A DNA stretch of 64,000 nucleotides from Actinomycetospora cinnamomea. GTDB lineage: Bacteria; Actinomycetota; Actinomycetes; Mycobacteriales; Pseudonocardiaceae. Location: positions 186,001-250,000 of the forward strand of contig NZ_QEKW01000006.1 in assembly GCF_003096675.1 (NCBI RefSeq), read 5' to 3'. This document shows positions 1 through 64,000 of this stretch, piece by piece. The notes under the pieces were generated by a model. That model had not been told where the DNA came from and searched no databases. It worked only from the letters and a program-made list of their open reading frames with translations. Numbering within the stretch: the first letter of the stretch is position 1; each line of letters opens with the position of its first letter. Made by a program: the position numbers and the translations under genes.

Positions 1-361
1 GCCAGTACGCGGCCGGGAAGGCGTTGAAGTACGCGGCGAACGACACCTCGCTGCGCTCGGGCAGGCGCACCGAGGTCCGCGAGGTCACCTCGGCCACCCG
101 CGAGCCGCTGCGCCGCACGTGCATGACGTACTCGTCGGCGCTGTCGTCGAAGGTGCCCGGGCGGTACGCGGTGGGCGCGGTCGTCGTCACCGAGGTCGCG
201 GTGCCCTCGTCCAGGTAGAGCGCCCGCACGGAGGTCGGGTCGGCCGGGCGCGGCAGGATGACGCGCTGCAGCAACGCCGATCCCGATCCCGCAGGCTGCA
301 CCGTCGTCCCCGCCGTCCTCCTGGCGCCGCGGCGCCGTCCCTCGTCGACCGTGCTCGTCAC
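1..361 (-). CDS. glfT2: Galactofuranosyltransferase GlfT2, N-terminal part (cut by window edge)
   Basis: GlfT2 polymerises the galactan of arabinogalactan by adding galactofuranose from UDP-Galf to the lipid-linked chain on the inner face of the membrane. About 120 N-terminal residues are visible. They contain the family signatures LLQRVILPRPADPTSVRALY and SEVSFAAYFNAFPAAYW, as in mycobacterial GlfT2 (N-terminal beta domain). The catalytic GT2 domain lies off the left edge. The GTG start at 361 is chosen because a TACCGT -10 hexamer lies exactly 7 nt upstream (leaderless pattern). It lies downstream of glf on the same strand, as in mycobacteria, although a 271-nt gap and its own promoter separate them. 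A second GlfT2-type gene is at 16793-18670. Confidence 0.9.
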   Translation of the reverse strand, partial: MTSTVDEGRRRGARRTAGTTVQPAGSGSALLQRVILPRPADPTSVRALYLDEGTATSVTTTAPTAYRPGTFDDSADEYVMHVRRSGSRVAEVTSRTSVRLPERSEVSFAAYFNAFPAAYW

Positions 362-368
362 ACCCTCG

Positions 369-374
369 ACGGTA
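369..374 (-). promoter_or_regulatory. -10 element, leaderless promoter of glfT2
   Basis: On the minus strand the hexamer TACCGT (TANNNT consensus) is followed by a 7-nt spacer and the GTG start at 361. This spacing is the classical actinobacterial leaderless arrangement. The same hexamer and spacing occur before glf. No clear -35 box is seen. Confidence 0.55.
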
Positions 375-445
375 GCGGCGCCGACCCGGCGTCCGCGGGA
401 GCACCCCGGCGGACCGTTCCGGGAGATCCCGGTGCGTGGCCCCGC

Positions 446-625
446 TCAGCAGACCAGGCCCGTGGGGCAGTTCCGCGGGTCGAACTCGCCGCTCGGAGAG
501 GCCGGCGTGTGGTGGGTGGTGGGGTGGGTCCCGCTGTGCGGGGCCGGGTGCCCGCCCCCGTGACCCGCACCGCCGCCGGTGGGTGCGGACCCGCTGCTGG
601 TGTCGCAGGCCGACAGCGCGAGCAC
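446..625 (-). pseudogene. Possible decayed lipoprotein remnant
   Basis: Immediately downstream of glf (10 nt after its stop) the minus strand can be read as a 59-residue peptide beginning MLALSACDTSSG and ending in a His/Gly/Pro-rich tail with two cysteines (FDPRNCPTGLVC). LSAC is a good lipobox, but only a few hydrophobic residues precede it and there is no positively charged n-region, because the reading frame runs back into glf. It could be a lipoprotein gene whose signal peptide was lost, or a chance frame. No family is recognised. Confidence 0.25.
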
Positions 626-632
626 GGCGGGA

Positions 633-3318
<2,686 letters not shown>

Positions 3319-3433
3319 GCGGGCCTCCGGGGTCGCGGTCCCGGGCAGCATGCGCAGTCCGTCCGCCCCGCACATCGGTCGGTTGACGGATCCGCGGGGC
3401 GGCCGTCCCTGGCCGCCACCGGGGTGACGCGCG

Positions 3434-3439
3434 TAACTT
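3434..3439 (+). promoter_or_regulatory. -10 element, leaderless promoter of the LuxR-type gene
   Basis: TAACTT (TANNNT) is followed by 7 nt and the ATG at 3447, the leaderless spacing. This marks ATG 3447 as the original start, and it is in a different frame from the GAF-like part of the gene, which supports a frameshift just inside the coding region. Confidence 0.45.
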
Positions 3440-3446
3440 CCCGCGC

Positions 3447-4403
3447 ATGTCCGCGGTCGCGGCGGCGCGATCTGCGGTCGTTCCTCCGACGCCACGGGAG
3501 CCGGTCGCCCGGTGCCGCACAGGCGGTGCTCGACGGTCTCGGCGACGTGGTGCCGGCCGACTGCGTCGCGCTCTCGGTGTGGGATCCGACGACGGGTGGG
3601 CACCGCACGGTCGCCTCGTCGTACGTTCCCGCGGTCACGACGCTCATCGACACGCGCATGCACACCGACCGCCTGTTCGCGACGGTACGGGCGGGCCGGC
3701 GCCCGGTCCGGGTCCGCGACCTCGAGCCCGCCCTGCGGCGGGGCGAGATCTTCGACCGCATCATCGTGCCCCAGGGCTTCCGCGACGGCGTCACCCTCTG
3801 CCTGTTCGCCCCCGACGAGCGCTACGTCGGCATGCTCAACGCCAGCACCCTCGACGCCCGCCACCCCGACGACGACACGGTCGCACTGCTCGACCTGCTC
3901 TCCTCCGACCTCGCGGCCGCGCTCGACCCGATGCCCTCGCCGGTCGCCCGCACCGGCACCCTCGGCGCGGAGGGCACGGAGGGGCTGATCGTCGAGCGCG
4001 CAGGCCGGGTCGTCCCGCTCTCGGCGCAGGCCCGGGCGGACCTGGTGCACCGGTCGTCGCCCCTCGCCGACGTCCTCGCCGCCGTTCTCGCCGGCGGGCC
4101 CCCGCCCGGCCCGGTCCTGCTCGTCACGGCGACCGGCGAGGTGGTCGGTGTGGAGGTGCACGCGACCGCCTCGGGGGTCCTCGTGCTGCACCGCGAGGTC
4201 CCCCCGCCCGACGGGCTGACCGTGCGGGAGCTCGAGGTGCTCGACGGCGTCGCCCGGGGACCAACCCCGAGATCGGCGCGCAGCTGGGCGTCCGGCCCCG
4301 GACCGTCGCCACGCACGTGGAGCACGTCCTCGCCAAGACCGGCGCGCGCAACCGGGCCGCGGCCGCCCGCTGCGCCGCGCAGTGGGGGCTGCTGGTCGGC
4401 TGA
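3447..4403 (+). pseudogene. LuxR-family regulator (GAF-like + HTH), interrupted by two frameshifts
   Basis: The middle part (about 3466-4257) encodes a GAF-like sensor region in one frame (from AVLDGLGDVVPADC through LTVRELEVLDGVARG, the first HTH helix). The rest of the LuxR HTH (TNPEIGAQLGVRPRTVATHV, then LAKTGARNRAAA, ending at 4403) is in the frame of ATG 3447. Restoring one G in the G-run at 4256-4259 rejoins the HTH, and dropping one base near 3465 joins MSAVAA to RDLRSFLRRHG. The two changes compensate. Either the gene is a recent pseudogene or both indels are sequence errors in GC-rich runs. An alternative start, GTG 3424, would avoid the first shift but not the second. It would have been a transcription regulator divergent from the amidase. 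Confidence 0.7.
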
Positions 4404-4414
4404 TCGCGGCGCGA

Positions 4415-4439
4415 CGCAGCGAGGGACGCCCCCGCTGCG
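4415..4439. terminator. Inverted repeat between convergent genes
   Basis: CGCAGCG at 4415-4421 and CGCTGCG at 4433-4439 form a perfect 7-bp stem with an 11-nt loop, 12 nt after the stop of the LuxR-type gene and before the convergent esterase stop at 4519. There is no T-tract; it may act as a bidirectional terminator. Confidence 0.4.
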
Positions 4440-4518
4440 CGAGACGCAGCCAGGGTGACCCTCGCTCCGACGCCGGCGCCGGCGCCGACGCCGTCCACCC
4501 GACGCCGCGCCGCCGACG

Positions 4519-5652
4519 CTAGCTCGACGCCGAGGGGCAGCTCGTCACCGGCGGGCCGGCACCGACGCGTCCTGCGATCCAGGGCAGCGAGTCGGAGAAC
4601 GCCTGGGCGAAGACCGCGAAGGTGTGGCCGCCGCCGGGGACCACGACCCCACAGGTGGTGATGCCCGCGCGCCGGGCCGCGGGCTCCAGCGCCTGGTAGG
4701 CGGCGTAGGGCTCGGGATCGGCGTCGCCCACCTCGAACCAGCCGCCCAGCTCGGGGAACGGGCGCTGCGCCATCAGGTCGGCGGGCTCGTGGGCGGCGAA
4801 GGCCTGGGCCGACCCGCCGAACAGCTGGGTGATCGCCGAGGCGGTGTCGGCGTTGGTGTCGCCCGCGCGCGGCCCGGCGAGCCCGGCGTAGTCGCCGAAC
4901 GTCGCGAAGGTCCCGGGGTGGCGCAGGGCCAGCATCAGCGAGCACGAACCACCCTCGGAGAGCCCCGCCACCGCCCATGCCCGCCCGGGCGCGGCGGTGT
5001 GGAAGACCTGCTGGACGAAGGCGGGCACGTCGACGGTGAGGTAGGTCTCCACGCGGCCGGCCGGCCCGTCGACGCACTCGCTGTCCGCGTCGAGGATGCC
5101 GTTGACGTCGGGCATGACGAGGACCGGCGCGGTCCCGCCGTGCGCGGCGGCGTAGGCGTCGGCGGTCGCGGCGGCCTGGCCCCCGTCCAGCCAGTCCTGG
5201 GGCGTGCCCGGAGTGCCGTGCAGCAGCACCACCACCGGCAGCTCGGGGCGCGGACGGGCGAACCACGCGGGCGGCACGTAGACCGTCGCCGGGCGCGCCT
5301 CGAACCCCGACCGCCTGCCCGGCAGGTCGGTGGTGGTCACGACGCCCTGCGCGGGCCGGTCGGTGCGCTCGAGCAGGGCGGCCAGCTCGACCTCGTCCGA
5401 CGGCGGCAGGCCCATCACGTCGCCGAGGGTGCGGAAGTAATCGAAGTGCGCGTTGATCCCGGCCCCGGCACCGACCAGCACGAGCACCGTCGTCACGAGC
5501 ACCACGAGGGCGCGGCCGAGGCGCGTGAACCGCCCCAGCCGCGTGCGCAGGACGAGCACGAGCACGAGCACGACGACCAGGGCCAGGAGGGCGAGGGCGC
5601 CGAGGAAGGAGTCCGTCGTGATGTCGATCTCCGCGACGCCCCGGACGGTCAT
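4519..5652 (-). CDS. Membrane-anchored esterase, FrmB/antigen-85-like alpha/beta hydrolase
   Basis: The 377-residue product starts with two hydrophobic segments (about residues 16-35 and 48-66), placing the enzyme domain probably outside the cytoplasmic membrane. The alpha/beta-hydrolase domain has the oxyanion strand VVVLLHGTPG (about 140-149), the nucleophile elbow GLSEGG with Ser232 and a C-terminal GGGHTF histidine. This pattern is that of the esterase D/FrmB/mycolyltransferase group; acyl substrate unknown. It is last in a six-gene minus-strand operon, starting 7 nt after the permease stop. Three cysteines (two near residues 193-236, one close to the C-terminus) could form disulfides outside the cell. 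A true mycolyltransferase role is not shown. Confidence 0.8.
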   Translation of the reverse strand: MTVRGVAEIDITTDSFLGALALLALVVVLVLVLVLRTRLGRFTRLGRALVVLVTTVLVLVGAGAGINAHFDYFRTLGDVMGLPPSDEVELAALLERTDRPAQGVVTTTDLPGRRSGFEARPATVYVPPAWFARPRPELPVVVLLHGTPGTPQDWLDGGQAAATADAYAAAHGGTAPVLVMPDVNGILDADSECVDGPAGRVETYLTVDVPAFVQQVFHTAAPGRAWAVAGLSEGGSCSLMLALRHPGTFATFGDYAGLAGPRAGDTNADTASAITQLFGGSAQAFAAHEPADLMAQRPFPELGGWFEVGDADPEPYAAYQALEPAARRAGITTCGVVVPGGGHTFAVFAQAFSDSLPWIAGRVGAGPPVTSCPSASS

Positions 5653-5659
5653 CGCACGC

Positions 5660-7072
5660 TCACGCCGACGCCAGCGCGGGCTCGTCCCCGCTCCCGCGCC
5701 GGCCGCGGCGCCGCGCCAGCGCGGCGAAGACGAACGACGGGGACGACAGCACGACCACGGCGGCCGCGAGCAGGGCCACGTAGGTGACGGTGTTGCCGGT
5801 GGCGAGCTGGCCGGGTGGCACGAAGCCGAGCACGAACGCGAACAGGCACCCGGCGAGCCCGATGGCGCCCACCGCCCACACCCCGGGCAGGCCGCCGGGG
5901 ATGCGGTAGGGCCGCGGGGTGTCGGGCTGGGTGTGCCGCAGGCGCACGACGGCGGCGAACATCAGCCCGTACATGATGATGACGATCTGCGCGGTGACCG
6001 CCGAGAGCATCCAGTACGACGTGCTCACGCTGGGCACGAGCAGGAACAGCAGCGTGAAGACGGTGCCCGCGGCCCCTTGCAGGAGCAGCAGGGTCACCGG
6101 CACGCCGTGCGCGTTGAGGCGCCCCAGCCGCGCGGGCACCGAGCCCTGCGCGGCGACGGCGGCGACGCCGTTGGCCGGGCCGAGGATCCACGGCGCGAGG
6201 TGGGCGATCCCACCGAACGCGACGACGAGCGCGAGCGGGGCCACCACCCAGGCGAGCCCGAGGCGGTCGAGCACCCGGGAGAAGAGCTCCATCGTCCCGC
6301 TGACCAGGCTGATCTCGCCGGCGGGCACGACCATCGCGAGGAAGAGCGAGCCCACGACCGAGAACACCACGACCACGCCGACGCACAGGGCGATGGCGCG
6401 GGGCACCGTGCGCCCCGGGTCGCGGGTGTCGCGGGCGTGGAAGCCCGCCATCTCCATCCCGGTGAACAGCAGGATGATCCCGCCGAGGAACGCGAGGTTG
6501 TTGAGCGCGACGTCGGGCACCAGCGCACCCGCCGAGAACGGGATCTGCGAGGGGTTGCCGTGCGCGAGGTAGGCCGCGGCGAGGACGACCACGCCGACCG
6601 CGGGGACGATCGAGCCGGCCACCGTGCCCACCGACCCGATCCACGACGAGGTGCCGACCCCGCGCAGGCTGACGATCGTCGTGGCCCAGAAGAACGCGAG
6701 CATGACCACGACGAGGAAGAGCTTGTCGGTGGCCAGCGACGGGTCGATCGCGTAGGCGAGGCTCGCGGCCATGAACGAGAGCACGGTGGGGAACCAGGCG
6801 ACGTTCTCGGCGTAGTCGCACCACACGGCCAGGAAGCCGGCGCGCTCGCCGAACGCCTCCTTGACCCAGGCGTAGACCCCGCCGTCGCGCGGCCAACCGG
6901 TGCCGAGCTCAGCGGCGACCATGGCGATGGGGACGAGGAACACCACGATCGACAGCGCGAACAGCGCCAGCATCGACCAGCCGTACTCGGCCATCACCGG
7001 CAGGTTGCGGACGCTGACGATCGCCGCGATGTTGATCATCGCGAGGGCGAGGACGCCCAGCTTGGCGTTCAT
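5660..7072 (-). CDS. APC-family amino acid permease
   Basis: A 470-residue membrane protein with about 12 predicted transmembrane segments, of the amino acid-polyamine-organocation family, closest in style to glutamate/GABA-antiporter-type members. Family marks include ELGTGWPRDGGVYAWV in the TM2 region and TGMEMAGFHARDTRDPGRT in the TM6-7 region. The substrate is probably an amino acid; antiport is possible but not shown. Its ATG overlaps the stop of the upstream small membrane protein gene by ATGA, indicating translational coupling. Operon membership downstream of lysX raises a lysine or other basic amino acid as candidate substrate, which is inference only. Confidence 0.85.
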   Translation of the reverse strand: MNAKLGVLALAMINIAAIVSVRNLPVMAEYGWSMLALFALSIVVFLVPIAMVAAELGTGWPRDGGVYAWVKEAFGERAGFLAVWCDYAENVAWFPTVLSFMAASLAYAIDPSLATDKLFLVVVMLAFFWATTIVSLRGVGTSSWIGSVGTVAGSIVPAVGVVVLAAAYLAHGNPSQIPFSAGALVPDVALNNLAFLGGIILLFTGMEMAGFHARDTRDPGRTVPRAIALCVGVVVVFSVVGSLFLAMVVPAGEISLVSGTMELFSRVLDRLGLAWVVAPLALVVAFGGIAHLAPWILGPANGVAAVAAQGSVPARLGRLNAHGVPVTLLLLQGAAGTVFTLLFLLVPSVSTSYWMLSAVTAQIVIIMYGLMFAAVVRLRHTQPDTPRPYRIPGGLPGVWAVGAIGLAGCLFAFVLGFVPPGQLATGNTVTYVALLAAAVVVLSSPSFVFAALARRRGRRGSGDEPALASA

Positions 7073-7578
7073 CGGGCGCCATGCGCCAGCAGCGCCGCCT
7101 CCAGCCGCTCGGCGGCGGCATCGTCCCCGCCGCCGCGCGTGACCACGACGAGGTCGCCGTAGGTCCGCACGGTCGCCGCACCCCGCGGACGTACCTGGCC
7201 TTCGAGGCTGCGCGCGGCCGCGTCACGGTCGGCGTCGTCGGCGAACGCGTCGGCCTGCACGAGCGCGGTGTCCCCTCCCCCGCACGCACCCGGGCCGGTC
7301 GCGACGACGAGCGTCCGGGCGGCGACGGCGTCGGTGGCCCGCGGGTCGGGCACGTCGGACCGCGAGCACACGGTCAGACCGGCCGCGGTGACGTCGGCCT
7401 CGAGCGCGTCGAGCGCGCCCGCACCGCGCGGGCCCTGCTGCGAACGCCCGCCCCCGCTCGCGATGACCACCACGGTGAGCACGATCGCGAGGGCCATGAG
7501 GACCAGCACCACGACCAGGACGACGTCGCCGAGCCCGTTGCCCCGCGTGCGTCGCGGGTGCTCCTCGATGACGCTCAC
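7069..7578 (-). CDS. Small single-pass membrane protein of unknown function
   Basis: A 169-residue protein with one strong transmembrane segment (about residues 18-42, GDVVLVVVLVLMALAIVLTV) and an Ala-rich extracytoplasmic domain containing two cysteines (TVCSRSD and GACGGGD) that might pair. No family is recognised. The GTG start at 7578 overlaps the lysX stop by GTGA and its own stop overlaps the permease start by ATGA, so it is tightly coupled to both neighbours. A role together with LysX or the permease is inferred from position only. Confidence 0.75.
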   Translation of the reverse strand: MSVIEEHPRRTRGNGLGDVVLVVVLVLMALAIVLTVVVIASGGGRSQQGPRGAGALDALEADVTAAGLTVCSRSDVPDPRATDAVAARTLVVATGPGACGGGDTALVQADAFADDADRDAAARSLEGQVRPRGAATVRTYGDLVVVTRGGGDDAAAERLEAALLAHGAR

Positions 7579-10500
7579 GCGGCGCGTGCCGTGTCCGTGG
7601 CCGAGCCCGTCGCGGCGCTGCCCGAGGGTGATGGCGCGCCGCCCACGGCGGCCGGCACGAACAGCGGCCCGAGACCCGGTACGGCGAGGAAGCCCTCGGC
7701 GCCGGCGTAGAGCAGGCCGACCCGCGGCAGGTCCGCCGGGCTGCGGTACGCGAGCACCCGCGGCAGCCACTGCGGGCCGAACTTCGCGTTGAAGTCGTGC
7801 AGCGAGCGGACCTGGAAGAACGGGTTGAGCACGCCCACCGCGCGCCGCGCCAGCTTCTGGGTCGCGGTGAACGGCACGTCCTCGGCGAACAGACGGCCCC
7901 ACATCGCGAAGTTCATCGACAGGCGCGTCACGCCCCGCTCGCCCAGCGCGGTGGCGCTCCTGGCGATGAGGAACTCGGTCATCCCGTTCGGCGCGCCCGG
8001 GTCGTGGCGCATGAGGTCGAGCGTGTAGCCGAAGGTCGTGCCGGTGGCCGGCCCGCCGTGGGCGGGCACGAGGCGCAGGAAGCCGCCGGGGACGCCGTCG
8101 GCGTCGAGGGCGACGCAGAGCAGGAAGTCACTGTTGGCCGCGGAACCGGTGATGTCCTGCGACAGCGACATCGTGAACCCGCGCTCGGGGTTCTTGCCGC
8201 GCCACTTCTCCGAGATCGCGTTGAGGGCCTCCACCAGCTTCGGCGACGCCGCCGATTCGGCGATCATCTGGAAATGGTGGGTGCGCTCGACGCGGCGCAC
8301 GGCGGCCCGCACGCTCTTGCGCTCCCGGCCCTCGAGCGTGAACGACGGGCAGTCGATGATCGCCTCGTCGCCCAGGTAGAACGAGCGGAAGCCACGCGAG
8401 GCCAGCAGGCCGCCCTCGCGGGTGTCCTCCTCGCGGGCGGCCAGGAACGCCGGGGTCCAGGCCCGCCGGCTGCACATGGCGAGGAACTCGTCCACCACCC
8501 GGGGCAGCGACGCCTCGTCGCCGATCGGGTCGCCCGCGGCCAGCGCGTACCCGCCGAGGTAGGTGTAGGCGATCATCGCCCGGCCGTCGGAGGAGAAGAA
8601 GAAGCTCTTGTCGTCGCGCAGCGCGAAGGCCGCGAGGGTGTCCCAGCCGTAGGTGTGCACCAGCGCCTGCGCCCGCGTCCAGTCGTCGCGGGTGTGTGGG
8701 TCGCGGGCGGTCAGCGGCCGGAACAGCAGTATCAGGAAGACGACCAGCCCGACGATCCCCAGCGCGAGCAGCGCCGCGGGGAACGTCGCGGCGAAGCCAC
8801 GGCGCTCGAACGTGTAGGGCCCGTCGATCCCGACGAGGCCGCCGAAGATCGTCTCGAGCCCGCCGAGGAACGTCAGCTCGGGGGTCATCCGCCCGCTCTG
8901 CAGCCCGAGCGACACGAAGCCGAAGGCGAGCACGCACGCCAGGTAGATCGGGACGAACCGCACGAGCCGCAGCAGGGACGGCGGGTCGGCGGGCGCTCGG
9001 AAGTGCCCTCGCGCCACGAGGAGCAGCGCGAGGATGAGCACGCTGATGCCGAGCCCGACCTGGTGCGGCCCCTTGAGCACGTGCGCGACCACGGCCAGCG
9101 CGGAGAGCACCACGGCGACGCGCCAGGCCGCCTGCTTGCGCTTGTTCAGCTGGTCGGCGAGCAGGATCAGCAGCAACCCGATCGCGGCGGAGAGCACGTG
9201 CCCGGTGACCGCGAACCACGGGGGCACGAGGTCCAGGCTCACCCGGTCGCCGAGGCGCTCGTGGACGATCGGGACGTGCACCAGCAGGTGCAGCAGGCCC
9301 GCGAGGGCGGTTAGCCCGGCGACGAGCGTGACGATCCCGGGCCGGCGGGCGGGGCCCTCGTCGTCGGTGGTGACCACCGCCGGGGTCACCGCGGACGCGC
9401 TCGCCCCGGCCGGGACCGCGACCGGCGCCTGCGGGGTCGCGGCCGCGAGCGCCGCGGCGGGCAGCCCCGTGGGCGGCAGGACGGGGCGGTGCGCGCCGCC
9501 GGGTCCGCCGCCGGGCGGCGGGGCGAACTCGGGGCGCAGCGTCGGGAACAGGATCACCTCGCGGATCGAGTCGACGCTGGCCAGCAGCATGACCAGGCGG
9601 TCGATACCGATGCCCAGCCCGCCGGTCGGCGGCATCCCGTACTCGAGGGCGCGCACGTAGTCGAGGTCGATGTCGCCGGCCTCGGGGTCGCCGTTGCGCT
9701 TGGCCTGCGCCTCGTCCTCGAACGCCGCCATCTGCTCGACCGGGTCGTTCTGCTCCGAGTAGGCGTTGCACAGCTCGAATCCGGCGACGATCAGCTCGAA
9801 GCGCTCGCTGTAGGCCGGGTCCTCGCGGTGGGCGCGGGCGAGCGGGGAGACCTCGCGCGGGTAGTCGATGCAGAAGACGGGGCCGACGACGTCGTGCTGG
9901 ACGCGCTCGTCGTAGACCTCCTTCATCAGCCGGCCGGCACCCCAGCCCTGCTCCCAGGCGATGCCGAGCCCGTCGAGGATCCGGCGGGCCTCGTCGATCG
10001 GCATGTCGGGGTGCATCACCGCGCCGGTCCTGTCGGCGATCATGTCGGCGAACCGCTGCCGCGGCCACGGCGGCCGGAGGTCGATCTCCTGGCCCTGGTA
10101 GTGCACGGTGATGTCGCTGTCCTCGGAGCCGAGCGCGGCGCGCGCGGCGGCCACGACCATGCCCTCGGTCAGGTCCATCATGTCGTGGTAGTCGGCGAAG
10201 GCCTGGTAGGCCTCGAGCATCGTGAACTCGGGGTTGTGCCGGGTGTCGACGCCCTCGTTGCGGAACACGCGCCCGAGCTCGAACACCCGCTCCATGCCGC
10301 CGACGATGAGCCGCTTGAGGTGCAGCTCGAGGGCGATCCGCAGGTACATGTCGAGGTCGAGCGCGTTGTGGTGGGTCACGAACGGCCGCGCCGACGCCCC
10401 GCCCTGGATGCTCTGCAGCACCGGGCCCTCGACCTCGGTGAAGCCCACGCCCGCGAGGTGCTCGCGGATGGCGCGGACCGCGGCGTGGCGGATGCGGAAG

Positions 10501-11090
10501 ATCTCGCGGGTGCGCTCGTTGACCTCGAGGTCGGCGTAGCGCTGACGGTAGCGCGTCTCGACGTCGGCCAAGCCGTGATGGCCGCCGGCCGGCGGGCGCA
10601 GGGCCTTCGCCAGCAGCGCGCACTCGTCGACGCGGATCGAGAGCTCGCCCCGGCGGGTGGTCATCACCGTGCCCCGGACGCCGACCCAGTCCCCGCGGTC
10701 GAGGTCGTCGATCGCGGCGTGGGCGTCGTGCCCGACGACGGCGGTGTCGACGAAGAGCTGGATGGTGCCGGTGCGGTCGCGCAGCGTGCCGAAGCTCAGG
10801 CCGCCCTGGCGGCGCAGGCCCATGAGGCGCCCGGCGACGCACACCTGCTCCTGCGTCACCGTGTCCGGCGCGAGCTCGCCGTGGGCGGCGCGGATGTCGG
10901 CCAGGGCCGTGTTCCTCCCGCCGTCGACCGGCCAGCGGTACGGCTCGGTCTCCCCGGCCGCGCGGCGGGCCGCGAGCTTGGCCGCGCGGATGTCCTGTTG
11001 CCCGAGGTGCACACCGTGGGCCTGCGACGGGTCGCTGTCGGGATGGCCGTCCGTGGGCGCGTCGGGGTCGGCGTCCGTGTGGGCGTCCAT
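7575..11090 (-). CDS. lysX: LysX-type bifunctional lysyl-tRNA synthetase / lysylphosphatidylglycerol synthase, inverted domain order
   Basis: LysX charges tRNA-Lys and transfers lysine to phosphatidylglycerol, giving membranes positive charge and resistance to cationic peptides. The 1171-residue length is like mycobacterial LysX, but the order is reversed: LysRS is first (OB-fold, then class II core to about residue 522, with motif 2 around RVFRNEGVDTRHNPEFTMLE and motif 3 GLGIGIDRLVMLL), then a Gly/Pro/Ala linker, several membrane segments from about residue 570, and a DUF2156/MprF transferase domain at the C-terminus (for example WRGKNPERGFTMSL). The ATG at 11090 opens an Asp/His-rich tail of about 25 residues. 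It lies 2 nt after the upstream membrane protein gene. Confidence 0.93.
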   Translation of the reverse strand: MDAHTDADPDAPTDGHPDSDPSQAHGVHLGQQDIRAAKLAARRAAGETEPYRWPVDGGRNTALADIRAAHGELAPDTVTQEQVCVAGRLMGLRRQGGLSFGTLRDRTGTIQLFVDTAVVGHDAHAAIDDLDRGDWVGVRGTVMTTRRGELSIRVDECALLAKALRPPAGGHHGLADVETRYRQRYADLEVNERTREIFRIRHAAVRAIREHLAGVGFTEVEGPVLQSIQGGASARPFVTHHNALDLDMYLRIALELHLKRLIVGGMERVFELGRVFRNEGVDTRHNPEFTMLEAYQAFADYHDMMDLTEGMVVAAARAALGSEDSDITVHYQGQEIDLRPPWPRQRFADMIADRTGAVMHPDMPIDEARRILDGLGIAWEQGWGAGRLMKEVYDERVQHDVVGPVFCIDYPREVSPLARAHREDPAYSERFELIVAGFELCNAYSEQNDPVEQMAAFEDEAQAKRNGDPEAGDIDLDYVRALEYGMPPTGGLGIGIDRLVMLLASVDSIREVILFPTLRPEFAPPPGGGPGGAHRPVLPPTGLPAAALAAATPQAPVAVPAGASASAVTPAVVTTDDEGPARRPGIVTLVAGLTALAGLLHLLVHVPIVHERLGDRVSLDLVPPWFAVTGHVLSAAIGLLLILLADQLNKRKQAAWRVAVVLSALAVVAHVLKGPHQVGLGISVLILALLLVARGHFRAPADPPSLLRLVRFVPIYLACVLAFGFVSLGLQSGRMTPELTFLGGLETIFGGLVGIDGPYTFERRGFAATFPAALLALGIVGLVVFLILLFRPLTARDPHTRDDWTRAQALVHTYGWDTLAAFALRDDKSFFFSSDGRAMIAYTYLGGYALAAGDPIGDEASLPRVVDEFLAMCSRRAWTPAFLAAREEDTREGGLLASRGFRSFYLGDEAIIDCPSFTLEGRERKSVRAAVRRVERTHHFQMIAESAASPKLVEALNAISEKWRGKNPERGFTMSLSQDITGSAANSDFLLCVALDADGVPGGFLRLVPAHGGPATGTTFGYTLDLMRHDPGAPNGMTEFLIARSATALGERGVTRLSMNFAMWGRLFAEDVPFTATQKLARRAVGVLNPFFQVRSLHDFNAKFGPQWLPRVLAYRSPADLPRVGLLYAGAEGFLAVPGLGPLFVPAAVGGAPSPSGSAATGSATDTARAA

Positions 11091-11092
11091 GG

Positions 11093-11881
11093 TCAGCGTG
11101 CTCCCTCCTGCTCGCGCTCCGGGGTCGGGGTCTCGGCGGTGCCGCCGGTGCTGTCCGGGGCGTTCGGCGCGTTCGGGGCGTTCGGCCGGCCCGCGACGGC
11201 GTCGACGACCGCGTCCCAGCGCCGCCGCTCCCGCTCGGGGAAGCGACGCAGGCTGCGCAGCGCCTTGCTCGAGCCCTCGCGGTAGCGCCGCCGCGCCCAC
11301 GGCGAGGTCGGCCGGGCCAGCCGCACGGCACCGACGAGGGCCAGCAGCGGCACGAGCACGCCGAGCAGCCCGAGCAGGAAGCGGCCCTTGAGCAGGGCGA
11401 CGACCGCCAACAGGCCGTTGACGACGATCGTGACGGCGACGATGACGACGCCGTCGGCGGTGTCCGGGTCGAAGGGGTTGGCCCCGAGGACGAGCAGGGC
11501 CATCAGCGCGGCGACGACGAACACCGCGTCGACCGACAGGCGCCCCTCGCGCTCCCAGTAGACGTCGGAGAGGTGCAGCCAGAGCGCGAACTCGTCGAGG
11601 GCCAGGGCGGCGCCCGCCCCGAACAGCGCCGCGAGCACGTACTGCCAGGGCGGGTCGGGCCGGTAGGTGAACTCGCCGACGCCCGCGATCAGCATGGCGA
11701 AGATGCCCCACACCAGGTGGTGCAGGTGCACCCCGCCCACCGACTGGTTCCGGAACGGGCCCTTGCCGGCCCGGATGAGCCGCACGACCACCCGGGTCGC
11801 GAGGAAGACGACCACGAACGAGCCGAGCATCCACGCGGCGGCGACGCGGTCCTCGAGGTCCAGGGTGAAGGTCAGTTCCAC
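11093..11881 (-). CDS. Integral membrane protein of unknown function
   Basis: A 262-residue protein with about six hydrophobic segments, the motif GGVHLHHLVWGIF around residues 45-57, a conserved-looking acidic/Trp stretch LDEFALWLHLSDVYW, and a basic C-terminal tail ending in NAPNAPNAP repeats and Glu/Arg residues. I do not recognise a characterised family; the HLHH motif suggests metal or haem ligands but this is a guess. The GTG start at 11881 overlaps the end of the EamA gene by 10 nt, and lysX follows after 2 nt, so it is part of the same transcription unit and may act with LysX at the membrane. Confidence 0.8.
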   Translation of the reverse strand: MELTFTLDLEDRVAAAWMLGSFVVVFLATRVVVRLIRAGKGPFRNQSVGGVHLHHLVWGIFAMLIAGVGEFTYRPDPPWQYVLAALFGAGAALALDEFALWLHLSDVYWEREGRLSVDAVFVVAALMALLVLGANPFDPDTADGVVIVAVTIVVNGLLAVVALLKGRFLLGLLGVLVPLLALVGAVRLARPTSPWARRRYREGSSKALRSLRRFPERERRRWDAVVDAVAGRPNAPNAPNAPDSTGGTAETPTPEREQEGAR

Positions 11882-12756
11882 GCCGACTCCACGGGCTCGC
11901 GCAGCGGGGTGGCGGTCGCCGCCGACGACCGGGAGAGCGCGGCGGTGGCGGCCACCATGAGGACGACGAGCACGCCGATCAGGCCCCACTCGAGGCCGTC
12001 GGCGCGCACCTGCTCGCCGAGCACGACGACGCCGAGCACGGCCGCGACCACCGGCTCGCCCACCGTCACCGCCGGCAGCGAGGCGGCGAGCGGGCCGGCG
12101 CCGAACGCGGCCTGCTGCAGCAGCGTGCCGCCGACGGCCGCGCCGACGAGCGCCCACGTCTCCCACGAGGTGAGCAGCACGACCGGGCCCTCGCCCAGCA
12201 GGTCCACCACCGACTTGGTGAGGGCGGCCGTGAGGCCGTAGAGCAGGCCCGTGCCCACGGCGAGCAGCGCCGCGCGCCGGGGGCCGCGTCGGCGACCGGC
12301 GAGCACGATGCACGCCACGAGCACGAGGGCGAGGCCGACGAGGGCGGGGAGCCAGGTCGCGAACGGCGCCTGGTCGACCCCGGCGGTCGGCTCGCCCACG
12401 ATCACGAACAGGGCCAGGGCGGCGACCAGGACGACGGCCCAGCGCACCTCGGCGCGCCCGATCCGGCGGCCGTTCAGGCGCGCCTCGAGGGGCAACGCGA
12501 AGAGCACCGTGGTGACGAGCAGGGGCTGCACGAGCAGCAGGGCCCCGACGCCGAGGGCCGCGGCCTGGACGAGGAAGCCACCGGTGTCGCCCGCGGTGCC
12601 CGCCCACCAGCGCGGCGAGCGCACCAGCCGGGCCAGGAGGCGCCCGCCGCGGGCCTCGTCGTCGGGCACGTCGGCGGCCGCGCCGCGCTGGACCACCGAG
12701 GCGATGGCGAAGAGCAGGGCGGCCAGGATCGCCAGCGCGCCCGCCAGCACGGTCAC
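11872..12756 (-). CDS. EamA/DMT-family transporter
   Basis: A 294-residue protein with about ten transmembrane segments in two EamA-like halves, typical of drug/metabolite transporters. The second half contains GEPVVAAVLGVVVLGEQVRADGLEWGLIGV, a common DMT pattern (E-P-x-x-A...LGE). Substrate unknown. It is the first gene of the minus-strand operon leading to lysX; the start is GTG at 12756, and the divergent acyltransferase gene starts 282 nt away. Confidence 0.8.
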   Translation of the reverse strand: MTVLAGALAILAALLFAIASVVQRGAAADVPDDEARGGRLLARLVRSPRWWAGTAGDTGGFLVQAAALGVGALLLVQPLLVTTVLFALPLEARLNGRRIGRAEVRWAVVLVAALALFVIVGEPTAGVDQAPFATWLPALVGLALVLVACIVLAGRRRGPRRAALLAVGTGLLYGLTAALTKSVVDLLGEGPVVLLTSWETWALVGAAVGGTLLQQAAFGAGPLAASLPAVTVGEPVVAAVLGVVVLGEQVRADGLEWGLIGVLVVLMVAATAALSRSSAATATPLREPVESAWN

Positions 12757-13038
12757 GTCGGCGCCCGGTCGACCGTCATCACCCGGTCAGTGCAGCACCC
12801 ACCGGGCACGCTGCGCGACAAGATCTCCATGAGGTCACCCGATCGGTCGAGGAGAGGTCGGAGTCCGCAGGTGGGGACTGTCGGGAAGGTGACACCGGGT
12901 CGTCTCGCGGCCCTCGCCATCGTCCTCCGCCGGTCCGTCGCGGCGGGCCTCCGCCCACCGCGGCCAGACGGGACCGCACCTACGATCCCCAGGTCGCGGC
13001 GGAACGCCGGAGGCATCGGACGGGAGGCCAGTGCGCCC
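12757..13038. other. Divergent intergenic region (EamA operon / acyltransferase)
   Basis: 282 bp without a convincing gene. A possible -10, TACGAT at 12981-12986, points to the acyltransferase with a leader of about 45 nt; no good -35 is visible. Open frames here are Arg-rich and unsupported. Confidence 0.4.
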
Positions 13039-15096
13039 ATGACATCGGTCGGTCCCGTCGATCCCGTGAAGGACCGCTCCTCCGCGACGACGCCCCGGGT
13101 CGGCCGTGAGGCGCGGAGCTCGCGCTTCCGGCCCGAGATCGAGGGGCTGCGCGGCCTCGCCGCCGTCCTCGTCGTGATCTACCACGTCTGGGTGGGCCGG
13201 GTCTCGGGCGGCGTCGACGTCTTCTTCCTGCTGTCCGGGTTCCTCGTCGTCGGGATGCTCGTCCGCAGCGTGGAGCGCGGCCGGCTGCGGGTCGCGGCCA
13301 CCTGGTTGCGGCTGTTCTGGCGCCTGCTCCCGACCGCGGGCCTCGTGCTGCTGGTCAGCGCCGTGGCCGCGATCGCGCTGATCTCGCCGCTGCGCTGGCC
13401 CCAGAACATCGCCGAGCTCCTCGCCTCGGCGTTCTTCCTGGAGAACTGGCGGCTGGCCGCCGACGCCGTCGACTACTACGCCGACAACAACACGGCCAGC
13501 GTCGCCCAGCACTTCTGGTCCCTCTCGGTGCAGGGGCAGTTCTACGTGGTGGCACCGCTGCTCGTCCTGCTCGTCGCGGTCGTCGCCCGGCGCCTGCGCG
13601 CGGACGTCCGGCGGGTCCTGCTCGTGGTCCTCGCCGGTGTCGTCGCGGCCTCGCTGACGTACTCGGTGATCACCACCGCCGTCGACCAGCCCTTCGCGTA
13701 CTTCGACTCCCTCGCCCGCGCGTGGGAGTTCGCGATCGGCGGCATCCTGGGCCTGACCATCGATCGCATCCGGCTCTCCCGCGGCGTCCGGGTGCTGCTG
13801 GGCTGGGTCGGTGTGCTCGCGCTGGTGGCGTGCGGGGCCGCCCTCGACGTCGGGGCGGGCTTCCCCGGATACCTCGCGCTGTGGCCGGTCGCGGCCGCGG
13901 CGGCGGTCGTGGTCGCCGGGAGCACGGGGTCCGGCGCCGGCGCCGACCGGCTGCTGGTCTCGCGGACCGGCCAGTACCTCGGCGAGATCAGCTACCCCCT
14001 CTACCTGTGGCACTGGCCGGTTCTCATCCTCTACCTGTCCTACCGCGAGCGCGCCGAGGTCGGCCTCGTCGGCGGCCTGGGCGTGGTCGGGCTGTCGGTG
14101 GTGCTGGCCGTCGTCAGCCACCACCTGCTCGAGCGGCCCGCGCGGGACGTCAAGCCGGGCGGCCCTCCGTGGTGGCGACCCGCGGTGCTCGTGGCCGCGG
14201 CGCTCGCCCCGGTCCTGCTCGTGTGCCTCGCCTGGCACGCGGCGAGCAGCCAGCGCGCGGGCGCGTACGTCGATCTCGGGGACCCCAGCCACCCCGGCGC
14301 GGTCGCCCGCCTGCCCGGCTTCGTCTACGACGGCGAGCCCGACGCGCCGCTGCGCCCCTCGACCGTGGCGGTGGTCGACGACTGGGTGGAGTACGAACGC
14401 GACTGCGTCCGGCCCCCCGCGTGGCCGAACCTCGAGCTGTGCACCTACCTGCCCGCCGAGGAGCCCGACCGCGTCATCACGGTCGTCGGCGACTCCCACG
14501 TGCAGCAGTTCCTGCCGGCACTCGAGTCGCTGGCCCTCGAGCGCAACTGGGAGGTCCGGACGCTGATCCGTCCCGGCTGCCCGTTCTCGACCAGCTCCGA
14601 CGCCAACATCGGCGAGGTCCCGTGCCTGGAGTGGAACGCCGCGGCCATCGAGTACCTCGTCGCCGAGCCGCCCGACGCCGTGGTCGCCTCGTCCACGCGC
14701 AACGTGCGCGCCGGGCTCACCGAGGAGACGCCGCCGGGCTTCGTCGAGGCGTGGCAGAGGCTCGACGCCGCGGGCATCCCGGTCGTCGCCCTGCGCGACA
14801 ACCCCCGCTTCGACTGGTGGCCGGCGGAGTGCGTGGAGACCCACGGCCGCGGCGCCCCCGAGTGCGAGCTGCCGCGCGACCAGCTCTACGCCCCCGAGCC
14901 TCCGTACGCGGCGATGGACGTGCCCCCCAACGTCGGCTTCCTCGACCTCACCGACCACCTGTGCACCGAGACCGTCTGCCCGCCCGAGATCGGCAACGTC
15001 ATGGTCTACCTCGACGACAACCACCTCTCGGCGTCCTACGCGCGCAGCCTGGCCCCCGTGGTGTCGCTGCTGTTCCCCGCCGCGCTGGAGCGGTGA
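13039..15096 (+). CDS. Acyltransferase-3 / SGNH fusion protein (OafA-like), copy 1
   Basis: Integral membrane O-acyltransferase with an N-terminal acyltransferase-3 domain (His49 in IYHVWVGRVSGGVDVFF, ten or so membrane segments) followed by a periplasmic SGNH domain with GDS at Ser486 and DDNH at 659-662. Such proteins move an acyl group across the membrane onto cell-surface glycans. The 685-residue length fits the fused type. ATG 13039 is chosen because the domain starts soon after it; longer readings are low-complexity. It is clearly paralogous to the protein at 19042-21087. Between the two lie a membrane protein, a methyltransferase and the second glfT2-type gene, so galactan is a possible acceptor, by inference. 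Confidence 0.9.
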   Translation: MTSVGPVDPVKDRSSATTPRVGREARSSRFRPEIEGLRGLAAVLVVIYHVWVGRVSGGVDVFFLLSGFLVVGMLVRSVERGRLRVAATWLRLFWRLLPTAGLVLLVSAVAAIALISPLRWPQNIAELLASAFFLENWRLAADAVDYYADNNTASVAQHFWSLSVQGQFYVVAPLLVLLVAVVARRLRADVRRVLLVVLAGVVAASLTYSVITTAVDQPFAYFDSLARAWEFAIGGILGLTIDRIRLSRGVRVLLGWVGVLALVACGAALDVGAGFPGYLALWPVAAAAAVVVAGSTGSGAGADRLLVSRTGQYLGEISYPLYLWHWPVLILYLSYRERAEVGLVGGLGVVGLSVVLAVVSHHLLERPARDVKPGGPPWWRPAVLVAAALAPVLLVCLAWHAASSQRAGAYVDLGDPSHPGAVARLPGFVYDGEPDAPLRPSTVAVVDDWVEYERDCVRPPAWPNLELCTYLPAEEPDRVITVVGDSHVQQFLPALESLALERNWEVRTLIRPGCPFSTSSDANIGEVPCLEWNAAAIEYLVAEPPDAVVASSTRNVRAGLTEETPPGFVEAWQRLDAAGIPVVALRDNPRFDWWPAECVETHGRGAPECELPRDQLYAPEPPYAAMDVPPNVGFLDLTDHLCTETVCPPEIGNVMVYLDDNHLSASYARSLAPVVSLLFPAALER

Positions 15097-15122
15097 GCGC
15101 GCGCGCACGGCGACTTGCGAGG

Positions 15123-15773
15123 ATGGTCCGGATGCGTCTCCCCGCGGCCGTCGCCGCCACCGCCCTCCCGGCCGTGGCCCTGGCCGTCCTCGGCACCTCC
15201 CACCCCACCGTGCTGACCCCCGAGTCGGCACCCTGGTGGCGCGACCTGCACGTCATCGGGCTGGTGCTCTTCCCGCTGCTCGCGCTCGGGCCCTGGGCCG
15301 TGGTGCGCGTCGCGCGGCCCGGCGGTCCCCTCGGCGGTGTGCTCGAGGGCCTCGCGATCGTGCTGGGCGTCGTCTACACGGGCTTCTACACCGCGCTCGA
15401 CGCCCTGGCCGGCATCGGTGGCGGCCACGAGACGATGCGCCTCGGCCCCGGACCGTGGGTCTCGTCGCTGTTCGAGATCGCCGACCAGGTCGTCCTGCCG
15501 GGGGTCTACGCCTACCTCGCGGCGACGGTGCTCGCGGCCGTGCTGGCGCTGGTGCGGGCCCCGGGCGCATGGCGCCTGCTCGCCGCGGTCGGCGCGCTGT
15601 TCGCCGTCGTCGGCGCCTGGTCGTTCCTGACCAGCCACATCTACTGGCCCTACGGCGTCGCGACGATGGTGATGCTGGGCCTCGGGCACACGCTGCTGGC
15701 GGTGGCGGCGGTGCGCCGGCCGACGGCGCCGCGGGGCGTCCCCCTCGCCGCCCACCCGGCCGTCGCGGCCTGA
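15123..15773 (+). CDS. Multi-pass membrane protein of unknown function
   Basis: A 216-residue protein with about five or six hydrophobic segments and a conserved-looking polar loop containing GIGGGHETMRLGPGPWVSSLFE and SHIYWPYGVATM. No characterised family is recognised. ATG 15123 and ATG 15132 are both possible starts; it begins about 26 nt after the acyltransferase stop, suggesting the same transcript and perhaps a shared envelope role. Confidence 0.7.
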   Translation: MVRMRLPAAVAATALPAVALAVLGTSHPTVLTPESAPWWRDLHVIGLVLFPLLALGPWAVVRVARPGGPLGGVLEGLAIVLGVVYTGFYTALDALAGIGGGHETMRLGPGPWVSSLFEIADQVVLPGVYAYLAATVLAAVLALVRAPGAWRLLAAVGALFAVVGAWSFLTSHIYWPYGVATMVMLGLGHTLLAVAAVRRPTAPRGVPLAAHPAVAA

Positions 15774-15800
15774 CGACCCGCCCGCCGGTCACCGCCGACC

Positions 15801-15816
15801 GGTCCGCGACCGGACC
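15801..15816 (+). terminator. Short inverted repeat after the membrane protein gene
   Basis: GGTCCG at 15801-15806 and CGGACC at 15811-15816 form a 6-bp GC stem with a CGAC loop in the 70-nt gap before the methyltransferase. No T-tract. It is a weak terminator candidate. Confidence 0.3.
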
Positions 15817-15843
15817 TCGACGCGCCTGTCGGCGTCCGTTTCG

Positions 15844-16737
15844 ATGGCGGTCGTGCCCCGCTTCTCCCGTCTGCGCCACGCCCTGCACGTCCGCCTGCTC
15901 GACGCGGTCGAGCGGGGGACGGCGGCGGCGCTGGACGCGCGGGTCGCGCCCCGGCTCGATGCCCTCGAGCGACGGGCGCGGGAGCACGCCGACGCGCTCG
16001 CGGCCGCCCGCGCCGAGGTCGCCGGGCTGCGCGACGAGCTGCACGCCCGGGAGGTGCGCGAGCGCCGGGACATGCTCGCGGCGGGCGAGCGGGACGCCGT
16101 GGCGTCGAGCGCCCGCTTCGTCCGCGACGCGATGCCCGGGGCCCGCACGTTCCCGCACCCGGGGGCGACGCTGACGCACGCCCTCGGACTCGCGCCGCGC
16201 GGCGGGATGGCGCTGGAGTTCGGCGTCTACACCGGCACCACGCTGCGCGCGATCGCCGAGGCCCGGGGCGACGGCCGCGTGTACGGGTTCGACTCGTTCC
16301 AGGGCCTGCCGGAGGACTGGCGGGCCGGCTTCGGCGCCGGCACCTTCGACGACGCCGAGCCCCCGGAGGTGCCGGGCGCCGAGCTCGTCGTCGGGTGGTT
16401 CGCCGACACGTTGCCGGCGTTCCTGGCGGCCCACCCGGGTCCGGTGGACCTCCTGCACCTCGACGCCGACCTCTACTCGTCGACGGTCACGGTGCTCGAG
16501 CACGTGGGGCCGCGCCTGCGTCCCGGGTCGGTCGTCGTGTTCGACGAGTACCTCAACCACCCCGGGTGGGAGGAGGGCGAGCACCGGGCCTGGCGCGAGT
16601 ACGTCGCGCGGACGGGGCTGGCGTTCTCCTACGAGGCCTTCACCCACGACAACGAGCAGGTGGTCGTCGTCGTCGCCTCGCCACCGATCCCCGCTGCCCC
16701 GACCCAGCGATCTGCGTCAACTGGCGTCTCCCCCTGA
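15844..16737 (+). CDS. Class I SAM-dependent methyltransferase, TylF/macrocin-like
   Basis: 297 residues. The first ~75 form a charged helix rich in Arg/Glu/Ala (probable coiled coil), followed by a Rossmann methyltransferase domain: LEFGVYTGTTLRAIAE is motif I, VYGFDSFQGLPEDW is motif II with the acidic ribose ligand, and LLHLDADLYSSTVTVLEH and VFDEYLNHPGWEEGEHRAW match TylF/macrocin O-methyltransferases that act on sugar hydroxyls. Given the neighbours, methylation of a cell-surface glycan or of its precursor is the likely role; the acceptor is unknown. It ends convergently with the second glfT2-type gene. Confidence 0.82.
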   Translation: MAVVPRFSRLRHALHVRLLDAVERGTAAALDARVAPRLDALERRAREHADALAAARAEVAGLRDELHAREVRERRDMLAAGERDAVASSARFVRDAMPGARTFPHPGATLTHALGLAPRGGMALEFGVYTGTTLRAIAEARGDGRVYGFDSFQGLPEDWRAGFGAGTFDDAEPPEVPGAELVVGWFADTLPAFLAAHPGPVDLLHLDADLYSSTVTVLEHVGPRLRPGSVVVFDEYLNHPGWEEGEHRAWREYVARTGLAFSYEAFTHDNEQVVVVVASPPIPAAPTQRSASTGVSP

Positions 16738-16747
16738 GCTGAGACGC
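16724..16747. terminator. Inverted repeat at the convergent methyltransferase / glfT2-like ends
   Basis: GCGTCTC at 16724-16730 and GAGACGC at 16741-16747 pair perfectly over 7 bp with a 10-nt loop that contains the methyltransferase stop codon. It sits between two convergent genes and may stop transcription from both sides. Confidence 0.45.
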
Positions 16748-16792
16748 GGTGTGCCCGCGAGGAACGGCTCGGCGGCCTCCCGGCGCGGACCA

Positions 16793-18670
16793 TCACACCT
16801 CGTCGAGGCCGAAGAGACGCCGCCAGCTTGCGGCCCCTGTCAGCGAATCCTGAGCGGCACGCCACCGCTCGGCGGCCTCCGAGCCATCGCAGGTGAAACG
16901 CCACAGCACCCGGGCGCCCTCGCGGGCGAGAGCCATGAGGTGGTCGGGGTCGCGGCGACGAACCCGGACGCCGTGCTCCCCGGCGTCGACGACGGCCACC
17001 CGGTCGAACAGGGAGACGTGCCACCAGTGGGCCTCACCCGAGCCGACGAGCCCGCCGTGGTGCGGTACTCGGCCGGTGGCCTGCTGCACCGCGCGCTTCA
17101 GCTTCACGAGCCGGGGCCGCGAAGGCTTGTGGCCGGCGCGGACGATCGGCATGTCCACGCTCGCCATGCCCGGGACGTCGTGCACGTCATGCACCGTCGT
17201 CTCGGCGTACCGGCGGCGCTCCTCCTGGACTGTGAAGGCCGCGCTCACTCCACCGTCGGCAAGGACCCCCGGCCCGACCAAGAAGTCGTCCACCGCCTTG
17301 ATCAGTGCGGCGGCGAGTCCGTAGTTCATCTGCAGGAGGTACGCGACGAGTTGCTCACGCAGCGCGCGGCCGATCCGGCGGACCTGGAACTCCGAGTGCA
17401 AAGCCGACGTGATCATGGCATTGCGATGGTTGAAGTACCGGCGCCAGTCGTCCCAGTCCTTCCACATGAAGTCCGCGTGCCACAGACCCGCGCTGGGAAG
17501 GGTGACCGTCGGGAAGCCTCGGCTTCGTGCGCGATAGCTGTACTCCACATCGTCCCACTGGAAGAAGAAGGGGAGTGGATAACCGATCGCGCGTGTGACC
17601 TCACTGGGGATCAGGCACGCCCACCACCCAGCGTATCCAGCGTCGACGCGGCGATCCTGGACGTTCTTGCTGCCGTCGGGGAGGTAGCCAGTGACGTCCG
17701 ACTCGCCGACGGCGCCCTCCGGGATGCGACCGTTGGCGAGCTCGACCAGGTCGGCGTACTCCGCACCTGCGATCACCTGGGTGGGGTGAAGAAGGTTGAG
17801 CATCTGCGCCCCGACAATGGTCGGGACCGCCGTGTGGCGAGCGAACGCGGCAAGGCGGACGACCACCTCCGGCTCGCAGCGGACGTCGTCGTCCATGAGC
17901 AGGACGTCGGTCCGCGGATCGGTGCCGCGCTCGACCAGCTCGTACAGGCCACGGGTGAAGCCGCCGGCCCCTCCCAGGTTGCTCTGGGTGAGATAGGTCA
18001 ACCGCGGCCCCAGCTCCGCGGCCACGGCGGCGAAATCGGGCTGGTCCTTCACTCGGTCGGAGCCCTGGTCGACGACGAGGATCCGGTCGAGGACCGCGAG
18101 CGCGTCCTCGTCGTCGAGGACCGTGCGCAGGGTGGTCAGGCAGTCGCCGGGACGGTTGTGGGTGCAGACCACCATCGACGTGCGTCGGTTGTCCGTCGGG
18201 GCCTGCACGGTCCAGCGTGCCTCGGACAGCTCGAGCTCGTCGTCGTCGGTGGTGATCTCGATCCACAGGCCTCCGCCGTCGAGGAACCGATCGAGCGTCG
18301 CGGTGAGCGCGAGCTCCGTGCCCGGGGTGTCGTGGACGGAGAGGGTGCGCGGCACCCCGTTGGTGTCCGAGGCCCGCAGCATCACCCGCCCCTGTCCGCT
18401 GACCCGTCCCTCGAACCGCACCTCTCGTGCCGTGGCCCAGCGCTGCCAGTAGCTCGCGGAGAAGCGTCCGAAGTAGGTGTTGGTGCTGACGTGGCTGAAC
18501 GCTCCCACGCGCAGCCGATGACGTCGTCGTTCCGCCCGGCCGCGGACGATCTCCACATACATCTCATCGGGGATCTCGGCGGTCGGCCCGGCGTACAGCC
18601 CGCGCGCGACCGCGACGCGCTCCGGGCGCGTGGTCGGGTCGGCCGTGCGGACGGTGTGGACGTCGGTCAT
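16793..18670 (-). CDS. Second GlfT2-type galactofuranosyltransferase
   Basis: A 625-residue homologue of GlfT2 (637 residues in M. tuberculosis), complete. It has the N-terminal beta domain (SASYWQRWATAREVRFEG around 71-88), the GT2 core with metal-binding MDDD at 259-262, WDD at 372-374, and His398 in LWHADFMW, plus the C-terminal helices. The catalytic set matches GlfT2, so it should transfer Galf from UDP-Galf. ATG 18670 is chosen because family sequence begins soon after; the reading to 18811 adds unrelated residues. Its N-terminal sequence differs clearly from the glfT2 at the left edge, so it is a divergent paralogue, perhaps for a different acceptor or linkage. Confidence 0.9.
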   Translation of the reverse strand: MTDVHTVRTADPTTRPERVAVARGLYAGPTAEIPDEMYVEIVRGRAERRRHRLRVGAFSHVSTNTYFGRFSASYWQRWATAREVRFEGRVSGQGRVMLRASDTNGVPRTLSVHDTPGTELALTATLDRFLDGGGLWIEITTDDDELELSEARWTVQAPTDNRRTSMVVCTHNRPGDCLTTLRTVLDDEDALAVLDRILVVDQGSDRVKDQPDFAAVAAELGPRLTYLTQSNLGGAGGFTRGLYELVERGTDPRTDVLLMDDDVRCEPEVVVRLAAFARHTAVPTIVGAQMLNLLHPTQVIAGAEYADLVELANGRIPEGAVGESDVTGYLPDGSKNVQDRRVDAGYAGWWACLIPSEVTRAIGYPLPFFFQWDDVEYSYRARSRGFPTVTLPSAGLWHADFMWKDWDDWRRYFNHRNAMITSALHSEFQVRRIGRALREQLVAYLLQMNYGLAAALIKAVDDFLVGPGVLADGGVSAAFTVQEERRRYAETTVHDVHDVPGMASVDMPIVRAGHKPSRPRLVKLKRAVQQATGRVPHHGGLVGSGEAHWWHVSLFDRVAVVDAGEHGVRVRRRDPDHLMALAREGARVLWRFTCDGSEAAERWRAAQDSLTGAASWRRLFGLDEV

Positions 18671-19041
18671 CAGTGTGCGTGCTCCCCGCGGTGGGTGGTC
18701 GGGCGATCTCACCGTGTGCGATCCCCAGGGTAGGAGACGCGCACCACCGTCCCCGGCACGCCAGGCCGCCCCGGACGGTGCAGGGAACGACGTCATCCGC
18801 TCGATCGTCAACGAACGGCGGCCTGTCCCACTGTCGTAGGGAACGTCCTGGTGTGCCTGGACCCATCACCTCAGTGCGACGTTCGCCGATGCCGCCGCAC
18901 CGGTCGTCGCTGCGGCCGTCCTCGAGGCCATAAGGCGGAACACGCGGGGGTAGTCACCGAACACCCGCCCACCACCCCGGCTCTCCTCGGCGTGGCCGTG
19001 GTCGTAACGTCGGGGGAGAGGATCGACACGCTGGGAGCGCG
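18671..19041. other. Divergent intergenic region between glfT2-like and acyltransferase genes
   Basis: 371 bp with no convincing gene. It must hold the promoters of both flanking genes. TAACGT about 30 nt upstream of ATG 19042 fits a -10 for the plus gene; no clear -35, operator or hairpin was found. Confidence 0.4.
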
Positions 19042-21087
19042 ATGGCTGCGAGCGAGACCTCGACGGTGTCGGCGTCTTCCACCGCGGGACGTCGCCCGAC
19101 CGAGGCAGCCCCGGCTCCGCGTGGCTTCCGCCCCGAACTCCAGGGCCTGCGTGCGCTCGCGGTGGCGCTGGTCGTCGTCTACCACGTGTGGGTTGGTCGG
19201 GTATCGGGTGGCGTCGACGTCTTCTTCGTCATCTCCGGCTTCCTTCTCGCCGGTCAGATGACCCGTGCCGTCGGGCGCGGCCGAATCGACGTCCTCGCGT
19301 ACTGGGGGAAGACCGCCAAGCGCCTCCTCGCGCCGACGTGCATCGTGCTCTGCGGGGTCGTTCTGGCCTCCCTCGCGATCCTCCCTCACTCCCGGTGGCC
19401 GCAGACCCTCCGCGAGGTCGTCGCGTCGGCTCTGTTCTTGCAGAACTGGCAGCTCGCGGCGGACTCCGTGGACTACTACGCCGCCAACAACACCGCGAGC
19501 GTCGTGCAGCACATGTGGTCGCTATCGATCCAGGGCCAGTTCTATCTGCTGTTCCCCCTCATGATCGTGCTCGTGGCGCTCGTCGCTCGCCGGGTCGGCG
19601 CCGAGGTTCGCGAGGCTGTCACCGTCGGGCTGATCGCGCTCACCGCAGCCTCCCTGGCCTATTCGGTGGTGCTGACGACGACCGACCAGCAGCTCGCGTA
19701 CTTCCATTCCGCCACGCGTCTCTGGGAGTTCACGCTCGGGGGTCTGCTCGCGGTGGTGGGAGCGAAAATGACGCTGCCGCGGTGGTGGGCGATCGCCACT
19801 GGCTGGATCGGTGTCCTCGGCCTCGTGCTCTGCGGCGTCGTGCTGGACGTCCAGGGAGGCTTCCCCGGCTATCTCGCCCTGTGGCCGGTGCTCTGTGCCC
19901 TCGCGGTCCTCGTGGCCGGCGATACCCGGCACCGCCTCGGTGCCGACCGCGTTCTGTCCTCGTCGGTGATGCAGTACCTCGGCAACATCAGCTTCCCGCT
20001 GTACCTGTGGCACTGGCCCGTCCTGCTGTTCGCATTGGCGGTGACCCGCCAGCCCGAACTCGGGCTCGAGGGCGGGCTGGTCGTCATCGTCCTGTCCGTC
20101 CTCCTCGCAGTGCTGACGCGACACCTCGTCGAGGTGCCGCTGAGCGCCGTCTCTTTCGGGCGCTCGCCCCGCTGGGGGAGCCACCGTGTCGCGGTCGTGC
20201 TCCTGGTTCCGGTCCTCGCCCTCGCGTTGGGCTGGCAGGGCCTCATCGGTCTCGACCAGCGGGCTGCGACGGACGTAGGCCAGCCCCAGCACCGTGGCGC
20301 GATGTCCTTGGCCGACGGTCAGCCCGGGGATGACACCACACCGATCCCGTCCTTCACCGCTCTCAGCGCGGACTGGGAGCCGGCCCCGCCGCACTGCCGA
20401 CTCTCGGTGTACGAGCCGACCATGCAGGTGTGCGCGTCCTCGGTCGACGGCGAACCCGTAAGGCGCCTCCTCCTCGTTGGTGACTCCCACATCCAGCAGT
20501 TCACCGCCGCCCTCCTGCCCTACGCGGAGAGCGAGGGCTGGCAGGTGATGACAATCCTCAAGGGTGCGTGCCCGTTCGCCCTCGGCCACTCGGAGGGCGA
20601 GGCGACCGGCTGCCAGGAGTGGAACGAGCAGGCGCTGCAGGAGGTCCGTGACCTGCAGCCCGACGCCGTGGTCACCATCGCGTCCCGCGAGGTGAGCCCC
20701 GGACTGATCGAGAACACGCCGGCCTCGTACGTCGAGGGGTGGCGAGCACTCGATGCGCTCGGTATCCCGGTCCTGGGCGTGCGCGACAACCCGCGCTTCG
20801 ACTACTCGCCGGCGGCCTGCGTCGAGGGCCAACTGCCGCCCGATTTCCCGTGCACACCGCCAAGGGCGACCTTGTACCCGGACGTGCCATCCTACGAGCG
20901 CGCCGGGGCGATCCCTGGCAACGTCTCGTTCCTTGACCTCAGCGATTTCGTCTGCACCGCGGACGTCTGCCCGCCCGTGATCGGCGGGGTGTTCGTCTAC
21001 CTCGACAACAACCACCTGACCGCCACATACGCACGATCCATGTCACCGTTAGTCGGTCCGGAGATCGCCCGCCTCATGGGGTGGTAG
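19042..21087 (+). CDS. Acyltransferase-3 / SGNH fusion protein (OafA-like), copy 2
   Basis: 681 residues with the same architecture as the protein at 13039-15096: acyltransferase-3 membrane domain (YHVWVGRVSGGVDVFFVISGF near the N-terminus) and C-terminal SGNH domain with GDS at Ser482 and DNNH at 655-658. Many blocks are identical between the two, for example GVDVFF, NNTASV and FPGYLALWP, yet the SGNH halves differ substantially, suggesting an old duplication with divergence in acceptor or acyl specificity. It is divergent from the second glfT2-type gene. Likely role: O-acylation of an extracytoplasmic glycan. Confidence 0.9.
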   Translation: MAASETSTVSASSTAGRRPTEAAPAPRGFRPELQGLRALAVALVVVYHVWVGRVSGGVDVFFVISGFLLAGQMTRAVGRGRIDVLAYWGKTAKRLLAPTCIVLCGVVLASLAILPHSRWPQTLREVVASALFLQNWQLAADSVDYYAANNTASVVQHMWSLSIQGQFYLLFPLMIVLVALVARRVGAEVREAVTVGLIALTAASLAYSVVLTTTDQQLAYFHSATRLWEFTLGGLLAVVGAKMTLPRWWAIATGWIGVLGLVLCGVVLDVQGGFPGYLALWPVLCALAVLVAGDTRHRLGADRVLSSSVMQYLGNISFPLYLWHWPVLLFALAVTRQPELGLEGGLVVIVLSVLLAVLTRHLVEVPLSAVSFGRSPRWGSHRVAVVLLVPVLALALGWQGLIGLDQRAATDVGQPQHRGAMSLADGQPGDDTTPIPSFTALSADWEPAPPHCRLSVYEPTMQVCASSVDGEPVRRLLLVGDSHIQQFTAALLPYAESEGWQVMTILKGACPFALGHSEGEATGCQEWNEQALQEVRDLQPDAVVTIASREVSPGLIENTPASYVEGWRALDALGIPVLGVRDNPRFDYSPAACVEGQLPPDFPCTPPRATLYPDVPSYERAGAIPGNVSFLDLSDFVCTADVCPPVIGGVFVYLDNNHLTATYARSMSPLVGPEIARLMGW

Positions 21088-21144
21088 GCCGGGCGCGCCC
21101 GCGTTCTCATAGGCTGCCCGGGGCCCGGAGCGCGAGGAGGAACG

Positions 21145-23091
21145 ATGACGTTTCCCCTGGTGACGTGGGGAGACGTGGGTATCATCCTCCTCTACGTCGT
21201 CGTCCTTTGGCTCCCCGGCTTGGGGGCGCTGCTGGCGTCCGGCAGCCGCGGCTGGACGGCGCTCGCCGTCGCTCCTCTCGCCACCTACGGCATCGCCGGG
21301 GTCGCCGGACCGGTCAGCTCAGGGCTCGGGCTGCCGTGGAGCCCGCTGAGCCTCCTGGGGGCCGCGGTCCTCACGGCGCTGCTCGGGTTCTCTGTCCGGC
21401 GACTGACCCGCCGCTGGGCCGACCCCGACGACGTCGTGTGCTCCCCGTGGTCACGCGTCACGACGGTCGGCGTCGGCCTGGCCGTCGCTGTCGCCGCCCT
21501 CATCGGTGCGGGCGCGGTCCTCGGCGGTATCCGCCGGTTGACGACCATCCCCCAGGATTGGGACGCCGCGTTCCACGCCAATGGCATCGCGTGGATCGCC
21601 CGCACCGGCGACGGCGGGCTGACGGGAATGAGCCAGATCAACTGGTACGGCAGCGTCCCCTCGCCGTACTACCCGAACGCCTACCACCTGATTGGCGCGT
21701 CGATCAGCGACCTGACGGGTCGGGACATCCCGTCGATCCTCAACGCCCACACCCTGCTGATCCCCGGCATCCTGGCGCTGGGCATCGCTGCACTCTGCCA
21801 CCGGCTCGGGACCCGGGGCCTGCTCGCCGCAGCGTCGGCGGTGGTCGCAGTCGGAATCTCGTCGTTCTACGACATGCTCTGGCGGGGCCCGCTCCTGCCC
21901 TTCGCGGCGGGCGTCGCGCTCATCCCCGCGCTGCTCGTCGTGCTGATCGACTACCTCGCCGCGCCCCGCGTGCCCCGGCGACTGCCGACGCTGGTCCCGC
22001 TCGCCCTCGGGGCGTGCGGCCTCTACGCGCTGCACCCCGGCGCCTTCATCGCGGCCGCCCCGTTCGCCGCAGCGATGATCGCGTCCTCGTGGCTGCGCTC
22101 GCCGCGACGCATCCCAGGCGATCTCGCCTCGCTCGGGATCGCCGCAGTCGTCGCCGTCGCGGCGCTGCTGCCGCACCTTCTGAGCTCGCTCGCCAGCGTT
22201 GGCGAGGGCTCCACCGACTGGCCCGAAGCCGGGTCGGCGGCCACCGGGGTGGGCGAGGCGCTGCTCTTCAGCCACGCCGCCGACAGCGTTCAGGTGTGGT
22301 TCGTGCTGCTGCTTCTGCTCGGCGCACTGTGCTGGCTGCGCCTCGACGCCCTGCGCTGGATCGTCCTGCCGGGGCTGCTGTTCGTCGGCCTGTTCGTGGC
22401 CGCCTTCGCCAGCGACGCACCCATTGTCGAGGCCGTCACGCGTCCCTGGTGGAACGACAGGTTCCGGCTCATCGGCGTCGCCACCATCCCACTCTGCGTG
22501 CTAGTGGGGCACGGGCTGCAGCAGGTCCACGACGCGGGAATCGGCCTCGCGTACCGGATGGTCCCTGGGCTGCGGGCACGCCGGTACGACGTCGTCGTCG
22601 GCGCGTCGACGGCGGGGCTGCTCCTCGTCGCGCTCGTCGGGGCCACCGGCGGGGACTACCTCGCGCGGAACCAGGCCCTCATGACCAAGAACACCGGCGA
22701 GGGCCCGGCGGTCTCCTCGGCTGAGGTCGAGGGCTTCCGGGTGCTCGGCAGCCTCGTCCGGCCCGGCGAGCGCGTGATGAATGACACGGGCGACGGCTCG
22801 GTGTGGATGTACGCGCTCGGTGGAGCGCTCCCAGTGGCCGGCCACTACAACCAGTCGCAGGTCGACCCCGACGTCACGCTCCTGAGCCAACGGTTCGACG
22901 AGTACGCCACCGCTCCCGCGGTGCGCGCCGCGGCGGAGCGCCTGGACGTACGCTGGGTCGTGCTGGGCCAGGGATTCCTGCGTGAGGGCGCCACCAGGCA
23001 ACCCGGGCTCGATGACCTCGGTCGAGTCCCATCTCTGCAGCTCGTTTACCAGAACCCTGACTTCGTGATCTATCGGCTAACCGGTCCCTGA
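21145..23091 (+). CDS. DUF6541-type GT-C membrane glycosyltransferase-like protein
   Basis: 648 residues with about a dozen membrane segments and a C-terminal soluble part. IPQDWDAAFHANGIAWIA at about residues 135-152 follows the first membrane helices as in GT-C enzymes, where the acidic residue of the first loop is catalytic; PYYPNAYHL and WWNDRFRLIG are further marks of the DUF6541 family of actinobacterial envelope loci. It probably uses a polyprenyl-phosphate sugar on the outer face of the membrane. A GGAGGA Shine-Dalgarno precedes ATG 21145. The end overlaps the convergent glycosyltransferase gene by 22 bp. The sugar is unknown. Confidence 0.78.
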   Translation: MTFPLVTWGDVGIILLYVVVLWLPGLGALLASGSRGWTALAVAPLATYGIAGVAGPVSSGLGLPWSPLSLLGAAVLTALLGFSVRRLTRRWADPDDVVCSPWSRVTTVGVGLAVAVAALIGAGAVLGGIRRLTTIPQDWDAAFHANGIAWIARTGDGGLTGMSQINWYGSVPSPYYPNAYHLIGASISDLTGRDIPSILNAHTLLIPGILALGIAALCHRLGTRGLLAAASAVVAVGISSFYDMLWRGPLLPFAAGVALIPALLVVLIDYLAAPRVPRRLPTLVPLALGACGLYALHPGAFIAAAPFAAAMIASSWLRSPRRIPGDLASLGIAAVVAVAALLPHLLSSLASVGEGSTDWPEAGSAATGVGEALLFSHAADSVQVWFVLLLLLGALCWLRLDALRWIVLPGLLFVGLFVAAFASDAPIVEAVTRPWWNDRFRLIGVATIPLCVLVGHGLQQVHDAGIGLAYRMVPGLRARRYDVVVGASTAGLLLVALVGATGGDYLARNQALMTKNTGEGPAVSSAEVEGFRVLGSLVRPGERVMNDTGDGSVWMYALGGALPVAGHYNQSQVDPDVTLLSQRFDEYATAPAVRAAAERLDVRWVVLGQGFLREGATRQPGLDDLGRVPSLQLVYQNPDFVIYRLTGP

Positions 23092-24194
23092 CGCGACACG
23101 GCTTCGGCGACGACCGCGTGCAGGGCCACGTTCATGGCCTCTGCAGAGCGCCGCCAACTCATTATGGCCACGGATCCTCGACCCGCCGCGGCCCCGTCAC
23201 GGTCCCAGTCCTCGGCCGCCATCTCCGTGAGGTACAGCGCGAACCTCGACCCGTCGTCGGCGACCCGCACGACGTCACGGACGGCGTCCGGGAGGCCCCG
23301 AACGCCGACGGAGGTGGTCAGCAGGGGTCGACCGGCTGCCAGCGGCTCGACCACCTTGTTGTTGACCCCTGCGCCCCGGGTCACCGGCGCGATTACGGCT
23401 CGAGCGCCACGGTAGACGTCAGCAAGGTCGTCGACGAAGCCCGCGCGCTCGACGAGCGCGGCCACGCGACGTGTCGGTTCGTCCGCGATCGCCCGGGGCC
23501 AGGGATCGCCGTGGCCGAACAGGCGAACCAGCCGGAGGAGAGCGTCCGGCAGGTGAGGGCCCACCTCGTGGACGAACCACTGCAGCGACTCCCGGTTGGG
23601 CGGGTAGTCCCAGTCGGCGAGCCAGGCGATGTATCCGTCGTCGGGCGGTGCGAGCGGCTCCTCGTTCATCAACCCGGTGTCGACGCCGTTGGGCACGATG
23701 CTCGTCGCGGGCATCCGTCGGACCCGACCGGCGTCGACCCGAACGTCTTCGTCCGAGATGTAGGTGACGCGGTCCGCCATCGGTAGCAGCACCTGCATGA
23801 CCGGTACGAGCTGAGCCTCCTGCGCGAAGGCGGAGATACGGTCGCGCCAGGAGACGCGTGGCGCGGATCCGACGAGCCGGTAGGGGCTGTCGACGAGATC
23901 GACCAGTACCGGTACGCCGAGCCGGCGGAGGACCGGCATCGTCGGCAGGCAGAACACGTCCGCCAGCACGACGACGTCTGCGGAGCGTGCACGTCGCCGG
24001 AACCCGCTCGTCGCCGCGAGTCGCGCCGCACCGACCGCGGATCGGGGACCAGGGCGCGCCGATACGGTCACCCGCTCGACGACGTGACCGCTCTCGCGGA
24101 GACCCAGCACCACGTTCTCCCGCCGGAGCCGCCCACCGGTGAGCGCGGTGTGATCGCCATAGCTGGTGACCACGAGGACGCGCAATCCGCTCAC
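23070..24194 (-). CDS. GT4-type glycosyltransferase
   Basis: A 374-residue GT-B fold enzyme. The N-terminal half starts with VLVVTSYGDH and TGGRLRREN (acceptor side). The C-terminal half has IVPNGVDTG, a GFVDDLADVYRGARAVIAPV stretch and GVNNKVVEPLAAGRPLLTT, whose Glu contacts the donor nucleotide sugar. Cytoplasmic, sugar unknown. GTG 24194 is the start because the Rossmann strand follows within a few residues and GGGGGAA lies upstream; longer readings run into unrelated sequence. It is divergent from the FkbM methyltransferase gene and its 3' end overlaps that of the DUF6541 gene. Confidence 0.85.
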   Translation of the reverse strand: MSGLRVLVVTSYGDHTALTGGRLRRENVVLGLRESGHVVERVTVSARPGPRSAVGAARLAATSGFRRRARSADVVVLADVFCLPTMPVLRRLGVPVLVDLVDSPYRLVGSAPRVSWRDRISAFAQEAQLVPVMQVLLPMADRVTYISDEDVRVDAGRVRRMPATSIVPNGVDTGLMNEEPLAPPDDGYIAWLADWDYPPNRESLQWFVHEVGPHLPDALLRLVRLFGHGDPWPRAIADEPTRRVAALVERAGFVDDLADVYRGARAVIAPVTRGAGVNNKVVEPLAAGRPLLTTSVGVRGLPDAVRDVVRVADDGSRFALYLTEMAAEDWDRDGAAAGRGSVAIMSWRRSAEAMNVALHAVVAEAVSRQGPVSR

Positions 24195-24318
24195 CTGGTT
24201 CCCCCGGGGGCTCAACGCCGAGAAGGGCGCGACGGTACCAAGACGCACCGGCGCTCTCGGGCGCCCACGGGATAGGCCCCGCAGGTTGTTCGTGAAGGGC
24301 TCGCGGGAGGATGCCACG

Positions 24319-25347
24319 GTGACGACGGGGCACGGTGGGACGAGGTCCGGGAACAGTGTCGACCAGGTCGAGTGGACGGACATCAGCGATCTCCGACCCG
24401 AGGTACCCCTGCGGGACATGCCGTTGCCACAACGGATCAGAAGGGTGGCCCGCTGGGGGTTGGGGCGCGCCGCCAGCACTGCTGGACGGCGCGCGATCCG
24501 GCGACGTCTGGCCTTCATTTTGGCTCGATCTGTCACCCCGATCGTCGCGGTGCAGATCGCCGGCGAGCGGTACCTGGTCAGCACGCACGATCGCGCGATC
24601 GGCGCCACGGCGTTCAGCGAGGGCGAGTTCGACCTTGACGTCATGGAGTTTGCGCTGGGCCTCATCGAGGAGCGGACCGGGCACGGACTCCGGGGCCGCA
24701 CGTTCGTCGACGTCGGGGCCAACGTCGGGACAGCGACGATCCCCGCCCTGGCTCGGTTCGGAGCCGCACGCGCGGTCGCCGTCGAGCCGGCGCCGGAGAA
24801 TGTCAAGCTCCTCCGATGCAACCTGATCTCCAACGGACTCGAGGACCGTGTCATCACGGTCAACGCTGCGCTCTCCGACACAGTAGGCACAGGGACGCTC
24901 GAGTACGGCAGGACGAACTGGGGCGACCACCGTTTGCGGTCGGCCACCTCCGGCACGCCTGCCCGCTACGATGAGTCTTCCCGAGAGGTCAGCCAGGTCG
25001 ACGTCGTCACCCTCGACTCCCTCGTCGAGGCGGGGACTATCGACCTTGCCTCCGTCGGCGTGGTCTGGGTGGACACCCAGGGTCACGAGGGACAAGTGCT
25101 GGCAGGTGCGCGGTCAGTCGTAGCTGCCAACGTCCCGGTCGTGATCGAGTACTGGCCGTACGGACTCCGGCGCGCGAACGGGCTGGAGCTCCTGCACGAC
25201 GTCGTCCGGGACCACTACCGCATGGTCGTGGACCTCCGGGCGTCGTTGGGGCGCGAAGAGATCGTGCGGGTGCCGGCCGACGCCGTCGGACGTCTCGAGG
25301 GCGTCTACACCGGGACCTCATACACCGATCTGCTCCTAGTCACGTAA
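24319..25347 (+). CDS. FkbM-family methyltransferase
   Basis: 342 residues. The C-terminal two thirds are an FkbM domain: FVDVGANVGTATIPALARFG is motif I, AVAVEPAPENVKLLRCNL motif II, then VDVVTLDSL and VGVVWVDTQGHEGQVLAGA. FkbM enzymes usually O-methylate sugars or related hydroxyls. GTG 24319 is chosen because GGGAGG lies 8 nt upstream; a longer reading to 24166 would overlap the divergent gene. The N-terminal ~100 residues are basic and of unclear role. It probably methylates a glycan made by this locus. Confidence 0.83.
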   Translation: MTTGHGGTRSGNSVDQVEWTDISDLRPEVPLRDMPLPQRIRRVARWGLGRAASTAGRRAIRRRLAFILARSVTPIVAVQIAGERYLVSTHDRAIGATAFSEGEFDLDVMEFALGLIEERTGHGLRGRTFVDVGANVGTATIPALARFGAARAVAVEPAPENVKLLRCNLISNGLEDRVITVNAALSDTVGTGTLEYGRTNWGDHRLRSATSGTPARYDESSREVSQVDVVTLDSLVEAGTIDLASVGVVWVDTQGHEGQVLAGARSVVAANVPVVIEYWPYGLRRANGLELLHDVVRDHYRMVVDLRASLGREEIVRVPADAVGRLEGVYTGTSYTDLLLVT

Positions 25348-25406
25348 CCGTCCGTACTGCATCGGCGAGCTGTCACGGCGTGCGAAGGGCTCCGGACGCA
25401 GGGTGA

Positions 25407-25412
25407 TACGTT
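25407..25412 (+). promoter_or_regulatory. -10 element, leaderless promoter of methyltransferase 25420
   Basis: TACGTT (TANNNT) lies 7 nt before GTG 25420, the leaderless spacing, and supports that start over the GTG three bases later. Confidence 0.45.
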
Positions 25413-25419
25413 CCCTCGC

Positions 25420-26160
25420 GTGGTGAGCGTCGGCGTGGTACGGGTCGAGGCCTCGCGGGTCGTCAAGCGCGCCCGCCGCATGCTCGACGAGGACGGCGCA
25501 GCTCACACGACCCGCTTCTTCGCAGGTCAAGCGTGGGAGCACGCCACCCTCCCGCTCCTGAGGCGTCGCCGTGCCGATGCGCGTTTCCCGTACGACGGCG
25601 ACGAGCTCCCCTACGAGTACTCCCTTTACGGCCAGACGTGGCGCAACGAGCGGACCATCGAGGTTGCCATCGCGCGCCACTTCCTCGCCGCGGGCGAACT
25701 CGGACGAATGCTCGAGGTGGGCAACGTCCTCGGCCACTACGGCATCCACGGCCACCAGGTCCTGGACCGCTACGAGCAGAACGTGCGCGGCGTCCTCAAC
25801 GACGACGTCATCACCTTCCGCCCGGACACCCAGTACGACACCATCGTCTCGATCTCCACCCTCGAGCACGTCCGCTGCGATGAGCCGGAGAAGGACCCGA
25901 AGGGCTCCACCAAAGCGCTCGACAACCTGAAGCGCCTGCTGGCCCCGGGCGGTCGTATGCTGGTGACGATCCCGATCGACTGGAACCCGGGGCTCGACGC
26001 CGACATCGCCTCGGGCCGGTTCGCCCTCGACCGCAGCACCTACTACGTGCGTACGTCACGCTTCGACTGGGTTGAGTGCGATGCCGAGCGCGCTCTGGCC
26101 GCCCGGTACGGCCACCCCTACGAAGCCGCCAACGCGGTATTCGTCGCGACCACGCCTTGA
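25420..26160 (+). CDS. Class I SAM-dependent methyltransferase
   Basis: A 246-residue protein. MLEVGNVLGHYGIHGHQVLD is a divergent motif I (the usual DxGxGxG is altered), ITFRPDTQYDTIVSISTLEHV contains the post-I region, and RLLAPGGRMLVTIPIDWNPGLD matches the methyltransferase-11-like core. This pattern is common among small methyltransferases in polysaccharide loci. GTG 25420 follows a leaderless -10. It ends 12 nt before the convergent flippase gene. The substrate is unknown; a glycan or lipid-linked sugar is the contextual guess. Confidence 0.78.
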   Translation: MVSVGVVRVEASRVVKRARRMLDEDGAAHTTRFFAGQAWEHATLPLLRRRRADARFPYDGDELPYEYSLYGQTWRNERTIEVAIARHFLAAGELGRMLEVGNVLGHYGIHGHQVLDRYEQNVRGVLNDDVITFRPDTQYDTIVSISTLEHVRCDEPEKDPKGSTKALDNLKRLLAPGGRMLVTIPIDWNPGLDADIASGRFALDRSTYYVRTSRFDWVECDAERALAARYGHPYEAANAVFVATTP

Positions 26161-26172
26161 CGTCGCGGACGA

Positions 26173-27507
26173 TCAGGTCCTCGCCGATCCGTCGGCCTCC
26201 ACGGTGGTGCCCGCCGCCGTGGAGCGGGCCAGACCGATCAACGCGAGACCGGCGACCGCGACGGTGATGGCGGGTCCGGCAAGCTGCGCGACAAGAGCCG
26301 CCGTAATTGGCGCCCAGGGCGCGAACAGGAGGCCGACGAACACCACCGCACCCGCTACCCACGCGACGGCGACCTGCCGTTGGCGTCCGGCCGCCACCAG
26401 AGCGGGCTGCAGCATCTGACAGACCATCAGCAGGCTTGTCGCGACGGCGAGGAGGACAAGGACCAGCGGCCCGGGCGGCGTCGGGACACCGAGGAGCGTA
26501 CCCACGGCCCACGGCCCGACGGTACCGCCGAGCACCGCGCCGAGCAGGCCGAACGCGCCGATGACGAGGAGCGTCTGCAGGACCCGTTTGCGGAAGGCAC
26601 TCCGGTCGCCGGTCGCCACCGAGCGCGTCAGGGCGGGCAGCAACATGGCCTGTACCGGAGCGAACAGGAAGAGCGGGACCCGCGCGATAACGAAGGTCGC
26701 GGCGAACGCGCCCGCGGCGAGGGCGTCGGACGGCATCCGGTAGGTCACGACCACGGGTCCGAGATTCGCGATCAGCTGCATCAACAGGGTGGAGCCGACG
26801 AGGAACATGAGCGAGCGGCCCATGCGGTCGGTGGAGTCGGACGCCTGGCGTGGCCCGAGGCGCAGCGTGGTCACCATCGCCAGTCCCGCGATGCCTGCCC
26901 CCGCGGCGAACACGAAGGCGTATGCCTCGGGCACCTGGGTCGCGAGGCCGAGCAACACGACCAGTCCCAGGAGGCGCGAACTGCCCTCGATGTGGAGCGT
27001 CCCGGCGTACGCCACGAACCGCTGCTGCCCGGAGAGCACGCCGCGGGTCCAGTAGACGACGCCAGAGCCAACGACGGCGAGGGCCAGAGCGGCGAGCAGG
27101 CTCAGTCGATGGTTGAGCACCGACCCAAGAGCAGGCCGCCAGAGAGCGACGAGCACCACCACCGCCGGTGCGGCCATTGCGACGCCGAGTACCGCGCCTC
27201 GGAGCGCAGCCGGGCGGATCGAGCGGCCCGTCGCCGAACGGTGCGAAACTGATCGGCTGATCTCCTGCTCGAGCGCCACGAAGAGGCCGGGGCCGATGAT
27301 GTTCGTCAGGAGGTAGATCGACGTGAGGGCAGTCAGGTCGTTCGGGTCCGCTCCCGCACCGAAGACCCGCCCGACGATGGCCACGAAGGCGTAGCCCGCC
27401 AGCCCGACGAGGCCCAGCCCCAGCGCCATGGAGAGCCCAGTGCTGAACCACACCGGCCGGAGCCGCAGTGGGGCGGCGGGGCCGCTCCCGGCGTCGACGC
27501 CGGTCAC
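26173..27507 (-). CDS. Polysaccharide flippase, MOP (Wzx/MurJ-like) superfamily, copy 1
   Basis: A 444-residue protein with about 12-14 membrane segments of the oligosaccharide/lipid flippase type. Family-like features are the first-helix pattern TGLSMALGLGLVGLAGYAFVAIVGRVFG, then LEQEISRSVSHR after TM2, and VARVPLFLFAPVQAMLLPAL-like blocks mid-protein. It would translocate a lipid-linked saccharide from the inner to the outer leaflet. GTG 27507 has GGAG upstream. A second flippase gene with similar features is at 35050-36285. Confidence 0.8.
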   Translation of the reverse strand: MTGVDAGSGPAAPLRLRPVWFSTGLSMALGLGLVGLAGYAFVAIVGRVFGAGADPNDLTALTSIYLLTNIIGPGLFVALEQEISRSVSHRSATGRSIRPAALRGAVLGVAMAAPAVVVLVALWRPALGSVLNHRLSLLAALALAVVGSGVVYWTRGVLSGQQRFVAYAGTLHIEGSSRLLGLVVLLGLATQVPEAYAFVFAAGAGIAGLAMVTTLRLGPRQASDSTDRMGRSLMFLVGSTLLMQLIANLGPVVVTYRMPSDALAAGAFAATFVIARVPLFLFAPVQAMLLPALTRSVATGDRSAFRKRVLQTLLVIGAFGLLGAVLGGTVGPWAVGTLLGVPTPPGPLVLVLLAVATSLLMVCQMLQPALVAAGRQRQVAVAWVAGAVVFVGLLFAPWAPITAALVAQLAGPAITVAVAGLALIGLARSTAAGTTVEADGSART

Positions 27508-27657
27508 GGCGAACTCCGGCTGATCGCCGTGGGCGGTACCGGTGGACCGTCTCGCGGCGCCGAGGTCGCCTGCCGGGGCAGCGACTGCAGGGTCGGGTCG
27601 CCGGTCATGAGACGTGCCCGGTCCACAGGGTCGATCCGCGACGCTCGAGGGACATCG

Positions 27658-28077
27658 TTAGCCGCGCTCCGCGTCGCCTCGGCCCGGGCCCACGGCGGTC
27701 GAGGCGCACACGTCGTCGTCCGGGAAACGCTCCCGGTTGATTGCCTCGGCCTCGCGCAACGCCATGGCGCGGGCGAGCGCGGTGAACCGCTGGTCCACAG
27801 CCTTGAACCGCACGTAGAAGTTCAGCATCCCCATGAGGAAGGCGATGACCAGCGCGTAGAGGACGAGGTCGGCGCCACGGCCGACGCCGATCAGATTTGC
27901 AACGGCGCTGACGTCCCCGGGGCGCACGATGGCGTAGATGTTGACGGCGGCGAAGAGGATGACCGCCACCCGCTTGCCGGCCTGGATCCGTACACCCGGC
28001 TTGCTTCGGAGGAACGCGACGAAAAGGCCGAGGACCGCCGCGATCAGGATGAGTTTGACGAGCACCTCAGGCTCCAC
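27658..28077 (-). CDS. DUF2304 membrane protein
   Basis: A 139-residue protein with three membrane helices in its first ~95 residues and a charged tail, fitting DUF2304. The block VLYALVIAFLMGMLNFYVRFK followed by RFTALARAMALREAEA is the family's usual end of the membrane part. Its start overlaps the stop of the glycosyltransferase gene 28067-28771 by 11 nt. DUF2304 proteins commonly accompany GT2 polyprenol-phosphate glycosyltransferases; it may anchor or assist that enzyme. Confidence 0.8.
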   Translation of the reverse strand: MEPEVLVKLILIAAVLGLFVAFLRSKPGVRIQAGKRVAVILFAAVNIYAIVRPGDVSAVANLIGVGRGADLVLYALVIAFLMGMLNFYVRFKAVDQRFTALARAMALREAEAINRERFPDDDVCASTAVGPGRGDAERG

Positions 28078-28771
28078 GCTGTCGAATCGAGAGGTCGAAC
28101 AGGATGTTCACCCCGTTGATCAGGGACTGACCCTTGCTGCGCGAGTAGTCCGTGTACCGGATGCTCACGGGGACCTCGACGACCTTCCACCGGCGCCGCG
28201 CGAGATAAGAGACGATCTCGGACGCGTGCGCCATCCCGTTCATGGTGATCCGGATGTCCTGGGCGGGTGCGCGGGTGAACACCCGCAGGCCGTTGTGCGC
28301 GTCGGTCAGGCGGAGCCGGCGGCCGGCGACGCTCAGGGCCATGACTGTCCGGAGCACGAGGCGCTTGAGGGCCGGGATATCGCGGGCGTGGTTCAAGAAC
28401 CGCGACCCCAGCACCACGTCCGCGTCCCCGTCCCCGTCGCGCGCCACGTCGACCATGGCGCGTGCGTCTTCGACACGGTGCTGGCCGTCCGAGTCGAAGG
28501 TGACGAAGAATTGCGCGCCGGGGCGGCGCAGTGCATAAGCGAGCCCGGTCTGCAGCGCTGCGCCCTGGCCGAGGTTGGTGGGGTGTCGGACTAGGTGCGC
28601 GTCGGTCTTGAGAATCTCCGATACTGAGTGGTCGCTGCTGCCGTCGTCCACGCACACCACGTGCGGGAAGGTCTGCAGGACCTCCTCGACGACACCCGCG
28701 ACGACACTTGCCTCGTTGAAGACCGGAATGATCACCCAGGCGTCCTCCGTACCCGGATACGGAGAGGTCAT
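28067..28771 (-). CDS. GT2 glycosyltransferase, polyprenol-phosphate-mannose-synthase-like
   Basis: A 234-residue single-domain GT-A enzyme without membrane helices. AWVIIPVFNEASVVAGVVEEV opens the nucleotide-binding fold, VCVDDGSSDHS contains the first acidic motif, TFDSDGQH is the DxD metal site and NGLRVF is the typical acceptor-loop mark. It probably transfers a hexose from a nucleotide sugar to polyprenyl phosphate, producing the lipid-linked donor for GT-C enzymes such as the DUF6541 protein. Translationally coupled to DUF2304 by overlap. Confidence 0.88.
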   Translation of the reverse strand: MTSPYPGTEDAWVIIPVFNEASVVAGVVEEVLQTFPHVVCVDDGSSDHSVSEILKTDAHLVRHPTNLGQGAALQTGLAYALRRPGAQFFVTFDSDGQHRVEDARAMVDVARDGDGDADVVLGSRFLNHARDIPALKRLVLRTVMALSVAGRRLRLTDAHNGLRVFTRAPAQDIRITMNGMAHASEIVSYLARRRWKVVEVPVSIRYTDYSRSKGQSLINGVNILFDLSIRQRGA

Positions 28772-29012
28772 GTCGTGCCCCCAGTGGACGGTTGGCCTCC
28801 GAGGCTAGTGCACCCAGACGTCCGGGCTGCGTCCCCGGCCCGGCGTGGCCCATGCATCTGCGTCAAGAAGTAGTCCAGTCGCCTCGAACTGCGGAAGTGA
28901 TCGGTCGACACGCGACGATCGGGGCTCGCTGAGCGGTGCGACGTTGACGGGTCAGGTCGCGGCGCCGGTGTACCTGGTGTGAACCCGCAGCGCCTGCTCG
29001 TATCGTGATGGC

Positions 29013-29762
29013 TCAGCAGGCGGTCGCCGTCACGTACAGCCGGCTCCGCCACCGAGGTCCGGCGCTCGTGTCGGGATCGGCGGTCAGGACTCGAGCCCCG
29101 AGCCCCTCCACCAGGTCCCGGACGTCGGCCTCCGGCGTCCCGTGCATCTCCATGCCCCGGCGTAGCCGGATGGCAACCGGACCGGGCAAGAGTCGCAACG
29201 CGAAACCGGCGGGCGTGAGGGCCGGGCCCGTGGGCAGCTGGAAGACGACGACCCCGCCGGAACGCACCACGCGGTGGAACTCGCGGATGTACGCCTGGGC
29301 CAGCGGGGGCGGCATGTGCTGCAGGACCCGGCACGAGTACGCAAGGTCCACGGAGTCCGTCTCCACCCCGGCGAGATCCGCGCCGGTGACCTGCTCGAAC
29401 CGACAGGCGGGCGCGTCGACGGTCCGTCGGGCGCTCGCGAGCATCGTCGGTGAGATGTCGAGGCCGAGCACCTCCTCGAACCCGGCTCGGGCGAGACCGT
29501 GGCTCAACCGGCCCGCGCCACACCCGAAGTCGAGCGCACGATCCCGGGACGGTGAGACCCCGAGCTCGTGGAGACGCGCGAGCACGGCCTCGATCTCGAC
29601 GACACCGGTGGAGAGGAAGTCCTCGACCTGCCACCGACCGCCGGACTTCTCGGCGTCGGTGAGGACAGCCCACATCGGGTCCTCCTCGCCGAGGCGGGTC
29701 CAGGTCCTCGAGACGTCGTCGAAGCCCATCGCGCGCTCCTCGCGGGGGTGCGTGCCACTCAT
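29013..29762 (-). CDS. Class I SAM-dependent methyltransferase
   Basis: 249 residues with a clear methyltransferase core: ALDFGCGAGRLSHGLA is motif I, VLGLDISPTMLASAR motif II, and LAYSCRVLQHMPPPLAQAYI motif III-like, followed by VVRSGGVVVFQLP. ATG 29762 overlaps the stop of the upstream GT4 gene by ATGA, so the two are coupled; ATG 29729 would be an alternative start. The substrate is unknown, most likely the glycan or glycolipid made by the coupled glycosyltransferase. The 241 nt downstream, before 28771, hold no recognisable gene. Confidence 0.83.
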   Translation of the reverse strand: MSGTHPREERAMGFDDVSRTWTRLGEEDPMWAVLTDAEKSGGRWQVEDFLSTGVVEIEAVLARLHELGVSPSRDRALDFGCGAGRLSHGLARAGFEEVLGLDISPTMLASARRTVDAPACRFEQVTGADLAGVETDSVDLAYSCRVLQHMPPPLAQAYIREFHRVVRSGGVVVFQLPTGPALTPAGFALRLLPGPVAIRLRRGMEMHGTPEADVRDLVEGLGARVLTADPDTSAGPRWRSRLYVTATAC

Positions 29763-30892
29763 CGGTCGGCGGCCTTGATGAAGACGGCTTCGTACGCGTC
29801 CAGCACGGTGTCGACGCCGAAGTGCTCCACGGCCGCGGCGCGGCCGGCCTCGGCGTCGGGCGGGTCGTCGCGCAACCGTGCGAGAGCGGCGGTCAGACCG
29901 GCGGCGTCCCCGGGCGGCACGATCTCGCCGAACCCGGTGGTCCCGACCACCGTGCGCACGCCGGGAAGGTCGCTGGCGAGAGCCGGGACCCCGGCCCGCA
30001 TGGCGACGACCTGGACGATGCCGAAGGCCTCGAACGCGTTCACCGACGGCAGGGCGATGACGTCGAGGGATGCGTAGAAGTCGTCCAGGCGGTCATCGGG
30101 CACGAAACCCAGCAGTGAGATTCGTGGGTCGTCCCCGGCGTGCCGGCGGATGCGGTCCACGACGCTCCCACCCGCGACTCCGAGGTAGTCCCCGCCGATG
30201 AGCAGGCGGGCGTCGGGATCGTCGAGGGCGCGGAACGCGTCTACGAGGTGCTCGACGCCCTTCTCCTCCACCAGCCGCCCCAAGAAGCCGACGTGGAAGC
30301 CGGGACCGTCCCGGAAGGCGGGTCGTCCCTCGCCGCAGGGGATGCAGGGCGGCGGGATCGCAGTCAGGGCCGGCCGGATCACCGACCACAAACGGCTGTT
30401 CCGTGCGTAGTCCTCGCTGCTCACCACCGTGGCCGCGGAGCGACGGAGGGCGCCCGTGCTCGCCCGGTCGATCGCGCGCCGCTGCAGGTCGTTGATCAGC
30501 CCGGGCGGCAACGTGACGTCGCAGTGGTAGGTGGACACCACCGGGATCGGCGAAAGCCGGCTCAGCACGCCCGCTTCGATCAACGGCAGGTGGAGATTGG
30601 CCACCCGTGAGCGGCGCATCTCGTAGAGGGCCATCCGGGTGAGGTTGATGCCGATGGTGCCCTTGCCCACCCGCGCGAGCACCGGGGCCCGCACGATCCG
30701 CACCCCGTTCAGCTCGTCGTGGGTGGGCAGCGCGGGGTCGTGCTTGCTGGTGACGACGCAGACCCGCCACCCCCGTGCCGCGAGACCCTCGGCGACATCG
30801 CGAGCGACGTTGGTCAGGCCCGAGACGTAGGGCGCGTAGTAGGTCAGGACGACGACGAGGTCGTTCTCGACGGGCGACGGGCGCTCCGGCAC
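29759..30892 (-). CDS. GT4-type glycosyltransferase (GT-B)
   Basis: A 377-residue enzyme. N-terminal VVVLTYYAPYVSGLTNVARDVAEGLAARG is the typical GT4 opening with the acceptor loop. In the C-terminal domain HVGFLGRLVEEKGVEHLVDAF and SVNAFEAFGIVQVVAMRAG (the E-x7-E-like motif binding the donor) are present. No membrane anchor. It starts divergently from the Emb-type gene and is coupled to the methyltransferase downstream. Donor sugar cannot be told from sequence. Confidence 0.87.
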   Translation of the reverse strand: MPERPSPVENDLVVVLTYYAPYVSGLTNVARDVAEGLAARGWRVCVVTSKHDPALPTHDELNGVRIVRAPVLARVGKGTIGINLTRMALYEMRRSRVANLHLPLIEAGVLSRLSPIPVVSTYHCDVTLPPGLINDLQRRAIDRASTGALRRSAATVVSSEDYARNSRLWSVIRPALTAIPPPCIPCGEGRPAFRDGPGFHVGFLGRLVEEKGVEHLVDAFRALDDPDARLLIGGDYLGVAGGSVVDRIRRHAGDDPRISLLGFVPDDRLDDFYASLDVIALPSVNAFEAFGIVQVVAMRAGVPALASDLPGVRTVVGTTGFGEIVPPGDAAGLTAALARLRDDPPDAEAGRAAAVEHFGVDTVLDAYEAVFIKAADR

Positions 30893-30958
30893 TGTTCGAC
30901 CTCCGACCGTCGTCCGTCCGTTCCGTCCCGTTCGCTGACGTCGAGGATACGAGGCCGT

Positions 30959-30978
30959 CGTACAGCGCCCGTACAGCG
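30959..30978 (+). repeat. Direct repeat CGTACAGCG x2 at the Emb promoter
   Basis: CGTACAGCG occurs at 30959-30967 and 30970-30978, 11 bp apart start to start, about one helical turn. The pair ends a few bases before a TAGCGT -10 candidate at 30985-30990, so it overlaps the -35 area of the Emb-type gene and could be an activator or repressor site. Confidence 0.4.
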
Positions 30979-30984
30979 GGCGGT

Positions 30985-30990
30985 TAGCGT
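30985..30990 (+). promoter_or_regulatory. -10 candidate of the Emb-type gene
   Basis: TAGCGT (TANNNT) lies 33 nt before the TTG start at 31023, leaving room for a short leader with a GTGGGAG Shine-Dalgarno. No good -35 hexamer is seen; the direct repeats occupy that position. Confidence 0.35.
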
Positions 30991-31022
30991 GGGATCACTC
31001 GGCGCGATCAGGTGGGAGACGG

Positions 31023-34000
31023 TTGAGCACGGACGCCCGGCCTCGGGAGCAGGCTTCGGCCGCCGGCGGCGTCCCCCCGCATTCCGGATCCCGCCTCCTC
31101 AAGGTCACTCGCGGGCTCGCGGTGGTCACCGGTCTGATCGCGATTGTCGGTGCGCTGCTCCTGCCGTTCATGCCCGTCAGCGTGAGCACCCCCGAGGTTC
31201 GCTGGCCGCCCGACCCTCGCGCTCCCGCCCCGACGATGCTGTTGCTGACGGCCTACCGGCCCGCCGACATCGAGGTCCGGTTCAGCTGCCGCGCCGCGCG
31301 GGCCGCAGCGACGGCGCCCGACGGCGTCGTGGTCTCGACCATGGGCCCGGCATCGCCGGACGCAGCGAGGGAGGCGTTGATCGTCCGGTCGCGCGAGGGC
31401 GAGGTGAGTATCCGCAGTGGCGGTGAGAACCTGTTCGCCGGTCCGCTTCCGACCGACGATTGCGATTTTGTGATCCGCGGTGACGGCGCGGCGATGCAGG
31501 TCCTCCTCGACGGTTCCGTGGTCTCGACGGCCCCGACCCGCGAACCGCTACCGGCCTCGGACGAGCCGTCCGAGTCGGACGCAGGCGAGCTACCCGACTT
31601 GGAGCCGATCCCGGAACCGCTCAGCGCCTTGCCCGAGGTCGACGCGCTGCGCACCTCGGTGCCGGGGTCGCCGGACGCGACCACCGACGACCTGTCGGTG
31701 CGCATGACGCTCGATGACGTGTTCGACCACACGCCGGCGCCGGCCAAGTCCGCCCTGATCGTGGTGACGGTGCTGGCGTTGGCGGTCGGAGCGGTCGCCA
31801 TGTCCCTCCTCGCCGTGCACACCGGGCACCCGAGCCAGGCCGAGCGCGACCGGGGTCCACCCGGGGAACGCGTCGCTGCATGGGTGTCGCGGCGGGTCAC
31901 ATCGCTCGGGGGGATCCGGCGTCTGCTCCCGCGCGTGGTGGACCTGGTGGTGCCGGCGGTGCTGCTCGTCTGGCTATTCGTCGCCTCGATGACCGACGAC
32001 GACGGCTACTACAGCGCCATGGCGGCCAACGTGCCCTTCTCCGGGTACGTCCCGAACTACTACCAGCTCTACAACCAGGGCTTCACACCCTTCTCCTGGC
32101 CTTACTACGTGCTGTCCTGGTGGCAGACCACCTTCGGGGTCGCCCCGGTGGTGCTCCGGCTCCCCGCCCTCGTCCTCGGGTTGGGGACCTGGTTCCTGGC
32201 TCGGGCGTTCGTGGCCCGCACGCCACTCCGCGGCCCGGAGCGAGAGCCAGGGCGCTGGACTCCCGCCCTCGCGCGCGCCGCCCTGGCCGCGGCCTTTCTC
32301 GCCTGGTGGCTGCCCTACGGCATGGGCGTGCGCCCGGAACCCGTGGTCGCGTTCTTCACGCTCGCCGCGCTGGTCGCCGTCGCCGAGGGGCTCGAGCGGC
32401 GCCGCCTCGTGCTGCTCGGGCTGGCGGTCGGACTCGCCACGGTCGGACTGATGGCCGCGCCGACCGGCTTCATCGCGCTCGCGCCGCTGATCGCTGCGAC
32501 GCCCGCGGTATGGCGGCTCATCCGGGAGGGCTCGGGGACCTGGTGGTCGGCGGCCGGCCGGTGGGTGGTGGTGCTCGCACCGGGTGCTGTCGGGAGCCTG
32601 CTCGGCTTCGCCGACGGAGCCTACCGCGACTTCGTCCGCGCCCAGGACATCTTCGCGCCCATCCAGCGGGCCCAGACCTGGTACCAGGAGCTCGGCCGGT
32701 ACGCGGGCCTCCTCGATCCCGCCTCCCACTTCGGGTCCTACGCCCGCCGCGCTGCCGTGCTGATTTGCCTCCTGGCACTCGTGTGGTTCCTCGCGCTCGT
32801 CGTCGCGTCACGCGTGCGCGACCTCGTCGTCCCGCGGCGTCTCCCCCTGGTCGGGTGGGCCACACTCCTGGCGTTCGTCCTGCTCTTGCCCACCCCCAGC
32901 AAGCCGTCCCACCACTTCGGCGCCTTCGCCGGGATCGGCGCGGTCTTCCTGGCCCTGCTCCTGGTCGTCGGGCCGCGCCTGCTCGCCGACCTCGACCGGG
33001 AGCGCCGGGTTCCCCCCGCGGCGCTCCTCGCCACCGCGGTCTCGGCGGTGCTCGTCTTCGCCCTGGCCGGGCACGGTCGGGACCTGTGGCCCTTCGCCTG
33101 GGGGCTGGGCATGCCGGCGTACGGCGACTACCCCTCGTTCCGAGGCCTGGAGTTCGATCAGCCGCTCTGGTGGGCGCTCGGGCTCGTCGGGGTCACCGGC
33201 ATCGTCGCGCTCGTCGCCCACCTCCGCGCTCCACGGTGGCGCCGTCTCGCGCTCGGGGTGGCGGTCCCCTTGATGGTCGGTGTCTTCCTCGTGGTGTTCG
33301 CCGGCTGGACGCTCGGCGACCACATCCGCGCCGCGTACCGGACCTCGGACACGTGGTCGCCCCAGATCGACGCGTTGCGCGACCCGACCGGCACGCGCTG
33401 CGGGCTGGCCGGACAGATCGATGTCCTCGACCGTGGCGACGTCCGGGCGCTGCCACGGGCCGCACCACCCGGCACAGCCCCGCCACCACCGCTGGTGCCT
33501 CTGGACGCTCCGGACGCTCCCCCACCCGAGTCGCGCACCGAGCCGTTCGTGCCCGGGGCCGTGCTGCCCACCAGCCCGCCGCCACCGAGCCTGCCGTCCG
33601 AGGTGCCGGTGTGGGGCAGCTTCCTCGTTCCCCGGGAGGGCGCGAACGCCGACGCGCGGACCGGTAGATTCACGACCGACTGGTTCCGACTTCCGCAGCC
33701 GTCACCGGACCTCGGGCTCAGCGTTCTGATGTCCGGGCGCATCGGCGACGACGTCTCCCTGAGCGCGGAGTACGGGCGCGAGACCCGCGAGGGGTTCACG
33801 CCGACCGGAACGCGGTCGATCGCGGCCGAGGAGAACTCCGTTGCTTGGCGGTCCGTGGCGCTGCTCGACGAGACCGCCCCGCCAGCCGACGCCGACGTCG
33901 TCCGTCTGATCGCCGTCGACGAGAGCACCACCACGGGTGGTTGGTTGGCCTTCACCGCACCATTGGAGGGTCGCTGGGTGCCGCTCACGCAGTTCCTGCC

Positions 34001-34337
34001 CTCCGACGGCCCGGTCGGCGTCGCGTGGCAGATGAAGGCCCTGTTTCCCTGCCAACGCCAGCCGCGCCAGCAGCACGGGATCACCGAACCCGCCGTCGCA
34101 GCGATCGGCTTCGGGCCAACACCCGAGGCCGCCTTCAGCGACTGGACCTTCGATCCGAATCGAGGCGGCCTGCTGGGGCACGCGCAGCGCGAGGCGGACG
34201 TCACGCTGCTCGTCACGCGCATTCGGGACGTCGGCGACGAGATCGACGACATTCAGGTCTTCGACTTCCGCCAGCCCTACCCGGCAGGCGGCTACGAGCT
34301 GAGCCTCGACCGTCGCGTCGTGCCGGGTGCTCCCTGA
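31023..34337 (+). CDS. Emb-type arabinosyltransferase
   Basis: A 1104-residue GT-C enzyme, near the length of mycobacterial EmbC (1094). It has one N-terminal membrane helix and an extracytoplasmic domain, then a polytopic part beginning near residue 300, with the catalytic acidic motif MTDDDGYY (Asp325-327) in the first loop, as in Emb proteins using decaprenyl-phosphoryl-arabinose. The C-terminal domain contains WTFDPNRGGLLG and carbohydrate-binding-module-like strands after a Pro-rich insertion (about residues 810-860). The start is TTG with GTGGGAG upstream. It is a single emb gene, not an embCAB cluster, among glycan-decoration genes. Confidence 0.92.
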   Translation: MSTDARPREQASAAGGVPPHSGSRLLKVTRGLAVVTGLIAIVGALLLPFMPVSVSTPEVRWPPDPRAPAPTMLLLTAYRPADIEVRFSCRAARAAATAPDGVVVSTMGPASPDAAREALIVRSREGEVSIRSGGENLFAGPLPTDDCDFVIRGDGAAMQVLLDGSVVSTAPTREPLPASDEPSESDAGELPDLEPIPEPLSALPEVDALRTSVPGSPDATTDDLSVRMTLDDVFDHTPAPAKSALIVVTVLALAVGAVAMSLLAVHTGHPSQAERDRGPPGERVAAWVSRRVTSLGGIRRLLPRVVDLVVPAVLLVWLFVASMTDDDGYYSAMAANVPFSGYVPNYYQLYNQGFTPFSWPYYVLSWWQTTFGVAPVVLRLPALVLGLGTWFLARAFVARTPLRGPEREPGRWTPALARAALAAAFLAWWLPYGMGVRPEPVVAFFTLAALVAVAEGLERRRLVLLGLAVGLATVGLMAAPTGFIALAPLIAATPAVWRLIREGSGTWWSAAGRWVVVLAPGAVGSLLGFADGAYRDFVRAQDIFAPIQRAQTWYQELGRYAGLLDPASHFGSYARRAAVLICLLALVWFLALVVASRVRDLVVPRRLPLVGWATLLAFVLLLPTPSKPSHHFGAFAGIGAVFLALLLVVGPRLLADLDRERRVPPAALLATAVSAVLVFALAGHGRDLWPFAWGLGMPAYGDYPSFRGLEFDQPLWWALGLVGVTGIVALVAHLRAPRWRRLALGVAVPLMVGVFLVVFAGWTLGDHIRAAYRTSDTWSPQIDALRDPTGTRCGLAGQIDVLDRGDVRALPRAAPPGTAPPPPLVPLDAPDAPPPESRTEPFVPGAVLPTSPPPPSLPSEVPVWGSFLVPREGANADARTGRFTTDWFRLPQPSPDLGLSVLMSGRIGDDVSLSAEYGRETREGFTPTGTRSIAAEENSVAWRSVALLDETAPPADADVVRLIAVDESTTTGGWLAFTAPLEGRWVPLTQFLPSDGPVGVAWQMKALFPCQRQPRQQHGITEPAVAAIGFGPTPEAAFSDWTFDPNRGGLLGHAQREADVTLLVTRIRDVGDEIDDIQVFDFRQPYPAGGYELSLDRRVVPGAP

Positions 34338-34357
34338 TTCGGAGCGATGTGGCCGGG

Positions 34358-35053
34358 TCAGACCCGCCGGACGACGAACAGCGAGGACTCGCCGCTTCCC
34401 GGGCGCAGCAGCATCCGTCCGGACAGGAACTGGACGAACGCGGGTACGGCGTGCACGGCGGCGTCGAGCAGCTTCGGCCACCGGCTGTAGGGCACGTCCC
34501 ACAGCCCGTCGCTGCCCTCCCGTTCGACCACGAATCCCTGGTGGGTGAGGAACGACCGCCATTCGGCGTGTGACTTGAGATTGATGTGCGTCGGGTCCGC
34601 GAAGCCCATCCACGCCTGCCCGGCCAACCGACGCCCTCGTCCTGCGGGGTCGGGCATGACGACCAGGGCCTGTCCGCCGGGGCGGAGCACTCGCCGCCAG
34701 GTGGCGAGGGTCTCAAAGGCGATCTCGTCGGTCAGGTGCTCGAGCACGTGGATGGCGGTGAGTGCCCCGAATCCGGCCGATGGCAGGTCGGCTGCGTCCG
34801 TGTGGATGGCACAGCCGGGGGCATTGCGCCGGGCCTGGCCCGCGGAGTACTCGGACACCTCGAACCCGGCGGCCGGGCCGAGCGCCGACAGGCGCCGGAC
34901 GAGGTGCCCGGTGCCGCAACCGAAGTCGAGGTAGGGACCACTCTCGGTGTACCGCTCCACGAGCCGCGTGTACAGCCTCAGCGCGGGCCGGTCCTCGGCC
35001 TGCCCGTTGAACCGGTAGTAGTCCTCGTCGTACGTATCGTCGTCGTGTTTCAG
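34358..35053 (-). CDS. Class I SAM-dependent methyltransferase with probable CTG start
   Basis: A 231-residue methyltransferase: YLDFGCGTGHLVRRLSAL is motif I, GFEVSEYSAGQAR motif II, IHVLEHLTDE and LRPGGQALVVMPDPAG the later core. The protein-like N-terminus LKHDDDTYDEDYYRFNGQ runs 31 residues upstream of the first GTG (34960) to a CTG at 35053; a TGA a few codons further up in the same frame leaves no ATG, GTG or TTG. AGAGGAG lies 6 nt before the CTG, and the CTG overlaps the flippase stop as CTGA. So a CTG start with translational coupling is proposed. The substrate is unknown. Confidence 0.8.
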   Translation of the reverse strand: MKHDDDTYDEDYYRFNGQAEDRPALRLYTRLVERYTESGPYLDFGCGTGHLVRRLSALGPAAGFEVSEYSAGQARRNAPGCAIHTDAADLPSAGFGALTAIHVLEHLTDEIAFETLATWRRVLRPGGQALVVMPDPAGRGRRLAGQAWMGFADPTHINLKSHAEWRSFLTHQGFVVEREGSDGLWDVPYSRWPKLLDAAVHAVPAFVQFLSGRMLLRPGSGESSLFVVRRV

Positions 35054-36285
35054 GGGATGCTCCTCTCAGGACGGCGCATCACGGTCAGCACCACACTGCT
35101 GACCAAGGCACCCGTCACCGAGCCGACGAGGAACGCCACCTCGGCGGCGAGGACGGGTTCGGGGACCAACGCGAAGACGAGCCCCGCGGTGGCAAGGGCC
35201 GCTGTCCAGCTCAGCGCCACAATCCCGTGGGTGGCGCGGGCGACGTGCACCTGGGTGACCACGACGAGGCCGACGTGGGCAAGCACACCGGCCGCCATGA
35301 GGGCGAGGTCCGTCCCGCCCACCGCGTAATCCTCGCCGAAGATCAGCGTGATCATCGAGGGGCCCAGCCAGGTCATCGCGGGCACTGCCACGGCGATCAG
35401 GCCGACCAGCACTGCTCCGCCCCTGATCAGCAGCGCGAGCACCTCTTGGCGCCTGCCGTCGGCGATGAGGCGTGTGAGGGTGGGGACGACAGCCGACTGG
35501 AGCGGGATCACCATGGCCAACGGCGCCTTGATCAAGGTAAACGCCGCGACGAAGGCACCGGCCGCTGCTTCCGCGTCTTCCGAGGTCTGCGCGACCACCA
35601 GCACCGGCGGTCCGTTGAGCAGCAGCTGCGCGCACACCGAGCCGAGCAGCAGGGGCAGGCACGCCGCGGTGACCCGGCGGGTGGTGACCTCGCTCTGTGC
35701 TCGCGCGGCCGGCGCATCGACGACTGCCCGCCGCCAGATCGCGGGGAGCTGGGGCAGGTGTGCGAGGGCGATCGCCGCCACGAGGGCCCAGCAGAAGGCG
35801 GCGGCGTCAGCCCCGCCGAGGAGGAAGACCACGATCGCCAGGCCGAGGCGCAGCAGAGCATCCAGCACCATGACCGCCGCGTGGCGGACGAGGCGGTCGG
35901 TGCCGATGAGTGTCCCGCGCACGAGGAACTGGCCCGCCGACACGACGCACAACACGACGAGCGCGAGGAACAGCGAGACGTTCCCGTCAAGAGACCGTCG
36001 TACCAACGGCGTCGCGAACAGGAGGGCCGCCAGGGAGAGGCCGGCGAGTACACCCGCTGCTCCGGCGGCCGCCCTGAGGAGAGCACGACGGTCCACGGAC
36101 CGCGACAGCCGCCGGGCAAGCTCCTGCTCGAGCGGGAGGAAAGCTCCGAAGGCCACCACGAGAGCCAGGGCCCAGAACGCTCCGAACGTCGCGTACTCCG
36201 TCGGAGGCAGGATGCGCGCCACGACCGCCAGGTAGACGTTGACGATCAGCCCAGAGAGCAGCACCCCGGCGCTCGCCGTGCCCAC
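35050..36285 (-). CDS. Polysaccharide flippase, MOP superfamily, copy 2
   Basis: A 411-residue protein with about 12 membrane segments, Wzx/MurJ-like: LIVNVYLAVVARILPPTEYATFGAF in the first helices, FLPLEQELARRLSRSVDRR after TM2 and AFTLIKAPLAMVIPLQSAVVPTL in the middle, each matching a block of the flippase at 26173-27507. It should flip a lipid-linked saccharide. GTG 36285 is used; no other start codon is available upstream in frame although the frame stays open. It is followed by the coupled methyltransferase (CTGA overlap). Confidence 0.8.
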   Translation of the reverse strand: MGTASAGVLLSGLIVNVYLAVVARILPPTEYATFGAFWALALVVAFGAFLPLEQELARRLSRSVDRRALLRAAAGAAGVLAGLSLAALLFATPLVRRSLDGNVSLFLALVVLCVVSAGQFLVRGTLIGTDRLVRHAAVMVLDALLRLGLAIVVFLLGGADAAAFCWALVAAIALAHLPQLPAIWRRAVVDAPAARAQSEVTTRRVTAACLPLLLGSVCAQLLLNGPPVLVVAQTSEDAEAAAGAFVAAFTLIKAPLAMVIPLQSAVVPTLTRLIADGRRQEVLALLIRGGAVLVGLIAVAVPAMTWLGPSMITLIFGEDYAVGGTDLALMAAGVLAHVGLVVVTQVHVARATHGIVALSWTAALATAGLVFALVPEPVLAAEVAFLVGSVTGALVSSVVLTVMRRPERSIP

Positions 36286-36347
36286 GAGGCGCCGAGCGCC
36301 CGGACGGGGTCGATGACGACGGACGGGCGGCTCCTCATTGGCGGTCG

Positions 36348-36366
36348 CGATACGTGCAGCGTATCG
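36348..36366. terminator. Inverted repeat CGATACG...CGTATCG
   Basis: Perfect 7-bp arms at 36348-36354 and 36360-36366 with a TGCAG loop, in the gap between the aconitase stop and the flippase start. It could end aconitase transcription (minus strand) or serve as an operator for the flippase. Confidence 0.4.
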
Positions 36367-36409
36367 AGGTGCCGCGCCCCGACCTCGATGCGGCCCGGCA
36401 GCGGCCGCA
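36363..36409. terminator. Two further inverted repeats after aconitase
   Basis: ATCGAGGT at 36363-36370 pairs with ACCTCGAT at 36382-36389 (11-nt loop), and TGCGGCC at 36389-36395 pairs with GGCCGCA at 36403-36409 (7-nt loop). The second begins 13 nt from the aconitase stop and is the better terminator candidate. The first shares bases with the neighbouring repeat at 36348-36366, so alternative folds are possible. Confidence 0.4.
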
Positions 36410-36421
36410 CCGAGCCCGAGG

Positions 36422-38374
36422 TCAGCCCTTCTGCTCCGCCAGCTGCCGGATGAGCCCGCCGTCGAGGACCATCCGGACCTGACGGTCCGAGAGGCTGTGG
36501 CGCAGCGTGATGTCCTGACCGTCGACCTGCGCGGTGACCTCGGTGCCGTTCTGCAGCTGCTCGTGCAGGCCGGAGAACGACAGCGTCGCCCCCTGGGAGA
36601 TCTTCTCCCGGTCGCCCGCGTCGGTGAACTCGAGCGCGAGGATCCCGAAGTTGGCCAGGTTCTGCCAGTGGATGCGGGCGAACGACTCGGCGATGACGAC
36701 CCGCAGGCCCAGGTAGCGCGGGCAGATCGCGGCGTGCTCGCGGGACGATCCCTGGCCGTAGTTGGCGCCGCCGACGATGGCGTGGCCGGTCGAGTCCTTG
36801 ATCTCCTCGGCGTTCTGCGGGTAGTCCGGGTCGATCCGGGTGAACGCGAACCGCGCGAGCGCCGGGATGTTCGAGCGGTAGGGCAGCGCCTCGGCCCCGG
36901 CCGGCGAGATGTCGTCGGTGGAGATGTCGTCGCCGACCGCGAGCAGCACCGGCACTTCGAAGGAGTCGGGGAACGGGTCGAACTCCGGCAGCCCCGAGAT
37001 GTTCGGGCCCTTCACCAGCTCCTCGTGGCGGGCCTCCTCGGCCGGCGGCGGCTCCTCGAGCATGCCGGGGATCACCGTCGGCTCGGGCAGCCCCAGGTCG
37101 CCCCACTTGAGGTCGAGCTCCTCGGCGAGCACGCGCGGGTCGGTGATCTCGCCGCGCAGCGCGCTCGCCGCCGCAGTCTCCGGCGAGCAGAGCCACACCT
37201 GGTCGTCGGGCCCGCCGCCGGAGCGCCCGGGGAAGTTGCGCGGGAAGGTCCGCAGCGAGTTGGTGCCCGGCGCGGGGGCCTGGCCCATGCCGATGCAGCC
37301 CATGCAGCCGGACTGGTGGATGCGGGCGCCGGCGGCGATGAGCGAGGTCGTACCGCCCCAGCGGGTGAGGTCGGCGAGGATCGGGCGCGAGGTCGGGTTG
37401 ACGTCGAAGCTCACGCCGTGGTGGGTCTGCCGCCCGTCGACGATGTGCGCGGCGATGGCGAAGTCCCGCAGGCCGGGGTTGGCGGACGACCCGATGACCA
37501 CCTGGCCGACCGGGGTCCCGACGACCTCGCTGACCGGGACGACGTTGGCCGGCGACGACGGCTTCGCGATCAACGGCTCGATCTGCGACAGGTCGATCGC
37601 CTCGGTGACGTCGTACTCGGTGCCCTCCTCGGCGACGAGCTCCGTGTAGTCCTCCTCGCGGCCCTCACCGGCGAGGAACCGGCGGACCTCCTCGTCGGCG
37701 GGGAACACCGTGGTCGTCGCGCCGAGCTCGGCGCCCATGTTCGCGATGACGTGGCGGTCCATGGCGGTCAGCGTCGCGAGCCCGGGCCCGTGGTACTCGA
37801 TGATCCGGTTGGTGCCGCCCTTGGTGCCGTGGCGGCGCAGCATCTCGAGGATCACGTCCTTGGCCGAGCACCAGGGCGGCAGCTCGCCGGTGAGCTCGAC
37901 ACCCCAGATCTCGGGCATCTTGATCGACAGCGGCTCGCCGGTGATCGCCAGCGCCACCTCGAGGCCGCCGACGCCGATCGCGAGCATGCCCAGCGAGCCG
38001 CAGGCCGGGGTGTGCGAGTCCGACCCGATCATCGTCTTGCCCGGCTTGCCGAACCGCTGCATGTGCGTCGGGTGTGAGACGCCGTTGCCCGCCTTGGAGT
38101 ACCAGAGCCCGAAGCGCCGGCACGCCGAGCGGAGGTAGGCGTGGTCCTCGGCGTTCTTCTCGTCGGCCTGCAGCAGGTTGTGGTCGACGTACTGCACCGA
38201 CACCTCGGTCCTGGCCCGGTCGAGGTCGAGCGACTCGAGCTCCTGCATCACCAGCGTGCCCGTCGCGTCCTGCGTCAACGTCTGGTCGATGCGCAGGGAG
38301 ATCTCCTGGCCGGGCGTCATCTCCCCGTCGACCAGGTGGGACGCGATGAGCTGGTGGGCGACGCCGTGCGCCAT
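36422..38374 (-). CDS. Aconitate hydratase
   Basis: Interconverts citrate and isocitrate in the TCA cycle using a 4Fe-4S cluster. The 650-residue length and sequence are of the shorter aconitase type rather than the ~930-residue AcnA type. Conserved marks are GSDSHTPACGSLGMLAIGVG in the first third, SGCMGCIGMGQAPAPG with cluster cysteines, and the swivel domain with DDISTDDISPAG and ANYGQGSSREHAA. ATG 38374 is preceded by GGGAGG. It is a housekeeping gene next to the polysaccharide region with a separate transcription signal. Confidence 0.93.
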   Translation of the reverse strand: MAHGVAHQLIASHLVDGEMTPGQEISLRIDQTLTQDATGTLVMQELESLDLDRARTEVSVQYVDHNLLQADEKNAEDHAYLRSACRRFGLWYSKAGNGVSHPTHMQRFGKPGKTMIGSDSHTPACGSLGMLAIGVGGLEVALAITGEPLSIKMPEIWGVELTGELPPWCSAKDVILEMLRRHGTKGGTNRIIEYHGPGLATLTAMDRHVIANMGAELGATTTVFPADEEVRRFLAGEGREEDYTELVAEEGTEYDVTEAIDLSQIEPLIAKPSSPANVVPVSEVVGTPVGQVVIGSSANPGLRDFAIAAHIVDGRQTHHGVSFDVNPTSRPILADLTRWGGTTSLIAAGARIHQSGCMGCIGMGQAPAPGTNSLRTFPRNFPGRSGGGPDDQVWLCSPETAAASALRGEITDPRVLAEELDLKWGDLGLPEPTVIPGMLEEPPPAEEARHEELVKGPNISGLPEFDPFPDSFEVPVLLAVGDDISTDDISPAGAEALPYRSNIPALARFAFTRIDPDYPQNAEEIKDSTGHAIVGGANYGQGSSREHAAICPRYLGLRVVIAESFARIHWQNLANFGILALEFTDAGDREKISQGATLSFSGLHEQLQNGTEVTAQVDGQDITLRHSLSDRQVRMVLDGGLIRQLAEQKG

Positions 38375-38457
38375 GGAGGCCTCCCGGGGTGTCGGGACGA
38401 GCGGTGGTGGCGCGTCGGGTACCCCGTTCACTCCATGATGTTGCACGCCGCCCGCGG

Positions 38458-38718
38458 TCAGCCCGGCTTCGCCGCCGCCTGCGTCACGTACGCCTCCACG
38501 ACCTGACGCGCCTCGTAGATCGTGCGGGCGGAGCCCCACGCGTTCGGGTCGAGGCGGTTGTGCACCCAACCGCCGGGCAGCTGGCGGGTCCCGAGGCTCA
38601 GGTGGCCGACCTCGCGCTGCCAGAGGATCTCGGACTGGAACCCGCGCGGGTCGTCCCAGTGCCAGGAGTAGCCGTAGTCCTCCTGCTCCTCGAAGACCTC
38701 GACACCGTCGATCTCCAT
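38458..38718 (-). CDS. Small hypothetical protein (86 aa)
   Basis: An 86-residue soluble protein beginning MEIDGVEVFEEQEDYGYSWH, rich in Trp, Tyr and acidic residues, with no membrane segment and no recognised domain. ATG 38718 has GGGAGGG upstream, a good Shine-Dalgarno, and the composition is protein-like, so it is probably real. It may be co-transcribed with aconitase, 83 nt downstream. Function unknown. Confidence 0.6.
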   Translation of the reverse strand: MEIDGVEVFEEQEDYGYSWHWDDPRGFQSEILWQREVGHLSLGTRQLPGGWVHNRLDPNAWGSARTIYEARQVVEAYVTQAAAKPG

Positions 38719-38753
38719 GGCACCCTCCCCGTCGAGGACACCCGGTGTGTGTC

Positions 38754-38768
38754 CCGATCTAGGATCGG
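38754..38768. promoter_or_regulatory. Palindrome CCGATC-TAG-GATCGG between divergent small genes
   Basis: A 6-bp perfect inverted repeat with a 3-nt centre, 36 nt before the minus-strand small gene and about 100 nt before the plus-strand gene at 38866. It includes TAGGAT, a possible -10 on the plus strand. Size and symmetry fit a dimeric repressor site. Confidence 0.35.
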
Positions 38769-38865
38769 TAACCGCCGTGGTCCCGATGCGCGGCACTCGG
38801 AGCAATTTCGATGTGGCGCCCGGCGTATTCACCATTCTGCCGGTCGGATCACGTGGAGGAGAATC

Positions 38866-39114
38866 GTGACGGTCTACGTCTCGTTGCCGCAGATCCCGCT
38901 GACCCTGAAGTTCGAGGAGGACCTCGAATCCGTCGTCACGCGGTTCCAGCAGCTCATCACCGACGGCGAGGTGCAGCGCTACGCGTTCACCGACACCCAG
39001 GCCGTGGTCGTGAACTACGGCGTCATCGCGTCCGCGACGTTCTCCGAGGGTCCGCGCACGTTGGAGGTGTCCGAGCTCAATCGCGGTCTCTCGGCGCGCC
39101 TCGACGACGCCTGA
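38866..39114 (+). CDS. Small hypothetical protein (82 aa)
   Basis: An 82-residue soluble protein starting at GTG 38866 with GGAGGA about 6 nt upstream. It has alternating beta/alpha character (TVYVSLPQIPLTLKFEEDL, then VVNYGVIASATFSEG) and no membrane segment or recognised family. The strong ribosome site and amino-acid composition support a real gene. Function unknown; divergent from the 86-residue gene. Confidence 0.6.
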   Translation: MTVYVSLPQIPLTLKFEEDLESVVTRFQQLITDGEVQRYAFTDTQAVVVNYGVIASATFSEGPRTLEVSELNRGLSARLDDA

Positions 39115-39222
39115 GCGCGACTGCGCCGTCCGGCGCATCGGCGTCTCCTGTTGCGCGGAATCTGCCTCCGCAAGACCCGGTCCGACGTGACGGACACGAT
39201 CACGACGGTTACGGTGCGGAGC

Positions 39223-39375
39223 ATGCAACGTGTGGTAGGGCTTCTCGTCCTGGCCCTCGTGCTGTTCTGGATCATCAGCTCGCCCGAGACGGCGGCGGCC
39301 ACGGTCACCGCCATCCTCGCGATCCTGGTGGGCTTCGCCGCCGCGATCGTCGACTTCTTCCAGGCCCTCGTCTGA
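39223..39375 (+). CDS. Very small membrane protein (50 aa)
   Basis: A 50-residue product, MQRVVGLLVLALVLFWIISS followed by a second hydrophobic stretch (VTAILAILVGFAAAIVDFFQ): two membrane helices and almost nothing else. ATG 39223 is chosen, with GTG 39214 possible. No family recognised; it lies 80 nt upstream of the DUF2267 gene on the same strand. Confidence 0.5.
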   Translation: MQRVVGLLVLALVLFWIISSPETAAATVTAILAILVGFAAAIVDFFQALV

Positions 39376-39455
39376 CGGGTCGGTCGATCGCGACGTGTGA
39401 ACGGCGCCGGAGCGCGGGCACCCGGGCGGCCAGGACACGACGCGAGAGGAGAACG

Positions 39456-39851
39456 ATGCAGGAGCACGAGTTCGTCTCGGCGGTCAAGGAGAGCCTCGGG
39501 CTGCCGGACAACCGGAGCGCCGAGCGGGCCATCAAGGCCACCCTGACCGTCCTCGGCCAGCGGCTCGAGGGTGGCGAGGCCAAGGATCTGGCCTCGCAAC
39601 TGCCCGGGAGCCTCGCCGACGCGCTGCCGAACGAGGGTGGCGGCGAGCGGTTCGGCGTCGACACCTTCTACGAGCGCATCGCCGAGCAGGAGGGCGAGGG
39701 CGTCACGGTGGCCCAGGCGCGCCAGCACGCCCGGTCCATCGCCAAGGGTCTCGAGACGGCCCTGACCGACGGTGAATGGCAGAACTTCACCAGCCAGCTC
39801 CCCCAGGACTACCAGGACTTCCTCGGCACCGAGCCCGTGGAGAAGCACTAG
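39456..39851 (+). CDS. DUF2267 protein
   Basis: A 131-residue protein of the DUF2267 family: MQEHEFVSAVKESLGLPDNRSAERAIKATLTVLGQRL and later the second repeat-like helix pair, LPGSLADALP and LPQDYQDFL (two copies of the same LPxxxxxxL pattern). Function unknown; such proteins are often stress-related small cytoplasmic proteins. ATG 39456 has AGAGGAG upstream. The stop codon TAG overlaps that of the convergent rmlA in the palindrome CTAG (39848-39851). Confidence 0.85.
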   Translation: MQEHEFVSAVKESLGLPDNRSAERAIKATLTVLGQRLEGGEAKDLASQLPGSLADALPNEGGGERFGVDTFYERIAEQEGEGVTVAQARQHARSIAKGLETALTDGEWQNFTSQLPQDYQDFLGTEPVEKH

Positions 39852-40750
39852 CCCCCGCCGGCTCCGGCCCGGCGGGCTCGTCGGGCGATGTCCATGACGT
39901 ACTCGCCGTAGCCGGAGCTGGCCTGGCGCTCGCCGAGCACGTGGGCCTGGTCCGGGGTGATCCAGCCCTGGCGCAGGGCGATCTCCTCGAGGCAGGCGAA
40001 GCGCACGCCCTGGCGGTGCTCGAGGACCTGGACGTACTGGCTGGCCTCGATGAGCGATTCGTGCGTACCCGTGTCGAGCCAGGCGAACCCCCGGCCGAGG
40101 TCGATCAGGCGCGCGTCGCCGCGGGCGACGTAGGCCTGGTTGACGTCGGTGATCTCCAGCTCGCCGCGTGAAGACGGGGTCAGGGCGCGGGCGATGTCGA
40201 GCACGTCGTTGTCGTAGAAGTACAGCCCCGTGATCGCCCGGTTCGACCTCGGGTGGGCCGGCTTCTCCTCGACCGAGAGCAGCCGGCCGGTCTCGTCGGC
40301 CTCCCCGACCCCGTACCGGCCGGGGTCGCGCACGGGATAGCCGAACAGCACGCAGCCCTTCTCGCGCTCCAGGCGCATGACCTGCTCGGCGAGGATGGTG
40401 GCGAAGCCCTGGCCGTGGAAGATGTTGTCCCCGAGCACGAGCGCGGCGGTGTCATCGCCGACGTGCTCGGCGCCGATGAGGAACGCCTCGGCCAGCCCGT
40501 TGGGGGCCTCCTGCTCGGCGTAGGAGAAGTTCACCCCGAGGTCGGACCCGTCGCCGAGCAGCCGCCGGAACGCGGGCAGGTCGACCGGGGTGGAGATGAC
40601 CAGGATGTCGCGGACACCGGCGAGCATCAGCACCGAGATCGGGTAGTAGATCATCGGCTTGTCGTAGACCGGCAGCAGCTGCTTGGACACCGCCCGCGTC
40701 ACCGGGTGCAGCCGCGTGCCCGACCCACCGGCCAGCACGATCCCCTTCAC
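39848..40750 (-). CDS. rmlA: Glucose-1-phosphate thymidylyltransferase
   Basis: Makes dTDP-glucose from dTTP and glucose-1-phosphate, the first step of dTDP-rhamnose synthesis. The 300-residue protein has the nucleotide-binding signature LAGGSGTRLHPVT at residues 6-18, SKQLLPVYDKPMIYYP, and LGDNIFHGQG with the metal-binding Asp. The GTG start at 40750 overlaps the rmlB stop by GTGA, so rmlB-rmlA is a coupled pair. Rhamnose is needed for the linker between peptidoglycan and galactan. Confidence 0.94.
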   Translation of the reverse strand: MKGIVLAGGSGTRLHPVTRAVSKQLLPVYDKPMIYYPISVLMLAGVRDILVISTPVDLPAFRRLLGDGSDLGVNFSYAEQEAPNGLAEAFLIGAEHVGDDTAALVLGDNIFHGQGFATILAEQVMRLEREKGCVLFGYPVRDPGRYGVGEADETGRLLSVEEKPAHPRSNRAITGLYFYDNDVLDIARALTPSSRGELEITDVNQAYVARGDARLIDLGRGFAWLDTGTHESLIEASQYVQVLEHRQGVRFACLEEIALRQGWITPDQAHVLGERQASSGYGEYVMDIARRARRAGAGGG

Positions 40751-41754
40751 GGGCCCGACCAGCCCGCGCCCTCGACCACCGGTGAGCGGCCGAGCAGCGG
40801 GCGCCACCACGCCTCGTTGTCGCGGTACCAGTCGACGGTGGCCGCGATCCCGGAGTCCCAGCCGACCTGCGGGGCCCACCCCAGCTCGGCGCGAAGCTTG
40901 GAGCTGTCGAGCAGGTAGCGCCGGTCGTGGCTGGGCCGGTCGGGCACGATCGTCTTCAGGTCCGGACCCAGCCCCAGGGTGTCGAGGATCGTGTCGGCGA
41001 CGCCCTCGATGTCGACCTCGTGGCCGGACCCGACGTTGTAGGTCTCGCCCACCCGGCCATGGTGGACCACCGCGTCGATCGCCCGGGCGTGGTCGTCGAC
41101 GTGCAGCCACTCCCGACGGTTCTTCGTCGAGGCGTACAGCGGCAGCGGCTCCCCCGCGAGCGCGCGGGTGGTGAACAGCGGGATCACCTTCTCCGGGAAC
41201 TGGAAGGGCCCGTAGTTGTTCGCGCAGGTGGTGATCGTGACCGGGACGTCGTAGGTCAGCCCGTAGGCGCGCACCACGTGATCGCCGCCGGCCTTCGCCG
41301 CGTTGTACGGCGTCCGCGGACGGTACGGCGAGTCCTCGGTGAACGCAGCGTCGACATCGAGCGGGAGGTCGCCGTAGACCTCGCAGGTCGAGACGTGGTG
41401 GAACCGCGACACCCCGACCCGTCGCACCGCCTCCAGCAGCCCCTGGGTGCCCATCACGTTGGTGGCGAAGAAGTCGCTCGGCCGCAGGATCGCCAGCGAG
41501 TTGTGCGACTCCGCGGCGAAGTTCACCACCACGTCCACCCCGTGGCTGCGCAGCAGGTGCTCCACCAGTTCGGTGTTCGCGATCGAGCCGTGCACGAACG
41601 TCACGCCGTCGAGGCCCTCGACGTTGCCCCGCACCCCCGCGTAGGTCAGCGCGTCCAGCGCCACCACCCGGTCGGTCGGGTGCGCCGCGCGCCAGTACCG
41701 CACGACGTTCGACCCGATGAACCCCGCCGCGCCCGTCACCAGAACCGTACTCAT
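40747..41754 (-). CDS. rmlB: dTDP-glucose 4,6-dehydratase
   Basis: Second step of dTDP-rhamnose synthesis. The 335-residue short-chain dehydrogenase-like protein has the NAD motif GAAGFIGSN at residues 8-16, HHVSTCEVYGDL with the catalytic acidic pair region, and YNAAK with the catalytic Tyr and Lys. ATG 41754 is used because the NAD motif follows directly. It is divergent from rmlC across 74 bp that must contain both promoters. Confidence 0.94.
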   Translation of the reverse strand: MSTVLVTGAAGFIGSNVVRYWRAAHPTDRVVALDALTYAGVRGNVEGLDGVTFVHGSIANTELVEHLLRSHGVDVVVNFAAESHNSLAILRPSDFFATNVMGTQGLLEAVRRVGVSRFHHVSTCEVYGDLPLDVDAAFTEDSPYRPRTPYNAAKAGGDHVVRAYGLTYDVPVTITTCANNYGPFQFPEKVIPLFTTRALAGEPLPLYASTKNRREWLHVDDHARAIDAVVHHGRVGETYNVGSGHEVDIEGVADTILDTLGLGPDLKTIVPDRPSHDRRYLLDSSKLRAELGWAPQVGWDSGIAATVDWYRDNEAWWRPLLGRSPVVEGAGWSGP

Positions 41755-41814
41755 CGTCTCCCTCGGCTGGTCCCCCTCGGCAGGGCGTGCCGACGATCCT
41801 CCCACGCACGTCCC

Positions 41815-41820
41815 TAGGCT
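41815..41820 (+). promoter_or_regulatory. -10 element, leaderless promoter of rmlC
   Basis: TAGGCT (TANNNT) lies 8 nt before the GTG at 41829. This leaderless spacing supports that GTG as start rather than GTG 41787, where the extra residues do not resemble RmlC. Confidence 0.5.
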
Positions 41821-41828
41821 CCGGCGGT

Positions 41829-42437
41829 GTGGAGACCGAGGAGCTCGCCGTGCCCGGCGCCTGGAGGTTCACCCCACCGGTCTTCCCCGACGCCCGTGGC
41901 CTGTTCGCCGCGCCCTTCCAGGGCGAGCACTTCCGGGCCGCCGTGGGGCACCCGCTGGAGCTGGCCCAGGCCAACACCAGCGTCTCGCGCCGCGGCGTGC
42001 TGCGGGGGATCCACTACGCCGACGTGCCGCCGGGGCAGGCGAAGTACGTCCACTGCGTGGCCGGCTCGGTCCTGGACGTCGTGGTCGACCTGCGGACCGG
42101 CTCACCGACGTTCGGCCGGTGGGAGGCCGTGCGCCTCGACCCCGCGACGATGACCGCGGTCTACCTCTCCGAAGGCCTCGGCCACGCGTTCCTCGCGCTC
42201 GAGGACGGCACCGTGACCAGCTACCTCTGCTCCACGCCCTACGACCCGGCCGCCGAGCACGGTGTCGACCCGCTCGACCCCGCCCTCGGGCTGCCGTGGG
42301 AGCGGTACGTGGCGGCGGGGGACCTCGTCCTGTCCGGGAAGGACCGCGAGGCACCGACCCTCGTCGAGGCCCGCGAGGCCGGGATGCTCCCGACCATCGA
42401 GGCGTGCCGCGCCCGGCGGGCCGAGCTCGGGGGCTGA
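41829..42437 (+). CDS. rmlC: dTDP-4-dehydrorhamnose 3,5-epimerase
   Basis: Third step of dTDP-rhamnose synthesis. The 202-residue cupin has FPDARGLFAAPFQ, the NTSVSRRGVLRGIHY block whose His and Arg belong to the active site, and VYLSEGLGHAFLALED. GTG 41829 follows a leaderless -10. The rmlD reductase is not in this window. It ends 7 nt before the convergent Asp23 gene of the gas vesicle cluster. Confidence 0.93.
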   Translation: METEELAVPGAWRFTPPVFPDARGLFAAPFQGEHFRAAVGHPLELAQANTSVSRRGVLRGIHYADVPPGQAKYVHCVAGSVLDVVVDLRTGSPTFGRWEAVRLDPATMTAVYLSEGLGHAFLALEDGTVTSYLCSTPYDPAAEHGVDPLDPALGLPWERYVAAGDLVLSGKDREAPTLVEAREAGMLPTIEACRARRAELGG

Positions 42438-42444
42438 CCCGCCG

Positions 42445-42933
42445 TCACAGGCTCGCGGGCGGCGGGGGCGGCGCCGCGCCGCCGTCGGCGTCGGTGTCGG
42501 CGCCCGGCAGGTGCACGTCGGTGATGACGATGTTGAGCTCGACGACGGTCACACCGGCGATCTCCTCGACGGCCTTGGGCACGTGGCGGCGCAGCGCGCG
42601 GACCAGCTCCCGCGCCCCGACCCCGTACTCGATCTCCACGTCCAGGCCGATGCGGGCCTGCTGGTCGGCGAGCTCGACACGCACACCCGCGGTGTTCTCG
42701 GTGTTGCCCGTCAGCGTCTGGCGGACCGCGCCCACGGCCCGCGACGCGCTGCCCCCGAGGGCCACCACACCGGGGATCTCGCGGGCCGCGTAGGCCGTCA
42801 CCTTCTGCACGACCGACGGCAGGACCTCGGTGGTGCCCTCGACGGTGGTCGGGTCGCCGGCGGCCCCGCTGACGGAGGTGGCGGTCGGCGTGGGGCTGGA
42901 GGGCGTGCTGCTCGGACGCTGAGCGCTGGTCAT
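42445..42933 (-). CDS. Asp23/Gls24-family protein at the end of the gas vesicle cluster
   Basis: A 162-residue protein with a disordered Ser/Thr/Pro-rich N-terminus, then an Asp23/Gls24 domain (VVQKVTAYAAREIPGVVALGG, with RIGLDVEIEYGV and VTVVELNIVITDVHLP), and a Pro-rich tail. Asp23 proteins associate with membranes or envelope stress; the role here is unknown. It lies 52 nt downstream of gvpK on the same strand, so it probably belongs to the gas vesicle operon, and it converges with rmlC. Confidence 0.82.
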   Translation of the reverse strand: MTSAQRPSSTPSSPTPTATSVSGAAGDPTTVEGTTEVLPSVVQKVTAYAAREIPGVVALGGSASRAVGAVRQTLTGNTENTAGVRVELADQQARIGLDVEIEYGVGARELVRALRRHVPKAVEEIAGVTVVELNIVITDVHLPGADTDADGGAAPPPPPASL

Positions 42934-42985
42934 GGACCCCGAGTACCCCGCGGCACCGGAGGGGAGTCCGCCCGATCGGCGCTGC

Positions 42986-43282
42986 TCAGCGCTCGCGCGG
43001 CAGCAGCGGGCCGAGCGGCCCGAGATCCAGGTTGAGGTCGGCCGGCGTCAGCCCGAACTGCTCGGTGAGCTCGTCCATCGCCTCGGCCAGCAGCATCAGC
43101 GACGTGCCGAGGTCCTCCTCCTCCTGCTCGGTGAGGTCGCCCTGCTCGACGCGCCGGATCGCCTGGCGCTCCATGAGCTGTCGCAGCAGCTCGACGATCG
43201 TGAGCACCAGCTTCATGAGGTCGCGCCGGACCTCGTCCTTGTCGATCTCGATGCGCGGACCGGTGGACGGGCGCTCAGCCAT
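42986..43282 (-). CDS. gvpK: Gas vesicle protein GvpK
   Basis: A 98-residue accessory gas vesicle protein. The GvpK core is RIEIDKDEVRRDLMKLVLTI, LLRQLMERQAIRRVEQGDL and EELGTSLM-like LGTSLMLLAEAMDELTEQFG. GvpK is conserved in gas vesicle clusters and needed for vesicle formation. ATG 43282 overlaps the gvpS end by 8 nt. Confidence 0.9.
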   Translation of the reverse strand: MAERPSTGPRIEIDKDEVRRDLMKLVLTIVELLRQLMERQAIRRVEQGDLTEQEEEDLGTSLMLLAEAMDELTEQFGLTPADLNLDLGPLGPLLPRER

Positions 43283-43541
43283 CGCCGGCCTCCAGCTCCC
43301 GGTCGGCGCGCTCGGCCCGCGCCGCGAGCGTGCCCGGCCGCTCGACGGGTGCGATCGACGTGATGAGGGCACGCAGCGAGATCCGGACGAGGTCGACGCC
43401 GGCGAGCGAGATCGTCAGGTCCCCCACCAGCACGACCCCGCCCGCGAGGAGGCGGTCGAGCAGGTCGACGAGCGCGACCTCCTCGTCCCCGAACAGCGAG
43501 GTCGAGCGGGGCGTCAGCTCGAAGGACTCCGGCTCGCTCAC
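43275..43541 (-). CDS. gvpS: GvpS-like protein (GvpA/GvpJ superfamily)
   Basis: An 88-residue protein with the GvpA-type core in degenerate form: VALVDLLDRLLAGGVVLVGDL and TISLAGVDLVRISLRALI match the alpha-beta-beta-alpha fold of the structural proteins. Position between gvpL and gvpK corresponds to gvpS in streptomycete clusters. GTG 43541 overlaps the gvpL stop by GTGA. It is likely a minor structural or nucleating component. Confidence 0.82.
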   Translation of the reverse strand: MSEPESFELTPRSTSLFGDEEVALVDLLDRLLAGGVVLVGDLTISLAGVDLVRISLRALITSIAPVERPGTLAARAERADRELEAGDG

Positions 43542-44293
43542 GGGTCGGCCTGGGCGAACGAGTAGGGCACCCACGGCCCGGTGACCTCGACGCGGATGCG
43601 GGGGTGCTCGGCCAGGGAGCCGACCAGGGCCGCGAGCTCGCCGGCGCGCTCGACGGGCACGAGGTAGGCACGGTTGAGGACCATCGGCTCCGAGGTGCCC
43701 GAGAGCGTCGCGTCCTGCAGACGGTGGCTGCGCGAGGCCGCCGCCAACTCGGTCACGGCGGTGTCGACCTGCTCGGCGGCCTCGCGGGCCTCGTCGAGCG
43801 CGCTGTCGCCCTCACGCAGCGCCTGGCGGCGACGACGCAGGTACTCGGCGCCCGAGGCCGCCCGCTCCGTCGTCGCGGTGCTGCTCCGGCCGCCCTTGCG
43901 CGCGTAGACCTTGAGGCCGAACTCGGCGCGTCCGGCGAGCCGGTCGAGCACGGCGTCGAACGTCGCGCGGCCCTCGTCGAGGACGGCGCGCACCCGGTCG
44001 TCGTCGAAGTAGACCGTGGCCAGCGCCAGCGGCGCGACGAGGTGGTCGCGACCCAGGGTGTCGACCACGTGGTGGTGCGCCCGCGCGGTGGCCGCGAGCC
44101 ATTCGAGGTCCTCGAGACGTTCCTCCAGGGCCCGCTCCTCGAACTCGGCGCGGTCGGCGTCGCTGACCACCGCGCCCAGCCGGCCGACCGCCACCACGCG
44201 CACCGGCCGGCCGCCCACCCCGCCGAGCCCGCGCACGACGGCAGGGTCGACGTCGCGCGCGATCGCGTAGACGTACGTCAGCGTGTCGCTCAC
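43538..44293 (-). CDS. gvpL: Gas vesicle protein GvpL (GvpL/GvpF family)
   Basis: A 251-residue GvpL/F protein: TYVYAIARDVD at the N-terminus, VAVGRLGAVVSDADRAEF, and a C-terminal LNRAYLVPVERAGELAALVGSL with WVPYSFAQ, the usual GvpF/L ending. Members bind GvpA and assist assembly from the cytoplasm. GTG 44293 overlaps the gvpJ stop by GTGA. A second family member, gvpF, lies at 46085. Confidence 0.9.
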   Translation of the reverse strand: MSDTLTYVYAIARDVDPAVVRGLGGVGGRPVRVVAVGRLGAVVSDADRAEFEERALEERLEDLEWLAATARAHHHVVDTLGRDHLVAPLALATVYFDDDRVRAVLDEGRATFDAVLDRLAGRAEFGLKVYARKGGRSSTATTERAASGAEYLRRRRQALREGDSALDEAREAAEQVDTAVTELAAASRSHRLQDATLSGTSEPMVLNRAYLVPVERAGELAALVGSLAEHPRIRVEVTGPWVPYSFAQADP

Positions 44294-44832
44294 CCGCTCG
44301 TCCTCCGCTTCCGCCGCGGCTTGACGGGCTCCGGCTCGGGCTCGGGCTCGTCCTCCTCGACGTCCTCCTCGACCCGGTCGTCGAGGTCGTCCCCGCCGGC
44401 CTCGTCCTCGTCCTCGAGCTCGTCCGCCGCGTCGGCATCGGCCGACCCCTCGCCGTCCCGACCGCGCTCGAGGGCCGCACGGCCGTCGCCGCCCTCCAGC
44501 GCCTCGAGCCGCTCGCGCAGGCGGCGGTTCTCCTCCTCGAGCTCGGCGTGCCCGGAGGAGAGCGTGGGGTCGCGCTCCCACCAGTCGATGCCCATCTCCT
44601 TGGCCCGGTCGACCGAGGCCACGACCAGCCGCAACTTGATGGTCAGCAGCTCGATGTCGAGCAGGTTGACCTGGATGTCCCCCGCGATCACGATCCCCTT
44701 GTCGAGGACCCGCTCGAGGATGTCGGCGAGGTTCGTGCCGTCGCCACCGCCGCCGCTCCGGGCCGGCTGGCGACCGCCGGCCTGGTTGGGGGCGGGTGGC
44801 ATCTGCCCGGTCCAGCGCACCGGGTCGCTCAT
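44290..44832 (-). CDS. gvpJ: GvpJ-type gas vesicle protein with charged tail
   Basis: A 180-residue member of the GvpA superfamily. The core, LADILERVLDKGIVIAGDIQV with LLDIELLTIKLRLVVASVDRA, occupies residues 34-80. It is followed by a helical ELEEENRRLRERLEALEGG segment (coiled-coil-like), a long Asp/Glu-rich disordered stretch and a basic end (KPRRKRRTSG). GvpJ is a minor tip component or nucleation factor in other systems. ATG 44832 has GAGAGGG upstream. The acidic-then-basic tail is much longer than in a usual GvpJ. Confidence 0.85.
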   Translation of the reverse strand: MSDPVRWTGQMPPAPNQAGGRQPARSGGGGDGTNLADILERVLDKGIVIAGDIQVNLLDIELLTIKLRLVVASVDRAKEMGIDWWERDPTLSSGHAELEEENRRLRERLEALEGGDGRAALERGRDGEGSADADAADELEDEDEAGGDDLDDRVEEDVEEDEPEPEPEPVKPRRKRRTSG

Positions 44833-44864
44833 GGTGTGTCCCTCTCGTGTGGTCCCCCCGACCG

Positions 44865-45851
44865 TCACTCGTCGTCGCCGCGTCCCCGGGTGTAGCGCTT
44901 GGTGCGTTGGTAGCTGATGAGCTCGCCGTCGGTGTCCATCTCCGCCTCGTAGATGGCGAGGATGTCGCTGGTCTCGGGGATCTTGCGGCTCTCGACCACC
45001 TCGAGCGACACGACCCAGCCGTCGTCGGTGCGCCGCACCGACGTGACCGCCTCGCTCTCCTTGCCGCTCATCTCCTGCACCTGCTCGGCGGCCCACCGCG
45101 CGATCTTGCGCGCGGGGATGCGCTTGGGCGTCTCGGGCTCCGGCTCGGGTTCCGGCTCGGGTTCCGGCTCGGGTTCCGCGGTGTCCTCCGGCTCGTCCAG
45201 GTCCTCGGCCTCGTCATCGAGGTCCTCGGCCTCGTCGTCGACGTCGTCGACGTCGTCGAGGTCCTCGGGCTCGTCGTCGACGTCGTCGGGCTCGTCGTCG
45301 AGGTCCTCGTCGAGATCCTCGTCGGCCTCGGCCGCCGGCGGCTCCGGCGCCGGCTCCTCCTCACGGCGGCGCCGGCGGCGGGGCCGCTCCTGGCCCCCGG
45401 CGTCGGCCGGCGCGTCGTCGGCGTCGCCGCGACGACGGCGTCGCGGGCGTTCCTGGTCGTCGGAGCCACTCGACCGACGTCGGCGGGGCCGCTCCTGGTC
45501 GGCCCCGGAGCCCTCGTCGGACCCCGCGGGACGGCGCTTCCGGCGCGGCCGTTCCTGCTCACCCTGCTCGGTCGCCCGGCGCCGCCGGGGTCGTTCCTGC
45601 TCCGGGGCGTCGGAGCCCTCCCCGGACCCCTCGGCGCGACGGCGACGGCGCGGGCGCTCCTTCTCCCCCGCGCCGTCACCGTTCGACCGCTCGGCGGCCG
45701 CCTCGTCCTCGGTGGTGTCCTCGGTGGCGCGACGGCGGCGACGCGGACGCTCCTGGTCGCCGGCGCCCGCGTCGCCCGACGTGCGGCGGGACCGGCGCTT
45801 CGGCCTCTCCCCGCCGTCGTCGGTCTGCTCGCGGTCGGCGGAGCGGGTCAC
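44865..45851 (-). CDS. gvpO: GvpO with a large charged low-complexity N-terminus
   Basis: A 328-residue protein. The last ~85 residues (from IPARKIARWAAEQVQEM to YQRTKRYTRG) are a GvpO domain, which is about the whole protein in other organisms. The first ~240 residues are disordered: about eight copies of a basic QERPRRRRR-like unit separated by acidic/Gly linkers (residues ~15-165), then a strongly acidic Asp/Glu block, then EPEPEP repeats. GTG 45851 overlaps the gvpG stop by GTGA. GvpO is essential for vesicle production in haloarchaea; the extension is unusual and would make the protein a block polyampholyte. Confidence 0.87.
   Translation of the reverse strand: MTRSADREQTDDGGERPKRRSRRTSGDAGAGDQERPRRRRRATEDTTEDEAAAERSNGDGAGEKERPRRRRRAEGSGEGSDAPEQERPRRRRATEQGEQERPRRKRRPAGSDEGSGADQERPRRRRSSGSDDQERPRRRRRGDADDAPADAGGQERPRRRRRREEEPAPEPPAAEADEDLDEDLDDEPDDVDDEPEDLDDVDDVDDEAEDLDDEAEDLDEPEDTAEPEPEPEPEPEPEPETPKRIPARKIARWAAEQVQEMSGKESEAVTSVRRTDDGWVVSLEVVESRKIPETSDILAIYEAEMDTDGELISYQRTKRYTRGRGDDE
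45142..45177. repeat. Three 12-bp tandem repeats in gvpO
   Basis: GGCTCGGGTTCC is repeated three times without change (45142-45177), encoding part of the EPEPEP stretch. Perfect short repeats in coding DNA can vary in number between strains. Confidence 0.8.
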
Positions 45852-46081
45852 CCGCCACCCCCGCCCACGAGGCGCTGCAGCAGGACTTCCTGCTGCTCGT
45901 CGCGCTCCTCCTCGGTGATCTCGCCGCGATCGAACGCCGCGTCCAGCTCGTCGATCTGGGCGCGGATCACGCCGGGGTCGTTCATCTGGTGGTCGACCTG
46001 GTCGGAGATCTTCTCGCCCACCCAGACGACCCCGCGGACGGGGGCGAGGGGCAGCAGGAGCAGCTCGGTGAAGAAACCCAC
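45848..46081 (-). CDS. gvpG: Gas vesicle protein GvpG
   Basis: A 77-residue accessory protein: MGFFTELLLLPLAPVRGVVW and then EITEEERDEQQEVLLQRL, the GvpG pattern. It is required for vesicle assembly in other systems and interacts with GvpF/L. It starts 3 nt after the gvpF stop and its end overlaps the gvpO start. Confidence 0.92.
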   Translation of the reverse strand: MGFFTELLLLPLAPVRGVVWVGEKISDQVDHQMNDPGVIRAQIDELDAAFDRGEITEEERDEQQEVLLQRLVGGGGG

Positions 46082-46084
46082 GCG

Positions 46085-46894
46085 TCAGACCTGCGCCTCG
46101 TCGGGAGCCTCGAACTCGGGGAGGAAGTCGAACGCCGCGGTGGGACCGATGAGGCGCAGCTCCACCCGGCCCGACCAGGCGTCGCCGAGGTCGTCGACCG
46201 CGCGTTCGAAGTCGCTGCGGTGGTCGGTGCGCACGAGGAACGCCACGTGCACGGCCCCGTTCTCGCCCCCGACCTCCTTGACCTCCGTCGCGACCGCGTA
46301 CTTCGACAGGGCGTCGACGCAGGCCTGGGCGTCCTCGGCACGGATCTGGTCCATGGCCTGGGAGATGGCCTCGCCGAGGCGGATGCGGTCGTAGTAGCTG
46401 GCGTCCTCGTCGACGCCCGCGATCTTCTCCCGCATCTGCTGGATGCGCGGGTCGGCCTCCACGATGCGGGTGAGGATGACGTCCTGGTCGTAGTCGCCCC
46501 GCAGCCGGAACTCCTGGTGACCCTCGAGCTGCTCGAGCGCGCGCACGAAGTAGTCCTCGTGCGGCGCCAGCAACTCCTCGGCCACGGCGTCGTCGTCGGT
46601 GACGACGGCACCGAAGCGCATCGGGAGCACGGGGGTCTCCTGCGCGATCGCGTTGAGCACGGCCTCGTGGGCCATGAGGTCGCGCCGGGTGCCGAGCGCC
46701 CGGGCGGCCGACACGTCACTGACCACCGCGGCCAGCCGACCCTCGGTGACCAGGCCCAGCTGCCCGCCGTCGTCGTCGGCGGGGATCGGCTCGAGGCCCT
46801 CGGGGATCCGGACACCTGCGGGCACGATCCCGTAGATGTAGGAGCCGCGGGTGGTGCCCTGCTGCTGCTGTTGCGACGACTCGGTCTGGGTCAC
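46085..46894 (-). CDS. gvpF: Gas vesicle protein GvpF (GvpL/GvpF family)
   Basis: A 269-residue GvpF: YIYGIVPAGVRIP at the start, LAAVVSDVSAARALG, HEAVLNAIAQETPVLPMRFG (the central family motif) and the C-terminal HVAFLVRTDHRSDFERAV with GPTAAFDFLP. GvpF adds GvpA to the growing vesicle. A short Gln run (TESSQQQQQGTT) opens the protein. GTG 46894 has GGGAGGAG just upstream. It sits directly downstream of gvpA. Confidence 0.93.
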   Translation of the reverse strand: MTQTESSQQQQQGTTRGSYIYGIVPAGVRIPEGLEPIPADDDGGQLGLVTEGRLAAVVSDVSAARALGTRRDLMAHEAVLNAIAQETPVLPMRFGAVVTDDDAVAEELLAPHEDYFVRALEQLEGHQEFRLRGDYDQDVILTRIVEADPRIQQMREKIAGVDEDASYYDRIRLGEAISQAMDQIRAEDAQACVDALSKYAVATEVKEVGGENGAVHVAFLVRTDHRSDFERAVDDLGDAWSGRVELRLIGPTAAFDFLPEFEAPDEAQV

Positions 46895-46904
46895 GACTCC
46901 TCCC

Positions 46905-47285
46905 TCACGCCTTCTCGCGACGGCCCTGGCGCTCTTCGCGCACTTCGTCCCACTTCTCCTTGCCGGCCTCGAGCACGCCCTTGGTCTTGCCCTTGGCCCC
47001 ACCCTGGGTCGTGTTCTCGCTGATGTCGCCCATCACCTGCCCGAGGTCCTTGCCGCCCTTGGCGTGCAGGTCCAGCCGGTTGGTGGCCTCCGCGAACCGG
47101 AGATAGGTGTCCACGCTGGCCACCACGATGCGTGCGTCGATGGTGAGGATCTCGATCCCGACCAGGGAGACCTTGACGAAGGCGTCGATGACGAGGCCCT
47201 TGTCGAGGATCAGGTCGAGCACCTCGGCGAGCCCGCCCTGCGGGTCCTTCTGCACGCCTCCGCCCTGCCGTTGGCTGACGGTCAC
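46905..47285 (-). CDS. gvpA: Gas vesicle structural protein GvpA
   Basis: The main wall protein of gas vesicles. The GvpA core lies at about residues 18-66: [20 protein letters not shown] then [20 protein letters not shown] and DTYLRFAEA, near-canonical. A charged tail of about 60 residues ([10 protein letters not shown]... to [11 protein letters not shown]) follows, common in actinobacterial GvpA. GTG 47285 is used because the residues MPFLVAQ upstream do not fit and GAGAGGGGG is nearby. It is preceded by a perfect 15-bp inverted repeat. Confidence 0.95.
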
Positions 47286-47315
47286 CGTGCCCCCTCTCTG
47301 TGCGACGAGGAATGG

Positions 47316-47347
47316 CACCGGACCCCGGCGGGCGCCGGGGTCCGGTG
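47316..47347 (-). promoter_or_regulatory. Perfect 15-bp inverted repeat upstream of gvpA
   Basis: CACCGGACCCCGGCG (47316-47330) and CGCCGGGGTCCGGTG (47333-47347) are exact reverse complements around a GG centre (effective loop 6 nt or so). The hairpin lies 30 nt before the gvpA start and 41 nt after the end of the upstream gvpZ-like gene. There is no T-tract. It may partly terminate the upstream transcript or stabilise the 5' end of a gvpA mRNA. Confidence 0.75.
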
Positions 47348-47388
47348 ATGCGACGGTCGGCCCGGCTGCTGCTCAACCGGGGAGCGGG

Positions 47389-48657
47389 TCAGGCCGGGGT
47401 GCGCTGGCGCCGCGAGCGGCGCCGGGGACGCTCGTTGTCGTCCTCCTCGTCGGCGGCCTCCTCGTCGGTGGCCTCCTCGTCGACGTCCTCGTCGGCGGCG
47501 AGGTCGTCCTCGTCCGCCTCGTCCTCGAGGTCGTCCTCGTACTCGTCGTCCTCGGCCTCGTCGTACTCGTCCTCGGCCTCGTCGAGGTCCTCGTCCTCGG
47601 GAGCGAGGTCCTCGTCCTCCTCCGCGGCGGGTTCCTCGTCCTCGAGGTCCTCGTCGGCGAGCTCGGAGTCCTCGTACTCGTCCTCGAGGTCCTCGCCGCC
47701 GCCCTCCTCGGCCGCCCGCTGCTCCTCCTCGAGGGCCTCCTCGTGGGTCTTGACGACCTCGCTGTCACGGATCTCGCCGCGCCAGCCCTCGAGTTCCTCG
47801 CGGTTGATCAGCGTGTCCATCATGACGTGGCGGCAGAAGTGCTTGAACTCCAGACGCGCACGCCGGCCGACCGCCCGCCACAGGTTCCCGGTCTTCTCCA
47901 TGAAGCCCTGGGGGTAGTACTCCATGATCAGGACGATGCGGGTGAGGTTCGGCGCGAGCTCGCTGAACGTCACGATCCCGTCCGCGTGGCCCTTCGCCCC
48001 CGACGAGACCCACAGGATGTGGCTGTCGGGGACCTGCTCGCGGATCGTGGTCTCCCACGAGCGCCGCGACCAGAAGACCTTGGCGGTCCAGGTGACCTTC
48101 TCGTCGGACTCCTGGTTGACCGTCTCGACCTTCTTCATGAACGACGGGAAGTCCGCCATCTGGGTCCACTGGTCGTAGGCCACGCGCAGCGGGACCCCGA
48201 CGTCCTGGACCTCGTAGATGTTCATGAACTTGAACTTGCCGCGGCCGCTGCCCCCACCACCACCGCCGCCGGAGCCCTCGCCCTCGCCCTCGTCCTCGGA
48301 GTCGTCACCGCCGCCGAGACCGATCGCGTCGGTCACCTTGTCCTTCACGGCCGACAGCCCCCCCTTGAGCGCCCCGCCGACCCCGCTGCCGCCCTGCAGG
48401 GCGGAGGAGCCGCCGCCGAGCGCCGCGCGGAGGCCCACCCCGCCGTTCTCGGCGACGTCGGTGAGCCGGCCGGTGAGGCCCTCGACCTGGTCGAGCGCCG
48501 CGTTGACGGCCTTGTCGGTGGCCGCCTTGAGCAACGCCTGGGCGGCCTGCTTGAGGCGATCGACGGGGAGGACGTCGGAGACACCCCCGCCGTCGCCGTC
48601 GCCCCCGGGCACCTGGCCGTTGGAGGCGGCGCGCGAGTCGGTGGCGGATTCAGTCAT
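47389..48657 (-). CDS. SRPBCC-domain protein of the gas vesicle cluster (gvpZ-like)
   Basis: A 422-residue protein. After a Gly/Ala-rich N-terminus with an amphipathic helix (VDRLKQAAQALLKAATDKAV), an SRPBCC/polyketide-cyclase-like domain runs from about residue 144 (NIYEVQDVGVPLRVAYDQWT) to 300 (VTWTAKVFWSRRSWETTI, IMEYYPQGFMEKTGN). The last ~100 residues are almost only Asp/Glu and end in ERPRRRSRRQRTPA. Streptomycete gas vesicle clusters carry a comparable gene (gvpZ). The SRPBCC fold binds hydrophobic ligands; role in vesicles unknown. It overlaps the upstream gene by 8 nt. Confidence 0.8.
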   Translation of the reverse strand: MTESATDSRAASNGQVPGGDGDGGGVSDVLPVDRLKQAAQALLKAATDKAVNAALDQVEGLTGRLTDVAENGGVGLRAALGGGSSALQGGSGVGGALKGGLSAVKDKVTDAIGLGGGDDSEDEGEGEGSGGGGGGGSGRGKFKFMNIYEVQDVGVPLRVAYDQWTQMADFPSFMKKVETVNQESDEKVTWTAKVFWSRRSWETTIREQVPDSHILWVSSGAKGHADGIVTFSELAPNLTRIVLIMEYYPQGFMEKTGNLWRAVGRRARLEFKHFCRHVMMDTLINREELEGWRGEIRDSEVVKTHEEALEEEQRAAEEGGGEDLEDEYEDSELADEDLEDEEPAAEEDEDLAPEDEDLDEAEDEYDEAEDDEYEDDLEDEADEDDLAADEDVDEEATDEEAADEEDDNERPRRRSRRQRTPA

Positions 48658-49654
48658 CGCGCTTCACCGCACCCCGGCGCGAGCCCGAGCCCGCGGTGGC
48701 GCGGCTGCGCGAGCCACCCTCCGAGGACGAGCGCGACCGCCCGCCCGACCCGGACGAGGACTTGCTGCGCGTGCCACCGCTGCCGTTGCGGGTGGTCGTG
48801 GACGACCCGGCGGCGTCGGACGAGCCCGACGACGAGCGCCGCCGACGTTCCTGGCCGCTCGAGGACTGGCCGGTCGAGGACTGGCCGCTCGAGGACTGGC
48901 CGCTCGAGGACGAGCTGCGCGAGGAACGGCGCCGCGAGCCGGCCGCGCGCGAGGGCGCCTCCTCGGCCCCCTCGGCCTCCTCGGCCTGCTCGGACTCGTC
49001 GGTCTCACCCTCGTCGGAGGTGGCCGTATCGGTCTCCTCCTCGTCGGTCACCTCGTCGTCGGCTGCCTCGTCGGCTGCCTCGTCGTCCCCGACGTCCTCG
49101 GCGGGCTCGTCCGCGGGCTCCTCCTCGGCCGACGCGGAGCGGCGACCCCGCTTGCGCAGCCGGCCCGCCGCGGTGTCCACCGCGCTGCCGACGCCGCTGC
49201 CCACCTGGCCGGCGGCACCACCGACGGCGTCGCCGGTGGTCGAGGCGGCGTCGGTGACGGCCCCGCCGGCCTGGCCGGCCGCGTCACCGGCGGCTCCCGC
49301 CGTCTGGCCCGCGGCCTGCCCCGCGGCGCCGACCGCCTCTCCGGCGGGCTTGCCGAGGTTCTCGACCCGGTTGACCAGGTTGTCGGTGAGCGCCTCCATG
49401 CGTGAGCTCGCGATGGCCAGCGCGGCGTCCTTGCCGGCCTCGAGCAGCCGACCGCGGACGGCGGTGTCGAGCTTCTGGAGCTCGGGCGACGCCTGGATCA
49501 GCTTGGAGGCCTGGGCGAGCAACTGGGCGGGATCGGTCGGGAGCTTCTTCCCGGCGAGCGCGCCCCCCAACATGATGGCGAACTTCATCTTCTTGGTGCG
49601 ACCCAAGAGATATCCGCCGATGACCGCGAGGGCCAATTTCAGGCCTGCCGGCAC
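48650..49654 (-). CDS. Ser/Arg-rich gas vesicle cluster protein (gvpY-like)
   Basis: A 334-residue protein, first of the gas vesicle operon. An N-terminal hydrophobic helix (PAGLKLALAVIGGYLLGRTK) is followed by a helical region (DPAQLLAQASKLIQASPELQ) and amphipathic Gly/Ala repeats (GAAGQAAGQTAGAAGDAAGQ). Then comes an acidic block, and a Ser/Arg/Gly-rich tail with four SSGQ units. GTG 49654 has GGAGGT 6 nt upstream. Corresponds in position and character to gvpY of streptomycete clusters (moderate confidence). Function unknown. Confidence 0.75.
   Translation of the reverse strand: MPAGLKLALAVIGGYLLGRTKKMKFAIMLGGALAGKKLPTDPAQLLAQASKLIQASPELQKLDTAVRGRLLEAGKDAALAIASSRMEALTDNLVNRVENLGKPAGEAVGAAGQAAGQTAGAAGDAAGQAGGAVTDAASTTGDAVGGAAGQVGSGVGSAVDTAAGRLRKRGRRSASAEEEPADEPAEDVGDDEAADEAADDEVTDEEETDTATSDEGETDESEQAEEAEGAEEAPSRAAGSRRRSSRSSSSSGQSSSGQSSTGQSSSGQERRRRSSSGSSDAAGSSTTTRNGSGGTRSKSSSGSGGRSRSSSEGGSRSRATAGSGSRRGAVKRDD
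48851..48910. repeat. Four 15-bp tandem repeats in the gvpY-like gene
   Basis: CTGGCCGCTCGAGGA occurs four times in tandem at 48851-48910 with one base change in the second copy. It encodes the SSSGQ units of the Ser-rich tail and could change copy number by slippage. Confidence 0.8.
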
Positions 49655-50100
49655 CGTGCACCTCCGAACGGATGGTCCTCCTGTGCGGTGGACCACAGCC
49701 CGCCGCTGACGGACCGGACATTACATCTCGCTCTCCGTGAAAGCGCTAGACCGGGAAGATCAAATGTCGAGTCGGCCGTCGGGCGCACTTCTCGATCAAC
49801 TGGCCGCGGGGTCCGCGTGCGCATTCGGACGCCATTCTTCTGCCTAATCATTCTGCGCCGTTCGCGTCGTGCTCGATACGAGTTTCGCCGAGATGTCGGT
49901 GCGCCGAATGCCCGAGGACGGATCGCGCGCTGCTGGACGACCCGGGGACCCCCGCGTCCCTGATCGAGTTCTACAGGCCCGTGGCCTGCATCACAAGGGT
50001 CTGACCCTGCGTCCGAAGCGCGCGAGACCCGCTGGGCGGGACGGCCGAACGCCCCACGGCCCGATGCCCGGAGACGTTGGCCGGCGGAGGACGGGACGCT
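49655..50100. other. 446-bp intergenic region, probable gas vesicle operon promoter
   Basis: No convincing gene. Part of it (about 49720-49900) is visibly lower in GC than anything around. On the minus strand TAATGT (49718-49723) fits a -10 about 60 nt before the gvpY-like start; the -35 is not clear. CAGGCC/GGCCTG (49974-49988, 3-nt loop) may terminate the winged-helix gene upstream. Confidence 0.45.
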
Positions 50101-50715
50101 TCAGCCCTCGTCGACGGCCCGCACGACGGCGTCGACCGCCCGGCGCAGGGCCCGCCACTCGCGGACGCGGGCCCGCTCGGCCCGCCGGCCGGGCTCGGTG
50201 AGGCGGTAGCGCCGGCGTGTCGAGCCGCTGTCGTGCTCGACGAGTCCGTGCCGGGCGAGGTGGTGCACGGTCCGCACGATCGTGGTGGGCGGCGGGGTGA
50301 GCCCGCCGTCGCTGTCGCGCTGCAGCCGCTCGGCGATCTCGCGGCCGTCGGCCGGCCCGTGGCGCAGCGCGACGAGGACGAGCAGCTCGACGTGGTCGCG
50401 GGACCCGAGGCGGGCCGGGCCCCAGCGGCGGTTCCCGGTCCCGGTCGTGGCGGGCCTGTTCGGCACCGCGGGACGACGCCGGGGCTCGCGCCGCGCGGGC
50501 ACGTCGGCGGCGACGTCACCGGGCTCCTCGGCGGGCACCTCGACCTCCGCCTCGGCCTGCCCATCGGCCCCCGCCTCGAGCTCTCGTGTCGCGGCCGCGT
50601 CCTCCTCGTCGCGCCGCCGGCGCGGCGGCAACAGCCCGCGCAGGCTGGCCGCGGCGGGCCGGCCGAAGGCGTCGCTGAGGTCGTGGGCGGTCGGCGGCTG
50701 GGGCTCGGCGGTCAC
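50101..50715 (-). CDS. Winged-helix (PadR/MarR-like) protein next to a ParA gene
   Basis: 204 residues. The first ~100 are disordered and charged (Arg-rich PPRRRRDEED, then Glu/Ala-rich). The C-terminal half is a winged helix: LGSRDHVELLVLVALRHGPADGREIAERL, LTPPPTTIVRTVHHLARHGLVEHD and RRRYRLTEPG as wing, PadR-like. Expected to bind DNA. Its start overlaps the ParA stop by GTGA with AGGAGG upstream, so the two are co-translated. It could repress the gas vesicle operon, or act as DNA-binding partner of the ParA protein in place of a ParB. Confidence 0.78.
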   Translation of the reverse strand: MTAEPQPPTAHDLSDAFGRPAAASLRGLLPPRRRRDEEDAAATRELEAGADGQAEAEVEVPAEEPGDVAADVPARREPRRRPAVPNRPATTGTGNRRWGPARLGSRDHVELLVLVALRHGPADGREIAERLQRDSDGGLTPPPTTIVRTVHHLARHGLVEHDSGSTRRRYRLTEPGRRAERARVREWRALRRAVDAVVRAVDEG

Positions 50716-51785
50716 GAGGTGGCCTCCTGCTCGGGACGGGCGGCGGCACGCTCCTCGGCCTCACGCAGCAGCGTGAGGAGCTCGACGCCCAGGTCGCGGT
50801 AGTCACCGGCGACGCTGGCGGCGGTCGGGGACAGGCGTCGCCCGCCGTTCTCCTTCTGGCCCGCGCGCAGGGCCGCCCACCACGCGGGCTGGGCCGCGAC
50901 CTCCTGCTCCAGCTCGTGGGCGAGCTTCCCGAGGCGTCGCGCGTCCTGCGCGGTGCGCTCGGCGTGGCGGATCGTGGTGGTGAACAGCGGCGAGTGCCCG
51001 CCGAACGCCCGCGCGACGGCCTCGCGGACCTCGGCGTGCACGACGCGCGAGCGCGAGCCGGTCGCGAAGAGCACGGCCCCGAGCAGCCCGAGCTGCGGGT
51101 TGAGCTCCCGGGCCAGGGCGAAGCGCTCGCCGACCAGCCGCATGCCGACGAGACCGCCGCCGTCGGACTTGGTGGGCATGAGCACCCAGCGGGCGGCGGT
51201 GAGCGCGAGGTCGGTGAGGATCGTCGTCTCGGGCGGGCAGTCGACGAAGACCAGGTCGTAGTCGCCGGCCACGGGCGCGAGCACCTCGGCGAGCGCGCGG
51301 AACGCCTCCCGCCCACGCTCCTGGACCCGGGACACCATGAGCGGCACCAGGTCGACCAGCCGCGCCCCGCCCGGCACGACGTCCAGCCCCGGCCGCACGC
51401 CCTCCACGGGACGCAGCGGCGTACCCCCGACGAGGCTCAGCAGCAGCCCCGCACCGTGGTCGTCGGCCGGGCCGTCACGGAAGCCGAGGTCGTCGGCGAG
51501 GTTGGCCTGACGGTTGAGGTCGACGAGCAGGCAGCGGTAGCCGGCGGCCGCGAACTGTCCGGCGAGGTTGGCGACGATCGACGTCTTCCCGACCCCGCCC
51601 TTGTCGTTGACCATCGCGATGGTGCGCGCGAGGGCGTCGCCGTCGGACTCGGGGGCGAGCTCGGGGGCCGGTGCGGGCACGGGCTCGGGGACCGGGCGGA
51701 CCGGTTCGGCCGCCCGCCCGGTGCGGTTGCGGGTGCCCCGGCGGCCGGTGGCGCTGCGGGCGGTGCGGCCCGCCGGTCCGGTCAT
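50712..51785 (-). CDS. ParA/MinD-family ATPase linked to gas vesicle cluster
   Basis: 357 residues. After an Arg- then Pro-rich disordered N-terminus (~55 residues), a ParA domain begins: deviant Walker A NDKGGVGKTS with Lys62 and Lys67, DLNRQANLADDLGF switch I, and VFVDCPPETTILTDLAL Walker B. ParA ATPases pattern plasmids, chromosomes or protein cargos over the nucleoid. No parB gene or parS-like repeats are nearby; the partner gene is the winged-helix protein. A ParA homologue is also encoded in the Serratia gas vesicle cluster, so vesicle positioning is a reasonable hypothesis here. Confidence 0.87.
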   Translation of the reverse strand: MTGPAGRTARSATGRRGTRNRTGRAAEPVRPVPEPVPAPAPELAPESDGDALARTIAMVNDKGGVGKTSIVANLAGQFAAAGYRCLLVDLNRQANLADDLGFRDGPADDHGAGLLLSLVGGTPLRPVEGVRPGLDVVPGGARLVDLVPLMVSRVQERGREAFRALAEVLAPVAGDYDLVFVDCPPETTILTDLALTAARWVLMPTKSDGGGLVGMRLVGERFALARELNPQLGLLGAVLFATGSRSRVVHAEVREAVARAFGGHSPLFTTTIRHAERTAQDARRLGKLAHELEQEVAAQPAWWAALRAGQKENGGRRLSPTAASVAGDYRDLGVELLTLLREAEERAAARPEQEATS

Positions 51786-51911
51786 GCGGCGAGGGTGCGG
51801 GGCGGTCGGTTCGCGGGCAAGGCCGACACCCCACGCGGGCCTCGCTTGGGGCCGCGTGGTGGTGCGGTTGCGTCCCGTCGGCCCAGTCGTCCGGCCGCGT
51901 CGTCCGGGAGG

Positions 51912-53207
51912 TCACTGGCCCTGCTCCCGCGCCTCCTCCTCGTAGACGTCGGGCACGTCGTCGTGGTCGCGGTCGACCCGCTCGCGCTCGTGGATGGTCC
52001 GGTACACGCGGTTGCGGTAGCGCAGCACGATCGTGGCGAGCAGGGCGGCGAGCAGCGACGCCGTCAGCACCCCGATCTTGACGTGGTCGTCGGCGGCGCT
52101 CGCGGTGCCGAACGCGAGCTCGCCGATGAGCAGCGAGACGGTGAAACCGATACCCGCGAGCAGCGACAGGCCGAGCACGTCGGTCCAGCTCAGCTCCTCG
52201 GACAGCTGCGCGCGGGTCACCCGCTGCACCAGCCAGGAGGCGCCCATGATGCCGACGGCCTTGCCGGCGACGAGGCCGGCGACGATCCCGATCGTGATCG
52301 AGTCCGTGAACGCCGCGCCCAGGCCGCCGCCCACGACCGTCACGCCGGAGGCGAAGAACGCGAAGACGGGCACCGCGAACCCGGCCGAGAGGGGGCGCCA
52401 GCGGTGCTCGAAGTGCTCGGCCAGGCCCGGCCCGGGGCCCTCCTTGCGCCGGATCACCGGCACCGCGAAGCCCAGCAGGACGCCGGCCACGGTGGCGTGG
52501 ACCCCGGACTCGTGCACGAGCACCCAGGTCAGCACGGCCAGCGGCAGCAGGAGCCACCACGAGCGGACGCGCCGCTGCACGAGCACGGTGAAGGCGGCGA
52601 GCGGCAGGAGGGCGAGGAGCAGGGGCACGATCTCGAGCTGGTCGGTGTAGAAGAGCGCGATGATCGTGATGGCGAGCAGGTCGTCGACCACGGCCAGCGT
52701 GAGCAGGAAGGTGCGCAGCGCGTCGGGCAGGCTGGACCCGATGATCGCGAGGACGGCGAGGGCGAAGGCGATGTCGGTGGCCGTGGGGATCGCCCAGCCC
52801 GCGAGGCCGGGCCCACCGAAGTTGATCGCGATGTAGATCATCGCGGGCGCGATCATGCCGCCGACCGCCGCGGCGATCGGGAGCAGCGCGCGCGCCGGGT
52901 TCCGCAGATCGCCCGCCACGAACTCCCGTTTGAGCTCGAGACCGACCACGAAGAAGAAGATCGCCAACAGGCCGTCGGCGGCCCACGTGGCCAGGGTCAG
53001 GTCGAGGTGCAGGGCGGCGGGGCCGATGCGCAGCTCGGAGAGGGCGGTGTAGGCCTCGCGCCAGGGGGAGTTCGCCCAGAGCAGCGCGACCGCGGCGGCG
53101 CCCACCAGCAGCATCCCGCCCACCGTCTCGCGCCGCAGGATGTCACCGATGCGCGCCGTCTCGGACCACGAGCGACGGGAGAAGAGGCGGGGCGTCGACC
53201 GGGTCAC
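51912..53207 (-). CDS. nhaA: Na+/H+ antiporter NhaA
   Basis: A 431-residue NhaA with about 12 membrane segments. Key residues are present: TDIAFAL with Asp145 (E. coli Asp133) and VVDDLLAI with Asp175/Asp176 (E. coli Asp163/164). [13 protein letters not shown] after TM2 is typical. It exchanges sodium for protons and supports pH and salt homeostasis. GTG 53207 has GGAGGT 4 nt upstream. The C-terminal tail is acidic and hydrophilic. Confidence 0.94.
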
Positions 53208-53328
53208 GGGACCTCCGAAGGTCGTGCGGCAACGACTGCCGACCAGACTTCCCGGCGCACCGTGGAGACCCTACGTGACGCCCGCGCCCCTGCGACCTTT
53301 CGAGTGGGTGGCGTTACGGACACTGAAC

Positions 53329-53351
53329 GTCAGCGGTGCCACACCGCTGAC
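53329..53351 (-). terminator. Hairpin downstream of the TAP-type lipoprotein gene
   Basis: GTCAGCGGTG (53329-53338) and CACCGCTGAC (53342-53351) pair perfectly over 10 bp with a CCA loop, 16 nt after the lipoprotein gene stop on the minus strand. No T-tract follows; a plausible actinobacterial terminator. Confidence 0.6.
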
Positions 53352-53367
53352 AACGCGGTGCCCGTCC

Positions 53368-54879
53368 CTACTGACAGAGCGTGTTCGGGGGTGGGAGGAC
53401 GGCGTCGACGAGGTAGCGGTTCACCGCGTCGTCGACGCAGGGCACGCCGTTGGTGTAGACGGTGTGGCCGTCGCCGCGGTAGGTCAGCAGCGCCGAGCGG
53501 GGCAGGCGCTGGGCCAGGGCGACGCTGTTCTGGTACGGCGTCGCGGGATCGTCGGTGGTGCCCAGGATCAGCATCGGCGGACCGGCGTAGCCCTCGAGCG
53601 GGGTCAGCGGTTGCTGCGGCGCCGGCCAGTCCGCGCAGGTCAGGCCGCTGACCAGCACGTTGCCGGAGAAGTGCGGGGCACGGGCCTCGGTCGCGCGGGC
53701 GGCGGCGAACACCTGCGCGTCCTCGGTGGGCCACGCGTTGTCGAGGCAGGTCACGGCGTTGTAGGTGTCGGAGTTGCTCCCGCGGAAGTAGGCGGCCGCG
53801 AGCGCGCGCATCGGTGCGCCGTCGCCGCGGTCCGCGGCCGCGAGGGCCTGCGCCAGCTGCGGCCAGCTGGTGGGGCTGTAGAGCGGGAAGACGACGCCGA
53901 TCTCGAACAGCCCCGCCGACAGGGGGCTCGTGCCGGCGACGGGCAGCGGCGCCGCGGCGAGGCGGGCGCCCACCCGGTCGACGACACCGATCGGGTCGGC
54001 GCGCACCGGGCACTGCGCGTCGGCGCTGCACGCCGCGGCGAACTGGCGCAGCGAGTTCTCGAAGCTCTCGGCCTGCGCGGAGTCCAGGCCCGGCTTGGTC
54101 ACGTCGACCACGCCGTCGAGCACGATCGTCCGCAGCCGCGTGGGGAAGAGCTGGGCGTAGGTCTGCCCGATCGACGTGCCGTAGGAGAAGCCCAGGTAGT
54201 TGATCCGGTCCTGCCCGAGCGCCTCCCGGATGCGATCCATGTCCCGCGCCACGTTGCGGGTCCCGAGGTGGGGCAGCAGCTCCGGGTAGCGCTGCCCGCA
54301 GGCGAGCGCGTAGCGGTCGACCGCCTCGTCGGTGGCCGCCTCGTCGGCGACGTCGCCGGGGTCCGGGTCGCCGAGGTAGGGCGTCTCGGGCCCGAGCGGG
54401 CACTGCAGGCCCGTGCTCCCGCCGACGCCGCGCGGGTCGAAGCCGATGACGTCGAAGCGGTCGGTGACCTCCCGGGGCAGCACCCCGGCCTGGACCAGCT
54501 CGATACCCGAGCCGCCGGGCCCACCCGGGTTGACGAGCAGGACCCCGATCTTGCGGGCCTGGTCGGTCGCGGGCCGGCGCGCGATCGCGATCGACAACCC
54601 GGGACCGGCGGGGTCCGCGTAGTCGACGGGCACGGGCACCGACGCGCACTCGAGCCCGCCCGCGCACGGCCGGAACGCCGGGCCCGGCCCGGCGGGTGTC
54701 GCCGTGGGCCCGGCCGCGACGGTGGTCGACGACATCGGGATCGGCGGGACGGACGGTTCCGGCCCGCGGGCGCAGCCCGCGGCGGCCAGCACCACACCGA
54801 CGATGACCCCCAGGGCGCGCGCGGACCGTCGTCCGCGGCCGGTCCCGGCCGCCCGCGAGCCCGGGTGCCGCTGCGCCAT
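53368..54879 (-). CDS. Secreted lipoprotein alpha/beta hydrolase, TAP (tripeptidyl aminopeptidase)-like
   Basis: A 503-residue exported hydrolase. The signal peptide ends in lipobox LAAAGC with Cys36 as the lipid anchor. The alpha/beta-hydrolase domain has LLVNPGGPGGSG (oxyanion hole, ~114-125), FDPRGVGGS, the nucleophile GFSYGTS with Ser232, and a C-terminal TAP-like domain with LGTTDDPATPYQNS (acid) and GDGHTVY (His). Such enzymes cleave peptides or esters outside the cell. ATG 54879 has AGGGAG upstream. A hairpin terminator follows the gene. Confidence 0.9.
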   Translation of the reverse strand: MAQRHPGSRAAGTGRGRRSARALGVIVGVVLAAAGCARGPEPSVPPIPMSSTTVAAGPTATPAGPGPAFRPCAGGLECASVPVPVDYADPAGPGLSIAIARRPATDQARKIGVLLVNPGGPGGSGIELVQAGVLPREVTDRFDVIGFDPRGVGGSTGLQCPLGPETPYLGDPDPGDVADEAATDEAVDRYALACGQRYPELLPHLGTRNVARDMDRIREALGQDRINYLGFSYGTSIGQTYAQLFPTRLRTIVLDGVVDVTKPGLDSAQAESFENSLRQFAAACSADAQCPVRADPIGVVDRVGARLAAAPLPVAGTSPLSAGLFEIGVVFPLYSPTSWPQLAQALAAADRGDGAPMRALAAAYFRGSNSDTYNAVTCLDNAWPTEDAQVFAAARATEARAPHFSGNVLVSGLTCADWPAPQQPLTPLEGYAGPPMLILGTTDDPATPYQNSVALAQRLPRSALLTYRGDGHTVYTNGVPCVDDAVNRYLVDAVLPPPNTLCQ

Positions 54880-55038
54880 GTGTTCTCCCTGCCGTCCGCG
54901 GGCCGTGCCGGCTGCGCCGGACGGTCCATCATGCCGGTGCGCTCGTCGCAGTCGCGCAGGGCTCCACCCGTGACCGCGATCGCCGGATGGTGGCCCTCCG
55001 GCAGGGTTTGTCGCGCGCCGGACCGTCGATCCTCAGTC

Positions 55039-55554
55039 ATGGACGCGAGCGCGGAGACGCGGCCGGACGCGGGGACCGGTCCCGACGCGCCCACCCGCGT
55101 ACGGCGGGTCGCGCACGAGATCACCCACGACCTCGTCCGCGCCGAGGATCTGCGCGGGCTGCGCAGCGACCTCGTGGCCTGGGTCCGGGCCACCGCGGGG
55201 TGCCCCGAGGGCCCCGCGCTGGCCGACCGTCTCGACGACGTGGCCACGGCGCTCTACGAGGCGCTCACCAACGTCGTCGACCACGCCTACCCCCAGGGCG
55301 GCGGGCCACTGCGTGTCACGGCACGCCTGACGGTGACGGGCGGCGTCGACGAGCCCGCCGAGAACCGCGCGGTGTCCCCGTCGCCCTGGCTGGAGATCGA
55401 GGTCGCCGACCGGGGTGGATGGCGCCCGGCGCCCGCCGACCCGGGCCACCGCGGACGCGGTCTGCAGCTGCTCGCGGGGCTGAGCGACGGGCACGACGTG
55501 CAGCGCGACCCGGGGGGCACCCACGTGCTCCTGTGGTGGCACCGGCCACCGTGA
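55039..55554 (+). CDS. RsbW-like HATPase (anti-sigma-factor-type kinase)
   Basis: 171 residues with an HATPase_c fold: VATALYEALTNVVDHAYP contains the N-box (E-x2-x-N), WLEIEVADRGGW the G1 box, and RGRGLQLLAGLSDGHDV the G2 box, then GGTHVLLWW. This is the pattern of RsbW/SpoIIAB-type proteins that bind and inhibit sigma factors or phosphorylate anti-anti-sigma factors. No sigma factor or antagonist gene is adjacent, so the partner is elsewhere. ATG 55039 is the first sensible start. Confidence 0.83.
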   Translation: MDASAETRPDAGTGPDAPTRVRRVAHEITHDLVRAEDLRGLRSDLVAWVRATAGCPEGPALADRLDDVATALYEALTNVVDHAYPQGGGPLRVTARLTVTGGVDEPAENRAVSPSPWLEIEVADRGGWRPAPADPGHRGRGLQLLAGLSDGHDVQRDPGGTHVLLWWHRPP

Positions 55555-55560
55555 GCTGAC

Positions 55561-55566
55561 TACGGT
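55561..55566 (+). promoter_or_regulatory. -10 element, leaderless promoter of the PASTA gene
   Basis: TACGGT (TANNNT) is 8 nt before ATG 55575, matching the leaderless pattern and supporting ATG 55575 over GTG 55569. It lies only a few bases after the stop of the RsbW-like gene. Confidence 0.45.
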
Positions 55567-55574
55567 CGGTGCCC

Positions 55575-55868
55575 ATGAAGACACCCGAGCTGGTGCTCGT
55601 GCCGGCGCTGGTCGGATTGCCGGCGGCCCAGGCGCACGAGGTCGCCATGGCGGCCCGGGTCGTGGCGGTCGACCCGGATCCGGACACCCCGCCCACGGTC
55701 GAGGGCACGGTGACCGCCCAGCAGCCCGGCCCGGGGACGCGGGTACCCGCCGGCGAGGCCGTGACGATCTGGGTGGAGCCCGACTCGGGCGGTGGCGGCG
55801 GCGGAGGCGGGGGCAACATGCCGCGCGTCGAGCCCGACAAGCCCCTCGACGGCGCCGGAGCCAACTGA
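55575..55868 (+). CDS. Single PASTA-domain mini-protein
   Basis: A 97-residue protein consisting of one PASTA-like domain (LVPALVGLPAAQAHEVAMAA, VTAQQPGPGTRVPAGEAVTIWV) and a Gly-run tail (about nine Gly) with PRVEPDKPL. PASTA domains normally hang outside the cell on kinases or penicillin-binding proteins and bind muropeptides; here there is no signal peptide or membrane helix, so its location is unclear. A strong hairpin terminator follows 7 nt after the stop. Confidence 0.75.
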   Translation: MKTPELVLVPALVGLPAAQAHEVAMAARVVAVDPDPDTPPTVEGTVTAQQPGPGTRVPAGEAVTIWVEPDSGGGGGGGGGNMPRVEPDKPLDGAGAN

Positions 55869-55874
55869 CAGGAC

Positions 55875-55921
55875 GGCCCCGCGGCATCGTCGGGTCGGGG
55901 GTCCGACGACCCCGCGGGGCC
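55875..55921 (+). terminator. Strong two-part hairpin terminator
   Basis: GGCCCCGCGG (55875-55884) pairs with CCGCGGGGCC (55912-55921), and inside it TCGTCGG (55887-55893) pairs with CCGACGA (55903-55909), leaving a 9-nt loop and a 2x2 internal loop: 17 bp of stem in all. It begins 7 nt after the PASTA gene stop. No T-tract, as often in actinobacteria. Confidence 0.75.
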
Positions 55922-56041
55922 ACCCGGGGTGTCGCCGGAGGCCGGGACGGCGTTACGCGGCACCGCCGGACCCGGACGCGTGTGACGACGGAGCCACCGG
56001 GAACACCCCGCGGAGCGCCAGCGACCCGGAGGTGTCCGTCC

Positions 56042-57010
56042 GTGAAGATCGGTTACAAGCTGATCGCCGAGGCCTACTCGCCGACCGAGATGGTGCGCCA
56101 GTGCGTGCGCGCCGAGGAGGCGGGCTTCGACTTCGTCGAGATCTCCGACCACTACCACCCGTGGGTCTCCGAGCAGCAGCACTCCGGCTTCGCCTGGTCG
56201 ATGCTGGCCGCCATGGCCGCGAAGACCGAGCGGATCGAGCTGGCCACCGGGGTGACCTGCCCCTTCATCCGCTACCACCCGGCGATCATCGCCCAGGCCG
56301 CGGCGACCACCCAGCTGCTCTCCGACGGGCGCTTCACCCTGGGCGTCGGGTCGGGCGAACGGCTCAGCGAGCACGTCGTGGGACGCGGTTGGCCGAGCGT
56401 CAGCGTGCGGCACCAGATGTTCCGCGAGTCGCTGGAGATCATCCGGCTGCTGTGGCAGGGCGGCTACCAGAGCTACGAGGGCAAGCACCTCACGCTCGAG
56501 GACGCCCAGGTCTTCGACCTGCCCGAGACGCTGCCGAAGATCATCGTCGCCAGCGGGGGCCCGCAGGCCTCGACGCTCGCCGCCGAGCTCGGCGACGGCC
56601 TGTTCACCACCGAGCCGCGCGCCGACCTGATCCAGGCCTTCACCGACGCGGGCGGCGACGGCCCGCGCTACGCCGAGGTCCCGATGGCCTACGGGGCCAC
56701 CGAGGACGAGGCCGCCGAGCAGGCCCGGGCGCTGTTCCGCTTCGGCCTGACCGGCTGGAAGGTGCAGTCCGAGCTGCCCAACCCCGTGAACTTCGACGCG
56801 GCGACGGCCATGATCACGGCCGATCACATGCGCGAGGGCTTCGCGTGCGGTCCCGACACCGACAAGAAGCTGCAGGTCTCCCAGCAGTTCGTCGACGCGG
56901 GCTACGACCACCTCGCGCTGATCAACGCCGGCACGGACGTCGACGGGTTCTTCGACCACTTCACCAAGGAGCTGGCCGAGCCCCTGCGGGCGCTGCGCCC
57001 CTCGTCCTGA
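56042..57010 (+). CDS. F420-dependent LLM-class oxidoreductase (G6PDH-like)
   Basis: A 322-residue luciferase-like monooxygenase-fold enzyme of the coenzyme F420-dependent group. Marks are VKIGYKLIAEAYSPTEMVRQ at the start, FVEISDHYHPWVSEQQHSGF (the HYHPW loop shared with F420-dependent glucose-6-phosphate dehydrogenases), ELATGVTCPFIRYHPAIIAQ and LGVGSGERLSEHVVGRGWP. Substrate may be a sugar phosphate or another alcohol. GTG 56042 is used because the beta strand starts there; the reading to 55982 adds unrelated residues. F420 use fits an actinobacterium. Confidence 0.87.
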   Translation: MKIGYKLIAEAYSPTEMVRQCVRAEEAGFDFVEISDHYHPWVSEQQHSGFAWSMLAAMAAKTERIELATGVTCPFIRYHPAIIAQAAATTQLLSDGRFTLGVGSGERLSEHVVGRGWPSVSVRHQMFRESLEIIRLLWQGGYQSYEGKHLTLEDAQVFDLPETLPKIIVASGGPQASTLAAELGDGLFTTEPRADLIQAFTDAGGDGPRYAEVPMAYGATEDEAAEQARALFRFGLTGWKVQSELPNPVNFDAATAMITADHMREGFACGPDTDKKLQVSQQFVDAGYDHLALINAGTDVDGFFDHFTKELAEPLRALRPSS

Positions 57011-57029
57011 GCACGGCCGTACCCTCGAT

Positions 57030-57054
57030 CACGGGCCGTGGTGTGCGGCCCGTG
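57030..57054 (+). promoter_or_regulatory. Perfect 9-bp inverted repeat before the prfC ribosome site
   Basis: CACGGGCCG (57030-57038) and CGGCCCGTG (57046-57054) form a perfect stem with a 7-nt loop, 20 nt after the oxidoreductase stop and immediately before GGGAGGAG and ATG of prfC. TACCCT at about 57020 could be a -10. It may be the terminator of the upstream gene, or a leader hairpin affecting prfC translation. Confidence 0.5.
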
Positions 57055-57068
57055 AGGGAGGAGTGCGC

Positions 57069-58700
57069 ATGACCGCGGTGTCGGCCCCGTCCACCGGTGA
57101 GGCCAGCCCGGAGACCACCGCCGGCGACACCGGGGCCGAGGCCCGGCGGCGTCGGACGTTCGCGGTGATCAGCCATCCGGACGCGGGCAAGTCGACGTTG
57201 ACCGAGGCGTTGGCGCTGCACGCCGAGGTGATCTCGGCGGCGGGGGCGGTGCACGGCAAGGGCGGCCGGCGCGGGGTGACCTCGGACTGGATGGACATGG
57301 AGCGCGAGCGGGGTATCTCGGTGACCTCGGCGGTGCTGCAGTTCTCCTACCGCAACCAGGTCATCAACCTGCTCGACACCCCCGGCCACGGCGATTTCTC
57401 CGAGGACACCTACCGGGTGCTGGCCGCGGTGGACGCCGCGGTGATGCTGCTCGACGCGGCCAAGGGCCTCGAGCCGCAGACCCTCAAGCTCTTCGATGTC
57501 TGCCGCGACCGCGGGGTGCCGGTGCTGACCTTCGTCAACAAGTGGGACCGCCCGGGCCGCGAGCCGCTCGAGCTGCTCGACGAGGTCGAGCAGACCATCG
57601 GGCTGCGCCCGATGCCGATCACGTGGCCGGTGGGCATCGCCGGGGACCTGCACGGGCTGGTCGAGCGCGCCGACGGCCGTTTCCACCGCTTCACCCGCGC
57701 CGCCCACGGCGCGGCCAAGGCGACCTCGCAGGTGCTCGACGCCGACCGGGCCGCGGTCGAGGAGGGCCCGGACTGGCAGCGCGCGGTCGAGGAGCTCGCG
57801 CTGCTCGACGAGATCGGCGCCGGCTACGACGAGCAGGCGTTCGCGGCCGGCACCGCGACCCCGGTGATGTTCGGGTCGGCGCTGTCGAACATCGGGGTGG
57901 CCCGGCTGCTCGACGCGCTGGTCGACCTCGCCCCACCGCCGGGGCCGCGCCCCGACCAGAAGGGCGAGCCGCGCCCGGTCGAGGCGCCGTTCTCCGGGCT
58001 GGTGTTCAAGGTGCAGGCCTCGATGGACCGCTCCCACCGCGACCGGGTCGCGTTCGTGCGGGTGTGCTCGGGGCGTTTCGAGCGCGGCATGGTGCTCACC
58101 CACGACGCCACCGGCCGCCCGTTCGCCACCAAGTACGCCCAGGCCATGTTCGGCCGGGACCGCTCCACGATCTCCGAGGCGTTCCCCGGCGACATCGTCG
58201 GGCTGGTCAACGCCACCGCGCTGCGCCCCGGCGACACCCTGTGGGCCGAGCAGCCGGTCACCTTCCCCACCATCCCCAGCTTCGCCCCCGAACACTTCGC
58301 GGCCTGCCGGGTCGCGGACATGTCCAAGACCAAGCAGTTCCGCAAGGGCATCGAACAGCTCGACTCCGAGGGCGTCATCCAGGTGCTGTCCTCGGACCTG
58401 CGCGGCGACCAGGCCCCGGTGCTCGCCGCGGTCGGCCCCCTGCAGTTCGAGGTCGTCTCCGCCCGCCTGGCCGACGAGTTCAGCGCCCCGGTCAAGCTCG
58501 ACCGCCTCGACTACTCCCTCGCCCGGCGCACCGACCCCGCCGGCGCCGAGGCGCTGCGCAGCGCCGTCGGGATCGAGGTCCTCACCCGCCGCCTCGACGG
58601 CGAACTGCTCGCGCTGTTCCCGCACAAGTGGCGCCTGCAGGCCGTCGCCCAGAACAACCCGGACCTGCTCCTGGCCCCCCTGGTCGCGGACGCGCTGTAG
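57069..58700 (+). CDS. prfC: Peptide chain release factor 3
   Basis: RF3 is a GTPase that recycles RF1/RF2 from the ribosome. The 543-residue protein has the P-loop SHPDAGKST at 35-43, ERGISVTSAV (switch), DTPGH at 103-107 and NKWDRPGR (G4). The end, with FPHKWRLQAVAQNNPDL, is typical. ATG 57069 has GGGAGGAG upstream, next to a hairpin. Convergent with the next gene at a 1-nt distance. Confidence 0.94.
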   Translation: MTAVSAPSTGEASPETTAGDTGAEARRRRTFAVISHPDAGKSTLTEALALHAEVISAAGAVHGKGGRRGVTSDWMDMERERGISVTSAVLQFSYRNQVINLLDTPGHGDFSEDTYRVLAAVDAAVMLLDAAKGLEPQTLKLFDVCRDRGVPVLTFVNKWDRPGREPLELLDEVEQTIGLRPMPITWPVGIAGDLHGLVERADGRFHRFTRAAHGAAKATSQVLDADRAAVEEGPDWQRAVEELALLDEIGAGYDEQAFAAGTATPVMFGSALSNIGVARLLDALVDLAPPPGPRPDQKGEPRPVEAPFSGLVFKVQASMDRSHRDRVAFVRVCSGRFERGMVLTHDATGRPFATKYAQAMFGRDRSTISEAFPGDIVGLVNATALRPGDTLWAEQPVTFPTIPSFAPEHFAACRVADMSKTKQFRKGIEQLDSEGVIQVLSSDLRGDQAPVLAAVGPLQFEVVSARLADEFSAPVKLDRLDYSLARRTDPAGAEALRSAVGIEVLTRRLDGELLALFPHKWRLQAVAQNNPDLLLAPLVADAL

Positions 58701-58701
58701 A

Positions 58702-59079
58702 TCAGGCCGGCAGGCGCCGGGGCGGCAGGGCCTCGTTGATCGTGCGGCTGGTCTCCTCGGGGTCGGGGACCTCCACCACCACGCGGTGGTAGGGGTCCCC
58801 GCGCAGGTAGATGGCGAGCAGCCGCGTCGCCCCCCGCACTGCCCACAGCTGCCGGCGCTCGCCGACACCGAACGACCCGGCGCGCAGCACGCGGGGCACG
58901 CTCACTCCGGGCAGGTGGACGCGGGGGCTGGCCGACACCGCGTCGCGCCGCGCCATGGGTCGGGCGAGCAGCACGCGGCTCAGGGGCAGGTACACCCCGC
59001 GTGAGCACGCCCAGACCCGGTCCGACCCGGTGAAGCGCACGACGAGTCCGTCCGCGGTGATCCGCAGCTGGACCGCCAT
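58702..59079 (-). CDS. Hypothetical protein (125 aa)
   Basis: A 125-residue soluble protein, VQLRITADGLVVRFTGSDRV followed by LLAIYLRGDPYHRVVVEVPDP, mainly beta-strand with a C-terminal helix, reminiscent of PH-like folds but not assigned. Composition and a GGTGAGAG ribosome site before ATG 59079 support a real gene. It lies convergent to prfC. Function unknown. Confidence 0.65.
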   Translation of the reverse strand: MAVQLRITADGLVVRFTGSDRVWACSRGVYLPLSRVLLARPMARRDAVSASPRVHLPGVSVPRVLRAGSFGVGERRQLWAVRGATRLLAIYLRGDPYHRVVVEVPDPEETSRTINEALPPRRLPA

Positions 59080-59200
59080 CTCTCACCTGCCTCGTGCGGA
59101 CGGACCGGGGACGGGGCCGGGCGCGCGCGGGGGCCGGACCGGCGCCGTGGTCAGGGGCGGGCCGGCGCCGCGCGACGTCCGGGTCGGGGGACGCCCGCGC

Positions 59201-59659
59201 TCAGCCGGGCCGGTCGCTGCGGGACGCGGCCTCCTCGTAGGCGCGCTCGGTGGCGCGCTGCGCGTCCGCGAAGCCCTTCTCCACGGCCTCCGTGCCGTCG
59301 CTGTGGGCGTCGCGCACGGCCTGCTCGGCGTCGCGTGCGGCCTGGGCCAGCGCGCGCTCCGCCTCGGCGGCGGCGTCGGCGACCGAGGAGCCCCCGGCGG
59401 AGGTCCCGGCCTCCCGCGGGGTGTTCGCGGCATGCGTCCCGGACGCATCGGCGCTCGAGGCCCCCACGGGCTCCGCCGGGTCACCGAACCCGCTGTCCGA
59501 CGGCGACGTTCCCGGCGTGTCGGCGCGCGTGGCGGACCCCGGACCGGGCAGGCTCGAGCCCCTGTCGGCGCGGTCGGCGAGGTCGTCACCGTCGGGACGG
59601 CGGTGCTGGGCGGACCCGTCGGACCCCACGGGACGATCGGTGTCGTCGGCTGCGCTCAC
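59201..59659 (-). CDS. Hypothetical disordered/helical protein (152 aa)
   Basis: A 152-residue protein, hydrophilic and disordered over its first ~90 residues (Asp/Gly/Ser/Pro), then a predicted long helix rich in Ala, Glu and Arg (ADAAAEAERALAQAARDAEQ, VRDAHSDGTEAVEKGFADAQ). No family recognised. GTG 59659 has GGAGGT upstream. The helix resembles coiled-coil linker proteins. Confidence 0.5.
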   Translation of the reverse strand: MSAADDTDRPVGSDGSAQHRRPDGDDLADRADRGSSLPGPGSATRADTPGTSPSDSGFGDPAEPVGASSADASGTHAANTPREAGTSAGGSSVADAAAEAERALAQAARDAEQAVRDAHSDGTEAVEKGFADAQRATERAYEEAASRSDRPG

Positions 59660-59969
59660 GGCGACCTCCGGACTCTCGTTCGGAAGGCCGCGCCGGACCC
59701 CCCACGGAGGCGCGGCACCAACCCCCCGATCGGCTTCGGTGCGGCGACAGCATGGCAGGCCACGGCCCGACCGGCCCGGCCACCCTCCGGGCCGGGGCCG
59801 AAGGAAACCGCAGGTGACGGCCGCCTGCGCTGAGCGGACGCGCAGGACCACCCGGACGGAGGAGGGATCCGCCGGGCCGGAGTGATCGCGCCCGGACCGC
59901 GGAGCGCGACGGCGCGCACCGCGGTGACACGATGGCGGGAACACCGCGCGGGAGGACGCAGGAGACGAG
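59660..59969. other. Divergent intergenic region before the kinase operon
   Basis: 310 bp without a convincing gene between the hypothetical gene and the kinase. TCGCGC (59886-59891) and GCGCGA (59904-59909) form a weak stem. I see no clear -10/-35. Confidence 0.3.
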
Positions 59970-61061
59970 ATGGACGGACTCGACCCGGGGGCCGCCGGTC
60001 CCCCGGTCCCCGAGCAGGCGCGGTTCTGCGCGTCCTGCGACGGGCCGGTGGGTCGGGGACGGTCCGGCCGTCCGGGTCCCGAGCGCGGCACCTGCCCGTG
60101 GTGCGGTGCTGCCTACGACGTGCGCCCCGACCTCGCCGCGGGGACGGAGGTCGCCGGGCGGGAGGGTCGCTACCGCGTGCGGGCACCGCTCGTGCGGGGC
60201 GCGCGCGGGTGGTCCTACACCGCGACACGGCAGGGCGACGGTGCCCTCGTCGTGCTCGGGCGCCTCGAGGGTCCCGAGGGGCCGGCCGCGGGCGACCTGG
60301 CGGTCCGCGAGACCGAGGCGCTCCTCGACCTGGACGTGCCCGGCCTCGTGCGCGCGCGTGACGTGGCGCGTGCCGCTGGGCGGAACGGACCCGTGCGGCT
60401 GCTCGTGCTCGACCACGTGACCGGCGAGCCGCTCTCGGCACGCCGCCCGTGCCCGCCCGCCGAGGCCCTCGACGCCGTCCTCGGCGCGGTGCCCCCGCTC
60501 TCGGCGCTGCACCGGCACGGGCTCCTGCACGCCGACCTGAACCCGAGCAACCTGCTCGTCGGGCCCGGCGGGATCACGGTGCTCGACCTGGGCAGCGTCC
60601 GGCGCGTCGGGGACCGCCACAGCGACGTCTGGGCGACCACCGGTTTCGTCGCCCCCGAGATCCACGCCGGCGGCCCCGGCCCGTCGGTGGCCTCCGAGGT
60701 GTTCGCGCTGGGACGCACGCTCGCGGTGCTGCTCGCCGACTTCGACCACCAGCGCAACCTCGCCCTGCGCCTGCCCGACCCCGCGGGCGTCCCGGTCCTG
60801 CGCGACGACCCCGACCTCGTGGCCCTGCTGCGCCGCGCCACCGACCCCGACCCGGCCCGCCGGCACCGCAGCGTCGAGGCCTTCGCCGCCGACGCCCGCC
60901 GGGTGCGCGCCCGCTACCCCGCCCGACCGGGCGACACGGCCGTGGGGGGCGACGCCCGCCCGTGGTCCGACCCGGAGGATGACCCCACCCGGCGCGGCGG
61001 TGACCGCGAGACCCGCCGTGCCCGCGTGGCCCGCGACGTTCGAGGAGCACCGATCCCGTGA
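59970..61061 (+). CDS. Zinc-ribbon protein kinase-like protein lacking the ATP-binding lysine (PknG-like)
   Basis: 363 residues. N-terminal zinc ribbon with Cys20, Cys23, Cys42 and Cys45, then a kinase fold: HADLNPSN with Asp189 and Asn194, VLDLGS with Asp206 (DFG position) and an APE at 228-230, also Glu114 of helix C. The expected beta-3 lysine is Gly97 (VVLGR where PknG has VVLKG). So it is either a pseudokinase or uses another residue. First gene of a kinase/PP2C/FHA operon; its stop overlaps the PP2C start by TGATG. Confidence 0.82.
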   Translation: MDGLDPGAAGPPVPEQARFCASCDGPVGRGRSGRPGPERGTCPWCGAAYDVRPDLAAGTEVAGREGRYRVRAPLVRGARGWSYTATRQGDGALVVLGRLEGPEGPAAGDLAVRETEALLDLDVPGLVRARDVARAAGRNGPVRLLVLDHVTGEPLSARRPCPPAEALDAVLGAVPPLSALHRHGLLHADLNPSNLLVGPGGITVLDLGSVRRVGDRHSDVWATTGFVAPEIHAGGPGPSVASEVFALGRTLAVLLADFDHQRNLALRLPDPAGVPVLRDDPDLVALLRRATDPDPARRHRSVEAFAADARRVRARYPARPGDTAVGGDARPWSDPEDDPTRRGGDRETRRARVARDVRGAPIP

Positions 61062-62311
61062 TGGAGATGGCCGGGACACCCCCGATCCCCGGGGAGCGTG
61101 AGCGGCGCGCCTCGGGTGACGCCGGCGGGGGCCCGCTGGTCGAGCGCACCGACCTGCGCGCGGAGCTCGCGAGCGCCGCGTCGGCGCCCTGCCCCCACTG
61201 CGGGGACCTCGCGCCCGCCGAGGCCGACGGCACGTGCCCGGCCTGCGGGGGGCAGCGGCCCGCGGCGCGCGACCACGTGGAGCTGGTGGTGGGCGCCGCG
61301 GCCGCCGTGACCGACCGCGGTCTGCGCCGTCGCCGCAACGAGGACGCCGTCGAGCTGGGACGCCGCGTCGAGGGCGGCGTCGAGACGTGGGTGGCCGTCG
61401 TGTGCGACGGGGTCGCCTCCGCCCGGCGGGGCGACGAGGCCGCGCTGGCCGCCGCCGGCGCGGCCGTGGGCGCGGCGCTGGAGACCGCGGCGGCGCCCGC
61501 CACGCCGCCCCACGGCTTCCCGGCCGTCTCGGCCACCCATGACACGGGCCCGGTCCCCGTCGTCGGCGACGCCGCCACGGGTGAGGACGGCGCCGAGGGA
61601 GAGCGGACCGGCCGGTCGGGTACCGGCCTCGGCGGGGAGCTGGACGCCCTGGCCACCGCCGCGTCCGCCGCCGCGGCGACCGCCGCCGCCGACCTGGGAC
61701 GCGGGGGCGGCGACTCCCCCGCCTGCACCTACGTCGCCGCGGTCGTGCGCGGCGGCGACGCCGTCGTGTCCTGGATCGGCGACAGCCGCGCCTACTGGCT
61801 CGCCGGCGACGGTTCGTCGCGCCTGCTCTCCACCGACGACTCGTGGGCCGAGGAGATCGCCGCGGCGGGGTTGATGACGCGCGAGGAGGCCGCCCGCGAC
61901 CGCCGCGCCCACGTGCTCACGCGCTGGCTGGGCCGCGACGCGCCGGGCGGGCCGGCGCACGCCCGCCGGGTCCGGCTCGGCGTGCCGGGGCTGCTACTGC
62001 TGTGCAGCGACGGCCTGTGGAACCACCTTCCCGACCCCGAGGTGCTCGCCCGGCTCGCGGGGCCGGCGCTCGCATCTGCGGACGCGCCCGAGGGGGACGC
62101 CGACGAGGCGCACCCGGTGCTGGCCGCGGCGTCCGCGTTGCTGTCCGCGGCCCTCGACGACGGCGGGCACGACAACACGACGCTGGCCCTGGTCCCGATC
62201 GTCCCCCCGGCCGAGGCCCGGGACCGGCCCTCGGTCGTGGTCGACGCGCGGGGCCCCGACGAGCGCACCGGCCCCATCCCGCTCGACGGGGAGGGGGTGG
62301 TCGACCGGTGA
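61061..62311 (+). CDS. PP2C-type protein phosphatase with N-terminal zinc ribbon
   Basis: A 416-residue phosphatase. A zinc ribbon (Cys44, Cys47, Cys59, Cys62) precedes the PP2C domain: RRRNEDAV at ~91-97, VVCDGVAS with metal ligand Asp116, WIGDSRAYWL, LLCSDGLWNHL and GGHDNTTLALV with the second metal Asp pair. It removes phosphate from Ser/Thr, presumably in the pathway of the neighbouring kinase-like protein. ATG 61061 overlaps the kinase stop; its stop overlaps the FHA gene start by GTGA. Confidence 0.88.
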   Translation: MEMAGTPPIPGERERRASGDAGGGPLVERTDLRAELASAASAPCPHCGDLAPAEADGTCPACGGQRPAARDHVELVVGAAAAVTDRGLRRRRNEDAVELGRRVEGGVETWVAVVCDGVASARRGDEAALAAAGAAVGAALETAAAPATPPHGFPAVSATHDTGPVPVVGDAATGEDGAEGERTGRSGTGLGGELDALATAASAAAATAAADLGRGGGDSPACTYVAAVVRGGDAVVSWIGDSRAYWLAGDGSSRLLSTDDSWAEEIAAAGLMTREEAARDRRAHVLTRWLGRDAPGGPAHARRVRLGVPGLLLLCSDGLWNHLPDPEVLARLAGPALASADAPEGDADEAHPVLAAASALLSAALDDGGHDNTTLALVPIVPPAEARDRPSVVVDARGPDERTGPIPLDGEGVVDR

Positions 62312-62766
62312 GTGAGGGTCCCCCCGTCGAGACCACCCAGGATGCCGGGACCGGCACCTGGGTGGTGACGATCTGGGCCGACCGCGACTACCACGAGCTC
62401 GTCCTCGCCCGGCAGCCCGCGGACGCGCCCGCGACACCGGGCGAGTTCCCGGCCGCCCTGGCGCCGCGTGAGGTGGTGCTGCGCGCCGACGAGGTGCGCA
62501 TCGGCCGGGCCCGCGACCCGGCGGGCGGCGACGTCCCCGAGATCGACCTCGCCGGCCCGCCGCGCGACCCCGGGGTCTCCGCGCTGCACGCGGTGCTCCT
62601 GGCCCTCCCGCGTGACCGCTGGGTGGTCATGGACGCCGGCTCCACGAACGGGACGACGCTGAACTACGCCGAGGACCCGCTGGCCCCGGACACGCCGGTA
62701 CCCCTGCGCTCCGGGGATACCATCCACGTCGGCGCCTGGACGACCCTGACCGTCGAGCGGCGCTGA
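62308..62766 (+). CDS. FHA-domain protein
   Basis: A 152-residue protein. The C-terminal ~90 residues form an FHA domain: VRIGRARDPAG, GVSALHAVLLAL (Ser-x-x-His core), and DAGSTNGTTLN (phosphothreonine pocket), then RSGDTIHVGAW. It probably reads phosphothreonine on a partner protein of the module. GTG 62308 is coupled to the PP2C stop. Confidence 0.88.
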   Translation: MSEGPPVETTQDAGTGTWVVTIWADRDYHELVLARQPADAPATPGEFPAALAPREVVLRADEVRIGRARDPAGGDVPEIDLAGPPRDPGVSALHAVLLALPRDRWVVMDAGSTNGTTLNYAEDPLAPDTPVPLRSGDTIHVGAWTTLTVERR

Positions 62767-62782
62767 TCGCCCCGGCCGCGGC

Positions 62783-63235
62783 TCAGCGTTCGGCCACCGG
62801 GATCGGACGGGTCACGGCGTCGGCCAACGCCCGCGCGCCCCGGGACGGCTCGGGGAACAGCACGGCGCGGGTGATGACGAAGCGCGCGGCCAGGAAGCTC
62901 ACCGGCAGCGCCAGGCCGGCCGCGAGCAGCGGGGCGAGACGCTCGTCCACCCCGAGGTGCACGAGCCCCACCACGCCGACCGTGGTCGCCAGGATGTTGA
63001 CCACCTGGGAGGCGGGATAGAGCAGGAACCGTGTCCAGGTCGGGCGCACGCGGAAGGTGAAGCGGCAGTTGAGCAGGAACGACACCACCATCGCCGCCCC
63101 CAGCCCGACGGCGTGGGCGACGAGGTAGCCCGCGTGCGGGTGGGCCAGCAGGTAGGTGCCGTAGTAGGTGGCCGCGTTGGCCAGACCCACCGTCCCGTAG
63201 CGCACGAGCCCGGCGACGAGCTCGCGGGCCCTCAC
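62783..63235 (-). CDS. GtrA-family membrane protein
   Basis: 150 residues with four membrane helices of the GtrA type: LVRYGTVGLANAATYYGTYLL, VVSFLLNCRFTFR and the C-terminal LPVSFLAARFVITRAVLF. GtrA proteins are implicated in flipping polyprenyl-phosphate sugars; in mycobacteria a GtrA-like protein (Rv3789) sits in the arabinan pathway. Its GTG start overlaps the stop of the phosphoribosyltransferase gene by GTGA, supporting a joint role in decaprenyl-phosphoryl-arabinose supply. Confidence 0.85.
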   Translation of the reverse strand: MRARELVAGLVRYGTVGLANAATYYGTYLLAHPHAGYLVAHAVGLGAAMVVSFLLNCRFTFRVRPTWTRFLLYPASQVVNILATTVGVVGLVHLGVDERLAPLLAAGLALPVSFLAARFVITRAVLFPEPSRGARALADAVTRPIPVAER

Positions 63236-64000
63236 GCCAGGCCGACCGCCGAGTACACCGCGAGGCCGATGAGCACGACCCACACCAGGCCGAGCACCTG
63301 CAGCACGCGGTCGCCCAGGACGATCTCCTCCGGCTCGCCGCCGTTGCCGCCGTCGACGTCCACGGCGTAGCGCAGGATCGCGACGACGAACGGCACGATC
63401 GACACGATCGCCCAGGTCGACGGGGCGCTGGGCAGGCGGCCCGGCATCGTGGTGACGCCGATGCCGAACGCCCACAGCCCGTAGGCCATGATCACGACGG
63501 TGGCCGAGAGCGACCACACGAACCGCAGGTAGGACGCGGAGTAGCGCTCCAGCGACTTGCGGATCTTGGCCCCGGTGCGCTCGGCCAGGCGCATCTCGGC
63601 GTAGCGCTTCCCCGACGCCATGAACAACGAGCCGAAGGCCATCGTCAGCAGGAACCACGGCGAGAGGTACAGCCCGGCCGCGGCACCACCGGCGATGGCG
63701 CGCATGAGGAACCCGGACGAGACGATGCAGATGTCGATGACGGGCTCGTGCTTGAGCCACAGGCAGTACGCCAGCTGCACGGCGATGTAGATCGCGGTGA
63801 CGAGGAGCAGGTCGGGATCGGCGAGGAGGCTGATCCCGAGCGCCGCGGCGAACAGCACGACGCCGGTGACCACCGCCAGCGACGGCGGGACGACGCCCGC
63901 GGCGATGGGGCGGTGCCGCTTCTTCGGGTGCGCGCGGTCGGCCTCGACGTCCTTGGTGTCGTTGACCAGGTAGACACCCGAGGCGGCCAGCGAGAACGCG
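63232..64000 (-). CDS. ubiA: Decaprenyl-phosphate phosphoribosyltransferase, 5' end cut by window edge
   Basis: UbiA-type prenyltransferase (DPPR synthase, Rv3806c-like) that transfers phosphoribose to decaprenyl phosphate, first step towards the arabinan donor. 256 codons are visible, lacking the N-terminus. LVNDTKDVEADRAHPKKRHR contains the N-D-x-x-D-x-x-x-D metal motif; RYAEMRLAERTGAKIRKSLE is the typical second conserved loop; several membrane helices follow. It is translationally coupled to the GtrA gene. Confidence 0.9.
   Translation of the reverse strand, partial: AFSLAASGVYLVNDTKDVEADRAHPKKRHRPIAAGVVPPSLAVVTGVVLFAAALGISLLADPDLLLVTAIYIAVQLAYCLWLKHEPVIDICIVSSGFLMRAIAGGAAAGLYLSPWFLLTMAFGSLFMASGKRYAEMRLAERTGAKIRKSLERYSASYLRFVWSLSATVVIMAYGLWAFGIGVTTMPGRLPSAPSTWAIVSIVPFVVAILRYAVDVDGGNGGEPEEIVLGDRVLQVLGLVWVVLIGLAVYSAVGLA

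Follow-up and report, generated by a model that had tools for sequence, protein, structure and literature searches.

A ParA-type ATPase and a putative PadR-fold partner adjoin gas vesicle genes in some Actinomycetospora and Pseudonocardia

Several described systems resemble, in part, the locus analyzed here. In type Ib-like plasmid partition, a ParA ATPase works with a small ribbon-helix-helix (RHH) partner; such cassettes occur on the Pseudonocardia plasmids NZ_CP011869.1 and NZ_CP013855.1, whose ParA proteins share 60.7% and 58.6% identity with ours across 80% of the query. At two type Ib-like loci (L201 and L202), the partner gene lies directly 3′ of parA and its product carries an N-terminal L-x3-FG motif, as at our locus. 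A PadR-fold protein working with a ParA, again as here, is described for the AspA-ParB-ParA system of the Sulfolobus plasmid pNOB8 (PMC9178275), and in McdA-McdB carboxysome positioning a ParA-type ATPase and a non-ParB partner are likewise tied to a protein organelle. As for gas vesicles, PMC9501494 reports that Streptomyces forms them and tabulates the core of Streptomyces coelicolor-type clusters as gvpOAFG-JLSK, a set identical to the one described below, while PMC4982088 reports no vesicles observed for the S. coelicolor cluster. A preliminary description of our locus had placed a ParA in the Serratia vesicle locus; this claim found no backing, the term “ParA” being absent from the main texts of PMC4982088, PMC11778176, PMC6617781, and PMC5601083, and from the Serratia gene list in PMC9501494. 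Among the matches listed by a literature search that covered subscription journals thinly, none dealt with a gas-vesicle ParA.

The window, a stretch of 64,000 nucleotides from Actinomycetospora cinnamomea, contains a gvp cluster in which all the genes claimed in the preliminary description are present, at the location given there and on the minus strand. The cluster begins with a gvpY-like gene (48650..49654), recognized as an ORF and by its conservation; the ORF extends to 49696, the GTG at 49654 is accompanied by an RBS-like GGAGG, and the protein gave no Pfam or NCBIfam match at E 0.01. Then come an SRPBCC/gvpZ-like gene (47389..48657; PF03364, 3.8e-16), gvpA with a C-terminal extension (46905..47318; PF00741; PRK09368, 156 bits), gvpF (46085..47002; PF06386, 9e-64), gvpG (45848..46081; PF05120), gvpO with a long charged N-terminal region (44865..45851; PF05800, residues 237-326), gvpJ (44290..44862; PF00741, 3.5e-16, and position, with NCBIfam GvpJ the best match, below its cut-off), gvpL (43538..44299; PF06386, 5e-54), gvpS (43275..43574; PF00741, 5e-14, named by position), gvpK (42986..43372; PF05121) and, as the last gene, an Asp23-family gene (42445..42933; PF03780, 4e-19). 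Pfam thus finds PF00741 three times and PF06386 twice, along with GvpG, GvpO, GvpK, Asp23, and Polyketide_cyc/SRPBCC, and the joint presence of A, F, G, O, J, L, S, and K identifies an actinobacterial gvp cluster.

Upstream on the same strand, as previously noted, lie parA (50712..51785) and padR (50101..50715), which overlap by 4 bp. ParA is a deviant Walker A ATPase (NDKGGVGKTS, VDLNRQ, VFVDCPP) in which the signature lysine of the deviant Walker A, the Walker A-prime, and the Walker B motifs are all present; it matches Pfam AAA_31 (2e-24) and the PHROG family of ParA-like partition proteins (6e-35), and its PDB matches are Soj/ParA. The motifs were found in all 30 clade loci checked, the Walker B of L058 being missed by the regular expression and read by eye. 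The reported lack of a ParB was borne out, as the window belongs to contig C6, and the one ParB_N match that a search of the genome gave (E 0.001) falls on C4. No ParB lies beside the pair's ParA; a real parB next to it in related genomes is what the preliminary description had named as evidence against its reading. A nearby ParABS system is ruled out, since no ParB_N-domain gene lies beside parA.

PadR matches PF03551 with 33.2 bits (cut-off 27). In its structure model, residues 106-203 are confident and correspond to a PadR-type winged helix (50107..50400, minus strand), and the N-terminal half is modeled without structure. The fold is ordinary, with PadR repressors as best matches, which speaks for DNA binding. 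The N-terminal half carries a putative ParA-docking peptide, HDLSDAFGRPAAASLRGLLPPRRRR (50602..50688, minus strand), whose L-x3-FG motif is common to the PadR and RHH partners of related ParAs: 12 of the 13 PadR partners aligned (L043 and L050 were left out) have it, as do all 8 of the RHH partners aligned, against a shuffled rate of ≤0.002. Counted by locus, it occurs in all 12 Actinomycetospora copies and in 15/18 Pseudonocardia copies; two gvp-linked Pseudonocardia have no FG peptide, G217 retaining the LL half only and G167 neither half, and G161 has a ParA with no PadR downstream. A search of the genome with the docking peptide gave a best match of 2.7e-16 and a next one of 0.046; among the 150 of 432 candidates that were scored, there was no convincing second protein with this motif. 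The peptide model, derived mostly from Actinomycetospora, gave a strong PadR match in only one of nine Pseudonocardia genomes. Some of the RHH-type relatives are carried by named plasmids. As Pfam RHH matches in the relatives' partners were all sub-threshold, the RHH call relies on a structure model, which has two beta-alpha-alpha units and matches F relaxosome entries in their chain E, here taken to be TraY. No intact RHH partner was obtained for L063, and the L035 PadR is truncated by a contig end. With its PadR fold, the window's protein falls outside the RHH partners of type Ib-like cassettes. The preliminary description had proposed the winged-helix protein as a possible DNA or cargo adaptor, and the locus as a candidate for a new positioning or regulation system. 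Because its N-terminal peptide is also found in plasmid partition partners, the protein's assignment as a ParA partner now has firmer support, and it looks like one with a swapped DNA-binding domain, the swap presumably having run from RHH to PadR; a positioning role is inferred.

We then asked how far the pair and gvp genes travel together. The pair's ParA occurs in 11 of 18 Actinomycetospora genomes and adjoins the main gvp cluster in nine of these, upstream and on the same strand. A tenth genome (L044) has parA (9953-10912), padR (10909-11517), and an orphan gvpA gene (11514-11906) as a head-to-tail series of overlapping genes, on another contig than the main cluster. The remaining 7/18 genomes, including two with a completeness of 59% and 84%, have gvp genes and no ParA of this type. 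NhaA and other flank genes are also conserved at the locus within Actinomycetospora. In Pseudonocardia, 18 of 62 genomes carry the pair's ParA. It lies <4 kb from the main-cluster gvpA in 5/18, in three layouts (upstream on the same strand in G205; downstream on the same strand in G208; convergent in G217, G167, and G163), and from an orphan gvpA in 1/18; 11/18 copies either show no gvp linkage or sit on a different contig (some of the contigs are short), and one genome (G173) has no gvp genes. The refuting condition set in the preliminary description, that most relatives carry the pair far from gvp, therefore holds for Pseudonocardia and fails for Actinomycetospora. G205 and G208 share a ParA clade of three rows (97/91) even though the pair flanks gvp on one side in G205 and on the other in G208; of the 93 rows extracted, 67 entered the tree, with duplicates and pieces ≤180 aa removed and L036, L037, and L046 missing. 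Under a uniform model, main-cluster linkage in 5 of the 17 gvp-bearing Pseudonocardia would arise with a chance of ~5e-10. More distant Pseudonocardia ParAs are gvp-linked in 0/8 cases, with gvp present in six of these eight. Genomes with the pair's ParA have gvp in 17/18 cases vs 22/44 for genomes that lack it (Fisher p 0.001, with no correction for kinship). The families common to the flanks of the nine Actinomycetospora and five Pseudonocardia loci are gvp, ParA, and PadR, plus three low-scoring matches.

Outside the family, no ParA of the pair's type was found in 20 gvp regions from 17 genera and seven family codes, in windows of 12-20 kb (L226 begins at a contig end; L213 and L231 hold a partial gvp set), which gives no sign of an actinobacteria-wide link. 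The conserved neighborhood that the preliminary description had proposed to look for in actinobacterial genomes exists within Pseudonocardiaceae, in several layouts, and in the samples examined the gvp-ParA link is confined to that family. Since these 20 regions and seven Actinomycetospora genomes have no such ParA, the pair is dispensable for gvp function in general. L215 has a MinD-like P-loop gene several kb off, beside unrelated genes and, by eye, of a different type.

Most Pseudonocardia loci (13/18) have, just upstream of ParA, a gene for an acidic, low-complexity protein, called by motif and composition in the 2.6 kb upstream (G164, with 0.77 kb of contig, is not judgeable). The protein carries an LRxLLxPRxR-like peptide, and 10 of the acidic genes have the N-terminal motif; in G208 a weak docking-motif match (E 0.22) falls inside the acidic gene. 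A query of its first 60 residues found no homologues among 47 candidates, and the one protein checked had no Pfam match.

The occurrence of the pair beside gvp in several layouts among some relatives suggests a role in the positioning or distribution of gas-vesicle material. The reading we favor, tentatively, is that ParA-PadR is a plasmid-style partition pair, now chromosomal, acting on gas-vesicle cargo, with both the vesicle as cargo and ATPase stimulation by the peptide presumed. ParA would cycle between an ATP-bound, nucleoid-associated state and a released one; PadR, as its cognate partner, would contact and stimulate it through the conserved N-terminal peptide, and the C-terminal winged helix, in place of the plasmid partners' tandem RHH domain, would hold the cargo, for which nascent vesicles, a GvpA body, or gvp-locus DNA are candidates. 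The Pseudonocardia acidic protein may be a second adaptor, acting via its LRxLLxPRxR-like peptide. We find rather doubtful the fuller picture of a gas-vesicle segregation system, in which a domesticated plasmid motor would have kept its docking peptide and exchanged the centromere-binding domain for a vesicle-holding one, with the acidic, probably disordered protein as co-adaptor in Pseudonocardia. If true, it would imply soil actinobacteria with a discrete GvpA body to be positioned or inherited.

Between padR and gvpY lie ~0.45 kb without an obvious gene, and before gvpY we found a promoter-like block, ATTTGATCTT..GGTCTAGCGC..TGTAATGTCC (49716..49765, minus strand), aligned in the window and seven close relatives. 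Its pattern was not found in the three ParA-less clusters checked, in L045, or in the Pseudonocardia loci, and a scan for sigma-70 promoters and terminators returned no result. Given the gap and the conserved block, parA-padR is probably transcribed separately from gvp. Together with the PadR fold and its repressor matches, the block's restriction to the window and close relatives, away from those ParA-less clusters, is consistent with PadR being a transcription factor for gvp, perhaps also for parA, tuned by the nucleotide state of ParA, much as FleN tunes FleQ and Soj tunes Spo0J; linkage would then reflect cis-control. We regard this as unlikely, as what is conserved in the N-terminal part of PadR is a peptide also found in plasmid partition partners, the pair can also lie downstream of gvp or in convergent orientation to it and, in many Pseudonocardia, is far from it, and no PadR-like operator palindrome was conspicuous on inspection, made without an operator model.

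Less probable still, PadR would bind a chromosomal or ex-plasmid centromere that ParA moves, in the manner of AspA on pNOB8, with the gvp site only a landing place. Neither iterons nor clear centromere-like repeats were found in the window's two intergenic stretches, where repeats are short two-copy matches only, and linkage to gvp in several layouts, along with the overlapping parA-padR-gvpA, is hard to reach by chance landing. A chance or inherited neighborhood with no functional tie to gvp, in keeping with the conserved Actinomycetospora flank, is very improbable, because the families shared with the gvp loci of Pseudonocardia include ParA and PadR but not NhaA.

Compared with S. coelicolor-type gvp clusters, the window's cluster differs by the ParA-PadR pair, absent from the regions sampled in other families. 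From the pNOB8 system, the pair differs in that the winged-helix protein itself carries the putative docking peptide, in having no ParB adaptor gene (there is no third gene among parA, padR, and gvpY, and no ParB_N on the window's contig), and in not being plasmid-borne. McdA is reported to be without the signature lysine that the window's ParA possesses, and the partner here is a winged helix. If gvp genes have a ParA pair tied to them, the cargo is expected to be discrete and countable, which bears on the role of actinobacterial gvp clusters. Unlike type Ib-like cassettes, whose partner has tandem RHH, the pair combines ParA with a PadR winged helix, is chromosomal, stands beside gvp, and has no repeats recognized as a centromere; its PadR partner suggests a route by which ParA systems change cargo, the docking peptide being kept and the domain behind it exchanged.

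Transcription order on the minus strand of the window is NhaA, parA (50712-51785), padR (50101-50715), gvpY-like, SRPBCC, gvpA, F, G, O, J, L, S, K and Asp23 (cluster at 42445..51785), which bears out the preliminary description of a gvp set with a ParA/winged-helix pair upstream on the same strand. The ParA and PadR genes overlap by 4 bp, and an interval of ~0.45 kb without obvious gene separates padR from gvpY-like. All three ATPase motifs are present in ParA. PadR has 204 residues; in the structure model, residues 106-203 form the PadR winged helix, and the first ~100 have low model confidence and no secondary structure. The absence of a ParB beside the pair also stood: a search of the genome gave a single ParB_N domain, which sits on another contig. 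A block before gvpY (49716-49765) is strongly conserved in the window and 7 close relatives, and was not found in the 3 ParA-less clusters checked. GvpO (44865-45851) carries a charged, repeat-like N-terminal extension of ~235 residues, its family match being limited to the last 90. An orphan gvpA (L196:8492-8863; contig C1 at 128530) lies distant from the cluster in the same genome, and similar orphans occur in several relatives.

Among Actinomycetospora, the closest named relatives, gvp was present in 18/18 genomes examined and ParA of the window's clade in 11/18, as 12 copies. A PadR winged helix follows in 11 of these copies, the twelfth being cut by a contig end, and in 9 of the 11 genomes the main gvp cluster has a PF00741 match <4 kb away from ParA. 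In G189 (locus L044), parA, padR and gvpA overlap head to tail, with the main cluster on a different contig; in G193, one ParA copy stops at a contig end and the second (L043) lies on a 9.6-kb contig without gvp. L043 and L035, from one MAG, hold ParA copies with 77% and 90% identity to the window's, which may represent a duplicate or mixed strains. Of the seven remaining genomes, G188 has instead an RHH-type ParA (with a ribbon-helix-helix partner), G118 a distant ParA only (45%), and five no ParA at E 1e-40, two of these being 59% and 84% complete. In the gvp regions read in G042, G075, G098, G118 and G188, window-clade ParA was not beside gvp; by eye, G042 neighbours include gatB- and gatA-like genes.

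In Pseudonocardia, 18/62 genomes carry this ParA (E at most 6.5e-127), with PadR downstream in all but one (G161), and gvp is present in 17/18 of them versus 22/44 of the others (Fisher p 0.001, uncorrected for kinship). In 5/18, between 1.0 and 3.4 kb separate ParA from the closest gvpA-type match of the main cluster, with ParA upstream on the same strand (G205), downstream on the same strand (G208) or convergent (G163, G217, G167). The chance probability of 5/17 linked genomes is 5e-10 under a uniform model; because G217 and G167, and likewise G205 and G208, are close in the ParA tree, we count ~3 linkage events rather than 5. ParA is 3 kb from an orphan gvpA in G162, unlinked or on another contig (several of them short) in 11/18, and present in a genome without gvp in G173. 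More distant Pseudonocardia ParA groups show linkage in 0/8, gvp being present in 6 of these 8. Apart from its main cluster, G168 has a mini-cluster (L198:7473-10281) in which gvpA and gvpO precede the gene for an extremely acidic protein of 535 residues.

Directly upstream of parA, 13/18 Pseudonocardia loci encode an acidic, low-complexity protein, with an N-terminal DISGYI motif in 10 (regex) and LRxLLxPRxR-like peptides in 11. The LRGLL half of PadR's putative N-terminal ParA-docking peptide (the other half being L-x3-FG) is absent from PadR in all 13, seen in G163 and G217 among the other five, and kept in 12/12 Actinomycetospora copies, as if the element had, judging by sequence, shifted from PadR to the acidic protein. 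Locus L047 (G161) has ParA and the acidic gene with no PadR downstream, and therefore the acidic protein may be the sole ParA partner there.

Families common to 9 Actinomycetospora and 5 Pseudonocardia loci are gvp, ParA, PadR and three low-scoring matches. Across the class, gvp is carried by 70/296 sampled genomes; with 6 candidates scored in each, 8/296 have a ParA at E 1e-50, and >50% identity is seen only for the window's own; ParA of this kind was not found in 20 gvp regions from 17 genera outside the family. The association thus looks like a lineage-specific addition. Linkage to gvp in several layouts, together with the overlapping parA-padR-gvpA genes, makes gas-vesicle material a candidate cargo, and we tentatively favor, as the most likely role, that the pair positions a GvpA body, a putative cargo, or serves its inheritance. 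That the pair regulates gvp is a live, if rather unlikely, rival; that it segregates DNA is also live and less probable still.

By term search, "gas vesicle" does not occur in the main texts of PMC10241942 and PMC8262871 (ParA/MinD cargos, carboxysome positioning), nor "ParA" in PMC12081810 (gvp clusters). No literature match joined gas vesicles with the ParA family, McdB, or MinD plus carboxysome, within a coverage thin for subscription journals, so that print may differ. The best solved relatives of the window's ParA are Soj/ParA proteins, and pNOB8 AspA and McdA are described in PMC9178275; the data support a common ancestry of the ParA-partner pair with plasmid partition.
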